Source: Sulfuriferula sp. AH1
Lineage (GTDB): Bacteria > Pseudomonadota > Gammaproteobacteria > Burkholderiales > Sulfuriferulaceae
DNA: 64,000 bases
Assembly: GCF_002162035.1 (NCBI RefSeq)
Contig: NZ_CP021138.1
Span: 1,178,001 to 1,242,000, forward strand
Direction of reading: 5' to 3'
Part shown: positions 1-64,000 of the stretch, piece after piece
How positions within the stretch are numbered: position 1 is the stretch's first letter
How the letters are laid out: each line of letters begins with the position of its first letter
The notes under the pieces: generated by a model
Database searches by the model: none
What the model was told of the DNA's origin: nothing
Seen by the model: the letters and a program-made list of their open reading frames with translations, nothing else
Position numbers and translations under genes: made by a program

Positions 1-1263
1 ACGGCCCGTTACGGCACACCGCAGGATTTCATGTTCCTGGTGGATGCGCTGCATCGGGACGGCATCGGCGTCATCCTCGACTGGGTGCCGTCGCATTTCC
101 CTGACGATGCTCACGGCCTCGCTCAATTTGACGGCACTTATCTGTTCGAGCACGCCGATCCGCGCCAGGGCTATCACCCGGACTGGCACAGTGCGATTTT
201 CAATTACGGACGGCATGAAATCCGCGCATTTTTAGCCAGCAGTGCGTTGTTCTGGCTGGATAAATATCACATCGACGGACTGCGCGTGGATGCTGTCGCG
301 TCGATGCTGTATCTGGATTACGGGCGCAGGCACGGCGAGTGGATTCCCAATCAGTATGGCGGCAGGGAGAATCTGGATGCCGTCGCCTTTCTGCGCGATC
401 TCAACGAGGCAATCTACCGCGATTATCCCGATGTGCAGACCTTTGCCGAGGAATCGACTTCCTGGCCCATGGTGTCCCGCCCTACGTATACCGGCGGGCT
501 TGGATTCGGTCTGAAATGGAACATGGGCTGGATGCATGACACGCTCAAGTATTTTTCGCAAGACCCGGTTTACCGGAAATATCACCATGCCCAGCTTATT
601 TTCAGTATCTGGTATGCCTTTTCGGAGAACTTCGTGCTGCCGTTTTCGCATGACGAAGTCGTGCATGGCAAAGGTTCGCTGATCGGGAAAATGCCGGGCG
701 ACGAATGGCAGCAGTTCGCCAACCTGCGCTTGCTGTATGGCTACATGTGGGGACATCCGGGCAAGAAGCTGCTGTTCATGGGCTGCGAATTCGGTCAGAA
801 GCGCGAATGGCAGCACGAAGAGAGCCTGGAATGGGCGGTACTGCAATACCCGCGACATGCCGGATTGCGGCGCTGGGTGGAAGATCTCAACCATTTCTAT
901 CGTAGCGAACCGGCACTTTATCAGAATGATTTCAATGCGGAAGGATTCGAGTGGATGGACTGCAACGACGCGGAAAAAAGCGTCGTGAGCTTTGTGCGGC
1001 ATGGCAGTGCTGCAGGCGAGACACTGCTGGTGGTATGCAATTTTACGCCGGTCGTACGCGAGAATTATCTGGTCGGCGTACCGGTTGGCGGTTATTGGCA
1101 TGAAGTGCTCAACAGCGATGCCGAGCTGTATGGCGGCAGTGGGATAGGCAATTTCGGTGGCAGGGAAGCGGCGCCGGTCGCTGCCGGGAACATGTACCAT
1201 TCGCTGATATTGCGCCTGCCGCCGCTGGGTGTCCTATACTTCAAGCAGGGGGGCGATGCATGA
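1..1263 (+). CDS. glgB: 1,4-alpha-glucan branching enzyme GlgB (5' end outside window)
   Basis: The reading frame is open from base 1, so the N-terminal part (CBM48 domain and start of the GH13 barrel) lies outside the window. The visible 420 or so codons cover most of the barrel and the C-terminal beta domain. Family motifs seen are [11 protein letters not shown], the nucleophile region [18 protein letters not shown], the acid/base region FAEEST, and [15 protein letters not shown]. GlgB transfers alpha-1,4 chains to alpha-1,6 branch points in cytoplasmic glycogen. The stop overlaps the glgE start as ATGA, so the two are translationally coupled. This fits the GlgE pathway, where GlgB branches the chains that GlgE makes. 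Confidence 0.97.
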
Positions 1264-3254
1264 CGATTATTCCCGAGCTTGATGGCAGACAGCGAGTTGT
1301 GATCGAAAACGTACGGCCGGAGATCGATGCCGGGCGTTTCCCTGTCAAACGCGTCATCGGTCAGTCTGTCGAAGTGGAAGCGGATGCATTCACCGACGGG
1401 CACGATGCGTTGAGATGCGTGCTGCGTTACCGGCATGAATCCGAAAGCAGGTGGCGCGAGATGTCGATGGTGTCGCTCGGCAACGATCGCTGGCGTGCCG
1501 CTTTTCCTGTCGCCGAATTGGGCCGGTATCTTTATACGGTGACCGCATGGGTCGACCATTTCCTGTCCTGGCAGCATGAAATAGTACGCCGCAATGACGC
1601 GCAGGATATTGCAGTGGCGTTGCAAATGGGATCAAGGCTGATCGGCGAGGCGGCGCAACGCGCGACCGGCGACGACCGGCTGCAATTGCAGCAATATGCA
1701 AAGGAAATGGGCGTTGCCGATGCAGATGCCGGCAAGCATCTGGCCATTTCGCAAATGCTGACCAGCCTGATGGTGCGTTATTCGGACCGCAGTCTGGCTA
1801 CCCATTACCCGCTGGAGCTGACCGTTCGCGCCGAGCGGGTAAAAGCGCTTTACAGCACCTGGTATGAGTTGTTTCCGCGTTCATGTGTCGATGACGGCAT
1901 GGATCACGGCACGTTTGCGGAATGTGAAAAAAGGCTGCCTTCCATAGCGAAGATGGGATTCGATGTGGTGTATCTGCCGCCGATTCATCCCATCGGCGTG
2001 ACCAAACGCAAAGGCCCGAATAACACCCTGCTGGCGAGCGCAGGCGATCCGGGAAGCCCGTGGGCGATCGGTGCAGCGGATGGCGGCCACAAGGCAATTC
2101 ATCCGCAATTGGGCACACTGGAAGATTTCGCCAGTCTGGTGCAGCGCGCGCGCGATCTCGGTATCGATATTGCGCTCGATATCGCGTTGCAATGCTCGCC
2201 CGATCATCCGTATGTGCATGAGCACCCCGAATGGTTCCGCCATCGGCCGGACGGCAGCATCCAGTATGCGGAAAACCCGCCCAAGAAATATCAGGATATC
2301 TACCCGTTCAATTTTGAGAACGAAAACTGGCGTGAATTATGGCAGGAACTGCTCGACGTGTTTCTGTTCTGGATCGGTCAGGGCGTAAGCATATTCCGTG
2401 TCGATAACCCGCATACCAAACCGTTCCCTTTCTGGGAATGGCTGATCGGGCAGGTGCACCGCGATCACCCGCAGACGATTTTTCTGGCCGAGGCGTTTAC
2501 CCGTCCGAAAGTGATATACCGGCTTGCCAAGCTCGGCTTCAGCCAGTCCTACAACTATTTCCCCTGGCGCAATACGAAGGGCGAGATCGAGGCCTATTTC
2601 ACCGAACTCACGCGTTCGGAAGTACGCGAATATTTCCGCCCCAATCTGTGGCCGAATACCCCGGATATCCTCACCGAATACCTGCAGTTCGGCGGACGGC
2701 CGGCATTCATGCTGCGCCTGGTGCTGGCTGCGACGCTGGGTGCGAGTTACGGCATCTACGGGCCGGCTTACGAATTGATGGAAGCGAGCCCGCGGGAGAG
2801 CGGGGGAGAAGAATATCTCGACTCCGAGAAATACCAGGTACGCCGCTGGAACCTCGATCGCGCAGACAGCCTGAATGATTTTATCGCCAGGATTAACCGT
2901 ATCCGCCGCGAAAACCCGGCACTGCAGCAGGATCACTGTCTGCAGTTCTTTAATGTCGACAACGAGGCGCTGCTCTGCTACGCCAAAACCACGGCGGATA
3001 ACACCGAGATCATCGTGGTCGTCGCCAATCTCGACCCGCATCATACCCAGTCCGGCTGGGTTACGCTGCCCATGAAGGCGCTGGGGCTGGATACCGAACG
3101 CGCCTATCAGGTGCACGATCTGGTCACGGACGCGCGCTTTTTGTGGAAAGGCGAGCGTAATTACGTGGAAATCATTCCGCGAACTGCGCCGGCACATATT
3201 TTCAAGTTGCGCCGGCGAGTCCGTACCGAACGTGACTTCGATTATTTTTTGTAA
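1260..3254 (+). CDS. glgE: alpha-1,4-glucan:maltose-1-phosphate maltosyltransferase GlgE
   Basis: The 664-residue protein has the length and architecture of GlgE, a GH13_3 enzyme that adds maltosyl units from maltose-1-phosphate to glucan chains. Visible are an N-terminal beta domain (about 1-110), a helical insert (about 110-190), the PPIHPIG and GSPWAIG motifs near 240-270, the nucleophile Asp382 in RVDNPHTKP and the acid/base Glu411 in FLAEAFTRP. The start is the ATG inside the ATGA overlap with glgB. The next gene encodes TreS-maltokinase, which makes its substrate. The family assignment is secure. Confidence 0.97.
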
Positions 3255-3274
3255 GATTTCTGTAAGAGGGAGCC

Positions 3275-6200
3275 ATGCACGATACCCAATCCAGCAAGGA
3301 AGAAGTCGCCGAGGATTATGCGCTGTGGATGGCAGACCCGCTCTGGTACAAGGACGCTGTGATTTACGAATTGCACGTCAAGGCTTTTTTCGACAGCGAC
3401 AATAATGGTATCGGCGATTTTGCCGGATTGATCCAGAAACTCGATTACTTGCAGAACCTGGGGGTCAATACGCTCTGGCTGCTGCCGTTTTATCCATCGC
3501 CGATGCGCGACGACGGCTACGACATATCGGATTACCACGATATCCATCCGGAATACGGCACCATGGCCGATTTCAAACAGTTCGTGAAGGAGGCGCACCG
3601 CCGTGGTCTGAAAGTCATTACCGAGCTGGTCATCAATCACACTTCGGATCAGCATCCCTGGTTTCAGGCGGCGCGGCGTGCGCCTGCCGGTTCCGACAAG
3701 CGCGATTTTTACGTATGGAGCGATACCAACCAGAAATTCCCCGAGACGCGTATTATCTTTACGGACGCCGAAAAATCCAACTGGACCTGGGATGAGGAAG
3801 CCAAAGCCTATTACTGGCATCGTTTTTTCTCCCACCAGCCCGACCTCAACCACAATAACCCGCAGGTAGTGAAGGCGGTCATCAAACTCATGCGTTTCTG
3901 GCTGGATCTGGGCGTGGACGGCATGCGGCTGGATGCGATCCCGTACCTGTGCGTGCGCGAGGGCACTTTGAACGAAAACCTGCCGGAGACGCACGCAGTG
4001 ATCAAGCAGATGCGCGCGGTGATCGATGCGCATTATCAGAACCGGGTATTCCTCGCCGAAGCCAATCAATGGCCGGAAGACGTGCGCGACTACTTCGGCG
4101 ACGGCGACGAATGCCACATGGCCTACCATTTCCCCCTCATGCCACGCATGTACATGGCTATCGCGCAGGAAGACCGCCACCCCATCGTCGAGATCATGCG
4201 CCAGACGCCGGATATCCCGGACACCTGCCAATGGTCCGTTTTCCTGCGCAACCATGATGAGCTGACGCTGGAGATGGTCACCGACAAAGAACGTGACTAC
4301 ATGTACCAGATGTATGCCAGCGATGCGCGGGCGCGCGTCAATGTCGGCATCCGCCGCCGGCTGGCGCCGTTGATGGATAACGAATTCGACAAGATCCGGC
4401 TGATGAACGGCTTGCTGCTGTCCATGCCGGGTTCGCCCATCATCTATTACGGCGACGAGATCGGCATGGGTGACAATTTTTTCCTCGGCGATCGCAATGG
4501 CGTGCGCACGCCGATGCAGTGGAGCCCTGACCGCAATGCCGGGTTTTCACACGCCGATCCGCAGCGCCTGTATCTGCCGCCAATCATGGATTCGGTGTAT
4601 GGCTATGAAGCAGTCAATGTGGAGGCGCAGCTGCGCGAGCGAGCGTCATTGCTGAATTGGATGCAGCGCGTGCTGGCCGTGCGTAAAAACCATCAGGCAT
4701 TCGGCCGCGGCAAGCTGATCTTTCTGCATCCCGGCAACCGCAAGATACTCGCCTATCTGCGAACGTACGATGAAGACATCATCCTCTGCGTCGCCAACCT
4801 GTCGCGTGCCGCGCAGCCGGTCGAGCTCGATCTTTCCGCCTACAAGGGCTGCGTGCCTGTGGAACTGATGGGGCGCACGGCTTTTCCGCCGATAGGCGAT
4901 CTGCCGTATCTGCTCACATTGTCCGGCCATAGTTTTTACTGGTTCCGCCTGACAAGAAGCGAGGAAATCCCGGCATGGCATGAGGGATATCAGCCTTCCG
5001 AAGAATTGCCGATGCTGGTGCTGTTCGACGGCTGGCGCAGTTTCTTCCGTGACCGCGTGGTGCCTTGGCGCATCGCGATGGCGGAAAGAGTCCGTACCCA
5101 GCTTGAAGAAGAATCGCTGCCGCCTTTCGTTGCAGCGCAGCGCTGGTACGGCGGCAAAGGCGAAACGGTACGGCGCGTCGCATTGGTAGATCATGTCGAA
5201 TGGGGCAGCGACGAGAGCAAATGGCTGGTCGCGCTGTTTCAGGTGGAAAGCAAAGCTGGTGCGGCACAGCCCTGCTTTTTGCCCCTGACACTGACCTGGG
5301 AAAGCGCCGGCGAAGAACGCATCAGGATGCTGCTGCCGGCCACCGTGGCCAAAGTGCGGCAGCAGTCCAAAATCGGCATTCTGGCCGATGCGTTTGCCGA
5401 TGAAGCCTTCTGTCGCGCACTGGTACGCGCCATCGGCGCGCAGGATACGCTGCAATGCGAGCATGGTAGCATCCGGTTCTTGCCTGCTGCGGCTTTTTCC
5501 CTGATCGCAGGAAGAGAAGATATCAGCACGCTGCAAGTGCGGATGCCGGGCACGCAGGGCAGCAATACTGCCGTGGTGCTGGGGGAGCGGCTGTTCCTGA
5601 AGGGTTATCGGCGCTTGCAATCCGGGACGCAGCCGGAACTGGAGATCGGGCGTTTCCTCACCGAAGTGGCGAAATTCTCCAATATCGTGCCGGTAGCCGG
5701 TGCCGTGGAATATCTGGCTGCAGACGGCAGCACTTCGACGCTCGCCTTGTTGCAGGAATATGTGGAAAACCAGGGCGATGGCTGGAGCTATACCATCAGT
5801 TATCTTGAGCGCTTCCTCGAAGAATGCCAGGCAACGATGGTCCCACCGGGGCCGACTGCGCAAACCCATGGCGCCTATCTGCTATTGATGCGCACGTTGG
5901 GTCAGCGCACGGGCGAATTGCATAAGGCGCTGGCGGCGCACACCGGTAATCCGGCGTTTGATCCGGAACCTGTGACTTCCGACGATATGAGCATCTGGAG
6001 CCGACAGATCCAGGAAGAGGTCGAGGCCACGCTGACAAGGCTCGAAGCTTCCGGTGCCGGACTGTCAGAGCCGGTGCGCCGTGATGCGCAGTTGCTGCTC
6101 GAACACCGCAGTGCCATCCTCGAGCGCCTGCATGCAAGCGTCAGGCAACCCATGCAGACAGTCAAGATACGCTATCACGGCGATTACCACCTCGGTCAGG

Positions 6201-6643
6201 TCCTGCTTACCCAGAACGATTTCGTCATCATCGATTTTGAGGGTGAGCCGGCCCGTCCGATTTCCGAGCGCAGCCGCAAACATTCACCGTTGAAGGATGT
6301 GGCAGGCATGTTGCGTTCATTCAGTTATGCAGCCTACTCGGCGCTGGCTAGTGGCGTGGAGCGTCCCGAGGACCTGGCACTGCTGGAGCCGGTGGTGCAG
6401 GAATGGAAGGCAGAAGCGGGGCGGGTATTCCTCCTGGCCTACGAAGAAGCCGTACGTGACGCCGGTTTGTACCCGCAAGGGCAGTCGTTGCATCTCTTGC
6501 TTGATCTGTTTGTGCTGGAAAAAGCTTTCTATGAATTGCGCTACGAGCTGGATCACCGCCCCGACTGGGTAAGTATTCCCCTGCGTGGCATTCTGGATAT
6601 GGTTAACGGGCCGTCAAATACCGGGCAGAGCGCCCCCGCCTAG
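3275..6643 (+). CDS. treS: trehalose synthase / maltokinase fusion (TreS-Mak)
   Basis: The 1122-residue protein joins two enzymes. Residues 20-570 are trehalose synthase (GH13_16), which interconverts trehalose and maltose. Asp220 (GMRLDAIPYL), Glu262 (FLAEANQWP) and Asp328 (FLRNHDELT) are the catalytic carboxylates. Residues about 600-1110 are maltokinase: RWYGGKG near 622, YHGDYHLGQVL near 966 and IDFEGEPARP near 986 match the aminoglycoside-kinase-like fold that phosphorylates maltose. The product, maltose-1-phosphate, feeds GlgE just upstream. Such TreS-Mak fusions are known in many bacteria. An AAGAGGGAG ribosome site precedes the ATG by 2-3 bases. Confidence 0.97.
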   Translation: MHDTQSSKEEVAEDYALWMADPLWYKDAVIYELHVKAFFDSDNNGIGDFAGLIQKLDYLQNLGVNTLWLLPFYPSPMRDDGYDISDYHDIHPEYGTMADFKQFVKEAHRRGLKVITELVINHTSDQHPWFQAARRAPAGSDKRDFYVWSDTNQKFPETRIIFTDAEKSNWTWDEEAKAYYWHRFFSHQPDLNHNNPQVVKAVIKLMRFWLDLGVDGMRLDAIPYLCVREGTLNENLPETHAVIKQMRAVIDAHYQNRVFLAEANQWPEDVRDYFGDGDECHMAYHFPLMPRMYMAIAQEDRHPIVEIMRQTPDIPDTCQWSVFLRNHDELTLEMVTDKERDYMYQMYASDARARVNVGIRRRLAPLMDNEFDKIRLMNGLLLSMPGSPIIYYGDEIGMGDNFFLGDRNGVRTPMQWSPDRNAGFSHADPQRLYLPPIMDSVYGYEAVNVEAQLRERASLLNWMQRVLAVRKNHQAFGRGKLIFLHPGNRKILAYLRTYDEDIILCVANLSRAAQPVELDLSAYKGCVPVELMGRTAFPPIGDLPYLLTLSGHSFYWFRLTRSEEIPAWHEGYQPSEELPMLVLFDGWRSFFRDRVVPWRIAMAERVRTQLEEESLPPFVAAQRWYGGKGETVRRVALVDHVEWGSDESKWLVALFQVESKAGAAQPCFLPLTLTWESAGEERIRMLLPATVAKVRQQSKIGILADAFADEAFCRALVRAIGAQDTLQCEHGSIRFLPAAAFSLIAGREDISTLQVRMPGTQGSNTAVVLGERLFLKGYRRLQSGTQPELEIGRFLTEVAKFSNIVPVAGAVEYLAADGSTSTLALLQEYVENQGDGWSYTISYLERFLEECQATMVPPGPTAQTHGAYLLLMRTLGQRTGELHKALAAHTGNPAFDPEPVTSDDMSIWSRQIQEEVEATLTRLEASGAGLSEPVRRDAQLLLEHRSAILERLHASVRQPMQTVKIRYHGDYHLGQVLLTQNDFVIIDFEGEPARPISERSRKHSPLKDVAGMLRSFSYAAYSALASGVERPEDLALLEPVVQEWKAEAGRVFLLAYEEAVRDAGLYPQGQSLHLLLDLFVLEKAFYELRYELDHRPDWVSIPLRGILDMVNGPSNTGQSAPA

Positions 6644-6699
6644 GTATGGCAGGATTTTTTGAGTAAGGAACCGCAGTTCAATATGACCTGGAGAAAATC

Positions 6700-7416
6700 A
6701 TGGAACAGGTGAGCATAGCACTGGAACCGCTGAAGGCGTTCCTCATCCAGCTGGGCGAATTTCTGCCCAAGCTGTTCGTCGCCGCGATCATTCTGCTGGC
6801 CGGCTGGTTGCTGGCCAAAGCGATCAGGCTGGCGGTATTGAAGGGCTTGAAGTCGATCAATTTCAATGTCCTTACCGAGCGCGCCGGTATCGACGGTTTT
6901 TTGCGGCAGGGCGGCATCGAGACCGGCACCGTCGCCATTCTTGCGGCGCTGGTCTACTGGCTGGTCATCCTGTCGGCGTTGATGATCGCTTTCAATAGCC
7001 TGGGGCTGGCACTGGTGACTGAATTCATCAGCCGGATCGTGCTGTTTGTGCCGAAGGTCATTCTGGCGGTGCTGATCCTGACGCTGGGTGCCTATTTCTC
7101 GCGCTTCATCGAGAACGCGATCATCGTCTACGGCAGCAACATCGAGCTCGAGGATGCCCAGATCCTCGGGCGGCTGGCGCGTTACGCCATCCTTGCATTC
7201 GTGGTGCTGATCGCGCTGGAGCAGGTGCAGGTGGCGACCGAGCTGATACGTTTGAGTTTCCTGATTTTGCTGGCGGGCGTCGTGCTGATGCTGGCACTGG
7301 CATTCGGGATCGGCGGCAAGGACAGGGCTGCGGATTTACTGGAGCGCTGGTGGCCCAAGGCGCCCCAAAAAGACCGAAACACCAAAGCGGACGTGCATCC
7401 GCCGGAGCAGGATTGA
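6700..7416 (+). CDS. MscS-type transmembrane-helix protein (mechanosensitive channel-like)
   Basis: This 238-residue protein has about five hydrophobic segments (around residues 22-47, 78-104, 107-135, 165-182 and 185-208). The sequence between the first two resembles the conserved TM-helix repeat of proteins annotated as small-conductance mechanosensitive channel-like. I do not see the MscS beta domain, so channel activity is inferred from family only. A GGAG ribosome site lies 6 bases before the ATG. It sits between treS-mak and glgC, all on the same strand. Placement of a membrane-tension protein inside a trehalose/glycogen locus would suit osmotic adaptation, but this is inference. Confidence 0.75.
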   Translation: MEQVSIALEPLKAFLIQLGEFLPKLFVAAIILLAGWLLAKAIRLAVLKGLKSINFNVLTERAGIDGFLRQGGIETGTVAILAALVYWLVILSALMIAFNSLGLALVTEFISRIVLFVPKVILAVLILTLGAYFSRFIENAIIVYGSNIELEDAQILGRLARYAILAFVVLIALEQVQVATELIRLSFLILLAGVVLMLALAFGIGGKDRAADLLERWWPKAPQKDRNTKADVHPPEQD

Positions 7417-7470
7417 AATATTCCCTGCATGCGGAAGTGCGTTGATTTATGACTTTCTATGGAGCAATAA

Positions 7471-8757
7471 GTGCACAGATATGCAAAAAAATCTCATTTC
7501 ACCAAAAACAGTAATGATGGAGTCAAGATGAGTCCGTTACCTACTGTTCTGGCGGTCGTGCTCGCGGGCGGAGAGGGATCGAGACTGTACCCGCTGACCG
7601 AGCCGCGTTCCAAACCTTCCGTGCCTTTTGGCGGCCGTTACCGGATCGTCGATTTCGTACTCAGCAATCTGATGAATTCCGGCATTCATTCGATCTATCT
7701 TCTGGTGCAATACAAATCGCAATCGCTTATCGAGCACGTGAACCGCGCATGGACGCTGTCCAATGCGATTCCGGGGCAGTTTATTACCGTCGTGCCGCCG
7801 CAGATGCGGGAGGGACCGGAGTGGTTTCAGGGCACGGCGGATGCGGTATGCCAGAACCTGCACCTGATCGAGAGCCGGGCGCCTGACATGGTGGCGGTAT
7901 TCGGTGCGGATCATATTTACCGTATGGATATCCGGCAGATGATGCGCTTTCACAAAGAGCGCAATGCGGATGTCACTGTGGCAGCGATTCCTGTCCCGCT
8001 CCAGCAGGCATCGTCGTTCGGCGTGATTACTGCAGATGATGACGGGCGCATCAGGGAATTCCTGGAGAAACCGGAACACCCGGTGCCCATGCCCGGGCGT
8101 TCGGATTGTGCCTACGGCAGCATGGGTAACTACCTGTTCAATACCGAGGTGCTCAAGGAGGCGCTGCTGGAAGCCCGTGACCGTGGCGAGCATGATTTCG
8201 GACGGCATATCCTGCCGCGTCTGCTGAACACGCATCAGGTCTATGCCTATGATTTTTCCACCAACCGCATACCCGGCGTGCGCGATTATGAAGAACAGGG
8301 ATACTGGCGCGATGTCGGTACGCTGGACGCGTTTTATGACGCGCACATGGATGTATTGGGGATGGAGCCGCGTTTCAATATCTTCAATTCCAAGTGGCGC
8401 ATCTATTCGAGCGGCTACCAGGGGCCGACCGCGAAGATCATCGATGGCTATGTCAAGAACAGCATTGTCGGCGCCGGCTCCATGGTCAAAGGCGGTTCAA
8501 TCAAAAACTCCATCGTCCGGCGTGAAGTGATCATTGAGGAAGACGTGGAGCTGGAAGACTGCATCATCATGGATTACACCATCATCCGCAAAGGTGCCAG
8601 ATTGCGCCGCGTGATCGTCGACCGCTTCAATACCATTCCGGCGGGAACGCAGATCGGTTATGACCTCGAGGCCGATCGCGCCCGGTATCATATATCGGAA
8701 GCCGGGGTAGTGGTGGTTCCGAAAGGCGATGAATTGAATATCAGCCGGTATTTTTGA
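7471..8757 (+). CDS. glgC: glucose-1-phosphate adenylyltransferase GlgC
   Basis: GlgC makes ADP-glucose from glucose-1-phosphate and ATP, the committed step of classical glycogen synthesis. The N-terminal nucleotidyltransferase signature [20 protein letters not shown], the [14 protein letters not shown] motif, GTADAVCQN and a C-terminal left-handed beta-helix (from about residue 320) are all present. Length is 428 with the GTG start at 7471, close to the usual 420-430. An ATG at 7528 with its own GGAG site is an alternative that would remove 19 residues. No glycogen synthase gene is in the window, so ADP-glucose use must depend on a gene elsewhere. Confidence 0.95.
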
Positions 8758-8774
8758 CATGAAAAAGGATAATG

Positions 8775-8808
8775 CTGACTGGGACGGACGGTCAGAGACT
8801 TGTTTTTT
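8775..8808 (+). terminator. weak intrinsic terminator-like hairpin after glgC
   Basis: CTGACTG (8775-8781) pairs with CGGTCAG (8789-8795), with one G-T wobble, and a run of six T follows after a short gap (8803-8808). The gap makes it weak. It may attenuate rather than end transcription before glgX. Confidence 0.35.
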
Positions 8809-8839
8809 ATTGTAAATACGATTCTTGCAGAGGTTCAGG

Positions 8840-10972
8840 ATGAGCAAATGGATATCGTCGGTTTGGCCGGGGCGCCCCTATCCGCGCGGTGCGAATTGGG
8901 ACGGTGAAGGCGTGAACTTCGCCATTTTTTCCGAGCATGCCGAGAAAGTCGAACTGTGTCTGTTCGATTCCAAAGGCCAGCGCGAGGTGCAGCGTATCGA
9001 GCTGAAGGAATGCACCAATCTGATCTGGCATTGTTATTTGCCCGAGGCCCGTCCAGGGCTGCTTTACGGCTTCCGGGTATACGGCCCCTATCGTCCCGCT
9101 GAAGGGCACCGTTTCAATCCCAACAAGCTGCTGATCGAGCCTTACGCAAAGGATATCGTGGGTACCCCGCTGTGGAGCGATGCGCATTTCGGATACCGCA
9201 TTGGCAGCAAGCGTGGCGATCTCTCTTTCGACCGCCGCGATAACGCCAGAGGCATGCCCAAATGCCGGGTCATCGATCAGGCCTTTACCTGGGGGAACGA
9301 CCGGCCACCCGATATCCGCTGGCATGACATGGTGATATACGAGCTGCACGTCAAAGGCTTTACCATGCAGCATCCGGATATTCCGCCGGAGTTTCGCGGG
9401 ACTTATGCCGGATTGACGATGGAACCCGCGATCGAGCACCTCAAGCAGCTTGGCATCACGACCGTCGAGCTGATGCCGGTGCACGCATTTCTCGACGACA
9501 GGCATCTGATCGAACGCGGGCTGCGCAATTACTGGGGATATAACTCCATCAGCTTCATGGCGCCGGATTCGCGTTATTCCGCAAGCGGCCATGTCAGCGA
9601 ATTCAAGACCATGGTCAAGACACTCCATTCGGCCGACATCGAGGTCATTCTCGACGTCGTCTACAATCATACGGCCGAAGGCAATCACCTCGGGCCGACC
9701 CTGTCATTCCGCGGTATCGACAATATCGCCTATTATCGGCTGGTGGACAATGATTCGCGTTATTACATGGATTACACCGGCTGCGGTAACACGCTCGATA
9801 TGCGGCATTCGCGGGTACTGCAGCTGATCATGGACAGCCTGCGTTACTGGGTGCAGGAAATGCATGTGGACGGTTTCCGTTTCGATCTGGCTTCGGCGCT
9901 GGCGCGTGAACTGCATGAAGTGAACCAGCTCGGCACGTTCTTCGATACCATACGCCAGGACCCGGTACTGAGCACGATCAAGCTCATCGCCGAACCCTGG
10001 GATCTGGGCGAAGGCGGCTATCAGGTCGGGAATTTCCCGCTGGGCTGGGCGGAATGGAACGACAAGTATCGGGACAGTGTCCGTGCTTACTGGAAAGGCG
10101 ATGGCGGCCTGATCGGCGAGCTCGCAAGGCGGCTCACCGGCTCCAGCGATCTGTATGAGCACAACGGACGCAGACCCCATGCCAGTATCAATTTCCTCAG
10201 CGCGCATGATGGATTCACCCTGCATGATCTGGTGACCTACAACAGCAAGCACAATGAAGCGAATCTGGAAGATAATCGCGATGGCAACGACAATAATCAT
10301 TCCTGGAATTGCGGCGTCGAAGGCGAAACGGACGATCCGGAGATCAACACTCTGCGCGCGCGGCAGAAACGCAATCTGCTGGCCACGCTGCTGTTTTCGC
10401 AGGGAGTGCCGATGCTGCTTGCCGGTGACGAAATGGGCCGTACCCAGCATGGCAACAATAATGCATATTGTCAGGACAATGAAATCAGCTGGTTGTCGTG
10501 GGATCTTAAACCGCAGGATAAAGAGCTGCTGGAATTCACTAAGCGAGTGATCGCGCTGCGCAAGGCACATCCATTGTTTCGCCGCAGCTATTTCTTTCAT
10601 GGCAAACCGATACGCGGCGGTGAGGTAAAGGACATTGTCTGGCTCAATCCGGATGGCTTCGAAATGAGCGAAGAAGACTGGAATCAGGCTTTCTCGCGCT
10701 GCCTGGGCGTCTACCTTGCCGGCGATAGTCTGGTCGAGACCGACGGGCGCGGGCGGCGCCTGCATGACGACAATCTGCTGCTGCTGATTAATGCGCATCA
10801 TGAAGACATCGCCTTTATGCTGCCCGAATTCGACGGGCATCATTATTGGGACGTATTGCTGGATACCTGTGATGCGGTCGGACAGCCGAAAGTTCTTCGT
10901 TACAAAGCCGGAGAGGGCTATCCTGTGGGTGGCCGGGCGCTGGTACTGCTGAAACAGGGTGAACCAAAATGA
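8840..10972 (+). CDS. glgX: glycogen debranching enzyme GlgX
   Basis: The protein has an N-terminal CBM48-like domain ([20 protein letters not shown]) followed by a GH13_11 barrel. Asp349 in [11 protein letters not shown] and Glu385 in [15 protein letters not shown] are the expected nucleophile and acid/base, and [16 protein letters not shown] carries the transition-state Asp. It cleaves alpha-1,6 branches of (limit-dextrin) glycogen. I place the start at the ATG at 8840, with AGAGG 6 bases before it, rather than at a TTG 15 bases upstream; this gives 710 residues. The stop overlaps treZ as ATGA. Next to TreY/TreZ it plays the TreX role of supplying linear maltodextrins for trehalose formation. 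Confidence 0.95.
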
Positions 10973-12801
10973 AACGCGTGCACGACATGCCTTTCGGCGC
11001 GACCGTGCTGGCTGATGACAGGATACGCTTCCGTCTGTGGGCACCGGCGGCACAGCAGGTCGAGCTGCGGCTGCAACAGGGCGCGGGGACGGAAACCGGT
11101 TTGCCGATGCAGGCGCTTGCTGATGGCTGGTTTGAACTGGTGACTGCGCCGCATCAAGCTGCACCGGGAACGCGTTATCGCTACCGTATCGACGGCAGGC
11201 TGGATGTGCCTGATCCTGCGTCCCGCGCCAATCCCGGCGATGTTCACGGCCATAGCCAGGTGATCGATGCGGCGGCTTTCGACTGGCAGGATGCGGCATG
11301 GCGGGGACACCCATGGCATGAGGCGGTGATTTACGAGCTGCACACGGGAACCTTCACTGCAGAGGGCACTTTTGCCGCGGCGATGCAACGGCTCGATTAT
11401 CTGGCGGATCTGGGCGTTACCGCGATCGAGCTGATGCCGGTGGCGGATTTCCCGGGCAAGCGCAATTGGGGTTACGACGGGGTGTTGCTGTATGCGCCCG
11501 ATACCAGCTACGGCACGCCGGACGAATTGAAAACGCTGGTGCAGGCGGCGCACGCACGCGGGCTGATGGTGCTGCTGGACGTGGTGTACAACCATTTCGG
11601 GCCTGACGGCAATTACCTGCATGCCTATGCGCCGCCATTCTTTAGCCAGCGCCATCATACGCCGTGGGGCGCGGCGATCAATTTCGACGACAGCGGCAGC
11701 CGTACGGTACGGGATTTTTTTATCCACAACGCGTTGTACTGGCTGGAAGAATACCATTTCGACGGGCTGCGGCTGGATGCGGTACACGCCATACTCGACG
11801 ACAGTCGGCCCGACATCATCGAAGAACTGGCGGCGGCGGTACACGCCGGCCCTGGGCGCAGCCGTAAGGTGCATCTCATATTGGAAAACGATGCCAACGC
11901 GGCGCGGTATATCGGGCAGGCTAGCATTGCCGCGCAGTGGAACGACGATATCCACCATGCCCTGCATATCCTGCTGACCGGAGAACAGGACGGCTATTAC
12001 GCCGATTACGCCGATCAGCCGGTGCGGCATCTGGCACGCTGTCTGGCCGAGGGTTTTGCTTTTCAGGGCGAGCCTTCCGGTTTCCGCGAGGGTCGCTTGC
12101 GCGGCGAAACCAGCACCCATCTGCCCCCCGGTGCTTTCGTCAATTTCACGCAGACGCATGATCAGGTAGGCAACCGCGCTTACGGCGAACGCCTGTCGAT
12201 GCTTGCGCAACCGGTATCGCTGCGGGCCGCACTCGCCGTGGTGCTGCTGGCGCCATCGCCGCCGATGCTGTTCATGGGCGAGGAGTTTGCGGCGGCAACG
12301 CCGTTCCAGTTCTTCTGCGATTTTCAGGGAGAGCTGGCGCTCGCCGTCACCGCGGGCCGGCGCCGTGAATTCGCCGGGTTCCGCGAATTCGCCGATCCCG
12401 GCGCGCAGGCGCGGATACCCGACCCCAATGATCCGGCAACATTCGAGCGCAGCAAGCTCGACTGGGCGAGTCTGGATCAGCCGCCACACCGCGAGTGGCT
12501 GGCATTCTATCGCGAGCTGCTGGCACTGCGCCGCGTGCATGTCATGCCGCGGCTGCCTGGCATGCACGGCGGCGCCAGATTCGAACTGATCGGAGCAAGG
12601 GGACTGGCCGTGCGCTGGCATCTGGGTGATGGCGCGCAGTTAACGCTGCTGGCGAATCTGGGCGATGAGGCAGTCGCAGGCAAGTCGGGTTTTGCTGGCA
12701 AGGCCTTTTATCTGAGCCAGCCGGATTTGCCGGAGCTGTTTTCCGCTGGGTGCATGCCGGCCTGGTGTGTTGCCTGGTTCATCGAGGAAGCAAGCCAATG
12801 A
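10969..12801 (+). CDS. treZ: malto-oligosyltrehalose trehalohydrolase TreZ
   Basis: The 610-residue protein is a GH13_10 enzyme that releases trehalose from the end of a malto-oligosyltrehalose. It has the short N-terminal beta domain ([20 protein letters not shown]) typical of TreZ, then the barrel with [16 protein letters not shown], the nucleophile Asp270 ([10 protein letters not shown]), Glu306 ([12 protein letters not shown]) and [17 protein letters not shown]. The start lies in an ATGA overlap with glgX, and the stop overlaps the next start in the same way, so glgX-treZ-malQ/treY form one translationally coupled set. Confidence 0.95.
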
Positions 12802-15800
12802 CACAGCATAATGCGCTGGCGCAGCTTGCCGCCTTATACGGCATCGCAGCTGAATATCATGACATCTGGGGCAATCTGCATCCTACCGGCGAAGCGACGC
12901 AACGTGCGCTGCTCACGGCAATGGGCGTCAACCTTAACGGCGATCTGGCAGCGATATTCGCCGAACATGCAGCGCAGTCATGGCGCCGCATGCTGCCGCC
13001 GGTGCAGGTGGTGCGTGTCTCGGATGGCGCACTGGCGGTGCCGGTCGTGTCTTCGTCCGTGTACGCGAATGGCCTCTATCGCTGGGCATTGACGCACGAA
13101 GACGGCAGGCATGAAGACGGCGTATTCCGGCCCGCTGAACTGGAACACGCCGGCAACCAGTCGCTTGACGGCGAGCAGTACGAACGCGGCCTGTTGCAGT
13201 TGCCGTCATGCCCGCCAGGTTATCACCGCCTGACGGTGCAGGCAGCGGACGGTAGCGAAATTGGCATGACCCTTATCGTAGCACCGGCAATTGCTTATCA
13301 GCCTCCTGCGCTTGCTGAAGACGGACGGGTTTACGGGCCTGCCTTGCAGCTTTACGGCGTGCGTTCCTTGCACAACTGGGGCATAGGTGATTTCACCGAC
13401 CTGCGCATGGTGGTCGAGCTGGCCGGCGAATCGGGCATGGACATCGTCGGGCTGAATCCGCTGCACGCACTGTTTCCGGACAATCCGGCTCATGTCAGCC
13501 CGTACAGTCCTTCCAGCCGGCTGTTCCTTAACATTCTCTACCTGGACGTCGAAGCGGTAGCCGATTTTGCCGAATGCGACGAAGCGCGCACGACGGTGGC
13601 GGACGAGGCGTTTCAGGCGCGCTTGCGTGCGTTGCGTTCGGAAGACCTAGTGGATTACCAGCAGGTCATGGCCGCCAAGCAGACGCTGCTGACCGTGCTT
13701 TACCGTCATTTCCGGGAATGGCACTTGCAAGGGAACAGCGAACGCGGGCAGCAGTTCCGCGCCTTTCAATTGCAAGGCGGAGAAAATCTGCGCCGGCATG
13801 CGCTGTTCGAGACGCTGCAGGCTTACTTCAGCAAGCAGGATGCCGGCATCCATGGCTGGCCGGCATGGCCGGAAGCTTTTCGCGATCCCGCCGCGCCGGC
13901 GGTAGCCGATTTCATGCAGGAGCATATCGAGCAGATCGAGTATTACGAGTATCTGCAATGGCTGGCCGATCAGCAGCTCGATGCGGCCGGCAAGACTTCG
14001 CTGGCATACGGGCTGGGTGTGGGTTTATACGGCGATCTGGCTGTCGGCGTGGAGCGCGGCGGCGCGGAAACCTGGGCTTGCCAGCGCTGCCATGCGCTTG
14101 GCGCCAGCATCGGCGCACCTGCGGATGACTTCAATCCGCACGGGCAGGATTGGGGTTTGCCGCCGTGGATACCGGAGCAGTTGCGTGAAACTGCCTATGC
14201 GCCGTTCATTGCGATGCTGCGGGCCAACATGCGCCACATGGGTGCGTTGCGCATCGATCATGTGATGGGGTTGATGCGGCTATTCTGGATTCCGTGCGAT
14301 CCTGCCATAGCCGGTACCTACATAAGCTATCCGTTTGATGACCTGCTGGGCATACTGATGCTGGAAAGCCAGCGCAATCGCTGTCTGGTGATCGGCGAGG
14401 ATCTGGGCACCGTACCCGATAGTCTGCGCGAGCGCATGCAGCAAGCCGGCATATTGTCCTATCGCGTACTGTTGTTTTCGCATGATGAACAGGGCGGTTT
14501 TCTGGCGTCGGCCGCCTATCCGGCACAATCGCTGGTGACGGTGAGCACGCATGATCTGCCTACGTTGCGGGGATACTGGCAGGGACAGGATATCGATACG
14601 CGCGCGACCCTGGGGCTGTTTGCCGATGAGAACGTGCGCCAGCAGCAGGTGATGTCGCGGGCGAGCGACCGGGCTGCATTGCTGATAGCATTGGAGCGCG
14701 AAGCGCTGCTGGAAGGCGGCAGCATGCATCCGGTGGCGAACCCGGAGATGTCGCTGGAACTGATGTGTGCCGTGCATCGTTTCCTCGCCAGGACACGGTC
14801 GCAGATCATGATGATTCATCCGGGCGATATCTTCGGGCAACTGGAGCAGGTCAATCTGCCGGGCGCGACAAATGAAGCCTACCCGAACTGGCAGCGCCGT
14901 CTGAGCGTCAATCTGGAAGAATGGCGAGACGACCCGCGCCTGCAACGCATCGTCGGAGCAGTGATCGCCGAGCGTGCGGGTGCAAAACAGGCGCATCCTT
15001 CACAGCCTGCGCCAGCCGACATGCTGCGCGCGCGTTCGCCACGGATTCCGCTGTGTACCTATCGTCTGCAATTCAATCGCGATTTCACCTTCAATCAGGC
15101 GCGCGAGATCGTGCCCTATCTGCATGCCCTGGGTGTTTCACACCTGTATGCCTCGCCGTATCTCAAGGCGCGGCCAGGCAGCAGGCATGGTTACGACATC
15201 ATCGATCACAACACGCTGAATCCCGAGATCGGCACTTATCAGGAATTCGAACTGCTGTGCGCGACGCTTGCCGAACACGGCATGGGACAGATGCTGGATG
15301 TGGTGCCGAACCATATGGGCGTGGGCGGCGACAATGCTTGGTGGCTGGACGTGCTGGAGAACGGCCAGGCGTCGGCCTATGCCAAGTTCTTCGATATCGA
15401 CTGGGCGCCGATCAAGCCTGAATTGCGCGGCAAGGTGCTGTTGCCGGTTCTGGGTAACCGCTATGGCGTGGTACTGGATAACGCCGAGCTGCAACTGCGG
15501 TTCGATGTGGAGCGCGGCGAATTTGCCATTTATTACTATGAGCACCATTTTCCGATAGACCCTGCGGAATATCCGCTTATTCTGGCCTACCGCATGGAGG
15601 TGCTGAGCATACGGTTAGGGCAGGAAGCCTCGCTGCTGATGGAGTTTCAGAGCCTGGCCACCGCATTCCGCAATCTGCCATCTCGCAATGATATCTCGCC
15701 CGAACGGCAGGCCGAGCGCAGACGCGACAAGGAAGTGCACAAACACCATCTGGCAAGCCTGGTGAAGGCCTACCCGGACATCGCCTGGTTTCTCGACGAG

Positions 15801-17921
15801 AATCTGCGTATCTTCAATGGCGTAGCGGGAGAGCCGGCCAGCTTCGACCCGCTGCATCAGCTGATCGAGGCGCAGGCTTACCGGCTGGCCTACTGGCGGG
15901 TGGCTTCGGATGAAATCAATTACCGGCGCTTTTTTGACATCAACGATCTGGCCGGGTTGCGCATGGAGAACGACGAAGTCTTCGATGCGACGCACCAGCT
16001 TTTGCTGCGGCTGGTCGGTGAAGGCAAGCTCGATGGCCTGCGTCTGGATCATCCGGATGGTTTGTATGACCCCGAGGCCTATTTTCGCAAGCTGGTCGAA
16101 CAATGCAGATTGGCGGGTCGTGCGCCCTATCTGGTAGTGGAAAAGATACTGGCGGTGCATGAAAAATTGCGCGGCAGCTGGCCGGTACATGGCACCACCG
16201 GTTACGAATTCACCAATCTGCTCAATGGCCTGTTTGTCGATACAAGCGCAGCCAAACGCATGGAGCGGGTGTACAACGGCTTCATCTGCGAGCATGCCGA
16301 TTTTGATGATCTGCTGTACCATTCCAAGAAACTCATCATGAAGACCGCGCTGTCGGGCGAGTTGAATGTGCTGGCCAACCTGCTCTCGAAAATTGCCGAA
16401 GCCGACCGTCATACCTGCGATTACACGCTGAATGGATTGCGTCGGGCCCTGGCCGAGATCGTCGCCTGTTTCCCGGTCTATCGCGGCTACATAAGCGCCC
16501 GGGAGGTCACAGCGGAAGACCGTCACAACGTCGAACAGGCGACGTTAGCGGCCAAACGCCGGAGCACGGCGGCGGAGACCGGCATCTTCGACTTTCTGCA
16601 AGATGTGCTCACGCTCGCCGCAGCAGATGGAAAATCGGCTGCCTATTACGAGCAGGTGCTGATATTTGCGATGAAATTCCAGCAGATCACCAGTCCGGTG
16701 ATGGCGAAAGGCCTGGAAGACACCAGCGCGTATATCTATCACCGTTTGTTGTCGCTGAACGAAGTCGGCAGTGATCCGCGCCAGTTCGGCGTGACCCGCA
16801 CCATGTTCCATCGGGCCAACGCAGCCCGTGCGAGGGACTGGCCGCACGCGATGCTGACCACTTCGACGCACGACACCAAGCGCAGCGAGGATGTGCGGGC
16901 CCGCCTGAATGTCCTTTCGGAAATGCCGGCCGCCTGGCGGCTCGCGCTACGGCACTGGAGCCGCGCCAACCGCAGTCTCAGGCGCGAAGTGGATGGCGTG
17001 CGCGTACCCACGCCCAATGATGAATATTTCATCTATCAGACATTGCTTGGCATCTGGCCGCCGGGAGAGCCGGATGCCGGCGAGATGGCGCATTTCCTCA
17101 GCCGGTTGAAGGAATACCTGATCAAGGCGGTACGCGAAGCTAAAGTGCATACCAGCTGGATCAACCCTGACACGGCTTACGAAGAGGCGATTCTGGCATT
17201 TGCCGATGCGCTGGTAAATGCGCCGGCCGAGAGTGCGTTCAAGGCCCGGTTTCTGCCGTTCCAGCGCCGGATCGCCCGGCTGGGCCTGTTCAACAGCCTG
17301 TCACAGACGCTGCTGAAACTGACCGTGCCCGGTGTGCCCGATATCTATCAGGGCTGCGAGTTGTGGGATTTCAGTCTGGTGGATCCGGATAACCGGCGCC
17401 CGGTGGATTTCAACCGGCGCCGGGCGATGCTCGATGAATTGCAGACGCTTGCCACCCGGCCGCCGCAACAGCGCAGTGCAGGCATCGCTGCATTATGCGA
17501 CACGCTGGAAGACGGCCGCGCCAAATTGCTGGTGGTCAGCACGGCGCTGGCATTGCGCAATCGCTGGTCGGAGGTTTTCGAGCAAGGAGAATACCTGCCG
17601 CTTGCCATCAAGGGCGAACGCGCCGCGCATCTATGTGCTTACGCGCGCATGGCTGGAGGGCGCATCGTCATCACCATCGTTTCGCGTTATTTCGCCCGGT
17701 TGCTGGGTGAAGATGAGCGCTTCGACGCGGGCGGCAATATCTGGGGCGATACCACGGTGGGACTGCCTTTTCACCGTCGCAATCTGCATTACACCTGCGC
17801 GTTCACCGGAACTGTACTGAAACCCCAGCAGCGCCGTACCGGCTGGAGTCTGCGTATCGCGGATGTGCTCGCGGCATTTCCGTTGGGATTGATCGTCGTG
17901 GCTGGCGAACAGTCGGAATAG
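12798..17921 (+). CDS. treY: 4-alpha-glucanotransferase / malto-oligosyltrehalose synthase fusion (MalQ-TreY)
   Basis: This single frame of 1707 codons carries two complete enzymes. Residues 1 to about 735 are amylomaltase MalQ (GH77): LYGVRSLHNWGIGDF, Asp487 in RIDHVMGLMRLFW, Glu534 in VIGEDLGTVPD and Asp586 in STHDLPTLRGYW. Residues about 755-1707 are malto-oligosyltrehalose synthase TreY (GH13_26): YRLQFNRDFTF, HGYDIIDHN, Asp1084 in GLRLDHPDGLYDP, Glu1115 in LVVEKILA and Asp1359 in STHDTKRSEDVRARL. A linker rich in Ala, Pro and Gln (near 730-755) joins them. I use the ATG at 12798, in an ATGA overlap with treZ, not the earlier ATG. MalQ would lengthen short maltodextrins and TreY would convert their reducing ends to trehalosyl ends. 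Confidence 0.93.
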   Translation: MTQHNALAQLAALYGIAAEYHDIWGNLHPTGEATQRALLTAMGVNLNGDLAAIFAEHAAQSWRRMLPPVQVVRVSDGALAVPVVSSSVYANGLYRWALTHEDGRHEDGVFRPAELEHAGNQSLDGEQYERGLLQLPSCPPGYHRLTVQAADGSEIGMTLIVAPAIAYQPPALAEDGRVYGPALQLYGVRSLHNWGIGDFTDLRMVVELAGESGMDIVGLNPLHALFPDNPAHVSPYSPSSRLFLNILYLDVEAVADFAECDEARTTVADEAFQARLRALRSEDLVDYQQVMAAKQTLLTVLYRHFREWHLQGNSERGQQFRAFQLQGGENLRRHALFETLQAYFSKQDAGIHGWPAWPEAFRDPAAPAVADFMQEHIEQIEYYEYLQWLADQQLDAAGKTSLAYGLGVGLYGDLAVGVERGGAETWACQRCHALGASIGAPADDFNPHGQDWGLPPWIPEQLRETAYAPFIAMLRANMRHMGALRIDHVMGLMRLFWIPCDPAIAGTYISYPFDDLLGILMLESQRNRCLVIGEDLGTVPDSLRERMQQAGILSYRVLLFSHDEQGGFLASAAYPAQSLVTVSTHDLPTLRGYWQGQDIDTRATLGLFADENVRQQQVMSRASDRAALLIALEREALLEGGSMHPVANPEMSLELMCAVHRFLARTRSQIMMIHPGDIFGQLEQVNLPGATNEAYPNWQRRLSVNLEEWRDDPRLQRIVGAVIAERAGAKQAHPSQPAPADMLRARSPRIPLCTYRLQFNRDFTFNQAREIVPYLHALGVSHLYASPYLKARPGSRHGYDIIDHNTLNPEIGTYQEFELLCATLAEHGMGQMLDVVPNHMGVGGDNAWWLDVLENGQASAYAKFFDIDWAPIKPELRGKVLLPVLGNRYGVVLDNAELQLRFDVERGEFAIYYYEHHFPIDPAEYPLILAYRMEVLSIRLGQEASLLMEFQSLATAFRNLPSRNDISPERQAERRRDKEVHKHHLASLVKAYPDIAWFLDENLRIFNGVAGEPASFDPLHQLIEAQAYRLAYWRVASDEINYRRFFDINDLAGLRMENDEVFDATHQLLLRLVGEGKLDGLRLDHPDGLYDPEAYFRKLVEQCRLAGRAPYLVVEKILAVHEKLRGSWPVHGTTGYEFTNLLNGLFVDTSAAKRMERVYNGFICEHADFDDLLYHSKKLIMKTALSGELNVLANLLSKIAEADRHTCDYTLNGLRRALAEIVACFPVYRGYISAREVTAEDRHNVEQATLAAKRRSTAAETGIFDFLQDVLTLAAADGKSAAYYEQVLIFAMKFQQITSPVMAKGLEDTSAYIYHRLLSLNEVGSDPRQFGVTRTMFHRANAARARDWPHAMLTTSTHDTKRSEDVRARLNVLSEMPAAWRLALRHWSRANRSLRREVDGVRVPTPNDEYFIYQTLLGIWPPGEPDAGEMAHFLSRLKEYLIKAVREAKVHTSWINPDTAYEEAILAFADALVNAPAESAFKARFLPFQRRIARLGLFNSLSQTLLKLTVPGVPDIYQGCELWDFSLVDPDNRRPVDFNRRRAMLDELQTLATRPPQQRSAGIAALCDTLEDGRAKLLVVSTALALRNRWSEVFEQGEYLPLAIKGERAAHLCAYARMAGGRIVITIVSRYFARLLGEDERFDAGGNIWGDTTVGLPFHRRNLHYTCAFTGTVLKPQQRRTGWSLRIADVLAAFPLGLIVVAGEQSE

Positions 17922-18059
17922 CAGGAAATATCGTCGAGTGTGGGGTTGCGTACTGACGAAATTCGGTTATGCATCCATGCTGTATTCAATACATTCCCTA
18001 CCCGGCTTCGTAGTTGATCCATTTCCATACAGGAAATCCGTTTAATTAAGGCATTCATT

Positions 18060-19588
18060 TTGTTCAAGTGGCTGGTACCCCAGACATCCATTTCCGAGCA
18101 GGAGCTGCAGTTCGCTCAGAAAATGGTTATGCGCGACGGCATCCTGACTCAGATCATGGGTAATCTGACGGGGGGTGCTTTTATAGTGGCGTTCGCGTTG
18201 TTGCTAGGTGCATCGAATGTGGTCATCGGCCTGATCGCCGCCTTGCAGGCGCTTGCGCAGATACTGCAGTTGCCGACCATCTATCTGGTCGAAGCGACGC
18301 GCAACCGCAAGGCGCTGATGGTCTTCGGTTTGTTCATGAGTCGCATCTTCTGGCTATTGCTGGCGCTTATCCCCTGGGTGGTTCCCGAGAATTACCGGGT
18401 TCCGGCGATGTTTGTCGCGTTATTCGTGGATTTTGCGATCGGCACCATCGCCGGTCTGGCGTGGAATTCATGGATGCACGACCTGATTCCACCTCATATA
18501 CTCGGCAGCTACATGGGGAAACGGATGGCGGTCTCGACTGCATTCGGCGTCGTGGTGACGCTCGTCGCCGGTTTCGGCGTGGATGCCTTTCGGGTCAATT
18601 TTGTCGGCACCAGCCTGCTGGTCATTTATTCGATTTACATCGGTCTTGGTGGCTTGATCGGCCTGTGGAGCGTTTATTATATCGCGCGGACGCCCGAACC
18701 GCAGATGCAGCATCTACCCCATTCCAATCTCTGGGCGCAAATCCGCGAACCGTTACAGGATATGAATTTCCGGCGTCTGCTGGTATTTCTCGGTACATGG
18801 AGTTTTGCGGTCAATCTGGCCGCGCCGTTTTTTACCGTCTATATGCTGAAGCGGCTGGATCTGAGCATGGGTGTTATCGTGGCTTTGACCGTATTGAGCC
18901 AGATCGTGAATGTGATGTTCTTCCGTTTGTGGGGAAGCTGGCCGACCGCTTCAGCAATAAATCCGTATTGGCGGAAAGCGGTTTCATGTTCATCACCACG
19001 TTCATGATGTGGCCGTTCACCTCGCTTTCGAGTCATTTCTGGATTGGCATGAGCGTATTGCTGATGATTCACGTGCTGGCCGGGATATCCAACGCCGGGG
19101 TGACGCTTTGCACCGGCAATATCGCGCTCAAGCTGGCACCCCACGGCAAGGCGACCTCTTATCTGGCAGTCAGGAGTTTTGTTTCGGGCATCATGGCAAC
19201 GCTTGCGCCCCCGCTTGGCGGCATGCTTGGAAACTGGTTTGAGAACAAGCGCCTGAGCATTAATCTGGCCTGGTCGTCCATGAACACGCATACCGCATGG
19301 CAAGTGCCGGCGATGGCGTTGAGCGGGCTGGATTTCCTCTTCGTTTTCGCTTTTGTTTTCGGCCTTTACTCGCTGCACAGATTGCTGGCGGTCGAGGAGG
19401 TGGGGGAGGCGGAAAAAGGGGTGGTATTGGCCGAATTCAACGGGGAGATCCGCAAGGCGGTGCGCGACATTTCCAGTGTCGCCGGCTTGCGCGGCCTTCT
19501 GGTTCTGCCTTATAGCCAGCTGCTGCGCCTGATCGGCGAACGGCGCAGTTACCGCCGCCCGGCCAAAGTGGCCGACACTAAGCTGTAA
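18060..19588 (+). pseudogene. MFS transporter, interrupted by a one-base deletion
   Basis: Two overlapping frames together encode one major facilitator protein of about 509 residues with roughly twelve hydrophobic segments. The first frame starts at a TTG (18060, AAGG 8 bases before) and runs in register to the GGGG at 18931-18934, after which it reads out of frame and stops at 19007. The second frame continues the protein from KLADRFSNKS to the stop at 19588. Restoring one G gives an unbroken RLWGKLADRF. The substrate is unknown. Its 3' end overlaps the convergent glycosyltransferase gene by 11 bases. A real frameshift and a homopolymer sequencing error look the same here. Confidence 0.8.
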
Positions 19589-20522
19589 CGCTTTTCAATG
19601 CGTCGTCCCAGTCGGCGGCAAAGCGTGCGATATTGAAGCGTTCCATCGCATAAGCGCGGGCGGCAGCACCCAATTCACGGGCCAGCTCCGGGTCGCTGAT
19701 GAGCTCGATCATGCGTTTTTTCAGAACAGCCACATCCGTATCCACATAGCCGTTTACGCCGTTCCTGATCGTCGTGACCATCTCTGTCGTCGCCAGGCCG
19801 ATGATAGGCAGGCCCACCATCATCGCTTCGATTACCGCCAACCCCAGGCTGGTATAGCGGATCGGATTAAAGAAGAAGCGGTAATGCGACTGGAACGAGC
19901 ATAGGTCCTTGTGGATCACTTCACCCAGGCCGCCCATCGAATGGGCGTCCATGCCGATCAGGTCGAGCGGCACACTGGCGCGTACATCTTCGAACACATC
20001 CGCACCGAGACGGCGGCCACGGTCCTTGAGGTGGTTGATGACCACGATGCCTTTCGGCAATTCGCCGCTGTAGCTTACCCCGGGCGGGATGACGACACCG
20101 TGCTCGATCACCCGCGTCGGCGTGCGCCCGCTGTTCCACATCAGGCGGTTGAAGTGGGTGACATGCACCAGCAAGACTTCGGGGTCGTCGACCGGATGCG
20201 GCGTATCGGTAGGGTGCTTTTGCGGAGGATCGTGTTCGATGTATATCTTGGGTAAACGCCGCTGTTCTGCCGTCAGAATCGCGTATTGGTCATCCAGGTA
20301 CTGCGCCGGCGACTGGTAGATGATGCAGTCGAACTGACAGTCCTTGACTTGCGCGACCGGCATGTCGTGGACATTGTCCGGCCACGGAATATGTCCATGC
20401 CTGCCCGTGTACCCGGGCGGCCGTTCAGGCTTGGAGAGCACATAGAAATCATGCGGCGCATGCGCCAGATAATACAGATACGAACCGTGGACATGCCAGA
20501 TAAGCACTTTAAGACGCTCCAT
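19578..20522 (-). CDS. glycosyltransferase, GT-B fold (GT4-like)
   Basis: The 314-residue protein has the C-terminal GT-B signature TSLGLAVIEAMMVGLPIIG followed by NGVNGYV, typical of GT4-type enzymes that use a nucleotide sugar. The acceptor is unknown. The start is the ATG at 20522, preceded by a strong GGAGGA site; an in-frame ATG 36 bases further up has no such support. The start lies inside the 3' end of the GT9 gene (overlap 14 bases), and the gene is the last of a seven-gene operon running from 27313. The N-terminal half (EHDPPQKHPTDTPHP) is distinctive, but I cannot match it to a characterised enzyme. Confidence 0.85.
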   Translation of the reverse strand: MERLKVLIWHVHGSYLYYLAHAPHDFYVLSKPERPPGYTGRHGHIPWPDNVHDMPVAQVKDCQFDCIIYQSPAQYLDDQYAILTAEQRRLPKIYIEHDPPQKHPTDTPHPVDDPEVLLVHVTHFNRLMWNSGRTPTRVIEHGVVIPPGVSYSGELPKGIVVINHLKDRGRRLGADVFEDVRASVPLDLIGMDAHSMGGLGEVIHKDLCSFQSHYRFFFNPIRYTSLGLAVIEAMMVGLPIIGLATTEMVTTIRNGVNGYVDTDVAVLKKRMIELISDPELARELGAAARAYAMERFNIARFAADWDDALKSVTA

Positions 20523-21600
20523 TGAAATCCTCCATTTGCAGCTTGCCATGGCGGGCAAGCTTGTTGCGTACGACAGGTATGATCCGTTCCGCCGTCAGTG
20601 CCAGCGCACAGGGGTGCCCGATGGGGCACTGTTCGTGCGCGCAGGGCCGGCAGGCGACCGGTTGGTGGAACAGGACGGAATGCAAATCGCGATCCAGCGG
20701 CGACCAGCGCTGCGGGTCGGATGCCGAACAGATGATGACGCTGGGCACGCGCAACGCCGCCGCCATGTGCGAAAGCCCGGTATCGTTGCTGACGAGCAGA
20801 CGTGCATGCCGCAACAGCACAGCCAGTGCGCCGAGGCTGGTCTTGCCTGCCAGATTGATGGCACTGCGCTTCATCGCCGCTTCGACTGCCTGGGCGACAG
20901 GCCATTCCGCCGCGCTGCCGGTGAGGATGACGGCATGATCGGCGGGCAACCCGTCGGCGACCTCGGCGAAGCGCTCGGGTGGCCAGCGCCGCGAACGCAA
21001 CTGGGCGCCGGGGTGGATGATGACGTAAGGCTTGCCGCCGAGCGCGGCGGCAAGCCCCAATTGCGCGAATTCGCTGTGATCGAGCGGCGTCAGTGGAAAT
21101 TCGAGCGAGCTGTCGCCGGGCGCTATGCCCAGGTGTTCCATCAGCGTCAGATAGCGCATGATCTCGGGTTCGTGTTCCGGCCATGCGATGAAGCGTTCGG
21201 CATCCGGACAATATTCACCGGGAACGAAAAATCCGGCTGTCGTTCTCGTGTTGAACAGCATCACGATCGAATTGACATAGCTGCCGCTGCCATGGAGCTG
21301 TATCGCCGCATCGAAGCGCCGGTGCTGCATCTCGGCCAGGAAACCGGGAATCGCATCGAGCCGGGGAAGGATTTCGGGCAGGCCGGGATAGCCCGGGAAT
21401 TCGATGAATTCGTCGATATAACAGGCGAAGCGCGCGGCGAAAGTTGCGCACCAGGGCAAGCCGACCAGTGCGATGCGGGCATCCGGATAGGCATTGCGCA
21501 ACGCGCGCAATGCAGGCACTGCGCATAACATGTCGCCCAGCTGCAAGGCCCGGAATACGACGATCGAATGTGGCTGGCCGAGCGCGTTCGGGGTGTCCAT
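20509..21600 (-). CDS. glycosyltransferase family 9 (heptosyltransferase-like)
   Basis: The 363-residue protein matches GT9/ADP-heptose:LPS heptosyltransferases: N-terminal VVFRALQLGDMLCAVPALRALR, HPGAQLRSRRWPPERFAEVA in the middle and LLVSNDTGLSHMAAAL near residue 260. A Cys-rich stretch near the C-terminus (ACRPCAHEQCPIGHPC) is common in this family. It would add a heptose or related sugar to a lipid-linked or LPS-core acceptor at the cytoplasmic face of the inner membrane. It is the sixth gene of the glycan operon. Its ATG overlaps the GT2 stop by one base. The exact acceptor cannot be read from sequence. Confidence 0.9.
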   Translation of the reverse strand: MDTPNALGQPHSIVVFRALQLGDMLCAVPALRALRNAYPDARIALVGLPWCATFAARFACYIDEFIEFPGYPGLPEILPRLDAIPGFLAEMQHRRFDAAIQLHGSGSYVNSIVMLFNTRTTAGFFVPGEYCPDAERFIAWPEHEPEIMRYLTLMEHLGIAPGDSSLEFPLTPLDHSEFAQLGLAAALGGKPYVIIHPGAQLRSRRWPPERFAEVADGLPADHAVILTGSAAEWPVAQAVEAAMKRSAINLAGKTSLGALAVLLRHARLLVSNDTGLSHMAAALRVPSVIICSASDPQRWSPLDRDLHSVLFHQPVACRPCAHEQCPIGHPCALALTAERIIPVVRNKLARHGKLQMEDFNGAS

Positions 21601-22574
21601 TACACGTACAGTACCCGGAATCTGACTGCGCCGAGCCAGTGCCAGTAGAGTGCGATCGGCGGGATCAAAGCGGAGGTGACCGCCATTTCGGCGACATGCC
21701 GCATATCCAGCGAGGTGCCGCGCAGCCGGCGCAGGATAAAATCAAGCGTGAAACCCAGCCATACGGCAATCGCCAGCCATGCACCCTGAAAATTACCAGC
21801 CACGGTCAGCGCCACGGCGAGGATGAGGCTGAGGGTGATGACATAGTAATTCCAGGGCGGCGACGAGCGGATGCGGGCGCGGTAATAGGCGGGATGCTTC
21901 TTGTAGAGCAGCGCATCGAACAGGATCTTGCGCTGCTGGGAAAGGCTGACGCCCCACGGCGCAGGCCGGACCGGATGCACCACGACAGCCGCAGGGGCGT
22001 GAACGATTCTGGCGTCGAGATTGAGCAGGTTGAAGAATAAATCGCTGTCTTCGCGCCAAGCGAGGCGGAAGCGCTCATCGAAACCGCCGGCCTGTTCCAG
22101 CGCCGATTTCCGGCAAAAACAGTTTGCGGTAACGAATTCGGCACGGGAGAGATTGGAGGCATCCTTTTCATAATCGGTCGGTGTCGCCGGAAGCGGCATC
22201 ACCAGTTTGCCCCAGGCGGCGTCTGCGTCCTGTTCCAGCGCTAGCAAGCCGTTCCGCAGCCATTCCGGCGTCGGGCGGCAATCGTCATCGGTAAAGGCGA
22301 TGAAATTCGCTGCGGCATTGCGCCAGCCGCAGTTCCGCGCAGCCGCCGGGCCGTGGCGTCCGCTGACTTGCAGATAGCGGATCAGCGGCACGCAGGCATG
22401 ATTCTGCGCAAAGGTTTCGACCATCGCGCGGGTGTCGGCGCTGGGGCCGTCGTCGGCCACCACAATTTCGAAAACGCCTGGCGGCAAGTCCTGTGCGCAC
22501 AGCGCCAGCAGGCATTCCTTGAGCATTTGCGGGCGCTTGTATGTGGGCACCACGACGCTGATGAGCGGGGTCAT
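21600..22574 (-). CDS. glycosyltransferase family 2 with C-terminal membrane segments
   Basis: The N-terminal 220 residues form a GT2 (GT-A) domain: ISVVVPTYKRPQMLKECL, VVADDGPS, AAARNCGWRNA and the metal-binding AFTDDDCRP. The C-terminal 90 residues contain two or three hydrophobic segments (ITLSLILAVALTVAG and following), so the enzyme is probably membrane-anchored. It lies between the carbamoyltransferase (one base away) and a GT9 gene, so it likely acts on the same surface glycan. Sugar and acceptor are unknown. Confidence 0.9.
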   Translation of the reverse strand: MTPLISVVVPTYKRPQMLKECLLALCAQDLPPGVFEIVVADDGPSADTRAMVETFAQNHACVPLIRYLQVSGRHGPAAARNCGWRNAAANFIAFTDDDCRPTPEWLRNGLLALEQDADAAWGKLVMPLPATPTDYEKDASNLSRAEFVTANCFCRKSALEQAGGFDERFRLAWREDSDLFFNLLNLDARIVHAPAAVVVHPVRPAPWGVSLSQQRKILFDALLYKKHPAYYRARIRSSPPWNYYVITLSLILAVALTVAGNFQGAWLAIAVWLGFTLDFILRRLRGTSLDMRHVAEMAVTSALIPPIALYWHWLGAVRFRVLYV

Positions 22575-22575
22575 C

Positions 22576-24300
22576 CTATACCTCCGTTTTGGTGAGCAGG
22601 AACGAGCCGATGACCAGAGCGTCCAGCGGTGAAGTCCAGTAGCTCTCGATCGCGTCCCGCGGCGTGCACACGATCGGCTCGCCGCGTGTGTTGAATGAGG
22701 TATTCACCAGTACCGGCACGCCGGTGCGCTCCTGGAATGCCCGGATCAGATCGTAGTACAGCGGATGCTGTTCGCGATTGATGGTCTGGATGCGTGCGGT
22801 GCCGTCGGTATGGCGGACTGCCGGGATGCGTTCGGCCTTATCGGCTGCGACATCGTATACGAACAGCATGAAGGGCGATTTGCCGCCGTTGACGAACCAG
22901 TTCGCAGCTTCTTCTTCAAGCACGACCGGCGCTACCGGGCGGAAATCCTCGCGGTCCTTGATTTCATTGAGCCTGGCCTGCATTTCGCTATGCACCGGCG
23001 AGGCGAGGATGGAGCGTGCGCCGAGTGCGCGCGGGCCGAATTCCATGCGTCCCTGGAACCAGCCGATGACTTTGTCTGCGGCAAGGATATCAGCGACTTC
23101 CTGTGCGATGTTGTCGAGTTTCCTGTACGACAGTTTGGACCAGCGCAGAAATGCCTCGATCTCGTCATCGGTGAATTGCGGGCCGAGAAAAGCATGCTCC
23201 ATCGGTTGATGATGACGCGCCGCGCGCAGCGCGTAATCGATGTACAGCGCGGCGCCCAGCGAAGTACCCGAATCGCCCGCCGCAGGCTGTACCCAGATAT
23301 TCTCGAACTCGCCAGAGTCGCGCAGCCTGGCGTTCATCACGCAATTCAATGCGACGCCGCCAGCCATCGCCAGATTGCGTTCGCCGCTGGCTTGCGCCAG
23401 CCAGCGGATGATTTGCAGTACGGTTTCTTCCAGCACCATCTGCAAGGAGCGCGCAATGTCGAAATGGCGTTGTTCGATCGCTGCGGCACGGGTTCGTGCC
23501 GGGCCGAACAGCTCGGTCAGGTTGGCTTCAGCGACCCGATATTGTCCTTCATCGCCGAGACTGACGATGCGGCGGAAGACTTCGACATAGCGCGGCTGGC
23601 CATACGAGGCCAGCGCCATGACCTTGTATTCGTCTGACGAATGCAGAAAGCCGAGGTGGGAGGTCACCCGTTCATACAGCAGTCCCAGCGAATGTGGCAT
23701 GTTGACTTGCCCCAGCCGGGTGTATGCACCGTCGCGGAATATCCCGTAACTGGTCGTTGCCTGCTCGCCGCGCCCGTCCATCGTCAGCACCGCGCAGCGT
23801 TCGAATGGCGCCGCGAGATATGCGCTCGCTTCGTGTGCCAGATGGTGTTCGAGATAATGCCACTGAAAGGTCTGGTCGGGCACCGCGCCCCTGAAACGCG
23901 CCTGCAGATGATGCGGTACGCCATCTACCAGCTGGCGCGGCGCATTGATGATGTAGGCGATGAAAAGCGGGTCCCACGGGCTGGCTCCGGGCTGTTCGGG
24001 GTCATGCTGCGAGGGCACTAGCGGCAGGTCGATCGTGTCGCTTGGCGATTCCTTGCTGCGCAACAGGTACGGGTCATACGAATAGCCGATGTGATCTACA
24101 TCGGCGAGCTCGATTCCCGCCTCTTTCAGACAATAGTCGATTGCGTGGAACGGCAATTCGTAAGCGGTAAAAGGCACCGGCCGTTTGCCGTGTTTCACAT
24201 GGCTAAAACGTTCTTCTTCGGCTGCGGCGACGATGCGGCCGTCCTTCACCAGTGCGGCGGATGAGTCGTGATAAGCGGCATTGATTCCGAGTGTGTACAT
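22576..24300 (-). CDS. carbamoyltransferase, NodU/CmcH/TobZ family
   Basis: The 574-residue protein carries the full NodU/TobZ signature. The N-terminal Kae1-like domain shows GINAAYHDSSAAL, AAEEERFSHVKH, HHLAHEASAYL and MDGRGEQATTSYG. The C-terminal YrdC-like domain shows FQGRMEFGPRALGARSIL, DFRPVAPVV and VNTSFNTRGEPIVCTP. Members use carbamoyl phosphate and ATP to carbamoylate a hydroxyl on a sugar, for example in Nod factor and in antibiotics. Here it is flanked on both sides by glycosyltransferases, so O-carbamoylation of a cell-surface sugar is the likely role. That role is inferred from context. Confidence 0.93.
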   Translation of the reverse strand: MYTLGINAAYHDSSAALVKDGRIVAAAEEERFSHVKHGKRPVPFTAYELPFHAIDYCLKEAGIELADVDHIGYSYDPYLLRSKESPSDTIDLPLVPSQHDPEQPGASPWDPLFIAYIINAPRQLVDGVPHHLQARFRGAVPDQTFQWHYLEHHLAHEASAYLAAPFERCAVLTMDGRGEQATTSYGIFRDGAYTRLGQVNMPHSLGLLYERVTSHLGFLHSSDEYKVMALASYGQPRYVEVFRRIVSLGDEGQYRVAEANLTELFGPARTRAAAIEQRHFDIARSLQMVLEETVLQIIRWLAQASGERNLAMAGGVALNCVMNARLRDSGEFENIWVQPAAGDSGTSLGAALYIDYALRAARHHQPMEHAFLGPQFTDDEIEAFLRWSKLSYRKLDNIAQEVADILAADKVIGWFQGRMEFGPRALGARSILASPVHSEMQARLNEIKDREDFRPVAPVVLEEEAANWFVNGGKSPFMLFVYDVAADKAERIPAVRHTDGTARIQTINREQHPLYYDLIRAFQERTGVPVLVNTSFNTRGEPIVCTPRDAIESYWTSPLDALVIGSFLLTKTEV

Positions 24301-24306
24301 AAGCGG

Positions 24307-25419
24307 TCAACCTGCGGTATGAGAAAGAAATCGGGTATTTGAAGCGGATTGATGCTGAAATCTGGCTGCAAGCAATGCCAGTGCGGCATTGGCGACTTCT
24401 TCCGCGCTGATGCCGAGCAGGCAGTTATGGTGCCCTTGCGGGCACAGGCTTTTGTAGCAATGCTTGCAGGGTACGTCGTACGAGAGCACCTGTGAAGCTG
24501 TGCGCCAGGGCGTGTGCTGGGGATTGGTCAGTGCGTAGAGCACGACGGCCGGGGTGGCTGTCGCCGCTGCAAGATGCGCGGCACCGGTGTTGTTCGACAG
24601 CACCAGATCGGCGGAATCGATCAGTGCGGCCCATTCCCGGGCATCGAGCTGCCCGGCCAGCGATATGCAGGCAGGTCCCGCCATCGCGGCGATTTCATCG
24701 GCGAGCGCCTGTTCGGATCGATTACCGGTGATGATGAAGGTGGCGGGCATGCGCGCGCGTATCGATTTCATCGCGGCGATAAAGCGTTCAGCCGGATAAC
24801 GGCGCGAAGGAGCGGTCGCACCGGGGTGGACGATGATGCGGCATTCCTCCTGTTGCGCCAGCGACTGCCAGATCGTTTCGCCTGTCTGGCGGTCGGCTTC
24901 CGCGATGGCGATTTGTATCGCATCTTCCTGCACGGTCGCGCCGATCTCTGCGACCAGCGCCAGCTGACGCTCGACTTCATGACGCTGCAGCGATTGCGGC
25001 TCTTTTTCGGGCAGCCAGTCGGTCAGCAGCTGATAAGGGTTTTCGCGACAGAAAGCGATGCGCCGGGGGATGCCGGCGAGATAGCACATCATGGCCGCCG
25101 GCAACGGATTCTGGCTGTAAACGGTAAAAATGACGGCAGCGTCGAATTGCAGCGCATGCAGATGCCTGATGAAATCGAGATGGCGGGCACTGTCGGTTAT
25201 TTCTGCGCTGTGTTTCATCCATGGGGCCTCATAGACCAGTATGTCATGCAGGCAGGGGATCATTTCAGCCGCCTTGGCACCGGCAGGGGAAGTGAGCAGG
25301 GTCAGCCTGCACTCGGGCATGGACCGGCTTATGGCGCGCAGCGCCGGTTCCGTCATCAATACGTCGCCGAACGCATCCAGACGCACGCAGAGGATATTGC
25401 GCATGGGGCGGGTATTCAT
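24307..25419 (-). CDS. glycosyltransferase family 9 (heptosyltransferase-like), second copy
   Basis: The 370-residue GT9 protein has RNILCVRLDAFGDVLMTEPALR at its N-terminus (only the family-defining part is quoted), HPGATAPSRRYPAERF in the middle and LVLSNNTGAAHLAAA near residue 275. It is only distantly similar to the other GT9 protein of this operon, so the two probably act on different acceptors. A C-terminal Cys-rich stretch (CKHCYKSLCPQGHHNC) parallels the other copy. Its ATG overlaps the stop of the gmhB-like gene as ATGA, which shows translational coupling to a heptose-bisphosphate phosphatase and supports a heptose donor. Confidence 0.9.
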   Translation of the reverse strand: MNTRPMRNILCVRLDAFGDVLMTEPALRAISRSMPECRLTLLTSPAGAKAAEMIPCLHDILVYEAPWMKHSAEITDSARHLDFIRHLHALQFDAAVIFTVYSQNPLPAAMMCYLAGIPRRIAFCRENPYQLLTDWLPEKEPQSLQRHEVERQLALVAEIGATVQEDAIQIAIAEADRQTGETIWQSLAQQEECRIIVHPGATAPSRRYPAERFIAAMKSIRARMPATFIITGNRSEQALADEIAAMAGPACISLAGQLDAREWAALIDSADLVLSNNTGAAHLAAATATPAVVLYALTNPQHTPWRTASQVLSYDVPCKHCYKSLCPQGHHNCLLGISAEEVANAALALLAARFQHQSASNTRFLSHTAG

Positions 25420-25991
25420 ATCAGCGCTCCTGTTCCTCTGCGTACGATATGCTTGACAGCGTCCTCAAGATCGCTGGCGATGTAATCCGGCCTGCGCGTC
25501 GGCGAAAGCTGCCATTCCGTTTCGTTGCCGTTGTCGATGAGTATCGTACCGCAGCCTGCGCGGCGCCCGGCTTCGATGTCATGCAGGATATCGCCGATCA
25601 TCCATGAATGGCTCAGATCGATGTCGTTTTCGGTGGCAGCCTGCAGGATCAGCCCCGGGGCAGGTTTGCGGCAGTTGCAGTGGAGAGCGTATTCACCGAT
25701 CACGCCATCGGGGTGGTGCGGGCAAAAATAGAAACCGGACAGGCGGGCGCCATTTTGGGCAAAGAGGCGGTTCATCTCTGCATGCACATTCGCCAGCGCC
25801 GACATCGGGAAATAGCCCAACGCCACTCCGGGCTGATTACTGATGATGAACAAATCGGCGTCTGTCTGCGCCAGCAGCGCCAGCGCATATTCGGCCCGCG
25901 GCGTCATGCGTATACGTTCCGGCGCCACGTTATAGGGCACGTCTTGCAGCAGCGTGCCGTCCTTATCCAGAAATATGCCGATTCTTTTCAT
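25416..25991 (-). CDS. gmhB: D-glycero-D-manno-heptose-1,7-bisphosphate 7-phosphatase (GmhB-like HAD)
   Basis: The 191-residue HAD phosphatase has motif I FLDKDGTLLQD, motif II IISNQPGVALGYF, the zinc-binding pair CPHHPDG and HCNCRKPAPG, and motif III/IV IGDILHDIEAGRRAGC. The zinc knuckle and length are those of GmhB, which removes the 7-phosphate during ADP-heptose synthesis. Related histidinol-phosphatase enzymes share the fold, so substrate is inferred from the motif set and from the two adjacent GT9 genes. It overlaps the downstream GT9 gene by 4 bases. Confidence 0.88.
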   Translation of the reverse strand: MKRIGIFLDKDGTLLQDVPYNVAPERIRMTPRAEYALALLAQTDADLFIISNQPGVALGYFPMSALANVHAEMNRLFAQNGARLSGFYFCPHHPDGVIGEYALHCNCRKPAPGLILQAATENDIDLSHSWMIGDILHDIEAGRRAGCGTILIDNGNETEWQLSPTRRPDYIASDLEDAVKHIVRRGTGALI

Positions 25992-26020
25992 GCGCTTCGA
26001 TATCCAAAATGCGATCCGGG

Positions 26021-27313
26021 TCAGCTGCGGCGCTGCAGGTCGGTCGCTGCCAAATGCGATCTGGGAAAATGCATGTGGACTGGCATCGCCCGTCTGTAAA
26101 GCGCCGCAATGCCTGCGCTGACTTTTTCCCAGGTGAAATGTTCGTTTATGCGGGCTACGCAGTTGCTGGTCATGCGTTCGCTCAATTCATCATCGTGGAA
26201 TAGCCGTGCGAGCTTGGCGCCAACGAGGGTATGGTCGCGAGGGGGAATCAGAAATCCGGTCTTCCCTTCCACTACCGTATGTTTTATTCCGCCTACGTTA
26301 CTGCCGATGACCGGCGTGCCGCAGGCCATCGCCTCGATCGGCGTGATGCCGAATGGTTCATACCACGGCGTCGAGATGAACGCATCGGCGGCGCTGTAGT
26401 AGTACTTCAGTTCGCAGCGCGGGCGGGCGCCGACGAAGGTGACGGAATCCGTGATGCCGCATTCGTTGGTGATGATTTGCAGGCGCTTCAGTTCGGGCGT
26501 CAACTGCGGGTCGGGGGAGGGCGAGTCGCCGCCGACGATCAGCAAGCGGGCTTTTATTTGATGCATGCGCAACAATTCGGAGAAGCCGCGGATCGCGGTT
26601 TCGATACCTTTTCGCGGTACCCATCGACCCAGTTGCAACACGATGCGTTCCTGCGGCTTTACGCCGATGCAGGCACATGCCTCGCGTTTGGGAACAGGAT
26701 AGAATTCATTGGGATTGACGCCGCACGGAATGACTATGATTTTGCGGGCATCCACTTCGTATAAGGCTATCAGGTCGGTTTTGTCCTGCGGACATTCGGC
26801 GATAATCGCCTCTGCCTCATCCATCACCTCTTTTTCGATCTCGCAGCGTTCGGGCGGGAAGCGATCGTGACTGCCTTGATGCTGACGCCGCACCTTGCCC
26901 AATGCATGGAATGTGACGACAAAAGGGATATTGAGCGCCTGCTTAACGGCGATGGCGACATAGCCTGACATGAAGAAGTTGGCATGTACAAGATCGTATA
27001 TCCTGGATGATTTGCGCATGAAGCTGATCACTTCGGTTGCAAAATCATCCATAAAAGGCAAAAGCGATTCTTTAGCCATGCGCACTGACGGTCCGGCGCA
27101 AATATGAATAACGCGTACCCGTGGCGAGCAAATCACGACGTCAGGCAATTGGGCCGCATCGCGCCGCGTAAAGATATCCACCTCGTAGCCCATTCGGGCC
27201 AAGTGCACGGCTATCTCTGCCACATACACGTTTTGTCCGCCGCTGTCGATGCCGCCGAGCGCGGCTAACGGGGAAGCATGTTCGCTGATAAGTGCGATGC
27301 GATACATTTTCAT
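26021..27313 (-). CDS. glycosyltransferase family 4
   Basis: This GT4 enzyme of 430 residues has the N-terminal glycine-rich GGIDSGGQNVYVAEIA motif shared with MshA and sucrose-phosphate-synthase-type proteins, VLQLGRWVPRKGIET at the domain junction, and the C-terminal donor site YEPFGITPIEAMACG (EX7E type). I use the ATG at 27313 (AAGG before it) with MYRIALISEH two codons later. The annotated frame could extend 84 bases upstream, but that part lacks family similarity. It is the first gene of the minus-strand glycan operon, and a perfect palindrome of the GTACG-N4-CGTAC type lies about 200 bases upstream. Confidence 0.92.
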   Translation of the reverse strand: MKMYRIALISEHASPLAALGGIDSGGQNVYVAEIAVHLARMGYEVDIFTRRDAAQLPDVVICSPRVRVIHICAGPSVRMAKESLLPFMDDFATEVISFMRKSSRIYDLVHANFFMSGYVAIAVKQALNIPFVVTFHALGKVRRQHQGSHDRFPPERCEIEKEVMDEAEAIIAECPQDKTDLIALYEVDARKIIVIPCGVNPNEFYPVPKREACACIGVKPQERIVLQLGRWVPRKGIETAIRGFSELLRMHQIKARLLIVGGDSPSPDPQLTPELKRLQIITNECGITDSVTFVGARPRCELKYYYSAADAFISTPWYEPFGITPIEAMACGTPVIGSNVGGIKHTVVEGKTGFLIPPRDHTLVGAKLARLFHDDELSERMTSNCVARINEHFTWEKVSAGIAALYRRAMPVHMHFPRSHLAATDLQRRS

Positions 27314-28026
27314 GCGCCTTGAAAAAGAATAGGGGATAGGCAAGGCAAGGTATGAAAAAAGAGCTGTTTTCCCTGTGGCATCCTTATCTCCTGACAAATA
27401 GAAAAACTCCGTTAATGTATGTTTCGGTGGAAAAAATCACTCCCGTCCGGCGTCCAGCTAAATCATGAAAAGCCGGATGGACAGGGTCAGAGTAGAACGA
27501 ACGATTGGTCACCTCTGTACGGAAACGTACGCATGAGTATGGATAGTTCGTGGTTTTTTGATGGGAAGTGCACGGCCCCGATGGGTAATTTCATGAGGCG
27601 GATCAAAGATATCGCTCCGCAGACTTGCCTTTGATCGATATCTACCGCGTGGTTGTGTCTTTGGCGAGCGTCTAGGGTGATTAACCTATAGGCACCGTTC
27701 ATATATTTTCCTAATATGGTTTCACCAACGTCATTCAGCTGTGTGACCGGCTTTCAGCATGCGGTTGCCGACGTCTTGAATTTGCCTCTCTGTACTATTG
27801 TTCAAATTAATAATTAACAAAATGAAGATACAAAATACAAAAATGGCTTTTAGAGCACTTTGCAATTGGGGTCAAGCGTCATTACCCGCTTCATTTTTAA
27901 CCCCGTCAACCGGAATATGACTTCAACGGAGCGGCGAGACCTTACACGATCTCGCTTGGGAATGCCTTGTTATCGTCCATATTTCCAGGGTCTCTACTGA
28001 AATTCATAAGCAGATAGAGGATAAAA
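27314..28026. other. 713-base intergenic region between glycan operon and PAS-GGDEF gene
   Basis: No convincing gene is seen. It holds the palindrome at 27517-27530 (listed separately), an 8-base inverted repeat GATCAAAG/CTTTGATC at 27601-27608 and 27629-27636, and a 6-base hairpin GCGAGA/TCTCGC at 27934-27939 and 27950-27955 in the likely leader of the 28027 gene. The region around 27800-27880 is rich in A and T, as promoters often are. Short frames here (71 codons on each strand) have no recognisable similarity. Confidence 0.5.
27517..27530. promoter_or_regulatory. palindromic operator candidate, site S1 (perfect)
   Basis: GTACG-GAAA-CGTAC, arms perfect. It lies about 200 bases upstream of the minus-strand GT4 start and about 500 bases upstream of the PAS-GGDEF gene. 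Two 5-base arms around 4 bases is the architecture of Crp/Fnr-type sites. It is one of five such sites in the window. Confidence 0.5.
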
Positions 28027-29456
28027 ATGGCACAACGGCAAACAAAAAGCGCTTTATCTTATCCTTCTGAACAGGAGGATTTTCGTCGCTTACGGGAATC
28101 CTTTCCCGCCGGAAAGCAGTCGGCAGAGTGCACTCCACATGCCATGACCTTTATCGGGCAAGCTTTTGCGGAGGCTTGTGTGGATTGCGCCGACCAGTCC
28201 GGCCGCATGTTACTGCTGGTGACCGGGAATGGCGATATCCAGTTCTGCTGTGCGGAAACCGCCCGCTTTTTTGGCAGAGACATCCGGGCAATCCTTGGTT
28301 TGTCCCTGAACAATCTTTTACCGCAATTTTCATACAGCCTGTTTGATTGCAGAGGAAGCCATACTCATCCTGCCCCCATTATCGCGTCGGCAATGTGCAT
28401 GTTACGCGGCCGGATGGGCAGGCTGCTTCACTGGAAGCAGCGATAAGGGTTGTGGAAGGCGAAAGGAATTCCCTGTTTCTGCTTGAATTGCGGCAATCGT
28501 CTGCGACCGCGGACGCCAGCGAGAAACTGCTGCGTTTTCAGGATGTGGCGGAATGGAGCGAGGATGCGATTGCAGTCACTGACTCACAAGGCGTAATCGT
28601 ATATGTGAATCCGGTATTTGAAGCGCTCACCGGATATGGCAGAGATGAACTGATAGGCGCCACCCACGCGATCCTGAAATCGAATTTGCACGACCCGAAA
28701 CTGTATTCGCGGATGTGGAGAACCTTGCTTACCAAGCGCGCCTATCGTGGCCAGTTTGTCAATCGGCGTAAAAATGGCCGGCTGTTCTATGAGGACACGG
28801 TTATCCGGCCATTCTGCAATGCGTATGGCGAAATTACGCATTTCATCGCCTGCGGCCGTGACGTGAGCAAAAGGGTCAAGAGTATGCGGAAGCTTGAGCA
28901 CCTGGCCAATCACGACGGATTGACCGGATTGCCCAATCGCAATCTGTTCATGGACCGATTGCAGCAGGCGCAGGCTTACGCCTCCCGTCACAACAGCGGA
29001 TTTGCGCTGTTGCTGCTGGATCTCGATAGTTTCAAAGCGATTAACGATACCCATGGGCATTCCGTAGGCGATGCAGTGCTGCAAGCGGTGGCTAAACGCC
29101 TCAGGAAATCCTTGCGGGCGGAAGATACTGTGGCTCGGCTGGGTGGCGACGAGTTTGCATTGATTATCGAGAAAGCCGCCTCGCGTCATGATGTGCAGCC
29201 TGTGCTGGAAAACATGAAGGTGCAGCTGCAGACCCCATTTGCTTTTAAAGGCCTGAATCTTTCCATCGGGGCCAGTATCGGTATCGCCTTCTATCCGCTA
29301 CACGGCAGGAATAGCCACGATTTGATCAAGCACGCCGACCATGCGATGTACCGGGCCAAGGCGGCTGGCGGCAATGGTCATGTATTTTCCACGGATAAAA
29401 CGCATTGCCTGCTCCTGATACCGGGGCCTGTTTCGACGCCAGGATTCAACTTGTAA
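28027..29456 (+). pseudogene. PAS-PAS-GGDEF diguanylate cyclase, interrupted by a one-base deletion
   Basis: Two frames (28027-28446 and the downstream frame to 29456) encode one sensor protein of about 475 residues. The first frame holds the start of a PAS-like domain (LLLVTGNGDIQFCCAET). After the C5 run at 28373-28377 the protein continues in the other frame as HYRVGNVHVTRPDGQAASLE. It then has a canonical PAS domain (EDAIAVTDSQGVIVYVNPVF), a PAC-like segment, and a GGDEF domain with DGLTGLPNRNLF, LLLDLDSFKAINDTHGH and RLGGDEFALI. An intact GGDEF would make cyclic di-GMP. No EAL domain is present. The downstream frame alone could still yield an active enzyme if it were translated. Confidence 0.75.
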
Positions 29457-29491
29457 CCAGCCCTGAAAATTAACTTAAGGAGGGATTTATT

Positions 29492-30208
29492 ATGAATAAT
29501 ATTTCAAATTCGCAACGCAATCATATACTTGAAGCATTGCCTTCAGACGATTTCGAGCGTATCGTCCCTCATCTCGAATTAGTGTCGTTGCACGCGGGGG
29601 ATGCCCTCCTCGAAGTCGGGGATAAATTGCGCCATGTCTATTTCCCGGTTACGGCGACAGTCTCCCTGCTGTGCAATCTTGAAGACGGGGCTTCGGTGGA
29701 AGTCGCTTCCGTCGGCAATGAAGGGATAGTGGGTGTTTCGATCTTTATGGGAAATGACGGGGCGCTCACTCAGGCAACTGTGCAAACAGACGGTTCCGGT
29801 TATCGTTTGTCGGCCAAGGTGCTGAAAGAAGAATTCGAAAGAGGTGAGGCCTTGCAGCATTTTCTGATGCGGTATACGCGCACACTCTTTATTCAGATGG
29901 CGCAAACCACGGCCTGCAATCGCCGCCATTCGGTAGAGCAGCAGTTATGTCGCTGGCTGTTGCTGAATTTTGACCGGTTGCATACGAATACTCTGGAAAC
30001 CACGCAGGAATCGATTTCCCACATGCTAGGAGTACGCCGCGAAAGCGTTACCGAGGCGGCGCGCAGATTGCAGTCGGCGGGGATGATCAACTATCACCGC
30101 AAGCATATTGAGGTGGCCGACCGATCGGCGCTGGAAGCACATGTGTGCGAGTGCTACAGCGTGGTACGTAAGGAATCAGAGCGCTTTTTCTCGGAATTGC
30201 ATGTTTGA
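29492..30208 (+). CDS. Crp/Fnr-family transcriptional regulator
   Basis: The 238-residue protein has an N-terminal cNMP-binding-like beta-roll (about 15-140), a long dimer helix and a C-terminal winged helix-turn-helix (about 175-215) with ISHMLGVRRESVTEAARRL as the recognition region. I do not see the conserved Arg-Ala phosphate-binding cassette of cAMP-binding Crp or the N-terminal Cys cluster of Fnr, so the signal is unknown. A strong AAGGAGGG site precedes the ATG. It sits at the edge of the stress island and is a candidate reader of the GTACG-N4-CGTAC palindromes, whose two-arm spacing suits this family. That link is inference. Confidence 0.9.
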   Translation: MNNISNSQRNHILEALPSDDFERIVPHLELVSLHAGDALLEVGDKLRHVYFPVTATVSLLCNLEDGASVEVASVGNEGIVGVSIFMGNDGALTQATVQTDGSGYRLSAKVLKEEFERGEALQHFLMRYTRTLFIQMAQTTACNRRHSVEQQLCRWLLLNFDRLHTNTLETTQESISHMLGVRRESVTEAARRLQSAGMINYHRKHIEVADRSALEAHVCECYSVVRKESERFFSELHV

Positions 30209-30231
30209 AATGAGGGGTACTTGCAGTCATT

Positions 30232-31107
30232 TCAGGATGCCGGCCGTTTGACGCCGGTATGCCGGGTGGTGAGGATGCAGGTGATTTCCGCCCCGGTGAA
30301 GACAATAACCGACGAGTAATACACCCAGGTCAGAAAAACGATCAGAGATCCCGCAGCGCCGTAAGCAGAACCGACGGCGCTGCGGCCAAGGTAGATTCCG
30401 ATCATGTTTTTCCCCAGTGCAAACAGAATTGCAGTGACTATGCCGCCGGAGAATGCATTCCGCCATGAAATTTTGGTATCGGGTACGAACTTGAAGATCA
30501 GTGCGAACAATGCGGAAAACACAAGCAAGGTGACAAGAAAATTCATGAACTGCCAGATTTGTCCTTCCCCGGTAAGGAAAAATGAGAGCACCGTGCTTAC
30601 CAGCAGGGAAACCAGTGCAAGAAAACCCAGCGAGATGACCATACCCATGGAAAGGAGCCGGTGACGGATAAGGCTCCATAATCCGGCACTGATCTTCCCT
30701 TCGATTTCCCAGATTTTATTCAGGGAATACTGGAGCTGGACAAAGACACTGCTGGCCGAAAAGACCAGAAACAGGATGCCGAGGGTGCGAGCCAGGTTTC
30801 CCAGAGACGGGCGGGTATGTGCGCTGTGGATGACGGTGGTGATCGCGGTGGAGGCCTGATCTCCCAGCACGTTTCGAATCTCCTCCAGCAATCGGGTCTG
30901 GGAATGTTCTCCCAGCACGCCGACGACGGAAAGCGTGATCAGCAGCAGAGGGGACAAAGACAAGGCCGTGTAAAAAGCCAGCGCAGCCGAAAGGGTGAGT
31001 ATCTCGTGTTTGCTGAATTTTTCCAGCAGCTCTTTACCCACTGAAAACCATCTGTTCATACTGACGGTGTCGCTAATGGCATGGGTAATTTTGACAAGTT
31101 TGTTCAT
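30232..31107 (-). CDS. YihY/BrkB-family inner-membrane protein
   Basis: The 291-residue protein is hydrophobic, with about six membrane segments, and carries the YihY signature (TLSAALAFYTALSLSPLLLI, then FVFSASSVFVQLQYSLNKIWE-like sequence and the C-terminal GAAGSLIVFLTWVYYSSVI). Members were once mis-called ribonuclease BN; the biochemical role is unsettled. I use the ATG at 31107 (MNKLVKITHA), with AGGCG before it, instead of an upstream in-frame start. It converges with the crp-like gene (23 bases between stops). The 31136 gene lies upstream on the same strand, 28 bases away, so the two may be cotranscribed. Confidence 0.88.
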   Translation of the reverse strand: MNKLVKITHAISDTVSMNRWFSVGKELLEKFSKHEILTLSAALAFYTALSLSPLLLITLSVVGVLGEHSQTRLLEEIRNVLGDQASTAITTVIHSAHTRPSLGNLARTLGILFLVFSASSVFVQLQYSLNKIWEIEGKISAGLWSLIRHRLLSMGMVISLGFLALVSLLVSTVLSFFLTGEGQIWQFMNFLVTLLVFSALFALIFKFVPDTKISWRNAFSGGIVTAILFALGKNMIGIYLGRSAVGSAYGAAGSLIVFLTWVYYSSVIVFTGAEITCILTTRHTGVKRPAS

Positions 31108-31135
31108 GGCATCGCCTGTATGAGAGCACTCAGGG

Positions 31136-31684
31136 TTAAGCGAGGATGCATTCGCCGCTATGGGTCTGCCAGCTATTCGCGATATGCGCGGCATCCTGAT
31201 GGTTGCGTGGCTTGACGGAAATCATGATGCCGCCTGCCATGAGCCCGCGTTCATACTGCTTGATATGCTGTTCGGGGATACGCCAGCGGAACAAGGTGTC
31301 GGCGAGGCTTCTGGCAAGGCCGCCTGCTTCGGCATTGATTGCAGAATAAGTGCCGGCCACGACCAGCCTGAACCTTGATAGCACCAGCGGGGTTCCGACT
31401 GCGGCCAGCGCGTACTCGATTGCATCTGGCGCGGCATCGCCCGCATCTCTGTCGATTGCGGCTCTGCAGGCCGATTGGCTAATGCCGGGTTGCCCTGAAT
31501 AATAGCGCTTTTGGGTTGCTTCCGACATCGCGACATTGATGTCGTTGAAGCTGTAACCGCGTTCGAAGACGGATCTGTACGCCTGTTCGGCCTTGCTCAG
31601 ATCGTGAAAGATCGCGCTGATCATCGGCGACTGAGAAAAGTGGGCGGGTGCGCTGCTTATATGTATTGAGGAATTTATCATCAT
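31136..31684 (-). CDS. uncharacterised stress-type protein, relative of the 39728 product
   Basis: I do not recognise a named domain with certainty. Residues 20-60 (MISAIFHDLSKAEQAYRSV) look like the N-terminal alpha/beta unit of YflT/general-stress-17M-like proteins, with a helix scanning for a partner residue pattern. The C-terminus (IPEQHIKQYERGLMAGGIMISV) parallels the VPEYEAKQYEARVKEGNILISV segment of the protein at 39728. The glycine-zipper middle of that protein is replaced here by an unrelated Ala-rich segment. Length is 182 residues with no signal peptide. It shares a divergent intergenic region with the DUF883 gene. Confidence 0.6.
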   Translation of the reverse strand: MMINSSIHISSAPAHFSQSPMISAIFHDLSKAEQAYRSVFERGYSFNDINVAMSEATQKRYYSGQPGISQSACRAAIDRDAGDAAPDAIEYALAAVGTPLVLSRFRLVVAGTYSAINAEAGGLARSLADTLFRWRIPEQHIKQYERGLMAGGIMISVKPRNHQDAAHIANSWQTHSGECILA

Positions 31685-32033
31685 GACTATCCTTCCTGAA
31701 AGGGAAGGTCACTATCCGACGGGGGTATCCATTGGTATTTCAACTGTCCTGTGATCTCGGGAAGACGTTGCAAAGGGACCCATTCATCCGTTGCTCATTT
31801 CCCCTTGTTAAGAAAATGTTACAAAACCAAGACTAATGCTGCCGAACCCGCAATTCTGTACGGTAAACCACAAAATTCAGCAGTGACTATCTTCGGTCTT
31901 GCGCGTGCTTACGAGAGGCTGAATGTACGATATCGTACGGAAAGGCAGATTGTCGCAGGAGTACATTGAGTCCACCGTTTCATGATTGGAATGTCTCACC
32001 AACCCTTTGATTAAAACGTGATGGAGAATGATT
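31685..32033. other. 349-base divergent intergenic region
   Basis: This separates the minus-strand 31136 gene from the plus-strand DUF883 gene. It contains a half-site CTGTACG (31856-31862) and the perfect palindrome at 31925-31938 (listed separately). A CCTTCC-GAAGG-type small hairpin lies next to the start of the minus-strand gene (CCTTCCTGAAAGGGAAGG near 31690-31710). No gene was found. Confidence 0.5.
31925..31938. promoter_or_regulatory. palindromic operator candidate, site S2 (perfect)
   Basis: GTACG-ATAT-CGTAC is a perfect 14-base palindrome including its centre. Its centre is about 102 bases before the DUF883 start (32034). Confidence 0.55.
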
Positions 32034-32360
32034 GTGAATACCATTATATCCGACCTGCAAGCGGATGCTGCCAAAGCGCCGCTGGAAAATGATTTGCAGG
32101 CAGTGATTGCCGATACCGAGGCGTTGCTTAAACTTACCGCCAATCAGGGCGGCGAGTCGATTCAGGCATTGCGCGGCAAGGCTGAAAAATCGCTCGCTGT
32201 CGCCAAAGTTAAAATGACGGAGGCCCACGATGTGCTCATGGAAAAAACCGGTGCTGCATTACGTGCCACCGATCATTACGTTCATGAGAAGCCTTGGCAC
32301 GCCGTTACATTTGCCGCCGGTGCCGGTTTAGTGGCCGGATTGCTGATGGGGCGTCGTTAA
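32034..32360 (+). CDS. DUF883 family protein (ElaB/YqjD-like)
   Basis: This 108-residue protein has the ElaB/YqjD plan: a long amphipathic, possibly coiled-coil N-terminal part rich in Ala, Lys and Glu (residues 1-75) and one C-terminal hydrophobic segment (VTFAAGAGLVAGLLMG) ending in RR. ElaB/YqjD proteins are stationary-phase, inner-membrane-anchored and have been linked to ribosome binding in E. coli; here that is family knowledge only. I use the GTG at 32034, with GGAG 7 bases before it, rather than an ATG at 32028 that is only one base from the same site. The YqjE-like gene follows 6 bases later. Confidence 0.88.
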   Translation: MNTIISDLQADAAKAPLENDLQAVIADTEALLKLTANQGGESIQALRGKAEKSLAVAKVKMTEAHDVLMEKTGAALRATDHYVHEKPWHAVTFAAGAGLVAGLLMGRR

Positions 32361-32366
32361 GCTGCC

Positions 32367-32756
32367 ATGAAAAGGGCAAATCATTCCGTCGGTACGGGGC
32401 TGCTCGATTCGCTCAGGATGCTGGCACGCTCCCTGATCGCTATCCTGCATACGCGAATGGAACTGCTCGCCATCGATCTGGAAGAAGAGCGCGAACGCCT
32501 GTCAACGTTAATAGCACTATTGCTGATGGCGCTGTTCTTTATCGGGTTAGGCATCGTCCTCTCGACACTGCTGATTATTGTCATGTTCTGGGATACACAC
32601 CGCTTGCAGGTCTTGGCCGGACTTACCGGGTTGTTCCTGGTCGGAGGAATGGTGGCTATCTGGACGGCACTGCAAAAAATACGTACCTTGCCTCGGATTT
32701 TTGCCGCCACGCTTGCCGTATTGTATCGGGACAGCACGCGTTTGCCACCTCATTGA
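32367..32756 (+). CDS. YqjE-like / holin-superfamily III membrane protein
   Basis: The 129-residue protein has an N-terminal amphipathic helix (LLDSLRMLARSLIAILHTRMEL) and two hydrophobic segments (about residues 48-75 and 80-105). This matches the YqjE/phage_holin_3_6 type that commonly follows YqjD in proteobacteria. It is not evidence of a phage. It is cotranscribed with the DUF883 gene (6-base gap) and is followed by a 152-base gap holding operator candidate S5. Confidence 0.85.
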   Translation: MKRANHSVGTGLLDSLRMLARSLIAILHTRMELLAIDLEEERERLSTLIALLLMALFFIGLGIVLSTLLIIVMFWDTHRLQVLAGLTGLFLVGGMVAIWTALQKIRTLPRIFAATLAVLYRDSTRLPPH

Positions 32757-32792
32757 ATTCACCTTTCGGGTGGATGGAAAAAAGACCGTTTG

Positions 32793-32806
32793 GTGTGTTT
32801 GCGTAC
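32793..32806. promoter_or_regulatory. operator candidate, site S5 (right arm perfect, left arm degenerate)
   Basis: GTGTG-TTTG-CGTAC, followed by GGA as in site S2. The left arm matches the consensus at three of five positions and is identical to the left arm of S4. Its centre is about 109 bases before the hemerythrin-like gene at 32909. Confidence 0.45.
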
Positions 32807-32908
32807 GGAATCACGGATGCACCGGGTTTATTGTGGGTTCGTTCTGATGCAGGACAACAGGCGACGCAGGCTGCGTCTATTCATTCGCAATTACGCAAAG
32901 GAATAATC

Positions 32909-33394
32909 ATGGACGTTATCGAGTTATTGATAAATGACCACCGTAGAATCGAAAAGCTCTTGGCCCAACTGGGAAGCGCTGGCGCAAAAGAGATTACCGA
33001 TCGTGCAGAGCTATTTGAGGAATTAAAAGGCGAACTCGATTGCTACGCTGAAAACGAACAGATGATTTTTTACCCGGTAATACTGGAAGCCGACGAAACC
33101 TACGAAATCGCGCTGGAAGGCTATGAAGAGCTTTTTGTGATTCAGGATATCCTGGTTGAGATGGAATCAGTGGATGTGGATTCGCCGGAATGGAAGGCAA
33201 ATTTTCTGCTTCTCAAGGAAAAAGTCGAGCTGCATTTTAAAGAAGAAAATGAGGAGATATTCCCCAAGGCCTTGCAGGAATTAAGCAGGAGCCAGCTTCT
33301 TGAGTTGGGTAAACGGATCAAGGTCAACCGGGAAGGTTTTTTCTGGCGGCAGCTACCGGAAAGCGGCCAGGAAATCCCGGATGCTAGAAGATAA
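32909..33394 (+). CDS. hemerythrin-like protein with missing iron ligands
   Basis: The 161-residue protein has the four-helix hemerythrin-like pattern (MDVIELLINDHRRIEKLL, then AENEQMIFYPVI, ALEGYEELFVIQDIL and VELHFKEENEEIFP). Compared with the intact relative at 34683, His11, Glu50 and His109 remain, but Tyr46 stands where the second helix His is expected, Leu108 replaces the first His of the HH pair, and no His is seen near residue 72. It may therefore bind no diiron centre, or a different metal. I use the ATG at 32909 (AAGGA 6 bases before); the open frame upstream is not coding. Topoisomerase IB follows 11 bases later. Confidence 0.85.
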   Translation: MDVIELLINDHRRIEKLLAQLGSAGAKEITDRAELFEELKGELDCYAENEQMIFYPVILEADETYEIALEGYEELFVIQDILVEMESVDVDSPEWKANFLLLKEKVELHFKEENEEIFPKALQELSRSQLLELGKRIKVNREGFFWRQLPESGQEIPDARR

Positions 33395-33405
33395 TCCGAA
33401 TACCG

Positions 33406-34461
33406 GTGAATAAGGCGTCTTCCGGCGGCGCATCTATTCATGTGGATACTGCAGCCGGCACGGATTCTGTTGCAGTAGCCCAATCCGCCGGTCTGCGTTA
33501 TACCGTCGATGACGGCCCCGGCATTTCGCGCCGTGCCGTCAAGGATGGTTTCCTATATTATGCTCCGGACGGCAAAGAGATTCGAGATCCGGATGTGCTG
33601 GAGCGTATCCGCCGATTGGCACTCCCTCCCGCATGGCAGAATGTATGGATCTGCCTTCATGATAACGGACACCTGCAGGCTACCGGACGTGATGTGCGGG
33701 GCCGCAAACAGTATCGTTATCACGCCGATTGGCGCAAGGTACGCGACGAAACCAAATTCGCTCGCATGGTGCTTTTCGGCAAGCAGCTCAAGAGGATTCG
33801 CGCTCGCGTGGATGCTGATCTGGCAAAAGCCGGTATGCCGCGCGAAAAAATCCTTGCGCTTGTAGTGCGGTTGCTGGAAACAACGCTGATACGCGTCGGT
33901 AATGAAGACTACGCGAAGCAGAACAAATCATTTGGTTTAACCACGATGCGTAGCCGTCACGTCCATCTTTCCGGTTCTTCAGTCGTATTTGAATTTCGCG
34001 GCAAGAGTGGCAAATGGCATTCCATCCGCGTTGAAAATCGGCGCCTTGCGCGTATCGTGAAGAATTGTCTGGAGATTCCAGGACAGGAATTGTTTCAATA
34101 CGTCGATGGTGATGGGCGGCGACAGTCCATCGATTCCAGTGACGTGAATCGTTATCTCCATGAAATTTCCGGACAGAATTTTACTGCCAAGGATTTCCGG
34201 ACCTGGGGCGGGACAGTGCGGGCGCTCATGGTCTTTACATCGATGACGCCCTGCGACTCGCCTATGCATGCGAAGCAGCATGTGAATGCGGCGATCCAGC
34301 GCGTTGCGCGGCAGCTGGGCAATACCCCTGCAGTCTGTCGCAAATATTATATTCATCCGGCCATAATCGAAGCTTACGAAGGGGGCAAGTTTTCCAGACT
34401 GAGATTTCCGGACCCATTGGAAGAGGGGGGCGGTATCACGATCACATCGAGAAAACGGTAA
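33406..34461 (+). CDS. DNA topoisomerase IB (poxvirus-type)
   Basis: The 351-residue protein matches bacterial poxvirus-like type IB topoisomerases, which nick and reseal one strand through a 3'-phosphotyrosine. Seen are the N-terminal beta domain (GISRRAVKDGFLYYAPDG, LALPPAWQNVWIC), Arg163 in LIRVGNEDYA, the Lys loop GKSGKWHSI near 199-207, Arg265 in DFRTWGGTV and the catalytic Tyr315 in NTPAVCRKYYIHP. The start is a GTG at 33406. It lies 11 bases after the hemerythrin-like gene and appears to be cotranscribed with it. The catalytic set looks intact. Confidence 0.92.
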   Translation: MNKASSGGASIHVDTAAGTDSVAVAQSAGLRYTVDDGPGISRRAVKDGFLYYAPDGKEIRDPDVLERIRRLALPPAWQNVWICLHDNGHLQATGRDVRGRKQYRYHADWRKVRDETKFARMVLFGKQLKRIRARVDADLAKAGMPREKILALVVRLLETTLIRVGNEDYAKQNKSFGLTTMRSRHVHLSGSSVVFEFRGKSGKWHSIRVENRRLARIVKNCLEIPGQELFQYVDGDGRRQSIDSSDVNRYLHEISGQNFTAKDFRTWGGTVRALMVFTSMTPCDSPMHAKQHVNAAIQRVARQLGNTPAVCRKYYIHPAIIEAYEGGKFSRLRFPDPLEEGGGITITSRKR

Positions 34462-34588
34462 TCAAATTACTCCAAAAAGCGGCGCAAGCAAACTTTAAAT
34501 CTGTGTAGCGGACTGCCGTCGTGTTTGGCCTCGTCTTTGGCGTCTATTGGGGCGGCATTACGGCACGTGGAATGGGAAAAGCCTGCCA

Positions 34589-34607
34589 GCCCCCGTTTTA
34601 TGGGGGC
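34589..34607. other. GC-rich hairpin before site S3
   Basis: GCCCCC (34589-34594) pairs with GGGGGC (34602-34607) around a 7-base T-rich loop. There is no T run after it. It may be a weak terminator for topoisomerase IB or part of the regulatory region. Confidence 0.35.
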
Positions 34608-34611
34608 ATGA

Positions 34612-34625
34612 GTACGTTACCGTAC
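34612..34625. promoter_or_regulatory. palindromic operator candidate, site S3 (perfect)
   Basis: GTACG-TTAC-CGTAC with perfect arms. Its centre is about 64 bases before the hemerythrin gene at 34683. Confidence 0.55.
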
Positions 34626-34682
34626 ATACACGATTCGATTTTTTCGGAAGAATGTGAACTTAATCCATCAAGGAGTGTGTTC

Positions 34683-35144
34683 ATGACGACCGAATCAAAC
34701 GATTTGATCACTTTGCTGGTCAAGGATCATAAAGAAGTAAAAGAGATGTTCGAAGAATTCGAATCATTGTCCGATCATTCCAAGGCCAGCAAAAAGAAAA
34801 TCGCCGATCAGATTTGTCAGGTGCTGACTGTGCATGCCCAGGTAGAAGAGGAAATCCTTTATCCCGCCGTACGCAGTGTGATCAAAGGTAAGGGGCTGGT
34901 TGATGAAGCCATAGTGGAACATGCCAGTGCAAAGGAGTTGATAGCGCACATCCGGAATATGGATCCGGGCGACGATCTTTATGATGCCCGGCTCAAAGTG
35001 CTTTCAGAACAGGTCGAACATCACGTTGAAGAGGAAGAAAACAAGATGTTTCCTCAAATGCGCCAGGCCGATCTGGATCTGGTGACACTGGGCAAGGAAA
35101 TCATGTCGCGGAAGGAACAGCTTGAAAGCGATGCAGGAAAATAG
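34683..35144 (+). CDS. hemerythrin HHE domain protein
   Basis: The 153-residue protein has the full hemerythrin-type ligand set: His16 (LLVKDHKEVKEMF), His51 and Glu55 (HAQVEEEILYP), His80 (IVEHASAKELI), His113/His114 and Glu118 (VEHHVEEEENKMFP). Such proteins bind a diiron centre and are linked to oxygen, NO or oxidative stress responses; the precise role here is unknown. The ATG at 34683 has AGGAG 7 bases before it. The longer open frame from 34521 crosses operator site S3 and is not coding. A CACACT/AGTGTG hairpin follows the stop (35145-35160). Confidence 0.92.
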   Translation: MTTESNDLITLLVKDHKEVKEMFEEFESLSDHSKASKKKIADQICQVLTVHAQVEEEILYPAVRSVIKGKGLVDEAIVEHASAKELIAHIRNMDPGDDLYDARLKVLSEQVEHHVEEEENKMFPQMRQADLDLVTLGKEIMSRKEQLESDAGK

Positions 35145-35231
35145 CACACTAACGAGTGTGACGATAGCCGTCGGACGCGCTGGTCAAGCAGCGGTTTTGT
35201 ATTCATATCTGCATTTGAAACATTTTAGTGG

Positions 35232-36775
35232 ATGGGTATGAACATGAAACGACATATTGCCGGGATTACATTGCAGGTAACCATGCAAACTATTGGTTTA
35301 TCGTCGAGTCTCGCAAATACGAGCCACTCAGTTACCCGGACCGACACTGTCACTGCCGAATTGAGTAAGGACGTGGCGGTTGAGAAAGGCGGCCCTTATG
35401 ACCGCGTGTTCTATCCGAAAAATCTGCCTTCAAGGGAAGACGCAAAATCGTTCACGAGCAGTTGGGAATACCTGGCATCCAGCCCGGTACATAATGCCGC
35501 TTTTGAATTGTCCGATGCTGCTCCTGCATGGTTGCGTCACGGCGTTGAATGGAATTTCGCTGAAGCCCGCGCCTGGCCGCTTGATCGTAAAGATTCATTC
35601 GACGAAGCGATTTATGGCGCGCGGCGCGGGCCTTCCACTCAGACGCAATTTTACGGTAATGCTGTCGGCGTTTCGGTGGTGAACGGCATCGTTTATGCGG
35701 AAAGCGACGATCAGTTTGCATACGCTGTGAATGCACATACCGGTAAATTGATCTGGCGTACCAGCCCTGTGGGCAATACCCTTATGGGCACGCCGATCGT
35801 GGCTGAAGGCAATGTGTATCTGTCGGTCGGTAACGTTGGTTTCAACTTTTCCAACGTCACCAAATTCGCTAAAACCAGGACGGCGGTGCGCGGAGAAGGC
35901 ATCAGTTTTAACGGGATTTATGCTCTTGCCGCCAAAACCGGCGAGCTGATCTGGCACTATGGGACGGATGGCGAAGCCATGCCAACGCCTGCTTACAGCC
36001 ATGGCCGTCTGTATATCACTACGGGGGATGGCTACGCACAAGCAATAGACGCCAAAACCGGCAAGCTTGCATGGAAAACGGAGCTCAAGGGCATGGCCAA
36101 CATGTCGAGCCCCTCGATAGCGGACGGCAAGATGTATGTGGCGATGTCTTCGCCGGGCGGGGTGTTTTGTCTGGATGAGAATAGCGGAAAAGTGCTGTGG
36201 AAATCGAACATCCAGGGCGCTGAAGATACCGGCATCGGCGATGTCTCGCCAGCCGTCAGCAATGGCATCGTGGTGATGGATGCAGTGGCGGATGCCAAAC
36301 AGGAAAAAGGCAAATCAACCATGGATACGCGCATCGTCACTTATGATGCCAAAACCGGAAAGATCCTGTGGCAGGCTAATATGGGCCGAGGACCGAAACC
36401 GCCTGCATTCAAGGGCGGTGTGCCGATGATCCACGACGATGTGCTGTATGTGGGTACGCCGGTTAATAACGTGTTCAGGCTTACGATTTGAAGTCCGGCA
36501 AGCTTGAATGGACCTGGCATGTGCCTGATGTCAGTGCGGCCGGCTCGGGGCGGGGCGCACCCACTTACTATAAAGGAACGCTTTATGCCTCGACCGGTGA
36601 GTATCTTTATGCCATCAATCCCGCAAATGGCACGCTGATCAACAAATACCATGTCGGCGGCCGCTTCGGTATTGTGAACCCCGTTATTGTTGGCGGCACC
36701 ATGTTCCTGAGCAACTCGTGGGACTGGCTCCAAGCGATTCCTTTATCTAAAGTGAATCCGTCCGCAAAGATCTAA
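35232..36775 (+). pseudogene. PQQ-like beta-propeller (quinoprotein-type) protein, one-base frameshift
   Basis: Two frames encode one protein of about 515 residues with a probable signal peptide (MKRHIAGITLQVTMQTIGLSSSLA) and repeated propeller blades of the type YAVNAHTGKLIWRT, YALAAKTGELIWHY, QAIDAKTGKLAWKT, FCLDENSGKVLWKS and TYDAKTGKILWQA. The first frame ends at 36491. Adding one base at the TT at 36481-36482 gives FRLYDLKSGKLEWTW and the frame then runs to 36775 with a final blade. The blades are BamB/PQQ-dehydrogenase-like, but I cannot see a PQQ or haem site. The likely location is periplasmic. Substrate is unknown. Confidence 0.75.
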
Positions 36776-36880
36776 CGATTTTGTAATCAATTCGCTCAAG
36801 GAAAGCCTATTTGAAGAATCTTCATAAAATGCTGCATAAAAAGTCCGATTTCAATGCCAGTTGCACTGTATATGCTCAGT

Positions 36881-36896
36881 CCGAAGTGAACTTCGG
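36881..36896. promoter_or_regulatory. 16-base palindrome upstream of LuxR-family gene
   Basis: CCGAAGT-GA-ACTTCGG: perfect 7-base arms around 2 bases, 170 bases upstream of the 37065 start. It is a possible operator for the LuxR-type regulator. Confidence 0.4.
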
Positions 36897-36915
36897 TCAT
36901 CGGAAATTGACCTGT

Positions 36916-36983
36916 CAGATATGGTCATGGCCATATCTGCCTGATTAGTTCGACATGTACTGCCGGCCTCGTCATGGGGCCGG
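36916..36983 (+). other. two consecutive hairpins in the LuxR gene leader
   Basis: CAGATATGG (36916-36924) pairs perfectly with CCATATCTG (36931-36939). CCGGCC (36963-36968) pairs with GGCCGG (36978-36983). Neither has a T run. They could form a structured leader, or end the upstream beta-propeller transcript with Rho help. Confidence 0.4.
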
Positions 36984-37064
36984 TGCATGTGGATAATTGC
37001 TTTGGTTATTATTAACATGCGTCTCAATTTAGAACCGAATTTCTATCCTCAGAGGACGCAGAGA

Positions 37065-37832
37065 ATGAACGATACTGGACAATATAATCAGGCGCTATTA
37101 GAGGCCATGAGCTCGTTGACGTCCATCACGACGAAGAGTGCTTTTATCGAATGGACCCGGAATAAATTACAGCCCGCGTTTCCCCATAATGCGTTTGCTG
37201 GATGGGTGGGGAAGCTAGATGCGGCGGAGGTCTTGCCTTTTGAAGTCGTCTGCTCGAATTTACCGGATGAGTATATCGAGAGCATAAAGACGGAAAATGG
37301 GCATTACACCACGCCGCTAATGAAAAGATGGCTGCATAGCGGTCAACCGCAATTGTTTGAATTGGATAAAGGCAGCCAGGAGTTCGATCGCATATGGCTG
37401 GAGGCTTTCAAGGCTGCCGATTTGCGTAATACCGCTTCTTACGGCGCTTTTGATATCACGGGGCGGTACGTCACCTATTTCAGCTTCTATCGACTGCAGG
37501 AGCCGCTTGGCGAATGGCATCAGCTTCAGTTGAAGATCATTATGCCGAGTATGCACTCGACATTGCTGGTTATCCGCAATCAGAACATCAATGTTGAACA
37601 AGCATCAGATCGTTCGCCACTTACCCCGCGCGAACGTGAAGTGCTGGTGTGGATTTGCGAAGGCAAAACCAGCGATGAGATTGCATCTATTCTGGGAATA
37701 TCCTTTAAAACGGTGGAAAATCACGCACAAAATGTGCTTGAGAAATTGAACGTGCATAATCGTGCGCAAGCCGCTGCAAAGGCTTATCAGCTCAAATTGG
37801 TGCGCGTGGGTCCACGTTTGGCCGATATCTGA
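37065..37832 (+). CDS. LuxR-family transcriptional regulator (EpsA-like)
   Basis: The 255-residue protein has a C-terminal LuxR helix-turn-helix (LTPREREVLVWICEGKTSDE, IASILGISFKTVENHAQNVL) after a 190-residue sensor part. That part resembles the EpsA regulators found beside exopolysaccharide clusters in methylotrophic betaproteobacteria, a tentative match from memory. I use the ATG at 37065, with AGAGGA before it, rather than an upstream in-frame ATG. It lies before a UDP-glucuronate decarboxylase gene, so control of polysaccharide synthesis is plausible. An intrinsic terminator follows 30 bases after the stop. Confidence 0.85.
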   Translation: MNDTGQYNQALLEAMSSLTSITTKSAFIEWTRNKLQPAFPHNAFAGWVGKLDAAEVLPFEVVCSNLPDEYIESIKTENGHYTTPLMKRWLHSGQPQLFELDKGSQEFDRIWLEAFKAADLRNTASYGAFDITGRYVTYFSFYRLQEPLGEWHQLQLKIIMPSMHSTLLVIRNQNINVEQASDRSPLTPREREVLVWICEGKTSDEIASILGISFKTVENHAQNVLEKLNVHNRAQAAAKAYQLKLVRVGPRLADI

Positions 37833-37862
37833 CTCATCGCAAGCGATTTACGCACAACAAAA

Positions 37863-37894
37863 TCGGGGATGCCTGATGGTTTCCCGAATTTTTT
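37863..37894 (+). terminator. intrinsic terminator after LuxR-family gene
   Basis: TCGGGGA (37863-37869) pairs with TTCCCGA (37881-37887), one G-T wobble, 11-base loop, then ATTTTTT. Confidence 0.7.
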
Positions 37895-38062
37895 CTATCA
37901 TCAAAATGACATTGAGAGATGTTAATTTGAAGACCACATATATTTATTTCAATAAATGTGCGTTTTCGCACCGACTCCGAAATCCCTTTGCTTTAACCTT
38001 ATTGCTGCTCAATCTGGCTGATCCGGCTGCAATTGTTATTACAGGACCATAAGGAGCGTGGA

Positions 38063-39025
38063 ATGCGTAGATATGATGTACGGCGGAGTCTGGTTACCGG
38101 CGGAGCGGGTTTTCTTGGCTCGCATTTGTGCGAGCGTCTTTTGCAGGATGGCCATGATGTTCTCTGTGTCGATAATTTCTATACCGGCACCAAGGCAAAC
38201 ATCGCACATCTGCTGAACAATCCCCGTTTTGAATGCATGCGGCATGATGTTACTTTTCCGTTATATATTGAAATCGATGAGATTTATAATCTGGCCTGTC
38301 CGGCATCGCCGATTCATTATCAGCATGACCCGGTGCAGACAGCGAAAACCAGTGTGCATGGGGCTATCAACATGCTCGGTTTGGCTAAGCGGGTAAAAGC
38401 AAGAATATTTCAGGCTTCGACCAGTGAGATATATGGGGACCCACAAATTCACCCGCAGGCTGAAGATTACTGGGGGCATGTTAATCCTATCGGGTTGCGT
38501 TCCTGTTATGACGAAGGCAAACGCTGCGCGGAAACCTTGTTTTTCGATTACCACCGCCAGCATCAATTAAGTATCAAAGTCGCCCGCATCTTCAATACCT
38601 ACGGTCCGCGCATGCATCCGAATGACGGGCGAGTCGTATCCAATTTCATCGTCCAGGCATTATCCGGCCAGGCGATCACCATTTATGGGGACGGGACACA
38701 AACGCGTTCGTTCTGTTTTGTGGAGGACATGATAGACGGTTTTGTGCAGTTGATGAACAGCGAAGATGAGATGATGGGGCCGATGAACCTTGGTAACCCG
38801 GTCGAATACAGCATGCTGGAATTGGCTGAAATGGTAATCAGGCTTACCGATTCAAAATCCAGGATCGTCCATGAACCGCTCCCGCCGGATGACCCCACTC
38901 AACGCTGCCCCGATATCACGTTGGCGCAGGAGAGACTTGGCTGGCAACCAAGGGTATCGCTGGAAGAGGGATTAAGGAAAACCATCGCCTATTTTCGTAA
39001 CAATTGCCCTGCTTTCAGGAGGTGA
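38063..39025 (+). CDS. UDP-glucuronic acid decarboxylase (UDP-xylose synthase), SDR family
   Basis: This 320-residue extended SDR protein has [17 protein letters not shown] for NAD binding, [19 protein letters not shown] (the decarboxylase signature, quoted in part), the active-site region [10 protein letters not shown], and [11 protein letters not shown] with the catalytic Tyr and Lys. It converts UDP-glucuronate to UDP-xylose, a donor for surface glycans. The start at 38063 has AAGGAG 6 bases before it. It is preceded by a terminated LuxR gene, and a hairpin follows at 39107. Confidence 0.9.
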
Positions 39026-39106
39026 TCCGCCTTTCCACACAGATTTCAATTATCAGTACACCCCTCAGTACCATCATAAAAAGCTTTAAACAAATTAAAG
39101 CATCAA

Positions 39107-39140
39107 CAGTCGGGCGGTCATGCTGGACGCCGCCCGGCTG
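39107..39140 (+). terminator. strong GC-rich hairpin after the decarboxylase gene
   Basis: CAGTCGGGCGG (39107-39117) pairs with CCGCCCGGCTG (39130-39140) with one G-T wobble and a 12-base loop. It lacks a T run, so it may be a Rho-assisted end or an mRNA-stabilising structure. Confidence 0.4.
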
Positions 39141-39187
39141 ATGTTCTACCCAAGTAAAAACAAACAAACGGGCTGCCTGTTTTCAAT

Positions 39188-39201
39188 GTGTGTTCACGTA
39201 C
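39188..39201. promoter_or_regulatory. operator candidate, site S4 (right arm perfect, left arm degenerate)
   Basis: GTGTG-TTCA-CGTAC followed by AGA. The left arm is identical to that of S5. Its centre is about 111 bases before the BON-domain gene at 39306. Confidence 0.45.
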
Positions 39202-39210
39202 AGAGCCGGG

Positions 39211-39242
39211 AGCATTGAAGGTCTTATTATGCCTTCAATGCT
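39211..39242. other. perfect 11-base inverted repeat in the BON gene leader
   Basis: AGCATTGAAGG (39211-39221) and CCTTCAATGCT (39232-39242) are exact complements around a 10-base loop. It lies between site S4 and the 39306 start and could be an operator or a leader hairpin. Confidence 0.45.
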
Positions 39243-39305
39243 TCTGACTTCCTCGTCGTACTGAACCCACGAGATATTTATTCAATCTTGATATAAGGAG
39301 TTGTC

Positions 39306-39698
39306 ATGAAAAAGCCCTTATTTGTTGCCATGGGTTTAATGTTTGTCTCTACACTGGTGAATGCGGCAGAACCGTTATCCCCGGATACAGACCCAACCAT
39401 GAAACAGCATTCTCCGGGTAACACGCAAATCAATAAGCGGGACGAGAACGATCAGACGCTTACGCCCATGGATCAGTCGAATACGGTAGAAGATACGCAT
39501 ATCACCCAGGCCATTCGCAAGGAAATCATGCAGCGGCCCCTTTCCATGGACGCGAAAAATGTGAAGATCATTACGCTGAACGGTGACGTTACCTTACGCG
39601 GGCCCGTCAAGAACAAAGCCGAAAAGGAAAAGATCGGCGCTGATGCAAAAGCAGTCCCCGGTGTTAAAAACCTGAACAATGAACTGGAAGTTCAATAG
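39306..39698 (+). CDS. BON-domain periplasmic protein
   Basis: The 130-residue protein has a signal peptide (MKKPLFVAMGLMFVSTLVNA), an acidic/polar linker and a C-terminal BON domain (about residues 62-128) with ITLNGDVTLRGPVKNKAEK and AKAVPGVKNLNNELEV. BON proteins such as OsmY are periplasmic and bind phospholipid or glycan-rich surfaces; OsmY is induced by osmotic stress. The 39728 gene lies 29 bases downstream on the same strand and is probably in the same operon. AAGGAG precedes the start. Confidence 0.9.
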   Translation: MKKPLFVAMGLMFVSTLVNAAEPLSPDTDPTMKQHSPGNTQINKRDENDQTLTPMDQSNTVEDTHITQAIRKEIMQRPLSMDAKNVKIITLNGDVTLRGPVKNKAEKEKIGADAKAVPGVKNLNNELEVQ

Positions 39699-39727
39699 AC
39701 CTTTTCCGTTAATCCCAGGAGTCCATC

Positions 39728-40246
39728 ATGTCAAAAACTGTTATATGCATCGCCAATACCCAAACGCAGGCAGAGACTGTTGTTACCCTTCTGAAAGAAG
39801 CCGGCGTGATCATGAATGATATTTCGGTGCTGTTTCCTGACCGGAGCGGCAACCGCGACTTTGCGCATGAACACAACACCAAGGCACCGGAGGGCGCCAC
39901 GATCGGTGGCAGCACCGGCGGCATAGCGGGCGGCGTGCTCGGTTTGCTTGCCGGTATCGGCGCCTTGGCAATCCCGGGTCTTGGCCCTTTTATCGCAGCC
40001 GGGCCCATCATGGCTACCTTGAGCGGTGCTGCCGTGGGTGCGGCAATCGGCGGCATCGCCGGTGCCTTGATAGGCTTGGGTGTGCCTGAATATGAAGCCA
40101 AGCAATATGAAGCCAGGGTCAAAGAGGGCAATATCCTGATATCCGTGCATGCTCGAGACAGCGATGAAGCAAAACGCATCAAGAAAATCATGGAAGGTAC
40201 ACAAGTCGAAGATGTGACCATCACCGAGGAAGAAAGCGTTTCCTGA
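39728..40246 (+). CDS. glycine-zipper general-stress protein (YflT/17M-like)
   Basis: The 172-residue protein has an N-terminal alpha/beta unit (KTVICIANTQTQAETVVTLL), a central stretch of repeated Gly-x-x-x-Gly (about residues 58-120) predicted to pack in a membrane, and a C-terminal alpha/beta unit with NILISVHARDSDEAKRIKK. The pattern is that of general-stress 17M/YflT-like proteins found in many proteobacteria. The product at 31136 resembles its two ends but lacks the zipper. A 10-base inverted repeat follows (TAACGCATTA/TAATGCGTTA, 40260-40290). Confidence 0.8.
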   Translation: MSKTVICIANTQTQAETVVTLLKEAGVIMNDISVLFPDRSGNRDFAHEHNTKAPEGATIGGSTGGIAGGVLGLLAGIGALAIPGLGPFIAAGPIMATLSGAAVGAAIGGIAGALIGLGVPEYEAKQYEARVKEGNILISVHARDSDEAKRIKKIMEGTQVEDVTITEEESVS

Positions 40247-40259
40247 GATGTATCAGAGG

Positions 40260-40290
40260 TAACGCATTATTAATATCGAGTAATGCGTTA
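40260..40290. other. perfect 10-base inverted repeat after the glycine-zipper gene
   Basis: TAACGCATTA (40260-40269) and TAATGCGTTA (40281-40290), 11-base loop, no T run. It may be a terminator without U tract or an operator for the small ORF at 40343. Confidence 0.4.
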
Positions 40291-40342
40291 TCCGAATCGA
40301 TGTCCGCCAGGAATAGCGGGAAAAACTGAATAGGAGAATGTC

Positions 40343-40408
40343 ATGGGAAAATACTTTCTCGCCTGGTCCGCGGTTGTTCTGGTTATCGTTTATTTCTTCA
40401 TGCATTGA
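40343..40408 (+). CDS. 21-residue single-pass membrane peptide
   Basis: A complete frame encodes MGKYFLAWSAVVLVIVYFFM plus a final His. GGAG (40333-40336) is 6 bases before the ATG. Nearly the whole peptide is one hydrophobic helix. It lies between the glycine-zipper gene and an MscS-like gene. A 10-base hairpin (40418-40427 with 40455-40464) then CTTTT follows the stop, so it may have its own transcript end. I do not know its function. Confidence 0.55.
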   Translation: MGKYFLAWSAVVLVIVYFFMH

Positions 40409-40417
40409 TACAGAAGG

Positions 40418-40470
40418 AAATCCATCCCGCAGGTCCTGTCACTTCCCGGCTTGTGGATGGGTTTCGCTTT
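40418..40470 (+). terminator. hairpin after the 21-residue ORF
   Basis: AAATCCATCC (40418-40427) pairs with GGATGGGTTT (40455-40464) with one wobble; CTTTT follows. The loop is long (27 bases), so efficiency is doubtful. Confidence 0.4.
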
Positions 40471-40485
40471 TAGCCATCTTAATCA

Positions 40486-41031
40486 TTACTGATTTTTCTT
40501 CCCATCCATTCGGATCATCACTGAGCTGATCATGACGCTGTTGGGCACAATGATCTCCTGCCCGTCCGTATCGCGAAGATGGCTGTAGCCAAGCGATACT
40601 TGCTCTACCTTTGCCGTTACCAGGCCTTTCGGCGTGCTCAACTGCACGCTGTCACCGATACTGATCGGCCGGTACAATACCAGCGAAAACCCCGCGATCA
40701 GATTGCTCAACGTGCTTTGCGCCGCCAGCCCAAGTACAACGGAAACAACGCTCACTCCAGCCAGCAGAGTCGTCCCCAGGGAATGCAGCGCAGGAATAAG
40801 GCGGGCGTAAAGAATGAAGCCGATAAGGAATACGACGACCTGGACAAATGCACTGGCGAACGCAATGCCCGTCACATCGGTAAAATGCGACTCGACGCGT
40901 TTTGATAATTTCCGGACAAGACGCCCCAGCAGCATAACGATCACAAAAAACACCAGACCGTAAAACAGCGCGCCTAAAAAGGTAGCCGGATTAAACATAT
41001 CCCGCTGCAAAGCATTTAACAATGAACTCAT
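40486..41031 (-). CDS. MscS-family mechanosensitive channel, short form
   Basis: The 181-residue protein has three hydrophobic segments and the pore-lining helix and beta-domain core of MscS (GVSVVSVVLGLAAQSTLSNLI, YRPISIGDSVQLSTPKGLVTAKV, GYSHLRDTDGQEIIVPNS). It ends soon after the beta domain, so the C-terminal alpha/beta vestibule is missing or very short. Classic MscS is about 286 residues. Short forms with only pore and beta domain are common in proteobacteria. A TATAAT-like -10 element lies at 41065-41070 upstream. Confidence 0.88.
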   Translation of the reverse strand: MSSLLNALQRDMFNPATFLGALFYGLVFFVIVMLLGRLVRKLSKRVESHFTDVTGIAFASAFVQVVVFLIGFILYARLIPALHSLGTTLLAGVSVVSVVLGLAAQSTLSNLIAGFSLVLYRPISIGDSVQLSTPKGLVTAKVEQVSLGYSHLRDTDGQEIIVPNSVMISSVMIRMDGKKNQ

Positions 41032-41356
41032 AATCTTGTTTCCAAGTTGATGAAGTTATTGGGGATTATAAAATATTCGCCATGCGGGCGGCAAGTGAAA
41101 GGGGGGCTTCGGTAATGGAATTAGGGAATACGAATGTTTTTCTGGAACACATAAAAAACCTTGGAGTGATGCAAAGAAGGGTGTAAGAAAGAAAGCGTAC
41201 CCAATCATCTGGATTTGCTAAGCTAACGTATAGACTTAACTGCTTGTTTCTACAAGGGGAGAGCGGTAGGAAAGCGTTGCCATGTTTCGGCGTAAAAAAA
41301 CCCCACCGGGTAAGGGTGGGTTTATGGGGCAGAACTCGGTCAGGTTTCAGTATAGT
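41032..41356. other. 325-base region between two minus-strand genes
   Basis: It holds a perfect TATAAT (minus strand, 41065-41070) for the MscS-like gene, with a poor -35, and the terminator of the 41357 gene at 41294-41323. No other gene is seen. Confidence 0.5.
41294..41323 (-). terminator. intrinsic terminator of the J-domain-like gene
   Basis: On the minus strand AACCCACCC pairs with a GGTGGGGTT arm and a run of seven T follows. It lies 33 bases after the 41357 stop. Confidence 0.75.
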
Positions 41357-41884
41357 TCACTGACTCGCTGCACGCATCCGGTCCAGCTTCTCGACAACAG
41401 CCTGATAAAGATCATGGTCGGCATCGGCGTTGTTGCGATCCGGATGGTGAGCGCTACGGATTTTTTTCAGCGCAGTCGCATCGTCGGGCAGGTCATGTAC
41501 CTTGGTCACCCGGTCACCGTTTTTGACCATCTCGCGTTGAAGTTCAGCCTCTGCGCCTTCGCGTGTGTCATATAATTTCTTGCTGCCAAGACGCCAGCCA
41601 TCCTGGTTCTTGCGCGGGGATTGATTTTTCTTGCCATCAAACCATATCCATCTGCCAGTCTCAGGATCCAGGTCGAAATTAACAGTGATGATGTCGTAGG
41701 TGTGGACAGGCGGCTTGAGGTCTTTGGAAAACAGATTGATCGTGTTGCCGACAGTGCCCACGTCAGTGAGGTAATACGCGCCTGCCTCATGAGGGCAGAA
41801 CGCGCTGCTGGACGTTGGTACCGGCTTGCTGCCATTCATTTCAGCCATGCGGCTGGCTGCCGCTCGGCGTTGTGCGTTGGTCAT
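41357..41884 (-). CDS. hypothetical protein with C-terminal J-domain-like motif
   Basis: The 175-residue protein has no signal peptide or membrane segment. Residues 1-110 carry a Trp/Asp-rich beta segment (YDIITVNFDLDPETGRWIWF) with no recognised family. Residues 138-175 look like the second half of a DnaJ J-domain: LKKIRSAHHPDRNNADADHD has the HPD motif preceded by a basic helix, then a helix with KLDRMR. A full J-domain helix I was not seen. I use the ATG at 41884, with AGGAG before it; an earlier in-frame start is possible but lacks a ribosome site. An intrinsic terminator follows. Confidence 0.6.
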   Translation of the reverse strand: MTNAQRRAAASRMAEMNGSKPVPTSSSAFCPHEAGAYYLTDVGTVGNTINLFSKDLKPPVHTYDIITVNFDLDPETGRWIWFDGKKNQSPRKNQDGWRLGSKKLYDTREGAEAELQREMVKNGDRVTKVHDLPDDATALKKIRSAHHPDRNNADADHDLYQAVVEKLDRMRAASQ

Positions 41885-42090
41885 TGGTATTACTCCTTGT
41901 ATTGGTTGGAACCCACTGGGATCACCCCTCTCCGAAGGGATCACTCGCTGGACTCGCTAAACAGAAAACCCATGATGCTGGCCTGGCAGCTATAATATGC
42001 ACAAGTCTGTCATGATTGGGTGATAGATTCGGCTGATATTGACGGCGATTAAATTAGGAAACAAGTGGTATCTTTGAGGGAAAATAAAAA

Positions 42091-42112
42091 AGCCCTGCAT
42101 TTCTGCAAGGCT
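42091..42112 (-). terminator. intrinsic terminator of tRNA-Asn
   Basis: The hairpin AGCCTTGCA/TGCAGGGCT (one mismatch) followed by six T on the minus strand sits just after the tRNA. Confidence 0.7.
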
Positions 42113-42121
42113 TTATCTATC

Positions 42122-42197
42122 TGGCTCCCCGACCTGGACTCGAACCAGGGACCTGCGGATTAACAGTCCGTCGCTCTACCGACTGAGCTATCAGGGA
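42122..42197 (-). tRNA. tRNA-Asn (GTT anticodon)
   Basis: The minus strand folds as a 76-base tRNA including encoded CCA. The acceptor stem TCCCTGA pairs with TCGGGGA (one G-T). The D arm AGCTCAGTCGGTAGAGC, the anticodon loop CTGTTAA (anticodon GTT, Asn), and the T arm GGTTCGAGTCC are all present. It is transcribed from its own promoter and closed by its own terminator. Confidence 0.97.
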
Positions 42198-42232
42198 ATT
42201 GCGTTGCGAGGTGTGTTCCGCAACGAGGTGAG

Positions 42233-42261
42233 ATTATGCCAAGTATCGGCCTTGCGGTCAA
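42233..42261 (-). promoter_or_regulatory. promoter of tRNA-Asn
   Basis: Minus strand TTGACC, 17-base spacer, CATAAT. It lies about 40 bases upstream of the tRNA 5' end. A 7-base inverted repeat CGTTGCG/CGCAACG (42202-42225) lies in the short leader. Confidence 0.75.
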
Positions 42262-42317
42262 GATTGAATATGTAAAAAATGTTAATCTGTCCCTGTTGGA
42301 GTATGGCGGAGAATGCG

Positions 42318-43016
42318 ATGGATAATAATGGTTGTCCGGGATCGACACGCTGGCATGTGACCGATAAGGTAGTGGATGAGGCTTTGCGTTTCGTGGATCG
42401 GGTTGCCAGACAGGCCTTGGCCGGACGCGGTGCGTTCCATCTGGTGCTGGCCGGTGGGACGACTCCCCGTGCATTGTATGAACGGATGTCATCGCTGCAA
42501 ACGGATTGGTCGCGCTGGCATATCTGGTTTGGCGATGAACGCTGTCTGCCAGCGGCAGACGAAGCGCGCAATAGCCGAATGGCGTATGTCGCCTGGCTGC
42601 AGGATAGTGCGATTCCATCTGCACAGATCCATGCGATGCAGGCGGATCTGGGGCCGGAGGCTGGGGCAGCGGATTATGCCGCGCAATTACGGGATGCAGG
42701 CACATTCGATCTGGTGCTGTTGGGGCTGGGTGAGGATGGCCATACTGCGAGCCTGTTTCCGGGGCAGGGCAACGAGTATGCTGTTGCCGACGTGGTGGCG
42801 GTCAGGAATGCGCCCAAGCCGCCAGCGGACCGGATCAGCCTGAGCGCACGCCGGCTGAGTGATGCACAGCATGTCCTGTTCATGGTGACGGGCAAGGGCA
42901 AACGTGATGCGGTGGGTGCATGGCGGCGGGGTGAATCGATTCCTGCTGCCGCAGTCTGCCCGGCTGCGGGTGTGGATGTGCTGGTGGAACCGGTGTGTAT
43001 GGAGGCGTCGTTATGA
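42318..43016 (+). CDS. pgl: 6-phosphogluconolactonase
   Basis: The 232-residue protein is the DevB/SOL type: GGTTPRALYERMSS, WFGDERCLPA and LLGLGEDGHTASLFPG are the family signatures. It hydrolyses 6-phosphogluconolactone in the pentose phosphate pathway. I chose the ATG at 42318 (GGAG 7 bases before) over an ATG at 42303 with a site too close. The stop overlaps the next start as ATGA. The neighbouring DUF4139-like gene has no known link to this pathway. Confidence 0.93.
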   Translation: MDNNGCPGSTRWHVTDKVVDEALRFVDRVARQALAGRGAFHLVLAGGTTPRALYERMSSLQTDWSRWHIWFGDERCLPAADEARNSRMAYVAWLQDSAIPSAQIHAMQADLGPEAGAADYAAQLRDAGTFDLVLLGLGEDGHTASLFPGQGNEYAVADVVAVRNAPKPPADRISLSARRLSDAQHVLFMVTGKGKRDAVGAWRRGESIPAAAVCPAAGVDVLVEPVCMEASL

Positions 43017-44440
43017 GCAGGAAATGGTTGGGATTAGGGCTAATGCTGTGGGTCGTGGGTGCCAATGCGGCGATGCCAGTGGAGGAAACGACGACGCTGG
43101 CGGATCAACGCGCATTGGCGTTGACGATTTATAACGATGATCTGGCATTGGTCAAGGAGCAGCGCAGGGTGAATCTGCCGGCGGGCACGAGCCGGCTGGC
43201 ATGGCGCGACGTTTCTGCGCGCATCCGTCCGGAGACGGCCTTGCTGCGCAGCTTGAATGAGGCGAACGGCTTGCGCCTGCTGGAGCAGAATTTTGATTTC
43301 GACGTACTGACTCCGCAAAAGTTGCTGGAGAAAAATGTAGGTAATACCGTCACGGTGATTAAGACCAATCCGGCAACCGGGATGGAAGTCCGTGAGACGG
43401 CGACAGTGCTGGCGGCGAATGACGGCGTGGTGCTGAAATTCGCTGACCGCATCGAAACCGGCGTGCCCGGGCGACTGGCATTCGCCGCGGTACCGGATAA
43501 TCTGCGTGACCGTCCGACGCTGGTGATGACGCTAGCCAACGCCAGGTCTGGCGTGCCCGATCTGGAATTGTCCTATCTGACAGGCGGATTGTCATGGCGG
43601 GCGGATTATGTGGCGGAGCTGTCTGCCAATGAAGACAAGCTGGATATCAACGCCTGGGTGACCTTAACCAATCAGAGCGGCGTTAGCTATCCCAATGCCA
43701 GATTGCAGTTTGTGGCCGGCGATGTGAATCGGGTGCGTGAAGATTTGCGTCCGGGGATGGCGGCGCGTGGCGGGGTGGTGATGGCGAAGGCAGCCGAGGC
43801 GCCGATGGCGCAGGAAAATCTGTTCGAATACCATTTATACAGCCTCGGTCGAACCACGACGCTAGCCGATCAGCAGACCAAGCAGGTCGCCTTGTTATCC
43901 GCCTTGCAGGTTCCTGTTAGAAAATCGCTGGAATTGCGCGGCGCCGAATATTATTACCAAGGCAGTTATGGTGACTTGGGGAAAAAACTCAAGGCTGGGG
44001 TATTTATTGAATTTGATAACAAAGGCGCCGGTCTGGGGGTACCCTTACCCAAAGGGGTGATGCGCGTTTACAAGAGGGACGGTGCCGGGAATGCGCAGTT
44101 TGTCGGCGAGGATGGACTGGATCACACAGCCAGGAATGATACGGTGCGCCTGAAACTGGGCGATGCGTTTGATGTTTATGCAGACAAGAAGCAAACCGAT
44201 TTTCAGAAAATCAGCGGCGGGCGCAATTACACCTTCGAATCCGCATATCAGATCACTTTGCACAATGCCAAGTCCGAGGCGGTAATGGTGAAAGTGTACG
44301 AACCTATTCCCGGTGACTGGCAGATAATCAATGCGTCGGCGACGCACAGCAAAGCTGCTGCCGGTATGGCACTATGGCAACTGCGTATCCCTGCGGAAAG
44401 CAGTACGGTGCTGACTTATCGCGTGCGCGTGAAGCTGTAG
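43013..44440 (+). CDS. DUF4139-like exported protein
   Basis: The 475-residue protein has a clear signal peptide (MSRKWLGLGLMLWVVGANA). Beta-rich repeats follow, including LELSYLTGGLSWRADYVAEL and the C-terminal VKVYEPIPGDWQIINASA, which I associate with DUF4139. Function is unknown. The ATG sits in an ATGA overlap with pgl, and the 3' end faces rnfE with 2 bases between stops. It is probably periplasmic or secreted. Confidence 0.75.
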   Translation: MSRKWLGLGLMLWVVGANAAMPVEETTTLADQRALALTIYNDDLALVKEQRRVNLPAGTSRLAWRDVSARIRPETALLRSLNEANGLRLLEQNFDFDVLTPQKLLEKNVGNTVTVIKTNPATGMEVRETATVLAANDGVVLKFADRIETGVPGRLAFAAVPDNLRDRPTLVMTLANARSGVPDLELSYLTGGLSWRADYVAELSANEDKLDINAWVTLTNQSGVSYPNARLQFVAGDVNRVREDLRPGMAARGGVVMAKAAEAPMAQENLFEYHLYSLGRTTTLADQQTKQVALLSALQVPVRKSLELRGAEYYYQGSYGDLGKKLKAGVFIEFDNKGAGLGVPLPKGVMRVYKRDGAGNAQFVGEDGLDHTARNDTVRLKLGDAFDVYADKKQTDFQKISGGRNYTFESAYQITLHNAKSEAVMVKVYEPIPGDWQIINASATHSKAAAGMALWQLRIPAESSTVLTYRVRVKL

Positions 44441-44442
44441 GG

Positions 44443-45129
44443 TTAAGCCGTGACGCCCGGCGCGGCGGTCAGGATCGGAGCATGCACGATGTTGCGTTCC
44501 GAGCGCTGCACCCACCAGTTGCGCAGGGCGATCAGCAGGCCGAGGCCGAGGAATGCACCCGGCGGCAGGATGGCGATTAAAAATCCGTTGTAGTCGGGAA
44601 TGACATGGATAACCCATGCTTTGGCAGCAGTGCCGAAAGCCAGATCGATTCCGGACAATAAAGTGCCTTTGCCGACGAGTTCGCGTAATGCGCCAAGCAG
44701 GGTGAGCACCAAGGTGATGCCCAGGCCCATCATGAAGCCATCGAGCATCGCTGGGAATACCGGGTTCTTGGCGGCAAACGCTTCTGTGCGCGCCAGTACG
44801 ATGCAATTGGTGACGATGAGCGGAACAAAGATGCCGAGTACCAGATACAGCGGATGGATAAACGCGTTCATGGCCATGTCGATGACGGTGACCAGTGCGG
44901 CGATGATCAGGATGAAGACAGGAATACGAATCTCGTGTGATACCCAGTCGCGTATCGCGGAAACGGCGCCATTGCTGAACGCCATTACCAGCGTGGTGGC
45001 GATGCCGAGGCCGATGGCGTTGACCATGTTATTGCTGATCGCCAACAGCGGGCATAGCCCGAGCAATTGCACGACGCCTGGATTCTGCTTCCACAAGCCA
45101 TTGATAATGATGTCGCGGTACTGGTTCAT
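44443..45129 (-). CDS. rnfE: Rnf complex subunit RnfE
   Basis: RnfE is a six-helix inner-membrane subunit of the Rnf ferredoxin:NAD oxidoreductase (or of the Rsx SoxR-reducing system). The N-terminal NGLWKQNPGVVQLLGLCPLLA and NCIVLARTEAFA are the family signatures. Length is 228 residues. Its start overlaps rnfG by 4 bases as ATGA. It is the last gene in rnfABCDGE. Confidence 0.93.
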   Translation of the reverse strand: MNQYRDIIINGLWKQNPGVVQLLGLCPLLAISNNMVNAIGLGIATTLVMAFSNGAVSAIRDWVSHEIRIPVFILIIAALVTVIDMAMNAFIHPLYLVLGIFVPLIVTNCIVLARTEAFAAKNPVFPAMLDGFMMGLGITLVLTLLGALRELVGKGTLLSGIDLAFGTAAKAWVIHVIPDYNGFLIAILPPGAFLGLGLLIALRNWWVQRSERNIVHAPILTAAPGVTA

Positions 45130-45764
45130 GATTTGGTCCCTGCATTGACTGCAAATAATTGCTCGCGATGCAACGCGATATATTTTAACGCATGATGGAC
45201 TGCCTTGATGACAGCGCGCGGGGTAATGGTCGCACCCGCCATGTAGTCGAATTGGCCACCGTCTTTCTTGACTTTCCAGCCGCTGTCATCGGGGTTTTCC
45301 AGCGATTTGCCATCGAACAGGCGGATCCAGTTGCTTTTGGCGAGCTCGATATAATCGCCCAGTCCTGGCGTTTCCTTGTGCGATACCACGCGCACGCCGG
45401 AAATTTTGCCATCGAGGGTCACGCCTATGAGCAGATTGATTTTACCACTGTAACCATCGGGAGCGGTGGCTTCAAGTACCACTGCGACAGGCGCCCCATC
45501 CTGGCGGGCCTGCCAGGCCAGACTTGGGGCTTCAGTACCTAACAAGGGGTCGGCCTGGAGCGTAATCTGATTGCTGAGCAGATCGTTATTGAAACTATGC
45601 GGTGGCAATGTCTCGGCGACGAGTTTACGGCGCGCGTTGTCTTCGTTATGCTGGATTCCCTGATGGGTAATGCTATAAGTAAAGGCCAGGATGCCGGTGA
45701 AAACAACGGTAAAGGCCAGCAGGATTCCGGCAGCGCGGGATGCCGTTCTCGCCATCGTTTTCAT
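45126..45764 (-). CDS. rnfG: Rnf complex subunit RnfG
   Basis: The 212-residue protein has one N-terminal membrane helix and a periplasmic FMN-binding domain with the covalent flavinylation motif MAGATITPRAV near residue 180 (Thr in the GAT-x-T pattern). VVSHKETPGLGDYIE is also typical. It overlaps rnfE and rnfD by 4 bases each. Confidence 0.92.
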   Translation of the reverse strand: MKTMARTASRAAGILLAFTVVFTGILAFTYSITHQGIQHNEDNARRKLVAETLPPHSFNNDLLSNQITLQADPLLGTEAPSLAWQARQDGAPVAVVLEATAPDGYSGKINLLIGVTLDGKISGVRVVSHKETPGLGDYIELAKSNWIRLFDGKSLENPDDSGWKVKKDGGQFDYMAGATITPRAVIKAVHHALKYIALHREQLFAVNAGTKS

Positions 45765-46789
45765 GGTTTGCTGCCTTTATGTCCATAAACGGGTGGCTGG
45801 GTATAAGCATCGATCAGCGGTACGGTGATATTCATCAGCAGGACGGCAAAGGCGATGCCGTCCGGGTAACCGCCCAGTGCGCGAATCAGGTAGGTTAACA
45901 GGCCGATACCTGCGCCAAAGATAAGCTTGCCTTTGGGGGTAGTGGCGCCGGACACCGGGTCGGTGGCAATGAAAAAGGCGCCTAGCATTGCGCCGCCCGT
46001 GGCAAGGTGAAACCAGGGTGTCGCGTAGTGCTGGGGATTGACGAGATGGAAAATGCCGGCGATCAAAGCCAGTGCGCCCAGGAAAGCAACCGGAATATGC
46101 CAGGTAATGATGCGGGTCAGCCATAGATAGATACCGCCCACCAGAAACAGCAGGGCGACGATTTCGCCGCCCTGGCCGCCGATACTGCCGAATATCGGCA
46201 TCTGGCTGATTTGGTCTACGCTGCGATGCAATTGCAATTGGGTACGCAGTGTATCCAGCGGCGTGGCAGTGCTGATGGCGTCGAGCTTCCAGCCGTCGGG
46301 CAGGGTGCCGCCGAGTATGTATTGAAAGGTGTTCATTAATCCCAAGTGCTCGCCAGCCAGCGAGTAAGGCGCTGCCCAGTGCGTCATTTGCACCGGGAAG
46401 GAAATGATGAGTACCGCATAACCCACCATGGCCGGATTAAACAGGTTGTTGCCCAAACCGCCATATAGATGTTTGGCAACGACAATGGCAAAGAATGTTC
46501 CGACTACGACCAGCCACCAGGGGGCGATGGATGGAATCGATAATGCCAGCAGCCAGGCGGTGACCAGTGCGCTGCCGTCCATGAGGAAGGGTTTGGCCGG
46601 TAGGCCGCGCATTTTTACTGCGATGGTTTCCAGCGCAAGTGCGGTTACGCTCGCAATCGTTATGCTGATCAGGATCGCGGGCCCGAAGTACCAGACATAG
46701 GCGGCGATTGCCGGGACCAGCGCCAGCATTACCTTGAGCATGATGATGGAAACGCTGGTTTTTTCGTTGATATATGGAGATGAGAGCAT
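45761..46789 (-). CDS. rnfD: Rnf complex subunit RnfD
   Basis: The 342-residue membrane protein has about eight or more helices, and the flavinylation motif DPVSGATTPKGKLIFG near residue 280. I use the ATG at 46789 (MLSSPYINEKTSVS). The longer open frame reaching 47107 runs through the 3' end of rnfC and is not coding there. It lies 7 bases after rnfC and overlaps rnfG by 4. Confidence 0.92.
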   Translation of the reverse strand: MLSSPYINEKTSVSIIMLKVMLALVPAIAAYVWYFGPAILISITIASVTALALETIAVKMRGLPAKPFLMDGSALVTAWLLALSIPSIAPWWLVVVGTFFAIVVAKHLYGGLGNNLFNPAMVGYAVLIISFPVQMTHWAAPYSLAGEHLGLMNTFQYILGGTLPDGWKLDAISTATPLDTLRTQLQLHRSVDQISQMPIFGSIGGQGGEIVALLFLVGGIYLWLTRIITWHIPVAFLGALALIAGIFHLVNPQHYATPWFHLATGGAMLGAFFIATDPVSGATTPKGKLIFGAGIGLLTYLIRALGGYPDGIAFAVLLMNITVPLIDAYTQPPVYGHKGSKP

Positions 46790-46796
46790 ATTTTGA

Positions 46797-48356
46797 TTAT
46801 TCTGTGGAAGCGGCTGTATCGCTTTCGGCTTTGGCAGCCTTGGCGCGTTCAATGGCGGCTTGTATCGCTGCTTTCTTGGCGGCAGCGGCTGGATCATCAT
46901 CCGTTGCACTGTCGGCGGCCGGTTTGAGGGCAGCTTTCTGCGCCAGTTTTTCAGCGCGTTCCTGTTTTTCACGCCCGATCCGCGCCAGTCTGGTTTCATG
47001 GCGGTCGCGCGCATGGTCGGCGGCCTGCTGTTCTTTTTCCCTGGCGGAGATTTCGCTCTTGGCGTAGCGGTAATATTGCACCAGCGGAATGTGGCTGGGA
47101 CAGACATAACTGCAGCAGCCGCATTCTATGCAGTCGAATAGCTGGTATTTCTGGGCGCGGTCGAAATCCTTGCTGCGCGCGAACCAGAATAATTCCTGCG
47201 GTTGCAGATCCGCCGGACAGGCGTCGGCGCAGCGCGTGCAGCGTATGCACGGCATGGCTGGCGGTGGCGGCGGGAACAGTTTGGCGGATTTGACCAGTAT
47301 GCAATTGGTCGCCTTGACCACTGGCACATCGATCTGAGCAAGCTCAATTCCCATCATCGGGCCGCCCATCAGATAACCGCTCACCGGGTCGGCGCTGTTG
47401 CCGCTCAGCGCCACCAGCTCCTGGATCGGGGTGCCGATCAGGACTTCAAAATTCTGCGCCTGGGCGACATTTCCTGTTACCGTGACAATGCGCGATATCA
47501 GCGGTTCGCCATGGTTAACGGCACGGTGAATGGCGAGTGCGGTACCGACATTGAACGTCGCCACACCCACATCGGTAGAACGTCCGCCGGAGGGAACTTC
47601 CTTGCCGGTCAGGGTCTTGATCATCTGTTTGGCGCCGCCACCGGGGTAGAGGGTGGGGATGGTGATGATCTCTACCGGAAAGTCGCATCGCGCGGCTGCA
47701 CGTTGCATCGCGGCAATGGCTTGCGGTTTGTTGTCTTCGATGCCGACCAGTACGGTTTCCGCGCGCAGCATGAAGCGCATGATGGCCGCGCCTTGCAGGA
47801 TTTCTTCCGCGCGCTCGCGCATGGTCATGTCGTCGCAGGTGATCCAGGGTTCGCATTCGCCGCCATTGAGAAGCAGGGTTTGAACTTTTTGCGGTACCCC
47901 GGGATTGAGCTTGATAAACGTCGGGAACACCGCGCCGCCCAGGCCGGCTATTCCCATATCCCGCAAACGGTTGCGCAGTGCGCTGGCGTTCAGATTGCGG
48001 TAATCGATCGGCTTGCGTTCGATCCATTGATCCTGGCCATCGGGAGCGATATGGATGCAGATATCGCTCAGGCCGGACGGGTGAGGAATCGGATGCGGCG
48101 CTACTGCAGTCACTGTGCCGGATGTCGAGGCATGGGCGGCAACGGAAATATAACCGTCTGCCTCAGCGATAATTTGCCCTTTCAGGACCCGGTCTCCCAC
48201 ATTCACGCACGGCTTTGCAGGCTGCCCGATATGCTGACGCACCGGAACGATGACATGGCTGGGCATGGAGGCGATAGCAATAGGGTGCTGCGTGGAGACC
48301 TGCTTGTTTTCTTCGGGATGCACGCCGCCGTGGAATGAATGGATCCGATGACTCAT
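46797..48356 (-). CDS. rnfC: Rnf complex subunit RnfC
   Basis: The 519-residue protein has FMN/NADH-binding Nuo51-like sequence ([35 protein letters not shown]) and two 4Fe-4S clusters in [17 protein letters not shown] and [16 protein letters not shown]. The C-terminal 90 residues are Ala-Lys-Glu rich (about 430-519), a low-complexity tail common in RnfC of proteobacteria. The start [18 protein letters not shown] overlaps the rnfB stop by 4 bases. Confidence 0.94.
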
Positions 48357-48904
48357 GGTACTGGCCTCAATTCAATCACCGGGTATTTCCATTTCCATGT
48401 AGTCACATTCTCCGTTAATGGCTGCATGCTGATGCAATCGACAGGACATGGGGCGATGCACAATTCGCAGCCCGTGCACTCGTTGGCGATGACTGTGTGC
48501 ATCTGCTTGGCAGCGCCCAGAATGGCATCTACCGGACATGCCTGAATGCATAAGGTGCAGCCGATGCAGACGGCTTCATCGATGACGGCAACCGATTTCG
48601 GTTTCGGCTCGCCATGTTCTGCATTCAGGGGCTTGAATTCGACGCCGAGAAGGTCGGCGAGCTTGCGTATGCCATCCTCGCCGCCGGGCGGGCACTGGTT
48701 GATATCGGCAGTGCCCGCGGCAATGGCTTCTGCGTAAGGCTTGCAGCCGGGAAAGCTGCATTGACCGCACTGGGTCTGCGGCAGGATGGCGTCGATTTTT
48801 TCGACGATAGGGTCTTCCTGAACCTTGAACTTGACCGCGGCATATCCCAAAGCGGCGCCCAGGAATATCGCCAGGCCCGACATTACTAAAATGGCAGATA
48901 GCAC
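48353..48904 (-). CDS. rnfB: Rnf complex subunit RnfB
   Basis: The 183-residue protein has an N-terminal membrane helix, a [16 protein letters not shown] iron-sulphur domain with a third Cys in NQCPPGG, and two ferredoxin clusters ([16 protein letters not shown] and [16 protein letters not shown]). It would receive electrons from ferredoxin. It overlaps rnfC and sits immediately after rnfA (one base before). Confidence 0.94.
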
Positions 48905-49486
48905 TTATTTCACCATTCCGGCAAAGCCCATAAACGCCAGGCTCATTAATCCTGCCGTGATCATCGCAATACTGGTACCGCGGAATGCCGCCGGGATGTC
49001 GGCGCCGTCCAGGCGTTCGCGCAATCCGGCAAATAGGATCAGCACCATGGAGAAACCGACGGCGCCGCCGAAACCGAAAAACAGGGACTGTACGAAGTTA
49101 TGCTGGGCCTGGACATTGAGCAGGGGAATGCCCAATACGGCGCAATTGGTGGTGATTAACGGCAAATAAATACCCAGTACGCGGAACAGGACGGGGCTGG
49201 TTTTGCGCACAAACATTTCGGTGAAACCGACTATGCCGGCTATGACGACGATAAATGACAAGGTGCGCAAATAGCTTAAATCCGGACCAAGCAGGTACTC
49301 GTTGATCAGATAGCTGGAGCCTGAGCCCAGTGTTAGCACAAAAGTGGTTGCTGCGCCCATGCCCACAGCGGTTTCCAGACTTTTGGAGACACCCATGAAT
49401 GGGCATAACCCAAGTATTTTCGCCATGATGATGTTGTTGACGAAAACGGTGCCGACCAAAATCAATAAATAGCTCTGGATATCCAT
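48905..49486 (-). CDS. rnfA: Rnf complex subunit RnfA
   Basis: The 193-residue six-helix membrane protein has [19 protein letters not shown] and the TNCAVLG motif; one Cys of each conserved pair binds a [2Fe-2S] cluster between RnfA and RnfE in the family. It starts the operon, and a good promoter lies 28 bases before it. Confidence 0.94.
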
Positions 49487-49513
49487 AATGTGAGTGTCAA
49501 TGCAAGAGGTGGA

Positions 49514-49542
49514 ATTATCCGTTGCTTAGCGCTAATTTTCAA
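49514..49542 (-). promoter_or_regulatory. promoter of the rnf operon
   Basis: Minus strand TTGAAA, 17-base spacer, GATAAT, ending 28 bases before the rnfA start. Confidence 0.7.
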
Positions 49543-49576
49543 CCATGCTGCAGGAATAGTTACCTATCCTGAAATT

Positions 49577-51358
49577 TTAATGATAAGACACTGACGTCAG
49601 GCTGACGATATTGTTCGGGGAGTTGTGCAGAGGGTGGAGAAAAGACCGTATGCTCTGTGCCCGGCAGGAATAATTCCAGCCTGGGCGCTTCGACAGGGGG
49701 ATGAAGTGCACATTGCGGATAACCAGATTGCTGGGCACTTGCGGCGCACGGGCAGGATGCAGGTGGATAATTTCGTGGGTAATGCGCTGCCACGCATCTA
49801 TCATGTCCGTTGGATCAGTATCATCCATCCACAATGCGATTGTGTAGTTGGCGGTGAATCCGACAGCGTACTGAGCATTGGTGTTTAGTGCATAATAATC
49901 ATTGGCATTAATATTGATTTCAGGGTTTCTGGAATCCAGAGGCTGACCGGTCATGATATTGCTTATGATTGCAGCGACTTTTGCCGGCATCACGCGCTGG
50001 GATTTGTTAAGACCGGCTACATGAAAACTGGCTGGGCGGTACAGTCCATTATCGACGATTGCCTGATACGCATTGGCAATGGTGAGCAAGGTATTGGATT
50101 CATCAGCGGGATGCAGGCCCAGCAGACGTAAACGTTCGCCGTAATCAGCTCTCGGCAACATGTTCAGTACACGCAATGCGGGCGCCTTGAGTCCGGCATG
50201 CAGTGCGGTGCGGACACTGACCCATGCATGGACAGGCGTGTTCATCATGTAATCGGGGTAGGTTGCATCGGTTGCGATTGGTAGTGCTGTGTTGTCCAGT
50301 AGCGTTGCTGCAGTTAACAGTTTTTGTTCTATCGCCAGCCCGTATATGAATGGCTGTAACAGCGAGTCGACAGGATGTGCGGTGATGATGTTGTTAACAT
50401 TATTACCTACGTTGACGTAAGCGAGAATTTCCGCGGTGTTGTTGTCGAGGACGACTGCGGCTGCCGATGTGGCCATGGGATTTTTTTGTAAATCGGACAA
50501 GACCGTGTTTTGCAACTGGGCATCGAGACTGGATACGATGCGTTGTCCCGGCGTGTGCAGTAATTGTTTTGCCGCTTCAGGGGCAATCGCAACGGCAAAT
50601 GTCACCTTGGGTTGGGCATGCAGCTGGCGCAGGCTCAGGGCGGTAATATCTGCGCAATCGGGGCGGGGCGGATGCAATCGCGCGGCAACGCCGCAAGCAC
50701 GTTCAGCCACAATGCCCGGTTTGGCGTTGGGTCCGCGTAACAGTGCGGCGAGTATGCTTGCCTCGCTGGCGTTGAGAGCCGATGGTGTTTTGTTAAATAA
50801 TGCCGATGTGGCCGCGTTGATGCCATACAGGTTGGAGCGGAAATCGACCAGATTCAAGTAGGCTTCCAGTATTTGTGGTTTGCTCCAGTGTCTTTCCAGC
50901 TGCCGGGCTGCGCGGATTTGTTCCCATTTCTGCTTATAGGTGCGCCCACCAGCACTCCACGTGAGGGTAGGGTCTAACAGCCCCGCGAGTTGCATGGTCA
51001 GCGTGGACGCTCCGCGGTGGGTGTTGTGCACCAGGTTTTCCCATGCAGCGCCAGCCATTGCCCGCCAATCGACGCCCTCGTGCTGGAAGAAACGACGATC
51101 TTCCGACACCAGCAGGGCATCTTGTATTGCCGGGGATAAATCTTGCAGGGTTACCCAGGGTAAACGCTGAATGCTGCGGTCAAGCTGCAATGTTTGTAAT
51201 GTTTCGCCGTTGCGGTCGAGTAATGTCGCATAGCTCGAGTGGTGCTGAGCGCGCACTTTCTGGAAACTCGGCAAAGCTGCGGCATGAACATGGCTGCTGA
51301 TCAGGAGGGTCTGCAGTAATAGAAGACGGCCGGATGCTATTTTAATGCTTGCACGCAT
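49577..51358 (-). CDS. pbpC: PBP1C-like glycosyltransferase with degenerate transpeptidase domain
   Basis: The 593-residue protein has a signal-like N-terminus ([18 protein letters not shown]), then a complete GT51 domain: catalytic Glu86 in [28 protein letters not shown] at 115-125 and the [20 protein letters not shown] region at 179-198. The second half aligns with the PBP1C transpeptidase, but the SxxK motif reads SLLQ (332-335), SxN reads GLK (389-391) and KTG reads NTNAQ (492-496). The usual C-terminal BiPBP domain is also lacking (E. coli PBP1C has about 770 residues). It should still polymerise glycan strands but not crosslink them. It overlaps pyrD by 22 bases. Confidence 0.85.
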
Positions 51359-52347
51359 TCGCGGATGAGGGCAGGGCCACGATAAATCAGCCCGGTATAG
51401 ATTTGAATCAGGTCTGCGCCGGCATTTATTTTTTCCTGCGCATGTTGTCCGTGCATGATGCCGCCTACACCGATGATGGGCACTTCGCCCGCCAGCATGT
51501 TGGCCAGTCTGGTAACGATCCGTGTTGCGGTGAGTCGAATGGGGGTGCCGGATAAGCCTCCGGTTTCGTTGCCGTGTGCGAATTTGCTTACACCGCGTCG
51601 GGACAAAGTGGTATTGGTAGCGATGACGGCGTCGAAACGGTGCTGCTTGAGCTGTTGCGCAATATCGGCAAGCTGTTCGTCATTCAGATCGGGGGCGATT
51701 TTAAGCGCTATCGGCACGTAGCGGCCATGCTGGTTGGCGAGTCGCGTTTGTTCGGCTTTGAGTTTGCCGAGCAAGTCGGACAGTGCGTCGGCTGATTGCA
51801 AATCGCGTAGATTCTTGGTGTTGGGTGAGGAAATGTTGACTGTCACATAACTGGCGTAGGGATAGACTGCGGTCAGGCAAGTTAAATAATCCTCTGCGGC
51901 CCGCTCTATCGGCGTATCGAAGTTCTTGCCGATATTGATGCCGAGAACGCCCCTGTAGCTTGCGTTTTTCACATTGCGGATGAGCTGTTCTACGCCGTCA
52001 TTATTGAAACCCATGCGGTTGATGATGGCTTGGGCTTCGGGAATGCGGAACAATCGCGGTTTAGGGTTGCCGGGCTGAGGACGCGGGGTAACGGTACCTA
52101 TTTCGATAAAACCGAAACCAAGTGCGGCAAGTGCGTCGATATAGGCGCCGTTTTTGTCCAGCCCGGCAGCCAGACCGACTGCATTCGGAAAGTGGATACC
52201 CATTATTTCCACGGGTTTGCCTGCATGAGGGCGCGCAATGAGCGGAATCAATCCGAGCTTGTATGCGGTATTTAATGCGGCCAGACCAGCGTGGTGTGCT
52301 TTCTCGGCATCGAGTTGAAAAAACAGGGGGCGAAGTAATGAGTACAT
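51337..52347 (-). CDS. pyrD: dihydroorotate dehydrogenase (quinone), class 2
   Basis: The 336-residue protein is a class 2 enzyme of pyrimidine synthesis, membrane-associated and quinone-linked. It has the N-terminal amphipathic extension ([21 protein letters not shown]), [46 protein letters not shown] with the catalytic Ser of this class, and [19 protein letters not shown]. The 3' end overlaps the PBP1C-like gene, suggesting cotranscription. Confidence 0.96.
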
Positions 52348-52378
52348 TGGCGTATTCTAGCTGATGACCGTCAAAATA

Positions 52379-52406
52379 AAAATCGCCATGATGACATGGC
52401 GATTTT
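52379..52406 (-). terminator. intrinsic terminator of the pyruvate dehydrogenase operon
   Basis: A perfect 12-base stem AAAATCGCCATG (52379-52390) / CATGGCGATTTT (52395-52406) with a 4-base loop; on the minus strand it runs on into TTTTTATTTT. It lies 28 bases after the aceF-lpd stop. Confidence 0.9.
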
Positions 52407-52433
52407 CAGGGTTGCAACAAACACTGTTATTTC

Positions 52434-55376
52434 TTATTTTTTGGCAGTACGCCGCAGGCGTGACAATAAACGCCGTGCCAATTCGCCGAACAACTCGGTT
52501 TGAGTCGGGTGCGGGTGTATCGCTTGCGCCACCTGTTTCAATGTCATGCCTGCCGAAACCATCATCACAGCTTCGCCGATCAGGGTATCGGTGTGCTCGG
52601 TGAGGAAGTGCACGCCGATGATTTTGCTGGTGGCCTTATCGGCAACCAGCTTGATCATGCCATGCGTCTCGCCGGTAATCATGGCCTTGGCATCTATGCT
52701 CATCGGCATTTTGGCCTCAACCGCATCGATGCCGCGTGCCTTGGCCTGTGCGGTGGAAAGCCCGACAAAACCGGCTTGCGGACGGCTGAAGGTCACGCCG
52801 CAATCCAGATCCTGATTGTACTGATGGTCTTCACCGAGCAGATTGCTGGCTGCAACACGCCCCTGAGTGGCTGCGGTATGGGCCAGCATGTAACCGCCAA
52901 TGACATCGCCGACAGCATAAATGTGCGGCACGCTGCTGCGACCCCGGTTATCAACCTTGATGGCTGCGCCATCGAGCTGTACGCCGGCGGATGCCAGATT
53001 GAGTTTGCTGGTGTCCGGGCGCTTGCCTGTGGCCATCAGCACATAATCGCAGGCAAATTGCTGTGCATTGCCGTCGCTGTCCGCGTAGGCAACATTCATC
53101 GCACCGGCATTGCCGCTGATCTGGCTGATCTTGGCGCTGGTGACTACGCTGAATTCCTGCTTCAGAATGTCCACCAGTTGCTTGGCGATTTCGTCTTCCA
53201 CTTCGGCCAGGATACGGTCTTTGGCTTCAAGCATGAGGATTTCGGTACCGAAATCACGGAAGATTTGCGCCATTTCCACCCCGATGACACCGCCGCCGAT
53301 GATTGCCATTTTTTTCGGCGGTGCAGGCAGGTTCCAGATGGTGTCGGAAGTGATTACGCCGCCATTGGACAGACTGTCCATGGCGCCGGGGATAGGCGGT
53401 ACGAAAGGCGGGGCGCCGGTCGCAATCACCGCAGCGCCGAAACGCAGCGTATAGGCGTCGCCTTGCGGTGGCTGAACGCGTATGGTGTGCTCGTCGACGA
53501 AGGATGCAAAACCTTCGCGTACGTCGATTTTGACGCCTTTGTCGGTTTTCAGCGCAAGCTCGCCACGTGTTTGCAAAATGGTCTTGCGATGCTGTTCCAG
53601 CGTGGCCCAGTCGAGCTTGGCCTGATTGGTGCCGGTGACGCCTTTCTCGGCATCGTGCGCGCGATCGCGGATCAGATCGGCGCCATGGCGCCACGCTTTG
53701 GACGGGATGCAGCCACGCCACAGGCATTCGCCGCCAGGCAGGGGCGCATTGTTGATCATGGCGACTTTGACGCCATGTTCGATCAGGTCGCGGGCGCAAT
53801 CTTCTCCGCCGGGACCGCCGCCAATGACGATGACCGGGAAGTCCCAGTCGCCTTCGGGAATGGGCGAAGCGGCAGCGACATCCATCCAGCTTTCAGGCTG
53901 CTCGATGATTTTCTTGAGGTCGGCCAGATAAGCGGCAACGTGCGCGCCATTGACCACGCGATGGTCTGCTGTGATGTTGACTGGCATGCCGTCGGCGCCG
54001 GTCGCGGCAATCGCCATGATCGCGGCAATGCCTGGGGTCGGGATGGCGGTGAAATGCGTTACTCCGAACATGCCCATGTTGGAGATGGTGAAGGTCGGGT
54101 TGGCATATTCTGCGGGTGCCAGTTTGCGTGCGCGTGCGCGCGGCATGAGGTCTGACCAGGCGGCTTGCAGTTCTTCCAGCGATTTCTGTTCGATGCCATG
54201 CAATATGGGCACGACCAGACCGCCGCCATCCGCCGCTACGGCAATGCCGAAGTTATGTTCGCTGCGCTCGACGATCTTGTCCACCGGCTGATAACAATTG
54301 TTCAGGGTCGGGTGCTTGAGCATCGCCATCGAGCAGGCTTTGGCAATGGCCACGGTAACCGATACTTTGCGGGCCTTGGCTGCGGCTATGAGTTTTTCCG
54401 GCTTGATGTTGAATGTGACATCGAATGTCGGCAGGGTCAGCGCGGCGGTCATGGAATGGGCAACAGCTTTTTCCATGGAAGTCATTGGGCGGCCGGTGCC
54501 GGGCACTTCTACTTGCGGCAAGGAATGCGCAACTTCTTTCATGCTCGGGCGTGCCTGAGCTACGTCCTGGGCAACGATGACGCCATTGGGTCCTGTGCCG
54601 CTCAGGCTGCTTAAGGTGACACCCATCTGTCCGGCTATCTTGCGTGCATAAGGACTGGCCTGGCGCCCGCTCGGACGCGGCGCAGGCGCTGCACCGGGAT
54701 GACTGACCGGGAGGGCGGCAACGGGCGCGGCAGCCGAAATAACCGATTTGTCTTTCTGGTGATGCGCTTCGACTACTTTATGGGAGCTCGACAGCGTGAC
54801 TTCGGTGTCGTTGACCTGTGCGGCATCACTGACGATGAACGCCATAGGATGAGCGACTTGTATGGTGCTGCCTGTACCAGCGAGCGGGCCGGACAAAAAA
54901 CCTTCCTGGAAAACTTCGACGTCCATGATGGCTTTGTCGGTTTCGACAGTGGCGACGATATCGCCGCGCTTGATCACGTCACCAATCTGCTTTTCCCAGG
55001 TGACCACGATGCCTTCGGTCATGGTGTCGGAAAGCTGCGGCATGACGATAGCAATGCCAGCGTGATGCGGGATCATCTCGGTTGGTGCGATATCGGTAAC
55101 GACTTCATCGCTGGCAATGTTCAAATCGCCCAAGGTGTCGGTAATGTAACCCATGGCTCCGGCGACCGGCACTGTCGCGCCGATTTCGCTAAGCGGGCCG
55201 GCAAGATAGCCGGCCTTGAAAACTTCGACATCCATGATGGCTTTATCGGTTTCGACGGTCGCGACGATATCGCCGCGTTCGACTCTATCGCCGATTTGTT
55301 TTTCCCACGTAACCACAACGCCTTCGGTCATGGTGTCGGAGAGTTGTGGCATGGTAATGACGTAATGTGCAGACAT
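52434..55376 (-). CDS. aceF: pyruvate dehydrogenase E2-E3 fusion (dihydrolipoamide acetyltransferase / dehydrogenase)
   Basis: One 980-residue frame holds a whole E2 and a whole E3. Two lipoyl domains (5-80 and 108-184, lipoyl Lys45 and Lys148 in ETDKAIMDVEVF) are followed by a peripheral-subunit-binding domain (239-271, SPYARKIAGQMGV), the acetyltransferase core (about 297-500, catalytic His472 in DHRVVNGAHV), then the dehydrogenase (514-980) with IVIGGGPGGEDCARD, the redox Cys551/Cys556 (GGECLWRGCIPSK), and the C-terminal base His956 with Glu961 (HPHPTQTELFGE). E2 normally forms a 24- or 60-mer, so the fusion would carry one E3 on every chain. It is last in pdhA-pdhB-aceF/lpd. Confidence 0.93.
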   Translation of the reverse strand: MSAHYVITMPQLSDTMTEGVVVTWEKQIGDRVERGDIVATVETDKAIMDVEVFKAGYLAGPLSEIGATVPVAGAMGYITDTLGDLNIASDEVVTDIAPTEMIPHHAGIAIVMPQLSDTMTEGIVVTWEKQIGDVIKRGDIVATVETDKAIMDVEVFQEGFLSGPLAGTGSTIQVAHPMAFIVSDAAQVNDTEVTLSSSHKVVEAHHQKDKSVISAAAPVAALPVSHPGAAPAPRPSGRQASPYARKIAGQMGVTLSSLSGTGPNGVIVAQDVAQARPSMKEVAHSLPQVEVPGTGRPMTSMEKAVAHSMTAALTLPTFDVTFNIKPEKLIAAAKARKVSVTVAIAKACSMAMLKHPTLNNCYQPVDKIVERSEHNFGIAVAADGGGLVVPILHGIEQKSLEELQAAWSDLMPRARARKLAPAEYANPTFTISNMGMFGVTHFTAIPTPGIAAIMAIAATGADGMPVNITADHRVVNGAHVAAYLADLKKIIEQPESWMDVAAASPIPEGDWDFPVIVIGGGPGGEDCARDLIEHGVKVAMINNAPLPGGECLWRGCIPSKAWRHGADLIRDRAHDAEKGVTGTNQAKLDWATLEQHRKTILQTRGELALKTDKGVKIDVREGFASFVDEHTIRVQPPQGDAYTLRFGAAVIATGAPPFVPPIPGAMDSLSNGGVITSDTIWNLPAPPKKMAIIGGGVIGVEMAQIFRDFGTEILMLEAKDRILAEVEDEIAKQLVDILKQEFSVVTSAKISQISGNAGAMNVAYADSDGNAQQFACDYVLMATGKRPDTSKLNLASAGVQLDGAAIKVDNRGRSSVPHIYAVGDVIGGYMLAHTAATQGRVAASNLLGEDHQYNQDLDCGVTFSRPQAGFVGLSTAQAKARGIDAVEAKMPMSIDAKAMITGETHGMIKLVADKATSKIIGVHFLTEHTDTLIGEAVMMVSAGMTLKQVAQAIHPHPTQTELFGELARRLLSRLRRTAKK
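54825..55364 (-). repeat. duplicated lipoyl-domain coding segment
   Basis: The two lipoyl domains of the E2-E3 fusion (about 55364-55137 and 55055-54825) are close copies in protein and DNA (MPQLSDTMTEG, VTWEKQIGD, RGDIVATVETDKAIMDVEVF in both), separated by a linker of about 27 residues. The similarity suggests a recent internal duplication or gene conversion. Confidence 0.8.
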
Positions 55377-55451
55377 GCTTGGTTCCTTGAATCGTGGCCG
55401 CCAGGCAGATGTTATGCTTCCTGGCGGGTACGTTTGAGACAGTCGAAGAGG

Positions 55452-56435
55452 TCAGGCTTTACCAAATAGCTTGAGTACAGCATTGACCACGTCTTCGTGA
55501 TCAGGTATCGCCGCCATTTCCAATTTGTGGTTGTACGGCTGGGGTACCAATGCGGAGTGTACGCGTACAGGGGCCGCATCCAGGTCGAAAAAGCATTCTT
55601 CATTGAGGATGGCGATGACTTCCGAACCAACGCCAACCGGCGCTTCATCTTCTTCGGCAATCACTGCGCGATGGGTTTTGCAGACTGATTTCTTGATGCC
55701 GGCGCGGTCCAGCGGCGCCAGCGAGTACAGATCCACGACTTCTGCGGAGATGCCGTATTGTTTATCCAGAATCTCGGCGGCTTTCAGACACCAGTGCACG
55801 GAGATGTTGTAGCCGAACAGGGTGACGTCGTTACCGCTGCGGGCGATTTCGGAGCCTTCCAGCGGATGGAAGTATTCTTCATCAGGCACTTCGCCCTTCA
55901 TGTTGTACATGAGTTCGTGCTCGTTGATGAACACGGGGTCGTCGCTACGGATGGCCGATTTCAACAGGCCGTAAGCCTGCTTGGGGTTGGATGGCGTGAC
56001 TACGCGCAATCCGGCGATACCCATGAATACCTTTTCCATGCGGGCAGAGTGCTGAGCGCCAAGCTGGTGGGCAGTGCCGCCTGCGGAACGGAACACGCAT
56101 GGGGCAGTAAGCTGTCCGCCGGACATGTAGCGTACTTTGGCTGCGGAGTTGAACATCTGATCCATTGCCAGCCAGGCGAAATTGACCGACATGATTTCAA
56201 TGATGGGACGGATACCTAAAAATGATGCACCGATACCGAGGCCGGTATAACCGCCTTCGGAAATAGGAGTGTCCATGACGCGTTTTTCGCCGTATTTCTC
56301 ATACAGGCCTTTGGTGGCTTTATATGTACCGCCAGCCACGCCGATGTCTTCACCCATACAGATAACGAGTGGATCGCGCGCCATTTCTTCGTCATGTGCG
56401 CGCTGGATTGCTTCCCAATACATTATTTCAGCCAT
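55452..56435 (-). CDS. pdhB: pyruvate dehydrogenase E1 beta subunit
   Basis: The 327-residue protein pairs with the E1 alpha subunit to bind thiamine diphosphate. It has YWEAIQRAHDEEMARDP, MGEDIGVAGGTYKATKGLYE, TPISEGGYTGLGIGASFLG (with the cofactor-activating Glu) and EEDEAPVGVGSEVIAIL. An E1 alpha/beta complex of this type could also be acetoin dehydrogenase, but the lipoyl E2 plus E3 fusion downstream argues for a 2-oxoacid complex. It is 75 bases before aceF-lpd. Confidence 0.92.
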   Translation of the reverse strand: MAEIMYWEAIQRAHDEEMARDPLVICMGEDIGVAGGTYKATKGLYEKYGEKRVMDTPISEGGYTGLGIGASFLGIRPIIEIMSVNFAWLAMDQMFNSAAKVRYMSGGQLTAPCVFRSAGGTAHQLGAQHSARMEKVFMGIAGLRVVTPSNPKQAYGLLKSAIRSDDPVFINEHELMYNMKGEVPDEEYFHPLEGSEIARSGNDVTLFGYNISVHWCLKAAEILDKQYGISAEVVDLYSLAPLDRAGIKKSVCKTHRAVIAEEDEAPVGVGSEVIAILNEECFFDLDAAPVRVHSALVPQPYNHKLEMAAIPDHEDVVNAVLKLFGKA

Positions 56436-56498
56436 GCTTTATTCCTTTAATTCTTAATCCGTTTAGGCGACAGCGCAGGATGACCATCGCCATTGCGT

Positions 56499-57458
56499 TT
56501 ATGCCAACACGTATTTTTCCAGATCGGTAACGTTAGGTTCGGGGGATTCTTCGGCGAATTTGATGACTTCGCTTTCAATGTAGTCGTCAGTCGATTTCTC
56601 GATCTGGGTAAATTCATCCATGGTCAATGCGCCGGCACTAATCAGACGGTCGCGCAGGATGTTGAGCGGGTCGCGCTGTTTCCACTCTTCTTCTTCTTCG
56701 CGGCTACGATAGCCGCGGGAATCCGACATCGAGTGTCCGCGGTAACGATAGGTCATCAATTCGAGGAAATAGGGGCCTTTGCCGCTGCGAACGTAATCGA
56801 CCGCGGTTTTGGCATGGGCGTAGACCACGTCAATGTCTTGTCCGTCGCACTGGGCAGCTTCGATGTTATAGGCGCAGGCGCGCTTGAACTGATCAAGTAC
56901 GGCGGTGGAGCGGTGGATTGCGGTGCCGATGCCGTACTGGTTGTTTTCGCAAACGAATAGAACAGGCAGGTTCCACACCTTGGCCATGTTCAGGGTTTCA
57001 TGGAATACACCCTGGTTGTTGGCGGCGTCACCGAGGAAGCAGATAGCGATTTCGTCACCGCCTTTGAGCTGGATGCCCTTGGCGATGCCGGCAGCGAGCG
57101 GGAAGGGACCGCCAACCAGCGCATAACCGCCCATGAAGCGATGGGCGACGTCGAAAATGTGCATGGAACCGCCGCGGCCTTTGGAGCACCCGGTTTCCTT
57201 GCCGTAGAGCTCGGCCATAACCACTTTGGGGTCGGTACCGCATTTGATGGCATGGACGTGATCGCGATAGCCGGTGATCACGTAGTCGTGACCGGGGCGA
57301 GCGGCTTCCATTACGCCGTTACAGCAGGCTTCCTGACCGGGATAGAGGTGGAGAAAGCCACCAATCTTGCGTTCAATATAAGCCTGATAGCAGCGTTCTT
57401 CAAAGCGGCGATGCAGCACCATTTCGCGCAACACGCGCTTTTTGTCGTCCAATGTCAT
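56499..57458 (-). CDS. pdhA: pyruvate dehydrogenase E1 alpha subunit
   Basis: The 319-residue protein has the PdhA plan: FEERCYQAYIERKIGGFLH, GYRDHVHAIKCGTDPK, GRGGSMHIFDVAHRFMGGYA, the thiamine-diphosphate/magnesium motif GDAANNQGVFHETLNMA (with NN ending the pattern) and TYRYRGHSMSDS. I use the ATG at 57458 (MTLDDKKRVL), with GGAAGA before it, instead of an in-frame ATG 42 bases upstream. It is the first gene of the operon and has its own promoter with a possible operator. Confidence 0.92.
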   Translation of the reverse strand: MTLDDKKRVLREMVLHRRFEERCYQAYIERKIGGFLHLYPGQEACCNGVMEAARPGHDYVITGYRDHVHAIKCGTDPKVVMAELYGKETGCSKGRGGSMHIFDVAHRFMGGYALVGGPFPLAAGIAKGIQLKGGDEIAICFLGDAANNQGVFHETLNMAKVWNLPVLFVCENNQYGIGTAIHRSTAVLDQFKRACAYNIEAAQCDGQDIDVVYAHAKTAVDYVRSGKGPYFLELMTYRYRGHSMSDSRGYRSREEEEEWKQRDPLNILRDRLISAGALTMDEFTQIEKSTDDYIESEVIKFAEESPEPNVTDLEKYVLA

Positions 57459-57508
57459 TGTGTGTCTTCCTTGCAAAAACCAGAATTTAAGATAGCGCAA
57501 ACTCTGCT

Positions 57509-57537
57509 ATTATCTGACAAACACCGTGTCAGGTCAA
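57509..57537 (-). promoter_or_regulatory. promoter and possible operator of the pdh operon
   Basis: Minus strand TTGACC, 17-base spacer, GATAAT, about 50 bases before pdhA. Inside the spacer lies a perfect inverted repeat CTGACA-N7-TGTCAG (57514-57519 and 57527-57532), a likely operator where a bound protein would block RNA polymerase. Confidence 0.65.
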
Positions 57538-57600
57538 AGAAACCGCGAAAAATAGCTCGGTCCCTGGCGGCTTCATTTCTAATATATTGATGGTGATGAC

Positions 57601-59085
57601 ATGCTAGCTAAATTGATAGAAAGCGGAAAACAGATAACGGAAGCCCAGCTGGACAAGAATCGCCATGCCCTGGTTATCATCCCCAGTGCAAATGCTTTAC
57701 CGCGCGAAACGGATTTGCCGAACTTGGCGCGCGTGACTGCCGGACTGAGCCGTCGACAGCAGAAAGTGGCGGAACTGGCTAAAACCCCGTTGGGGATAGA
57801 AACCAAGCAGGGCGGGTTAATGGTCTGGGTGATGCTGGATACCAAGGACTCCATTTTCGATCAGCAGACTGCGTTGCGGCGTGCGTTGGCCATGCTGCTG
57901 GCCGAATCGCCCGAAGAGATTGCCATTGCCGTCAGCGGCGATGAGGCTTTTCGTATGCATGCCGCGCGGCAGGCTGTGTATGTCGCCTGGGTCAACGGCG
58001 CGCAACTGCCGACAGCAAAAACCAAAAATCCGGCCAAATCATTGCAGAAATTGCGCCTGTTCGGTTATGAATCAGTCGATGGCTATGCGGCAGAGCAGGC
58101 CATCGCCGCCGGTAACTGGCTATGCCGCAATTTGACCAACATCCCGCCGAACCAGCTTACCCCCGCCTTGTATCGCGAACGCATTGCGCAACTGGCCAAA
58201 ACGCATGGCTGGAAGCATACCGAATACGACATGAAGAAACTGCGCAAGCTCGGTGCCGGGGCATTTGTGGCCGTGGCTCAGGGCAGTGTCGACGACGATG
58301 CGGCCATTGTGCATTTGCGCCGCCGTCATCCGGATGCGCGACAGACTGTCGCGCTGGTGGGCAAGGGCATCTGCTTTGATACCGGCGGCCATAACCTCAA
58401 ACCTGCCCGCTACATGCAGGGGATGCATGAAGATATGAACGGTTCGGCTGTCGCATTGGGGATACTGGTTGCAGCAACTTCGCTCGATCTGCCGGTCAAT
58501 CTGGATGTGTGGCTGGCGATCGCGCAGAACCATATCAGCCCTGCAGCCTACAAGCAGAACGATGTGGTGACCGCGCTGAACGGCACCACGATAGAAATCG
58601 TGCATACCGATGCCGAAGGGCGCATGGTGCTGGCTGATACGCTGACCCTGGCCGCGCGCGCCAAACCGGATGTGATGGTGGATTTCGCGACCTTGACCGG
58701 TAGCATGGCGACCGCATTGGGTGCCCGTTACAGCGGTATGCTGGGCAATCGCGACGAATTGCTGGAAACCGCGATTGCCGCTGGCAAAGCGAGCGGCGAA
58801 CGGCTGTGCGCGTTCCCGATGGATGCCGATTACGAATCCGCACTGGATTCGAAAATCGCCGATATCAAGCAATGCACACTGGAAGGCGGCGCGGATCATA
58901 TCCTCGCTGCACGTTTCCTCAACCGTTTCGTGGATGATACTCCCTGGCTGCATATCGATTTGTCATCAAGCAATTGTCCGGACGGATTGGGAGCCGTAGG
59001 GACCGATGTGACAGGCTTCGGCGTGGCCTGGGGTGTGAAATGGCTGCAGGCTAATCTGGACAGCAGCGCCGAATTGGCGCTTTAA
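57601..59085 (+). CDS. M17 leucyl aminopeptidase family protein
   Basis: The 494-residue protein has the M17 catalytic C-terminal domain: the Lys/Asp pair in GKGICFDTGGHNLKP, Asp in MHEDMNGSAVALG and the Asp/Glu metal ligands in VHTDAEGRMVLADTL, followed by DFATLTGSMATALG. It binds two metals and removes N-terminal residues from peptides, typically as a hexamer. The N-terminal domain is divergent from E. coli PepA, so the name pepA is not given. It is divergently transcribed from pdhA. Confidence 0.93.
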   Translation: MLAKLIESGKQITEAQLDKNRHALVIIPSANALPRETDLPNLARVTAGLSRRQQKVAELAKTPLGIETKQGGLMVWVMLDTKDSIFDQQTALRRALAMLLAESPEEIAIAVSGDEAFRMHAARQAVYVAWVNGAQLPTAKTKNPAKSLQKLRLFGYESVDGYAAEQAIAAGNWLCRNLTNIPPNQLTPALYRERIAQLAKTHGWKHTEYDMKKLRKLGAGAFVAVAQGSVDDDAAIVHLRRRHPDARQTVALVGKGICFDTGGHNLKPARYMQGMHEDMNGSAVALGILVAATSLDLPVNLDVWLAIAQNHISPAAYKQNDVVTALNGTTIEIVHTDAEGRMVLADTLTLAARAKPDVMVDFATLTGSMATALGARYSGMLGNRDELLETAIAAGKASGERLCAFPMDADYESALDSKIADIKQCTLEGGADHILAARFLNRFVDDTPWLHIDLSSSNCPDGLGAVGTDVTGFGVAWGVKWLQANLDSSAELAL

Positions 59086-59150
59086 GCGCGATTATTGCGT
59101 TTATCGGTTAAAATGACAGGATTTCCTGTTCATACTTAAAGAGTAAGCCC

Positions 59151-60251
59151 ATGTCTGGTAGCAGTATAGGTAGTTTGTTTTGCGTGACTTCGTTTGGCGA
59201 GTCGCACGGTGCGGCGATCGGTTGCGTAGTGGATGGCTGTCCGCCGGGAATGGCGTTATCGGCTGAGGATATCCAGATCGAGCTGGACAGACGCAAGCCG
59301 GGCACCTCCCGTCACGTCACCCAACGCCGCGAATCGGACACGGTGGAAATCCTGTCCGGCGTATTCGAAGGCAAGACGACGGGTGCACCCATCGCGCTGC
59401 TGATACGCAATGAAGATCAGCGCAGCAAGGATTATGGCAATATCGCAGATACGTTCCGTCCGGGACATGCGGATTACACTTACTGGCATAAATACGGCAT
59501 TCGCGACTACCGTGGCGGCGGCCGTTCATCGGCACGCGAGACGGCAGTGCGGGTTGCGGCTGGCGCGATTGCACGCAAATGGTTGCATGAACGTTATGGC
59601 GTGGTGATACGCGGTTATATGGCGCAGCTGGGGCCTATCGTCGTGCCGTTCAAATCATGGGATGTCGTCAACGACAATCCGTTTTTTGTGGCGGATGCCG
59701 AGAGCGTGCCGGCATTGGAAGAATATATGGATCAGCTGCGCAAATCAGGGGATTCCATCGGTGCAAAGATCACGGTGGTGGCCGAGAATGTGCCGGTGGG
59801 CTGGGGCGAACCGGTGTATGACCGGCTCGATGCGGATCTGGCGCATGCGCTGATGAGCATTAACGCGGTCAAAGGCGTGGAAATCGGCGCTGGTTTTGAT
59901 TCGGTGACGCAAAAAGGTACCGAACATGGCGATGAACTGACACCCGACGGCTTTCTGTCCAATCATGCCGGTGGCGTGCTGGGTGGCATTTCAACCGGGC
60001 AGGACATCGTTGCCAGTATCGCGATCAAGCCTACTTCCAGCATTCGTCTGCCACGCCGCTCGATCGACAAGCAAGGCAGCCCCACGCTGGTGGAAACACA
60101 TGGCCGTCATGATCCCTGCGTCGGCATCCGCGCTACGCCGATCGCCGAAGCCATGCTGGCGATCGTGCTGATCGATCACGCGTTGCGTCATCGCGCGCAG
60201 TGTGCTGATGTGCAGGTGGACACGCCGCGCATTCCGGGCAAGGTCGCTTAG
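59151..60251 (+). CDS. aroC: chorismate synthase
   Basis: The 366-residue protein carries all three AroC signatures: [33 protein letters not shown] plus [20 protein letters not shown], and the C-terminal [19 protein letters not shown]. It makes chorismate from EPSP with reduced FMN, the end of the shikimate pathway. The start follows an A-rich segment with no strong ribosome site. The gene converges with pelG, 22 bases between stops. Confidence 0.96.
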
Positions 60252-60273
60252 CCGCTTAACAATTACGAGGTCT

Positions 60274-61647
60274 TTATTTTTGCAGCATGAAGGTCTCGTA
60301 TTCCAGTATCGCCATCTTGCGGTCCAGCCAATACAGGCCGACCACCACGGTGATCAGCAGCGACACGGCGAAACCATAGCCATACCAGTTGGCGCCGAGA
60401 TGGATGCTGAGCAGACTGAATGCCAGATTCAGTCCGGCGAACAATCCGGTCAGGATCAGCGCGATAAAACGCTTGTCCAGATAAAACAGCACGTTCATGA
60501 TTCCCAGGAATACCACCTGCAATCCTGCGGCGACCACATCGACGTACAGCAACGAAATATAGTACTGCGATATCCCTATCATCTCTAGTAAAGTCGGCGC
60601 GGCAACGAACACGATCAGTACCGCCATGGACTGAATCTTGATGATTTCAAAAATCCCCTGGCGCGCGGTTTCCACCATTTCATCCCGCATTTCCTCTATG
60701 TAATCCAGCGTGCCGCCGTCCCGTACCGCGTCGTAAAATTTTTGGTAATATTCAACGAAATCCGTTTCCATTCGCACCAGAAATACCGCCATGCCAGGGA
60801 TAATGGACAGATAGGCGAGGAAAATAGGCAGATCGTAAATCAGCGAGGCGTGAAACATGCCGATCACAGGCTTGCCGGTGGTGGCGGTGTACCAGAAGAT
60901 ATATTTGTCTATCCATACTCCCAGATTGAAGAAAAAGCCTGTCCATATCAATGACGCGAACATGCGCTTTTTCCTCAGAAAATCAAATTCGATAAAACGA
61001 TTCGAAGGATAGGAGCGTATGATCAGCAGCATCATGCCGCTGAACAGGGTGAAGTGGCCGAGCAGAACGCCGCTCAACAATCCGTTGAGGCCTGCAGCGC
61101 GCAGCAGAATGGCAGCGATGACAGCAATGCCATAGCCCAAGGTATATAGCACCAGAATAGCCTTGTAGTTCTTCATGCCGGACAGAAAGATCGTGGCTAT
61201 CCAGATATTGCATAGCACGACAAAATTCGCAATCAGCAGAATGTGATAAATCGCATCCTGCCTGGGGAATGCGAACAGGGCCAGTGCCATGCCCAGCAGG
61301 CCGGATACCAGAGTCGTGATGAAAATGGCGCCGATAAAGTTCGGCAGAATCGCATTCGTGTCTTTTTCAAATAGCCGGTCGGCGATATAGCGGGTGAAAC
61401 CCAGTTGCAGAAAGCCGGTAAGAATCAGGCTCATTGCGATCAGATGCGTCACCGTGACCTGGAACTGGGTGATCAGCACGTGGGGTAATACGACACCCAG
61501 ACTCAATAAACCGATGATGAGCACGCCGAGGATGGACAGTACCCATGGCCCGGAGCCGATGATGCCGGCATAGGTGTAGGCGCTCAGCATGGACAGGTAA
61601 CTGTCGCGGCGCAGGATTTTCCTGATTTCGAAGCCGATGCCAGCCAT
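60274..61647 (-). CDS. pelG: Pel polysaccharide inner-membrane protein PelG
   Basis: The 457-residue protein begins MAGIGFEIRKILRRDSYLSM, the PelG signature, and has about twelve hydrophobic segments in the manner of flippase/Wzx-type proteins. PelG pairs with the PelF glycosyltransferase and PelD/PelE to make and export Pel, a cationic partly deacetylated GalNAc-rich exopolysaccharide. Its ATG overlaps the pelF stop by one base. Family assignment is from strong N-terminal identity and context. Confidence 0.93.
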   Translation of the reverse strand: MAGIGFEIRKILRRDSYLSMLSAYTYAGIIGSGPWVLSILGVLIIGLLSLGVVLPHVLITQFQVTVTHLIAMSLILTGFLQLGFTRYIADRLFEKDTNAILPNFIGAIFITTLVSGLLGMALALFAFPRQDAIYHILLIANFVVLCNIWIATIFLSGMKNYKAILVLYTLGYGIAVIAAILLRAAGLNGLLSGVLLGHFTLFSGMMLLIIRSYPSNRFIEFDFLRKKRMFASLIWTGFFFNLGVWIDKYIFWYTATTGKPVIGMFHASLIYDLPIFLAYLSIIPGMAVFLVRMETDFVEYYQKFYDAVRDGGTLDYIEEMRDEMVETARQGIFEIIKIQSMAVLIVFVAAPTLLEMIGISQYYISLLYVDVVAAGLQVVFLGIMNVLFYLDKRFIALILTGLFAGLNLAFSLLSIHLGANWYGYGFAVSLLITVVVGLYWLDRKMAILEYETFMLQK

Positions 61648-63152
61648 TATTTTATCCCGAGTGCCTGTTGATAAACTTGCCTGAACTCATCAAACATCAA
61701 TGTCTGCGTGTAATAGCGCTCTACTCGGGCGATAGCGGTGTTGCGTGCCGGGAACCAGTTCTCCGGACGCAACAGTTCGATGGCAGCCGCTGCCATCGCC
61801 TGCGGGTCGGCGATGCGCACCACCGCACCGGAGGCGCCCAACGCCTGGTCTTCCGGAGTCAGGCCATAAATCAACTGGCGGCATGAACCGACATCGGTGG
61901 TCAATGCCGGTACGCCGGCGGCATAACCCTCCAGCAAAACCAGCGGCAGGGCTTCGCTGATGGAGGACAGCACGACCAGCCCGACCTTTTCCAGCACGAC
62001 TTCGACTTTCTGAAATCCCAGGAATTTGACCTGGTCGGTCAATCCCAGACTGGCAACCAGATTGCGGCATTCTTCGGCATAGCCGGGATCTTCGTCTTCC
62101 GGGCCGGCAATCCAGCCTTCGGCTTCGGGGACGCGATTGACCACGCTACGCATCATGCGGATAAAAGTCTTGACGTCCTTGATCGAAACTACACGCCCGA
62201 TCAGGCATAAAATAGGCGGCGGCATTTCCGGGCGCCTGGCCCGTACCGGCTGGAAGCGCGCCAGATCGATGCCGTTGGGTATCACGCGGGTACGTTCGGC
62301 AGGCGCGCCATCGGTAATCTGGCGCTGGCGATTGGCCTCATATAATGCGGTAATGATATCGGCATGGTGATAGCACAGCCGTCCCAACGAGGTATAGAAA
62401 CGCATCCACAATTCGCGGAAATAGCTGACCTCTGTGGGGTCTTTTTCAAAGATGTTGCGATTGTCGCGTATCCATGCACTTTGATATAAATCGATCTTGC
62501 GTTCTTTGGTATAAATGCCATGTTCGGACAGGATAAGCGGCTTGCCGGTATAAATTTTCAACAGACTGCCGAGGAAACCGGCGTAACCCGTTGAAATCGT
62601 ATGAAAAGCTTTAACCGGAATGAGATTGGCAGCGATTTTCGCCATTACCCAGATGGGTTCGTGCATCGCGCGTACCGTCCAGAAATAATCAATAAAGGAA
62701 GGATCGGTACAGTACTCCTGATAGTTTTGGGTAATGAAATTCCATGCCTGCTGGCTATACAGGAAGAATTCTTCGTCGATGCCGCCCTGATGCAGCAGTT
62801 TTGCCAATTGCGCAAACGCGCAGACAGTATCCTCCTGACTATGCCGGAACGCCTGATGCAGTTTGGCTACCTGTTCGATAATAGCAGGGTCACCAGCTTG
62901 GGCGCGTACCAACGGTGGGGTATGCGTCCCATGCAGGTAATGCGCTTCGACGTGGACCACATTGTCGGGGAAGGCATATTTCACTTCGCCATAATCTTGC
63001 GGGCGGCTGCCGAGGAATATGACGGCGAAGCGGTATTCCGGATACGCTCGGATCATTTGATTGATCCAGCTCGATACGCCGCCGCTGACGTACGGGAACG
63101 TGCCCTCCAGCAATAATGCGATATCGGCTTCTTTGGCGGTCGGAAAATTCAT
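61647..63152 (-). CDS. pelF: Pel polysaccharide glycosyltransferase PelF
   Basis: The GT4-family enzyme is 501 residues from the ATG at 63152, which overlaps the pelE stop as ATGA. The N-terminal ADIALLLEGTFPYVSGGVSS, YTGKPLILSEHGIYTKERK and RVIPNGIDLARFQPVR, and the C-terminal LVLLEGYAAGVPALTTDVG, are PelF signatures. It is the soluble glycosyltransferase that polymerises from UDP-sugar at the inner face of the membrane. A start 18 bases upstream is possible but breaks the overlap pattern. Confidence 0.94.
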   Translation of the reverse strand: MNFPTAKEADIALLLEGTFPYVSGGVSSWINQMIRAYPEYRFAVIFLGSRPQDYGEVKYAFPDNVVHVEAHYLHGTHTPPLVRAQAGDPAIIEQVAKLHQAFRHSQEDTVCAFAQLAKLLHQGGIDEEFFLYSQQAWNFITQNYQEYCTDPSFIDYFWTVRAMHEPIWVMAKIAANLIPVKAFHTISTGYAGFLGSLLKIYTGKPLILSEHGIYTKERKIDLYQSAWIRDNRNIFEKDPTEVSYFRELWMRFYTSLGRLCYHHADIITALYEANRQRQITDGAPAERTRVIPNGIDLARFQPVRARRPEMPPPILCLIGRVVSIKDVKTFIRMMRSVVNRVPEAEGWIAGPEDEDPGYAEECRNLVASLGLTDQVKFLGFQKVEVVLEKVGLVVLSSISEALPLVLLEGYAAGVPALTTDVGSCRQLIYGLTPEDQALGASGAVVRIADPQAMAAAAIELLRPENWFPARNTAIARVERYYTQTLMFDEFRQVYQQALGIK

Positions 63153-64000
63153 GCAGGCGTCCTTAACCAAAAGCGCTGAATGTTGGAAATTTGCGGGATC
63201 TGATTGTTAAACGGGATCAATTGCAGATGTTTGCGCATCGCCTGATAGTCGTGACGTTGGTACGCCAGCTCGGCCAGATAAGGCTGTATCCGTGTTACCG
63301 GCATACCCAAGCGGATCGCCTGATCGAAAGCGGCTTCGGCTTCCTGGTTCTTTTGCTGTTTGATCAGTATCTGGGCAAGCAGCACCCAGAGATCGCCATC
63401 CGATTTGATTTCGAGCGCTGCGCGAGTGTAGTGCTCGGCTTGTGTCAGCATGTAGGTCAGCATATCGCCTTCAGCCAAATGTTCATAGGCGAATGCCCAG
63501 TAGAGTTCGGCCAATTGTTTCTGATACAGCTGGCACAGATTGGATTGATGACAGGTTTCCAGCTTGATCAGCAGCTCATGAATCAGCGCATTCAGAGTCT
63601 TTTCGCGGTTATCCAGCATGCCGTAAGCGAGCAGACGCAAATCATCGGCTTCGTCTCCCAGCAATTCCTTGAGCATGGGCACCGAATAGCGGGCGGACAT
63701 CGCATGAGCGGAGAGCAGCGCCTTGACCCGCACTTCCGTTGATAGGTTGGGATTGTTCAAGCGCGTGCGTATCGCACCTTCGCCCAATGAGTTGCGGATA
63801 CCGGCGCTGCCCAGGGTGAATTCCGGCAGTTCGACATTGACAAACGGGTAATAAATGACGGTTTTGGAGAAAAAACGGGTAATCAGCACGACGGCGGTCA
63901 TCGTAATAAACGAAAGTAACGGTACAAAGAACGCCAGCAGAAAAAACAATCCCAATACTGTCCATTTGGGCTGGCGGTACTGTGGGGGTAGAAATAGCAA
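63149..64000 (-). CDS. pelE: Pel polysaccharide protein PelE (N-terminal end outside window)
   Basis: The frame is open to the window edge, so its true start lies beyond. The visible part has two membrane segments (LGLFFLLAFFVPLLSFI and the following TMTAVVLITRFF) and a long helical C-terminal region with TPR-like pairs (LWVLLAQILIKQQKNQEAEA, LAYQRHDYQAMRKHLQLIPF). This is the layout of PelE, a TPR scaffold of the Pel inner-membrane complex. Order pelE-pelF-pelG matches the canonical operon. Remaining pel genes would lie outside the window. Confidence 0.85.
   Translation of the reverse strand: MLFLPPQYRQPKWTVLGLFFLLAFFVPLLSFITMTAVVLITRFFSKTVIYYPFVNVELPEFTLGSAGIRNSLGEGAIRTRLNNPNLSTEVRVKALLSAHAMSARYSVPMLKELLGDEADDLRLLAYGMLDNREKTLNALIHELLIKLETCHQSNLCQLYQKQLAELYWAFAYEHLAEGDMLTYMLTQAEHYTRAALEIKSDGDLWVLLAQILIKQQKNQEAEAAFDQAIRLGMPVTRIQPYLAELAYQRHDYQAMRKHLQLIPFNNQIPQISNIQRFWLRTPA

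Follow-up and report, generated by a model that had tools for sequence, protein, structure and literature searches.

The window, a 64,000-nucleotide stretch of the Sulfuriferula sp. AH1 genome, carries a leftward glycan cluster, a gene for a Crp/Fnr-family regulator (called 29492 below, after its start) and a series of rightward genes for a DUF883 protein, a Phage_holin_3_6 protein at 32367 which we take to be YqjE-like, two hemerythrins, a topoisomerase IB, an epimerase/dehydratase and a BON-domain protein (Table 1). Genes were called with a home-made codon-score script, not a standard program, and Pfam agrees with the DUF883, hemerythrin, topoisomerase IB, BON and Crp products named in the initial annotation. 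Between these genes the annotation had reported a palindrome, and pattern search found every copy again: perfect GTACG-N4-CGTAC at 27517, 31925 and 34612, and GTGTG-N4-CGTAC at 32793 and 39188. ORF scoring places all five outside genes, as claimed, and the distance of 64-111 bases given for four of them was measured as 64.5 to 111.5 from site centre to gene start (DUF883, 96-102 by choice of start codon; first hemerythrin, 109.5; second hemerythrin, 64.5; BON, 111.5). The fifth site, at 27517, had been placed upstream of the glycan operon and has a -10-like hexamer facing it.

Table 1. Predicted operators, -10-like hexamers and genes, in positions of the window.
Feature	Position	Strand	Basis or remark
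Predicted operator, perfect core GTACG-N4-CGTAC	27514..27533	-	Matrix score 16.2
-10-like TACTCT	27489-27494	-	Faces glycan operon, site 27514
Predicted operator, perfect core, before DUF883/YqjE-like genes	31922..31941	+	Matrix score 17.3
-10-like TACATT	31962-31967	+	Site 31922
Weak operator candidate, GTGTG left arm, before hemerythrin/topoisomerase IB	32790..32809	+	Matrix score 7.7, rank 12
-10-like TATTGT	32829-32834	+	Site 32790
Predicted operator, perfect core, before second hemerythrin	34609..34628	+	Matrix score 17.9, best in window
Weak -10-like AAGAAT	34648-34653	+	Site 34609
Predicted operator TGTGCG-N4-CGCACC, before epimerase/dehydratase gene	37955..37974	+	Matrix score 16.7, third best
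-10-like TAACCT	37994-37999	+	Site 37955
Predicted operator, GTGTG left arm, before BON gene	39185..39204	+	Matrix score 12.3, fifth best
-10-like TATTAT	39225-39230	+	Site 39185
Group 1 glycosyltransferase, first gene of leftward glycan cluster; proposed target of 27514	26021..27307	-	Pfam, ORF scoring
Crp/Fnr-family regulator (HTH_Crp_2, cNMP_binding), candidate binder; signature CNRxH ... CxCY	29492..30208	+	Pfam, Foldseek
DUF883 protein, proposed target	32034..32360	+	Pfam; ElaB match below cut-off
Phage_holin_3_6 / YqjE-like membrane protein	32367..32756	+	Pfam
Hemerythrin-domain protein	32909..33394	+	Pfam
Bacterial topoisomerase IB	33406..34461	+	Pfam
Hemerythrin-domain protein, proposed target of 34609	34683..35144	+	Pfam
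NAD-dependent epimerase/dehydratase, proposed target of 37955	38063..39025	+	Pfam
BON-domain protein, proposed target	39306..39698	+	Pfam; OsmY match below cut-off

The repetition of the palindrome in the window is confirmed as a real observation, and the claim that chance would hardly produce it was borne out. The 2.9 Mb genome contains nine perfect cores, seven of them intergenic in a genome of which about 88-91% is coding (binomial p 1e-5 to 1e-6), and five of the nine, including the three of the window, fall inside 40 kb (simulated p 2e-5). Taking the window together with locus L129, five intergenic copies were counted against 0.0 in shuffles, and among the dyads listed for this set no other reached at least three copies. 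Allowing up to two mismatches, however, the pattern is common: the window gave 31 matches where shuffles predicted 16, a count attained by 1 of 100 shuffles. The genome-wide comparison of genes and intergenic DNA suggested by the annotation thus favours it for perfect cores but not for cores with one mismatch, 36 of 40 of which are coding; the four intergenic ones equal the background as a class, and two of them (1164020 and 1172572) score high with the matrix described below. A reversed-pattern control occurred in this genome no less often than the core (10 versus 9 perfect; 239 versus 49 with one mismatch) and outnumbered it in most relatives, so that little can be concluded from how often the bare core occurs across a genome. 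Since words of the GCATGC type have a frequency of their own, we did not consider this control suited to the bare core; comparisons were made instead with shuffles, with coding DNA and with the opposite side of sites. Each script-based test used 10 or 20 shuffles, drawn from a first-order Markov model and not exact dinucleotide shuffles. Counting mismatches to the bare core discriminated poorly, and a position matrix was used in its place.

The form of the motif became clearer at 40 loci from other families of the order, taken from 64 places solely by Crp similarity to 29492. In their intergenic DNA the top spaced dyad was GTGCG-N4-CGCAC, with 22 copies in 12 genomes against 0.4 expected from 10 first-order Markov shuffles, accompanied by TGTGC-N6-GCACA (15 versus 0.0), TATGT-N10-ACATA (11 versus 0.1) and GTACG-N4-CGTAC itself (5 versus 0.0). 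In the genus loci chosen by their Crp gene, GTGCG-N4-CGCAC (3 versus 0.0) came behind AGCGA-N9-TCGCT (6 versus 0.1). The full palindrome spans 16-20 bp with an outer T...A, and the fourth base of the arm is A, G or T (C in 0 of 160 arms); the 100 sites behind this step came from all loci then collected, including loci fetched for a site. The reported GTACG-N4-CGTAC is present as such, but the family motif is the broader TATGTRCG-N4-CGYACATA, of which it is a local variant. The matrix derives from 39 training sites, all outside the genus; the genus loci and the window contributed none. Its five best matches in the window are all intergenic and comprise four of the reported sites plus 37955; the original list of five therefore holds for four, while 32793 is weak and 37955-37974 had been missed. 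At 11 genus loci chosen by the Crp gene alone, scores of at least 14 fell on 20 intergenic and 0 coding positions, and scores of at least 10 on 20 and 3. A set of 16 genus loci, which includes the window and four loci fetched for a site (L104, L116, L129 and L130), gave 38 and 0 at the threshold of 14. The 113 intergenic and 14 coding matches at this threshold in order loci are not independent, since many Crp-upstream training sites come from there.

The gene at 29492 had been assigned to the Crp/Fnr family, and its protein indeed exceeds the Pfam cut-off for both cNMP_binding and HTH_Crp_2, with CRP, GlxR and FNR as top Foldseek matches. Its recognition helix has a conserved Arg and Glu (R183 in 92 of 92 sequences, E184 in 80 of 92), and four nearly invariant residues, C142, H146, C219 and C221, point towards a metal or thiol sensor. 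The genome holds at least three Crp paralogues, including 29492, 1173589 and 1899246, so that 29492 itself is not singled out: of the proposed pairing of a Crp/Fnr dimer site with this protein, the link to the subfamily stood, with 29492 as a candidate member. Upstream of the 29492 gene a site of its own was not found, the best match having 4 mismatches.

That link rests on relatives. Of 100 distinct Crp-like genes, 23 are preceded by a perfect TGTNCG-N4-CGNACA at no more than 330 bp, and 20 more have a site with one mismatch. By place, 23 of 99 genes have it upstream, 2 of 99 downstream and 0 of 99 inside (of the seven loci in this test that hold other Crp/Fnr genes, one yielded no gene). Perfect upstream sites follow identity to 29492, with 22 of 80 genes at 45% or more and 1 of 20 below. 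Four loci added later from other collections were examined, and two of them have strong sites 105-117 bases upstream; one four-locus retrieval left out L308, a partial match, and included L045, which has just 134 bases before the match. The conservation in relatives that the annotation had asked about was thus seen, the site recurring around Crp orthologues in other families, often directly upstream. Co-occurrence with the orthologue, also proposed there, was found among 150 genomes: TGTRCG-N4-CGYACA is present in 31 of 41 genomes with it and 37 of 109 without (p 7e-6), whereas the reversed control shows no difference (19/41 versus 56/109). The exception with the most sites, G027, does carry the Crp gene, cut at a contig end, and 10 of the 41 genomes with the gene lack the motif. 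Inspected sites were coding in 8 of 17 cases in genomes without the gene and 4 of 13 in genomes with it. In the other genomes of the genus, 19 of 49 perfect cores are intergenic, and eight of the coding ones lie in PII genes. In G003 and G010 (80% and 64% complete) and in G014 the Crp orthologue is present and an intergenic perfect core was not found; G014 has G/T-variant sites.

The predicted targets are DUF883, BON, CsbD, catalase and hemerythrin genes, those elsewhere in the genome being catalase, CsbD, a second DUF883-like gene, lipoproteins and small membrane proteins; such stress-type genes agree with the stress regulon first suspected. Among order targets HTH_Crp_2 is the commonest family (27 of 114), a count biased by the choice of loci around Crp genes. 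Two of 59 genus targets, whose lengths did not divide into whole codons, were excluded together with L133:15428-19000, which runs off the locus end, and 2 of 116 order proteins were dropped for length. Sites were seen at 7 of 29 CsbD genes accompanied by the Crp gene and 1 of 11 controls, a comparison that alone decides little; the controls are few because CsbD is itself commoner alongside the Crp gene (33 of 41 versus 10 of 60 genomes examined); one of 30 loci was dropped as clipped, and the family match served as gene start.

Promoter geometry gives the sites a direction. At 33 of 49 one-directional sites a -10-like hexamer (NANNNT) lies 28.5-30.5 bases from the centre, compared with 8 of 49 on the opposite side (p 5e-7), and the stricter TANNNT gave 18 versus 4 of 49 (p 1e-3), the distance peaking at 29.5 bases. 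All five reported sites have such a hexamer towards their gene, with lax matching and a weak one at 34612. Judged from these predicted hexamers, the placement would be that of class II (-41.5) activation.

Very probably, the palindrome is where regulators of a little-studied Crp/Fnr-type family bind, at the activator position of stress promoters; the annotation's reading of a Crp/Fnr-type dimer site and a stress regulon is largely supported. With a probability of about 0.8, we read the sites as operators of a Crp/Fnr subfamily including 29492, through which stress genes would be activated in class II manner. The motif, the subfamily link, the promoter geometry and the target list are computed results; from them we infer binding, activation rather than repression, 29492 over its paralogues as binder, and the signal. 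A 29492-type homodimer would bind TATGTRCG-N4-CGYACATA, here mainly as TGTACG-N4-CGTACA, with its centre some 41.5 bases ahead of the transcription start in place of a -35 element, and activate transcription. Within the window, the genes so activated would be the DUF883/YqjE, BON and epimerase genes, two hemerythrin units and the leftward glycan operon, and in many relatives the regulator's own gene very probably stands under such a promoter.

The strongest competitor, unlikely yet serious, keeps the operators and changes the binder: a paralogue such as G000:C1:1173589 (helix VRRVGIS) or 1899246 would be the main one here, with 29492 minor or sharing. Paralogue 1173589 is flanked by perfect sites, 1172665 and 1175025, and lies among the densest sites, and in relatives VRRVG-type genes have upstream sites, perfect at L142 and with one mismatch at L143, L178, L180, L186 and L191. 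Against this, G004, G007, G009, G013 and G015 have intergenic perfect cores and VRREG-type genes while no VRRVG-type genes were found in them, which suggests that the VRREG type suffices, and perfect upstream sites concentrate, as given above, among genes closer to 29492. It is considerably less probable that the sites are repressor operators, with the dimer keeping promoters shut until released by a signal. Some Crp/Fnr proteins act as repressors, and the many sites before the regulator's own gene would fit autorepression too, but the -10 peak corresponds to activation spacing and not to a position over the -10 or the start.

Another regulator travelling with the Crp gene (a response regulator, the LuxR-type gene at 36987, or MarR) has a small chance of being the binder. 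Response regulators do occur among site-flanking genes and MarR_2 matches 6 of 114 targets, possibly through the Crp proteins' own helix-turn-helix; against it speaks the 16-base dyad, whose geometry is Crp-like and which is found again before Crp genes of other families. Chance or composition, with GTAC-rich words gathered in AT-richer intergenic DNA, would explain the one-mismatch cores and the reversed control, but is already contradicted by the intergenic bias, the shuffles, the cross-family recurrence and the promoter spacing, and we give it practically no weight.

If the activator reading is right, a large Crp/Fnr group, named just by family in the libraries searched, gains an operator, a geometry and targets, and the joint switching-on of DUF883/YqjE, OsmY-like, CsbD, hemerythrin and catalase genes in many bacteria would be explained. 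The matrix could serve for finding the regulon elsewhere, and the near-invariant cysteines and histidine indicate the first signal to test. More tentatively, and with less than even confidence, we propose an undescribed subfamily widespread in Proteobacteria (CNRxH, C-terminal CxCY) as a metal- or thiol-sensing, self-amplifying class II master activator of an RpoS-like regulon via TATGTRCG-N4-CGYACATA.

Motif and regulon were not found in the literature searched and may have been predicted earlier, for instance in the Matsui 2013 CRP/FNR survey. RedB of Rhodobacter capsulatus likewise belongs to a Crp/Fnr subgroup uncharacterised until 2022, but its 12-bp AT-rich motif is non-palindromic, unlike the present one, and it represses energy production and protein synthesis (PMC9603854).

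The two-fold symmetry over about 16 bp is that of Crp/Fnr operators. The E. coli CRP site is TGTGA-N6-TCACA. Fold, outer TGT...ACA, 5-6-5 arms and class II position resemble CRP, whereas the inner half-site here is NCG ([GTA]CG) and not GA, as a CRP operator would have; 29492 shares 10-20% identity with the Foldseek matches listed. FNR, which binds TTGAT-N4-ATCAA, shares the family and class II use; it differs in its half-site and in its N-terminal cysteine cluster for 4Fe-4S, which 29492 lacks (its first cysteine is residue 61, and of the near-invariant cysteines 142, 219 and 221 none is N-terminal). The local GTA...TAC variant fits the NtcA word GTA-N8-TAC; family-wide, however, the fourth base is not fixed, the inner CG is, and there is an extra cysteine signature. 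As an NtcA itself, 29492 was rejected, with 21.4 bits for the NCBIfam equivalog against a cut-off of 244.95. Finally, DUF883/ElaB, YqjE, OsmY/BON, CsbD and large catalase are usually tied to RpoS in enterobacteria, so that the kinds of target genes are alike, but here they follow a predicted Crp/Fnr operator and not a sigma factor promoter.

The palindrome GTACG-N4-CGTAC that the initial annotation had described at five places in the window is present at each of them, always between genes (5/5; Table). The window spans bases 1178001-1242000 on the main contig; the whole genome measures 2.9 Mb and contains the perfect core nine times. Seven copies are intergenic: three within the window, two just before it and a pair flanked by a catalase gene (703 aa) and a CsbD gene; the two coding copies both score low with the matrix described below. 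Because 36 of the 40 one-mismatch cores are coding, the background is biased towards genes whereas the perfect set is not (7/9 intergenic vs 4/40). Among these 49 cores, all nine with a score of at least 14 are intergenic, and the top coding score is 13.7. In the catalase/CsbD interval, the two operators together form one long inverted repeat (locus L130:5136-5172), each with a -10-like element towards one of the two genes. In the genus, 8 of 32 coding perfect cores fall within 112-aa genes (loci L086, L091, L105, L106, L108, L121, L123 and L127) which, from their protein start, we take to be PII-like; there the core is probably coincidental, arising from the codons of a conserved peptide.

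Palindrome sites and associated genes (window numbering, except where the main contig is named)
Feature	Position	Matrix start	Score	Target or context
Perfect core	27517	27514	16.2	glycan operon
Perfect core	31925	31922	17.3	DUF883/YqjE-like
Degenerate left arm	32793		7.7	hemerythrin/topoisomerase IB
Perfect core	34612	34609	17.9	second hemerythrin
Added site		37955	16.7	epimerase/dehydratase
Degenerate left arm	39188	39185	12.3	BON
Weaker hit		31855	9.9	gene at 31136
Perfect core, main contig	1172665			intergenic
Perfect core, main contig	1175025			intergenic
Perfect-core pair, main contig	2117135/2117158 (repeat 2117135-2117171)			catalase/CsbD
Perfect core, main contig	393584		1.0	coding
Perfect core, main contig	1742593		9.3	coding
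One-mismatch core, main contig	1164020		21.1	intergenic (one of 4)
One-mismatch core, main contig	1172572		19.1	intergenic (one of 4)
PAS-GGDEF frames	28027-28446, 28347-29456
crp gene	29492-30208 (+)
Beta-propeller frames	35232-36491, 36488-36775

The motif was also searched de novo in 40 stretches, each at most 19 kb long and containing an orthologue of the 29492 protein, the Crp/Fnr-family product of the window; these came from the same order, with zero from the genus, and were chosen by protein similarity out of 64 places without use of the finding itself. When every 5-base dyad with gaps of 0-12 was counted in their intergenic DNA, GTGCG-N4-CGCAC came first (22 copies in 12 genomes, vs 0.4 in shuffles). 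Next came TGTGC-N6-GCACA and TATGT-N10-ACATA, which belong to the same word as the first. GTTCG-N4-CGAAC (6 vs 0.2) and GTACG-N4-CGTAC (5 vs 0.0) likewise exceeded expectation. The same count on the Crp-chosen genus loci gave merely 3 copies of GTGCG-N4-CGCAC, not ranked first. In none of the 80 intergenic sites is C the fourth base of an arm; G, A or T stands there. From these dyads and this pattern, the operator is predicted to be TATGTRCG-N4-CGYACATA; the form first described is the home genome's preference within this consensus.

A matrix built from 39 Crp-upstream sites, all outside the genus, placed its five top window hits between genes (5/5), the best coding hit ranking sixth with a score of 10.2. 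Since the single best score in 20 window shuffles averaged 11.8 and once reached 17.7, whereas the fifth best averaged 7.0, the window scores are notable as a set and not singly. The third-highest hit, 37955, is an addition to the original list. The 32793 site is present and its promoter spacing fits, but it ranks only twelfth, and its weak case leans mainly on the right arm and that spacing.

Promoter geometry gave the sites a direction. In 49 sites that have a target on just one of their sides, the -10-like hexamer that fits best is most frequent 29.5 bases from the site centre, and NANNNT at 28.5-30.5 bases occurs on the target side in 33/49 and on the opposite side in 8/49 (nine control distances, on either side, gave 2-13 of 49). 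With the -10 element starting at -12, the site centre would lie at -41.5, the class II position as for E. coli CRP, which narrows the predicted mode of action to class II activation. The five originally listed sites show this spacing towards the target (5/5) and never on the opposite side (0/5); it is likewise present at 37955, and the weaker hit 31855 has a -10-like element towards its gene. As 27517 faces left, it serves the glycan genes and not the PAS-GGDEF/Crp genes to its right.

Upstream DNA long enough for the test was available for 100 distinct Crp-like genes; 23 of them have a perfect TGTNCG-N4-CGNACA within 330 bases upstream, and 20 more have it with one mismatch; by identity to 29492, the perfect site precedes 22/80 genes at 45% or above and 1/20 below. 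A matched test on 99 genes gave 23 with a perfect site upstream, 2 downstream and 0 inside (42, 16 and 0 with one mismatch), downstream matches being expected wherever another regulon promoter comes next. Sites likewise occur in one family from another class of the phylum (L243, L244, L257) and in 2/4 loci examined from other collections. No site was found at six further genus genes of the Crp/Fnr family (18-24% identity), whose best score was -4.4. Upstream of the crp gene in the window there is likewise no site; that gene starts 35 bases after the PAS-GGDEF frame, so the two are probably co-transcribed. The PAS-GGDEF gene directly before crp appears as two overlapping frames, the first without a Pfam match, possibly a frameshift or two genes.

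Co-occurrence with the orthologue was also borne out in 150 genomes: TGTRCG-N4-CGYACA is found in 31/41 with the Crp gene (E <= 1e-60) vs 37/109 without, and the reversed control is flat (19/41 and 56/109). In genome G027 the gene is cut by a contig end; counting this genome with the carriers gives 32/42 vs 36/108 (p 3e-6). A profile search of seven more genomes that carry sites but no close Crp gene left six without a match at E <= 1e-10, and G033 with a weak 44-bit match. The association is strong but not absolute, and related genomes are not independent samples. CsbD genes are present in 33/41 order genomes with the Crp gene vs 10/60 examined without it.

The 29492 protein is predicted to adopt a CRP/FNR fold (mean pLDDT 81.6, 5-sequence alignment), with CRP, a Crp/Fnr-family protein, GlxR and FNR as top structural hits; sequence comparison with the PDB gave no close structure (best E 0.0029). 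Among 92 relatives, C142 is conserved in 91, H146 in 99%, C219 in 91 and C221 in 92, and these near-invariant residues form CNRxH and C-terminal CxCY motifs. Placed differently from the FNR plan, this set is suggestive of a metal or thiol (redox) sensor site.

Taken with the class II geometry, these sequence comparisons support a Crp/Fnr-family operator class with a stress regulon, 29492 or a paralogue being the candidate binder; relative to the first interpretation, the motif is widened, one site is weak and one is added. Neither the operator nor the regulon was described in the literature covered, one key survey of the field lying outside it.

The predicted targets include stress-type genes. 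In the 25 commonest families of each list, the 114 order-locus proteins include HTH_Crp_2 (27, over-represented because the loci were picked around Crp genes), CsbD (7), BON (6), response regulators (4), GGDEF (3), DUF883_C (2) and DUF3309 (2), and the 56 genus proteins include CsbD (5), DUF883_C (5), BON (4), DUF4398 (4), AsmA (3), HTH_Crp_2 (2) and catalase (1). NCBIfam matches to ElaB and OsmY fell under the cut-off and one to the lmo0937 family above it. These families are similar to genes that depend on RpoS in E. coli. In the window, a PQQ/BamB-like beta-propeller (35232-36775) is split over two frames, the second matching under the Pfam cut-off.
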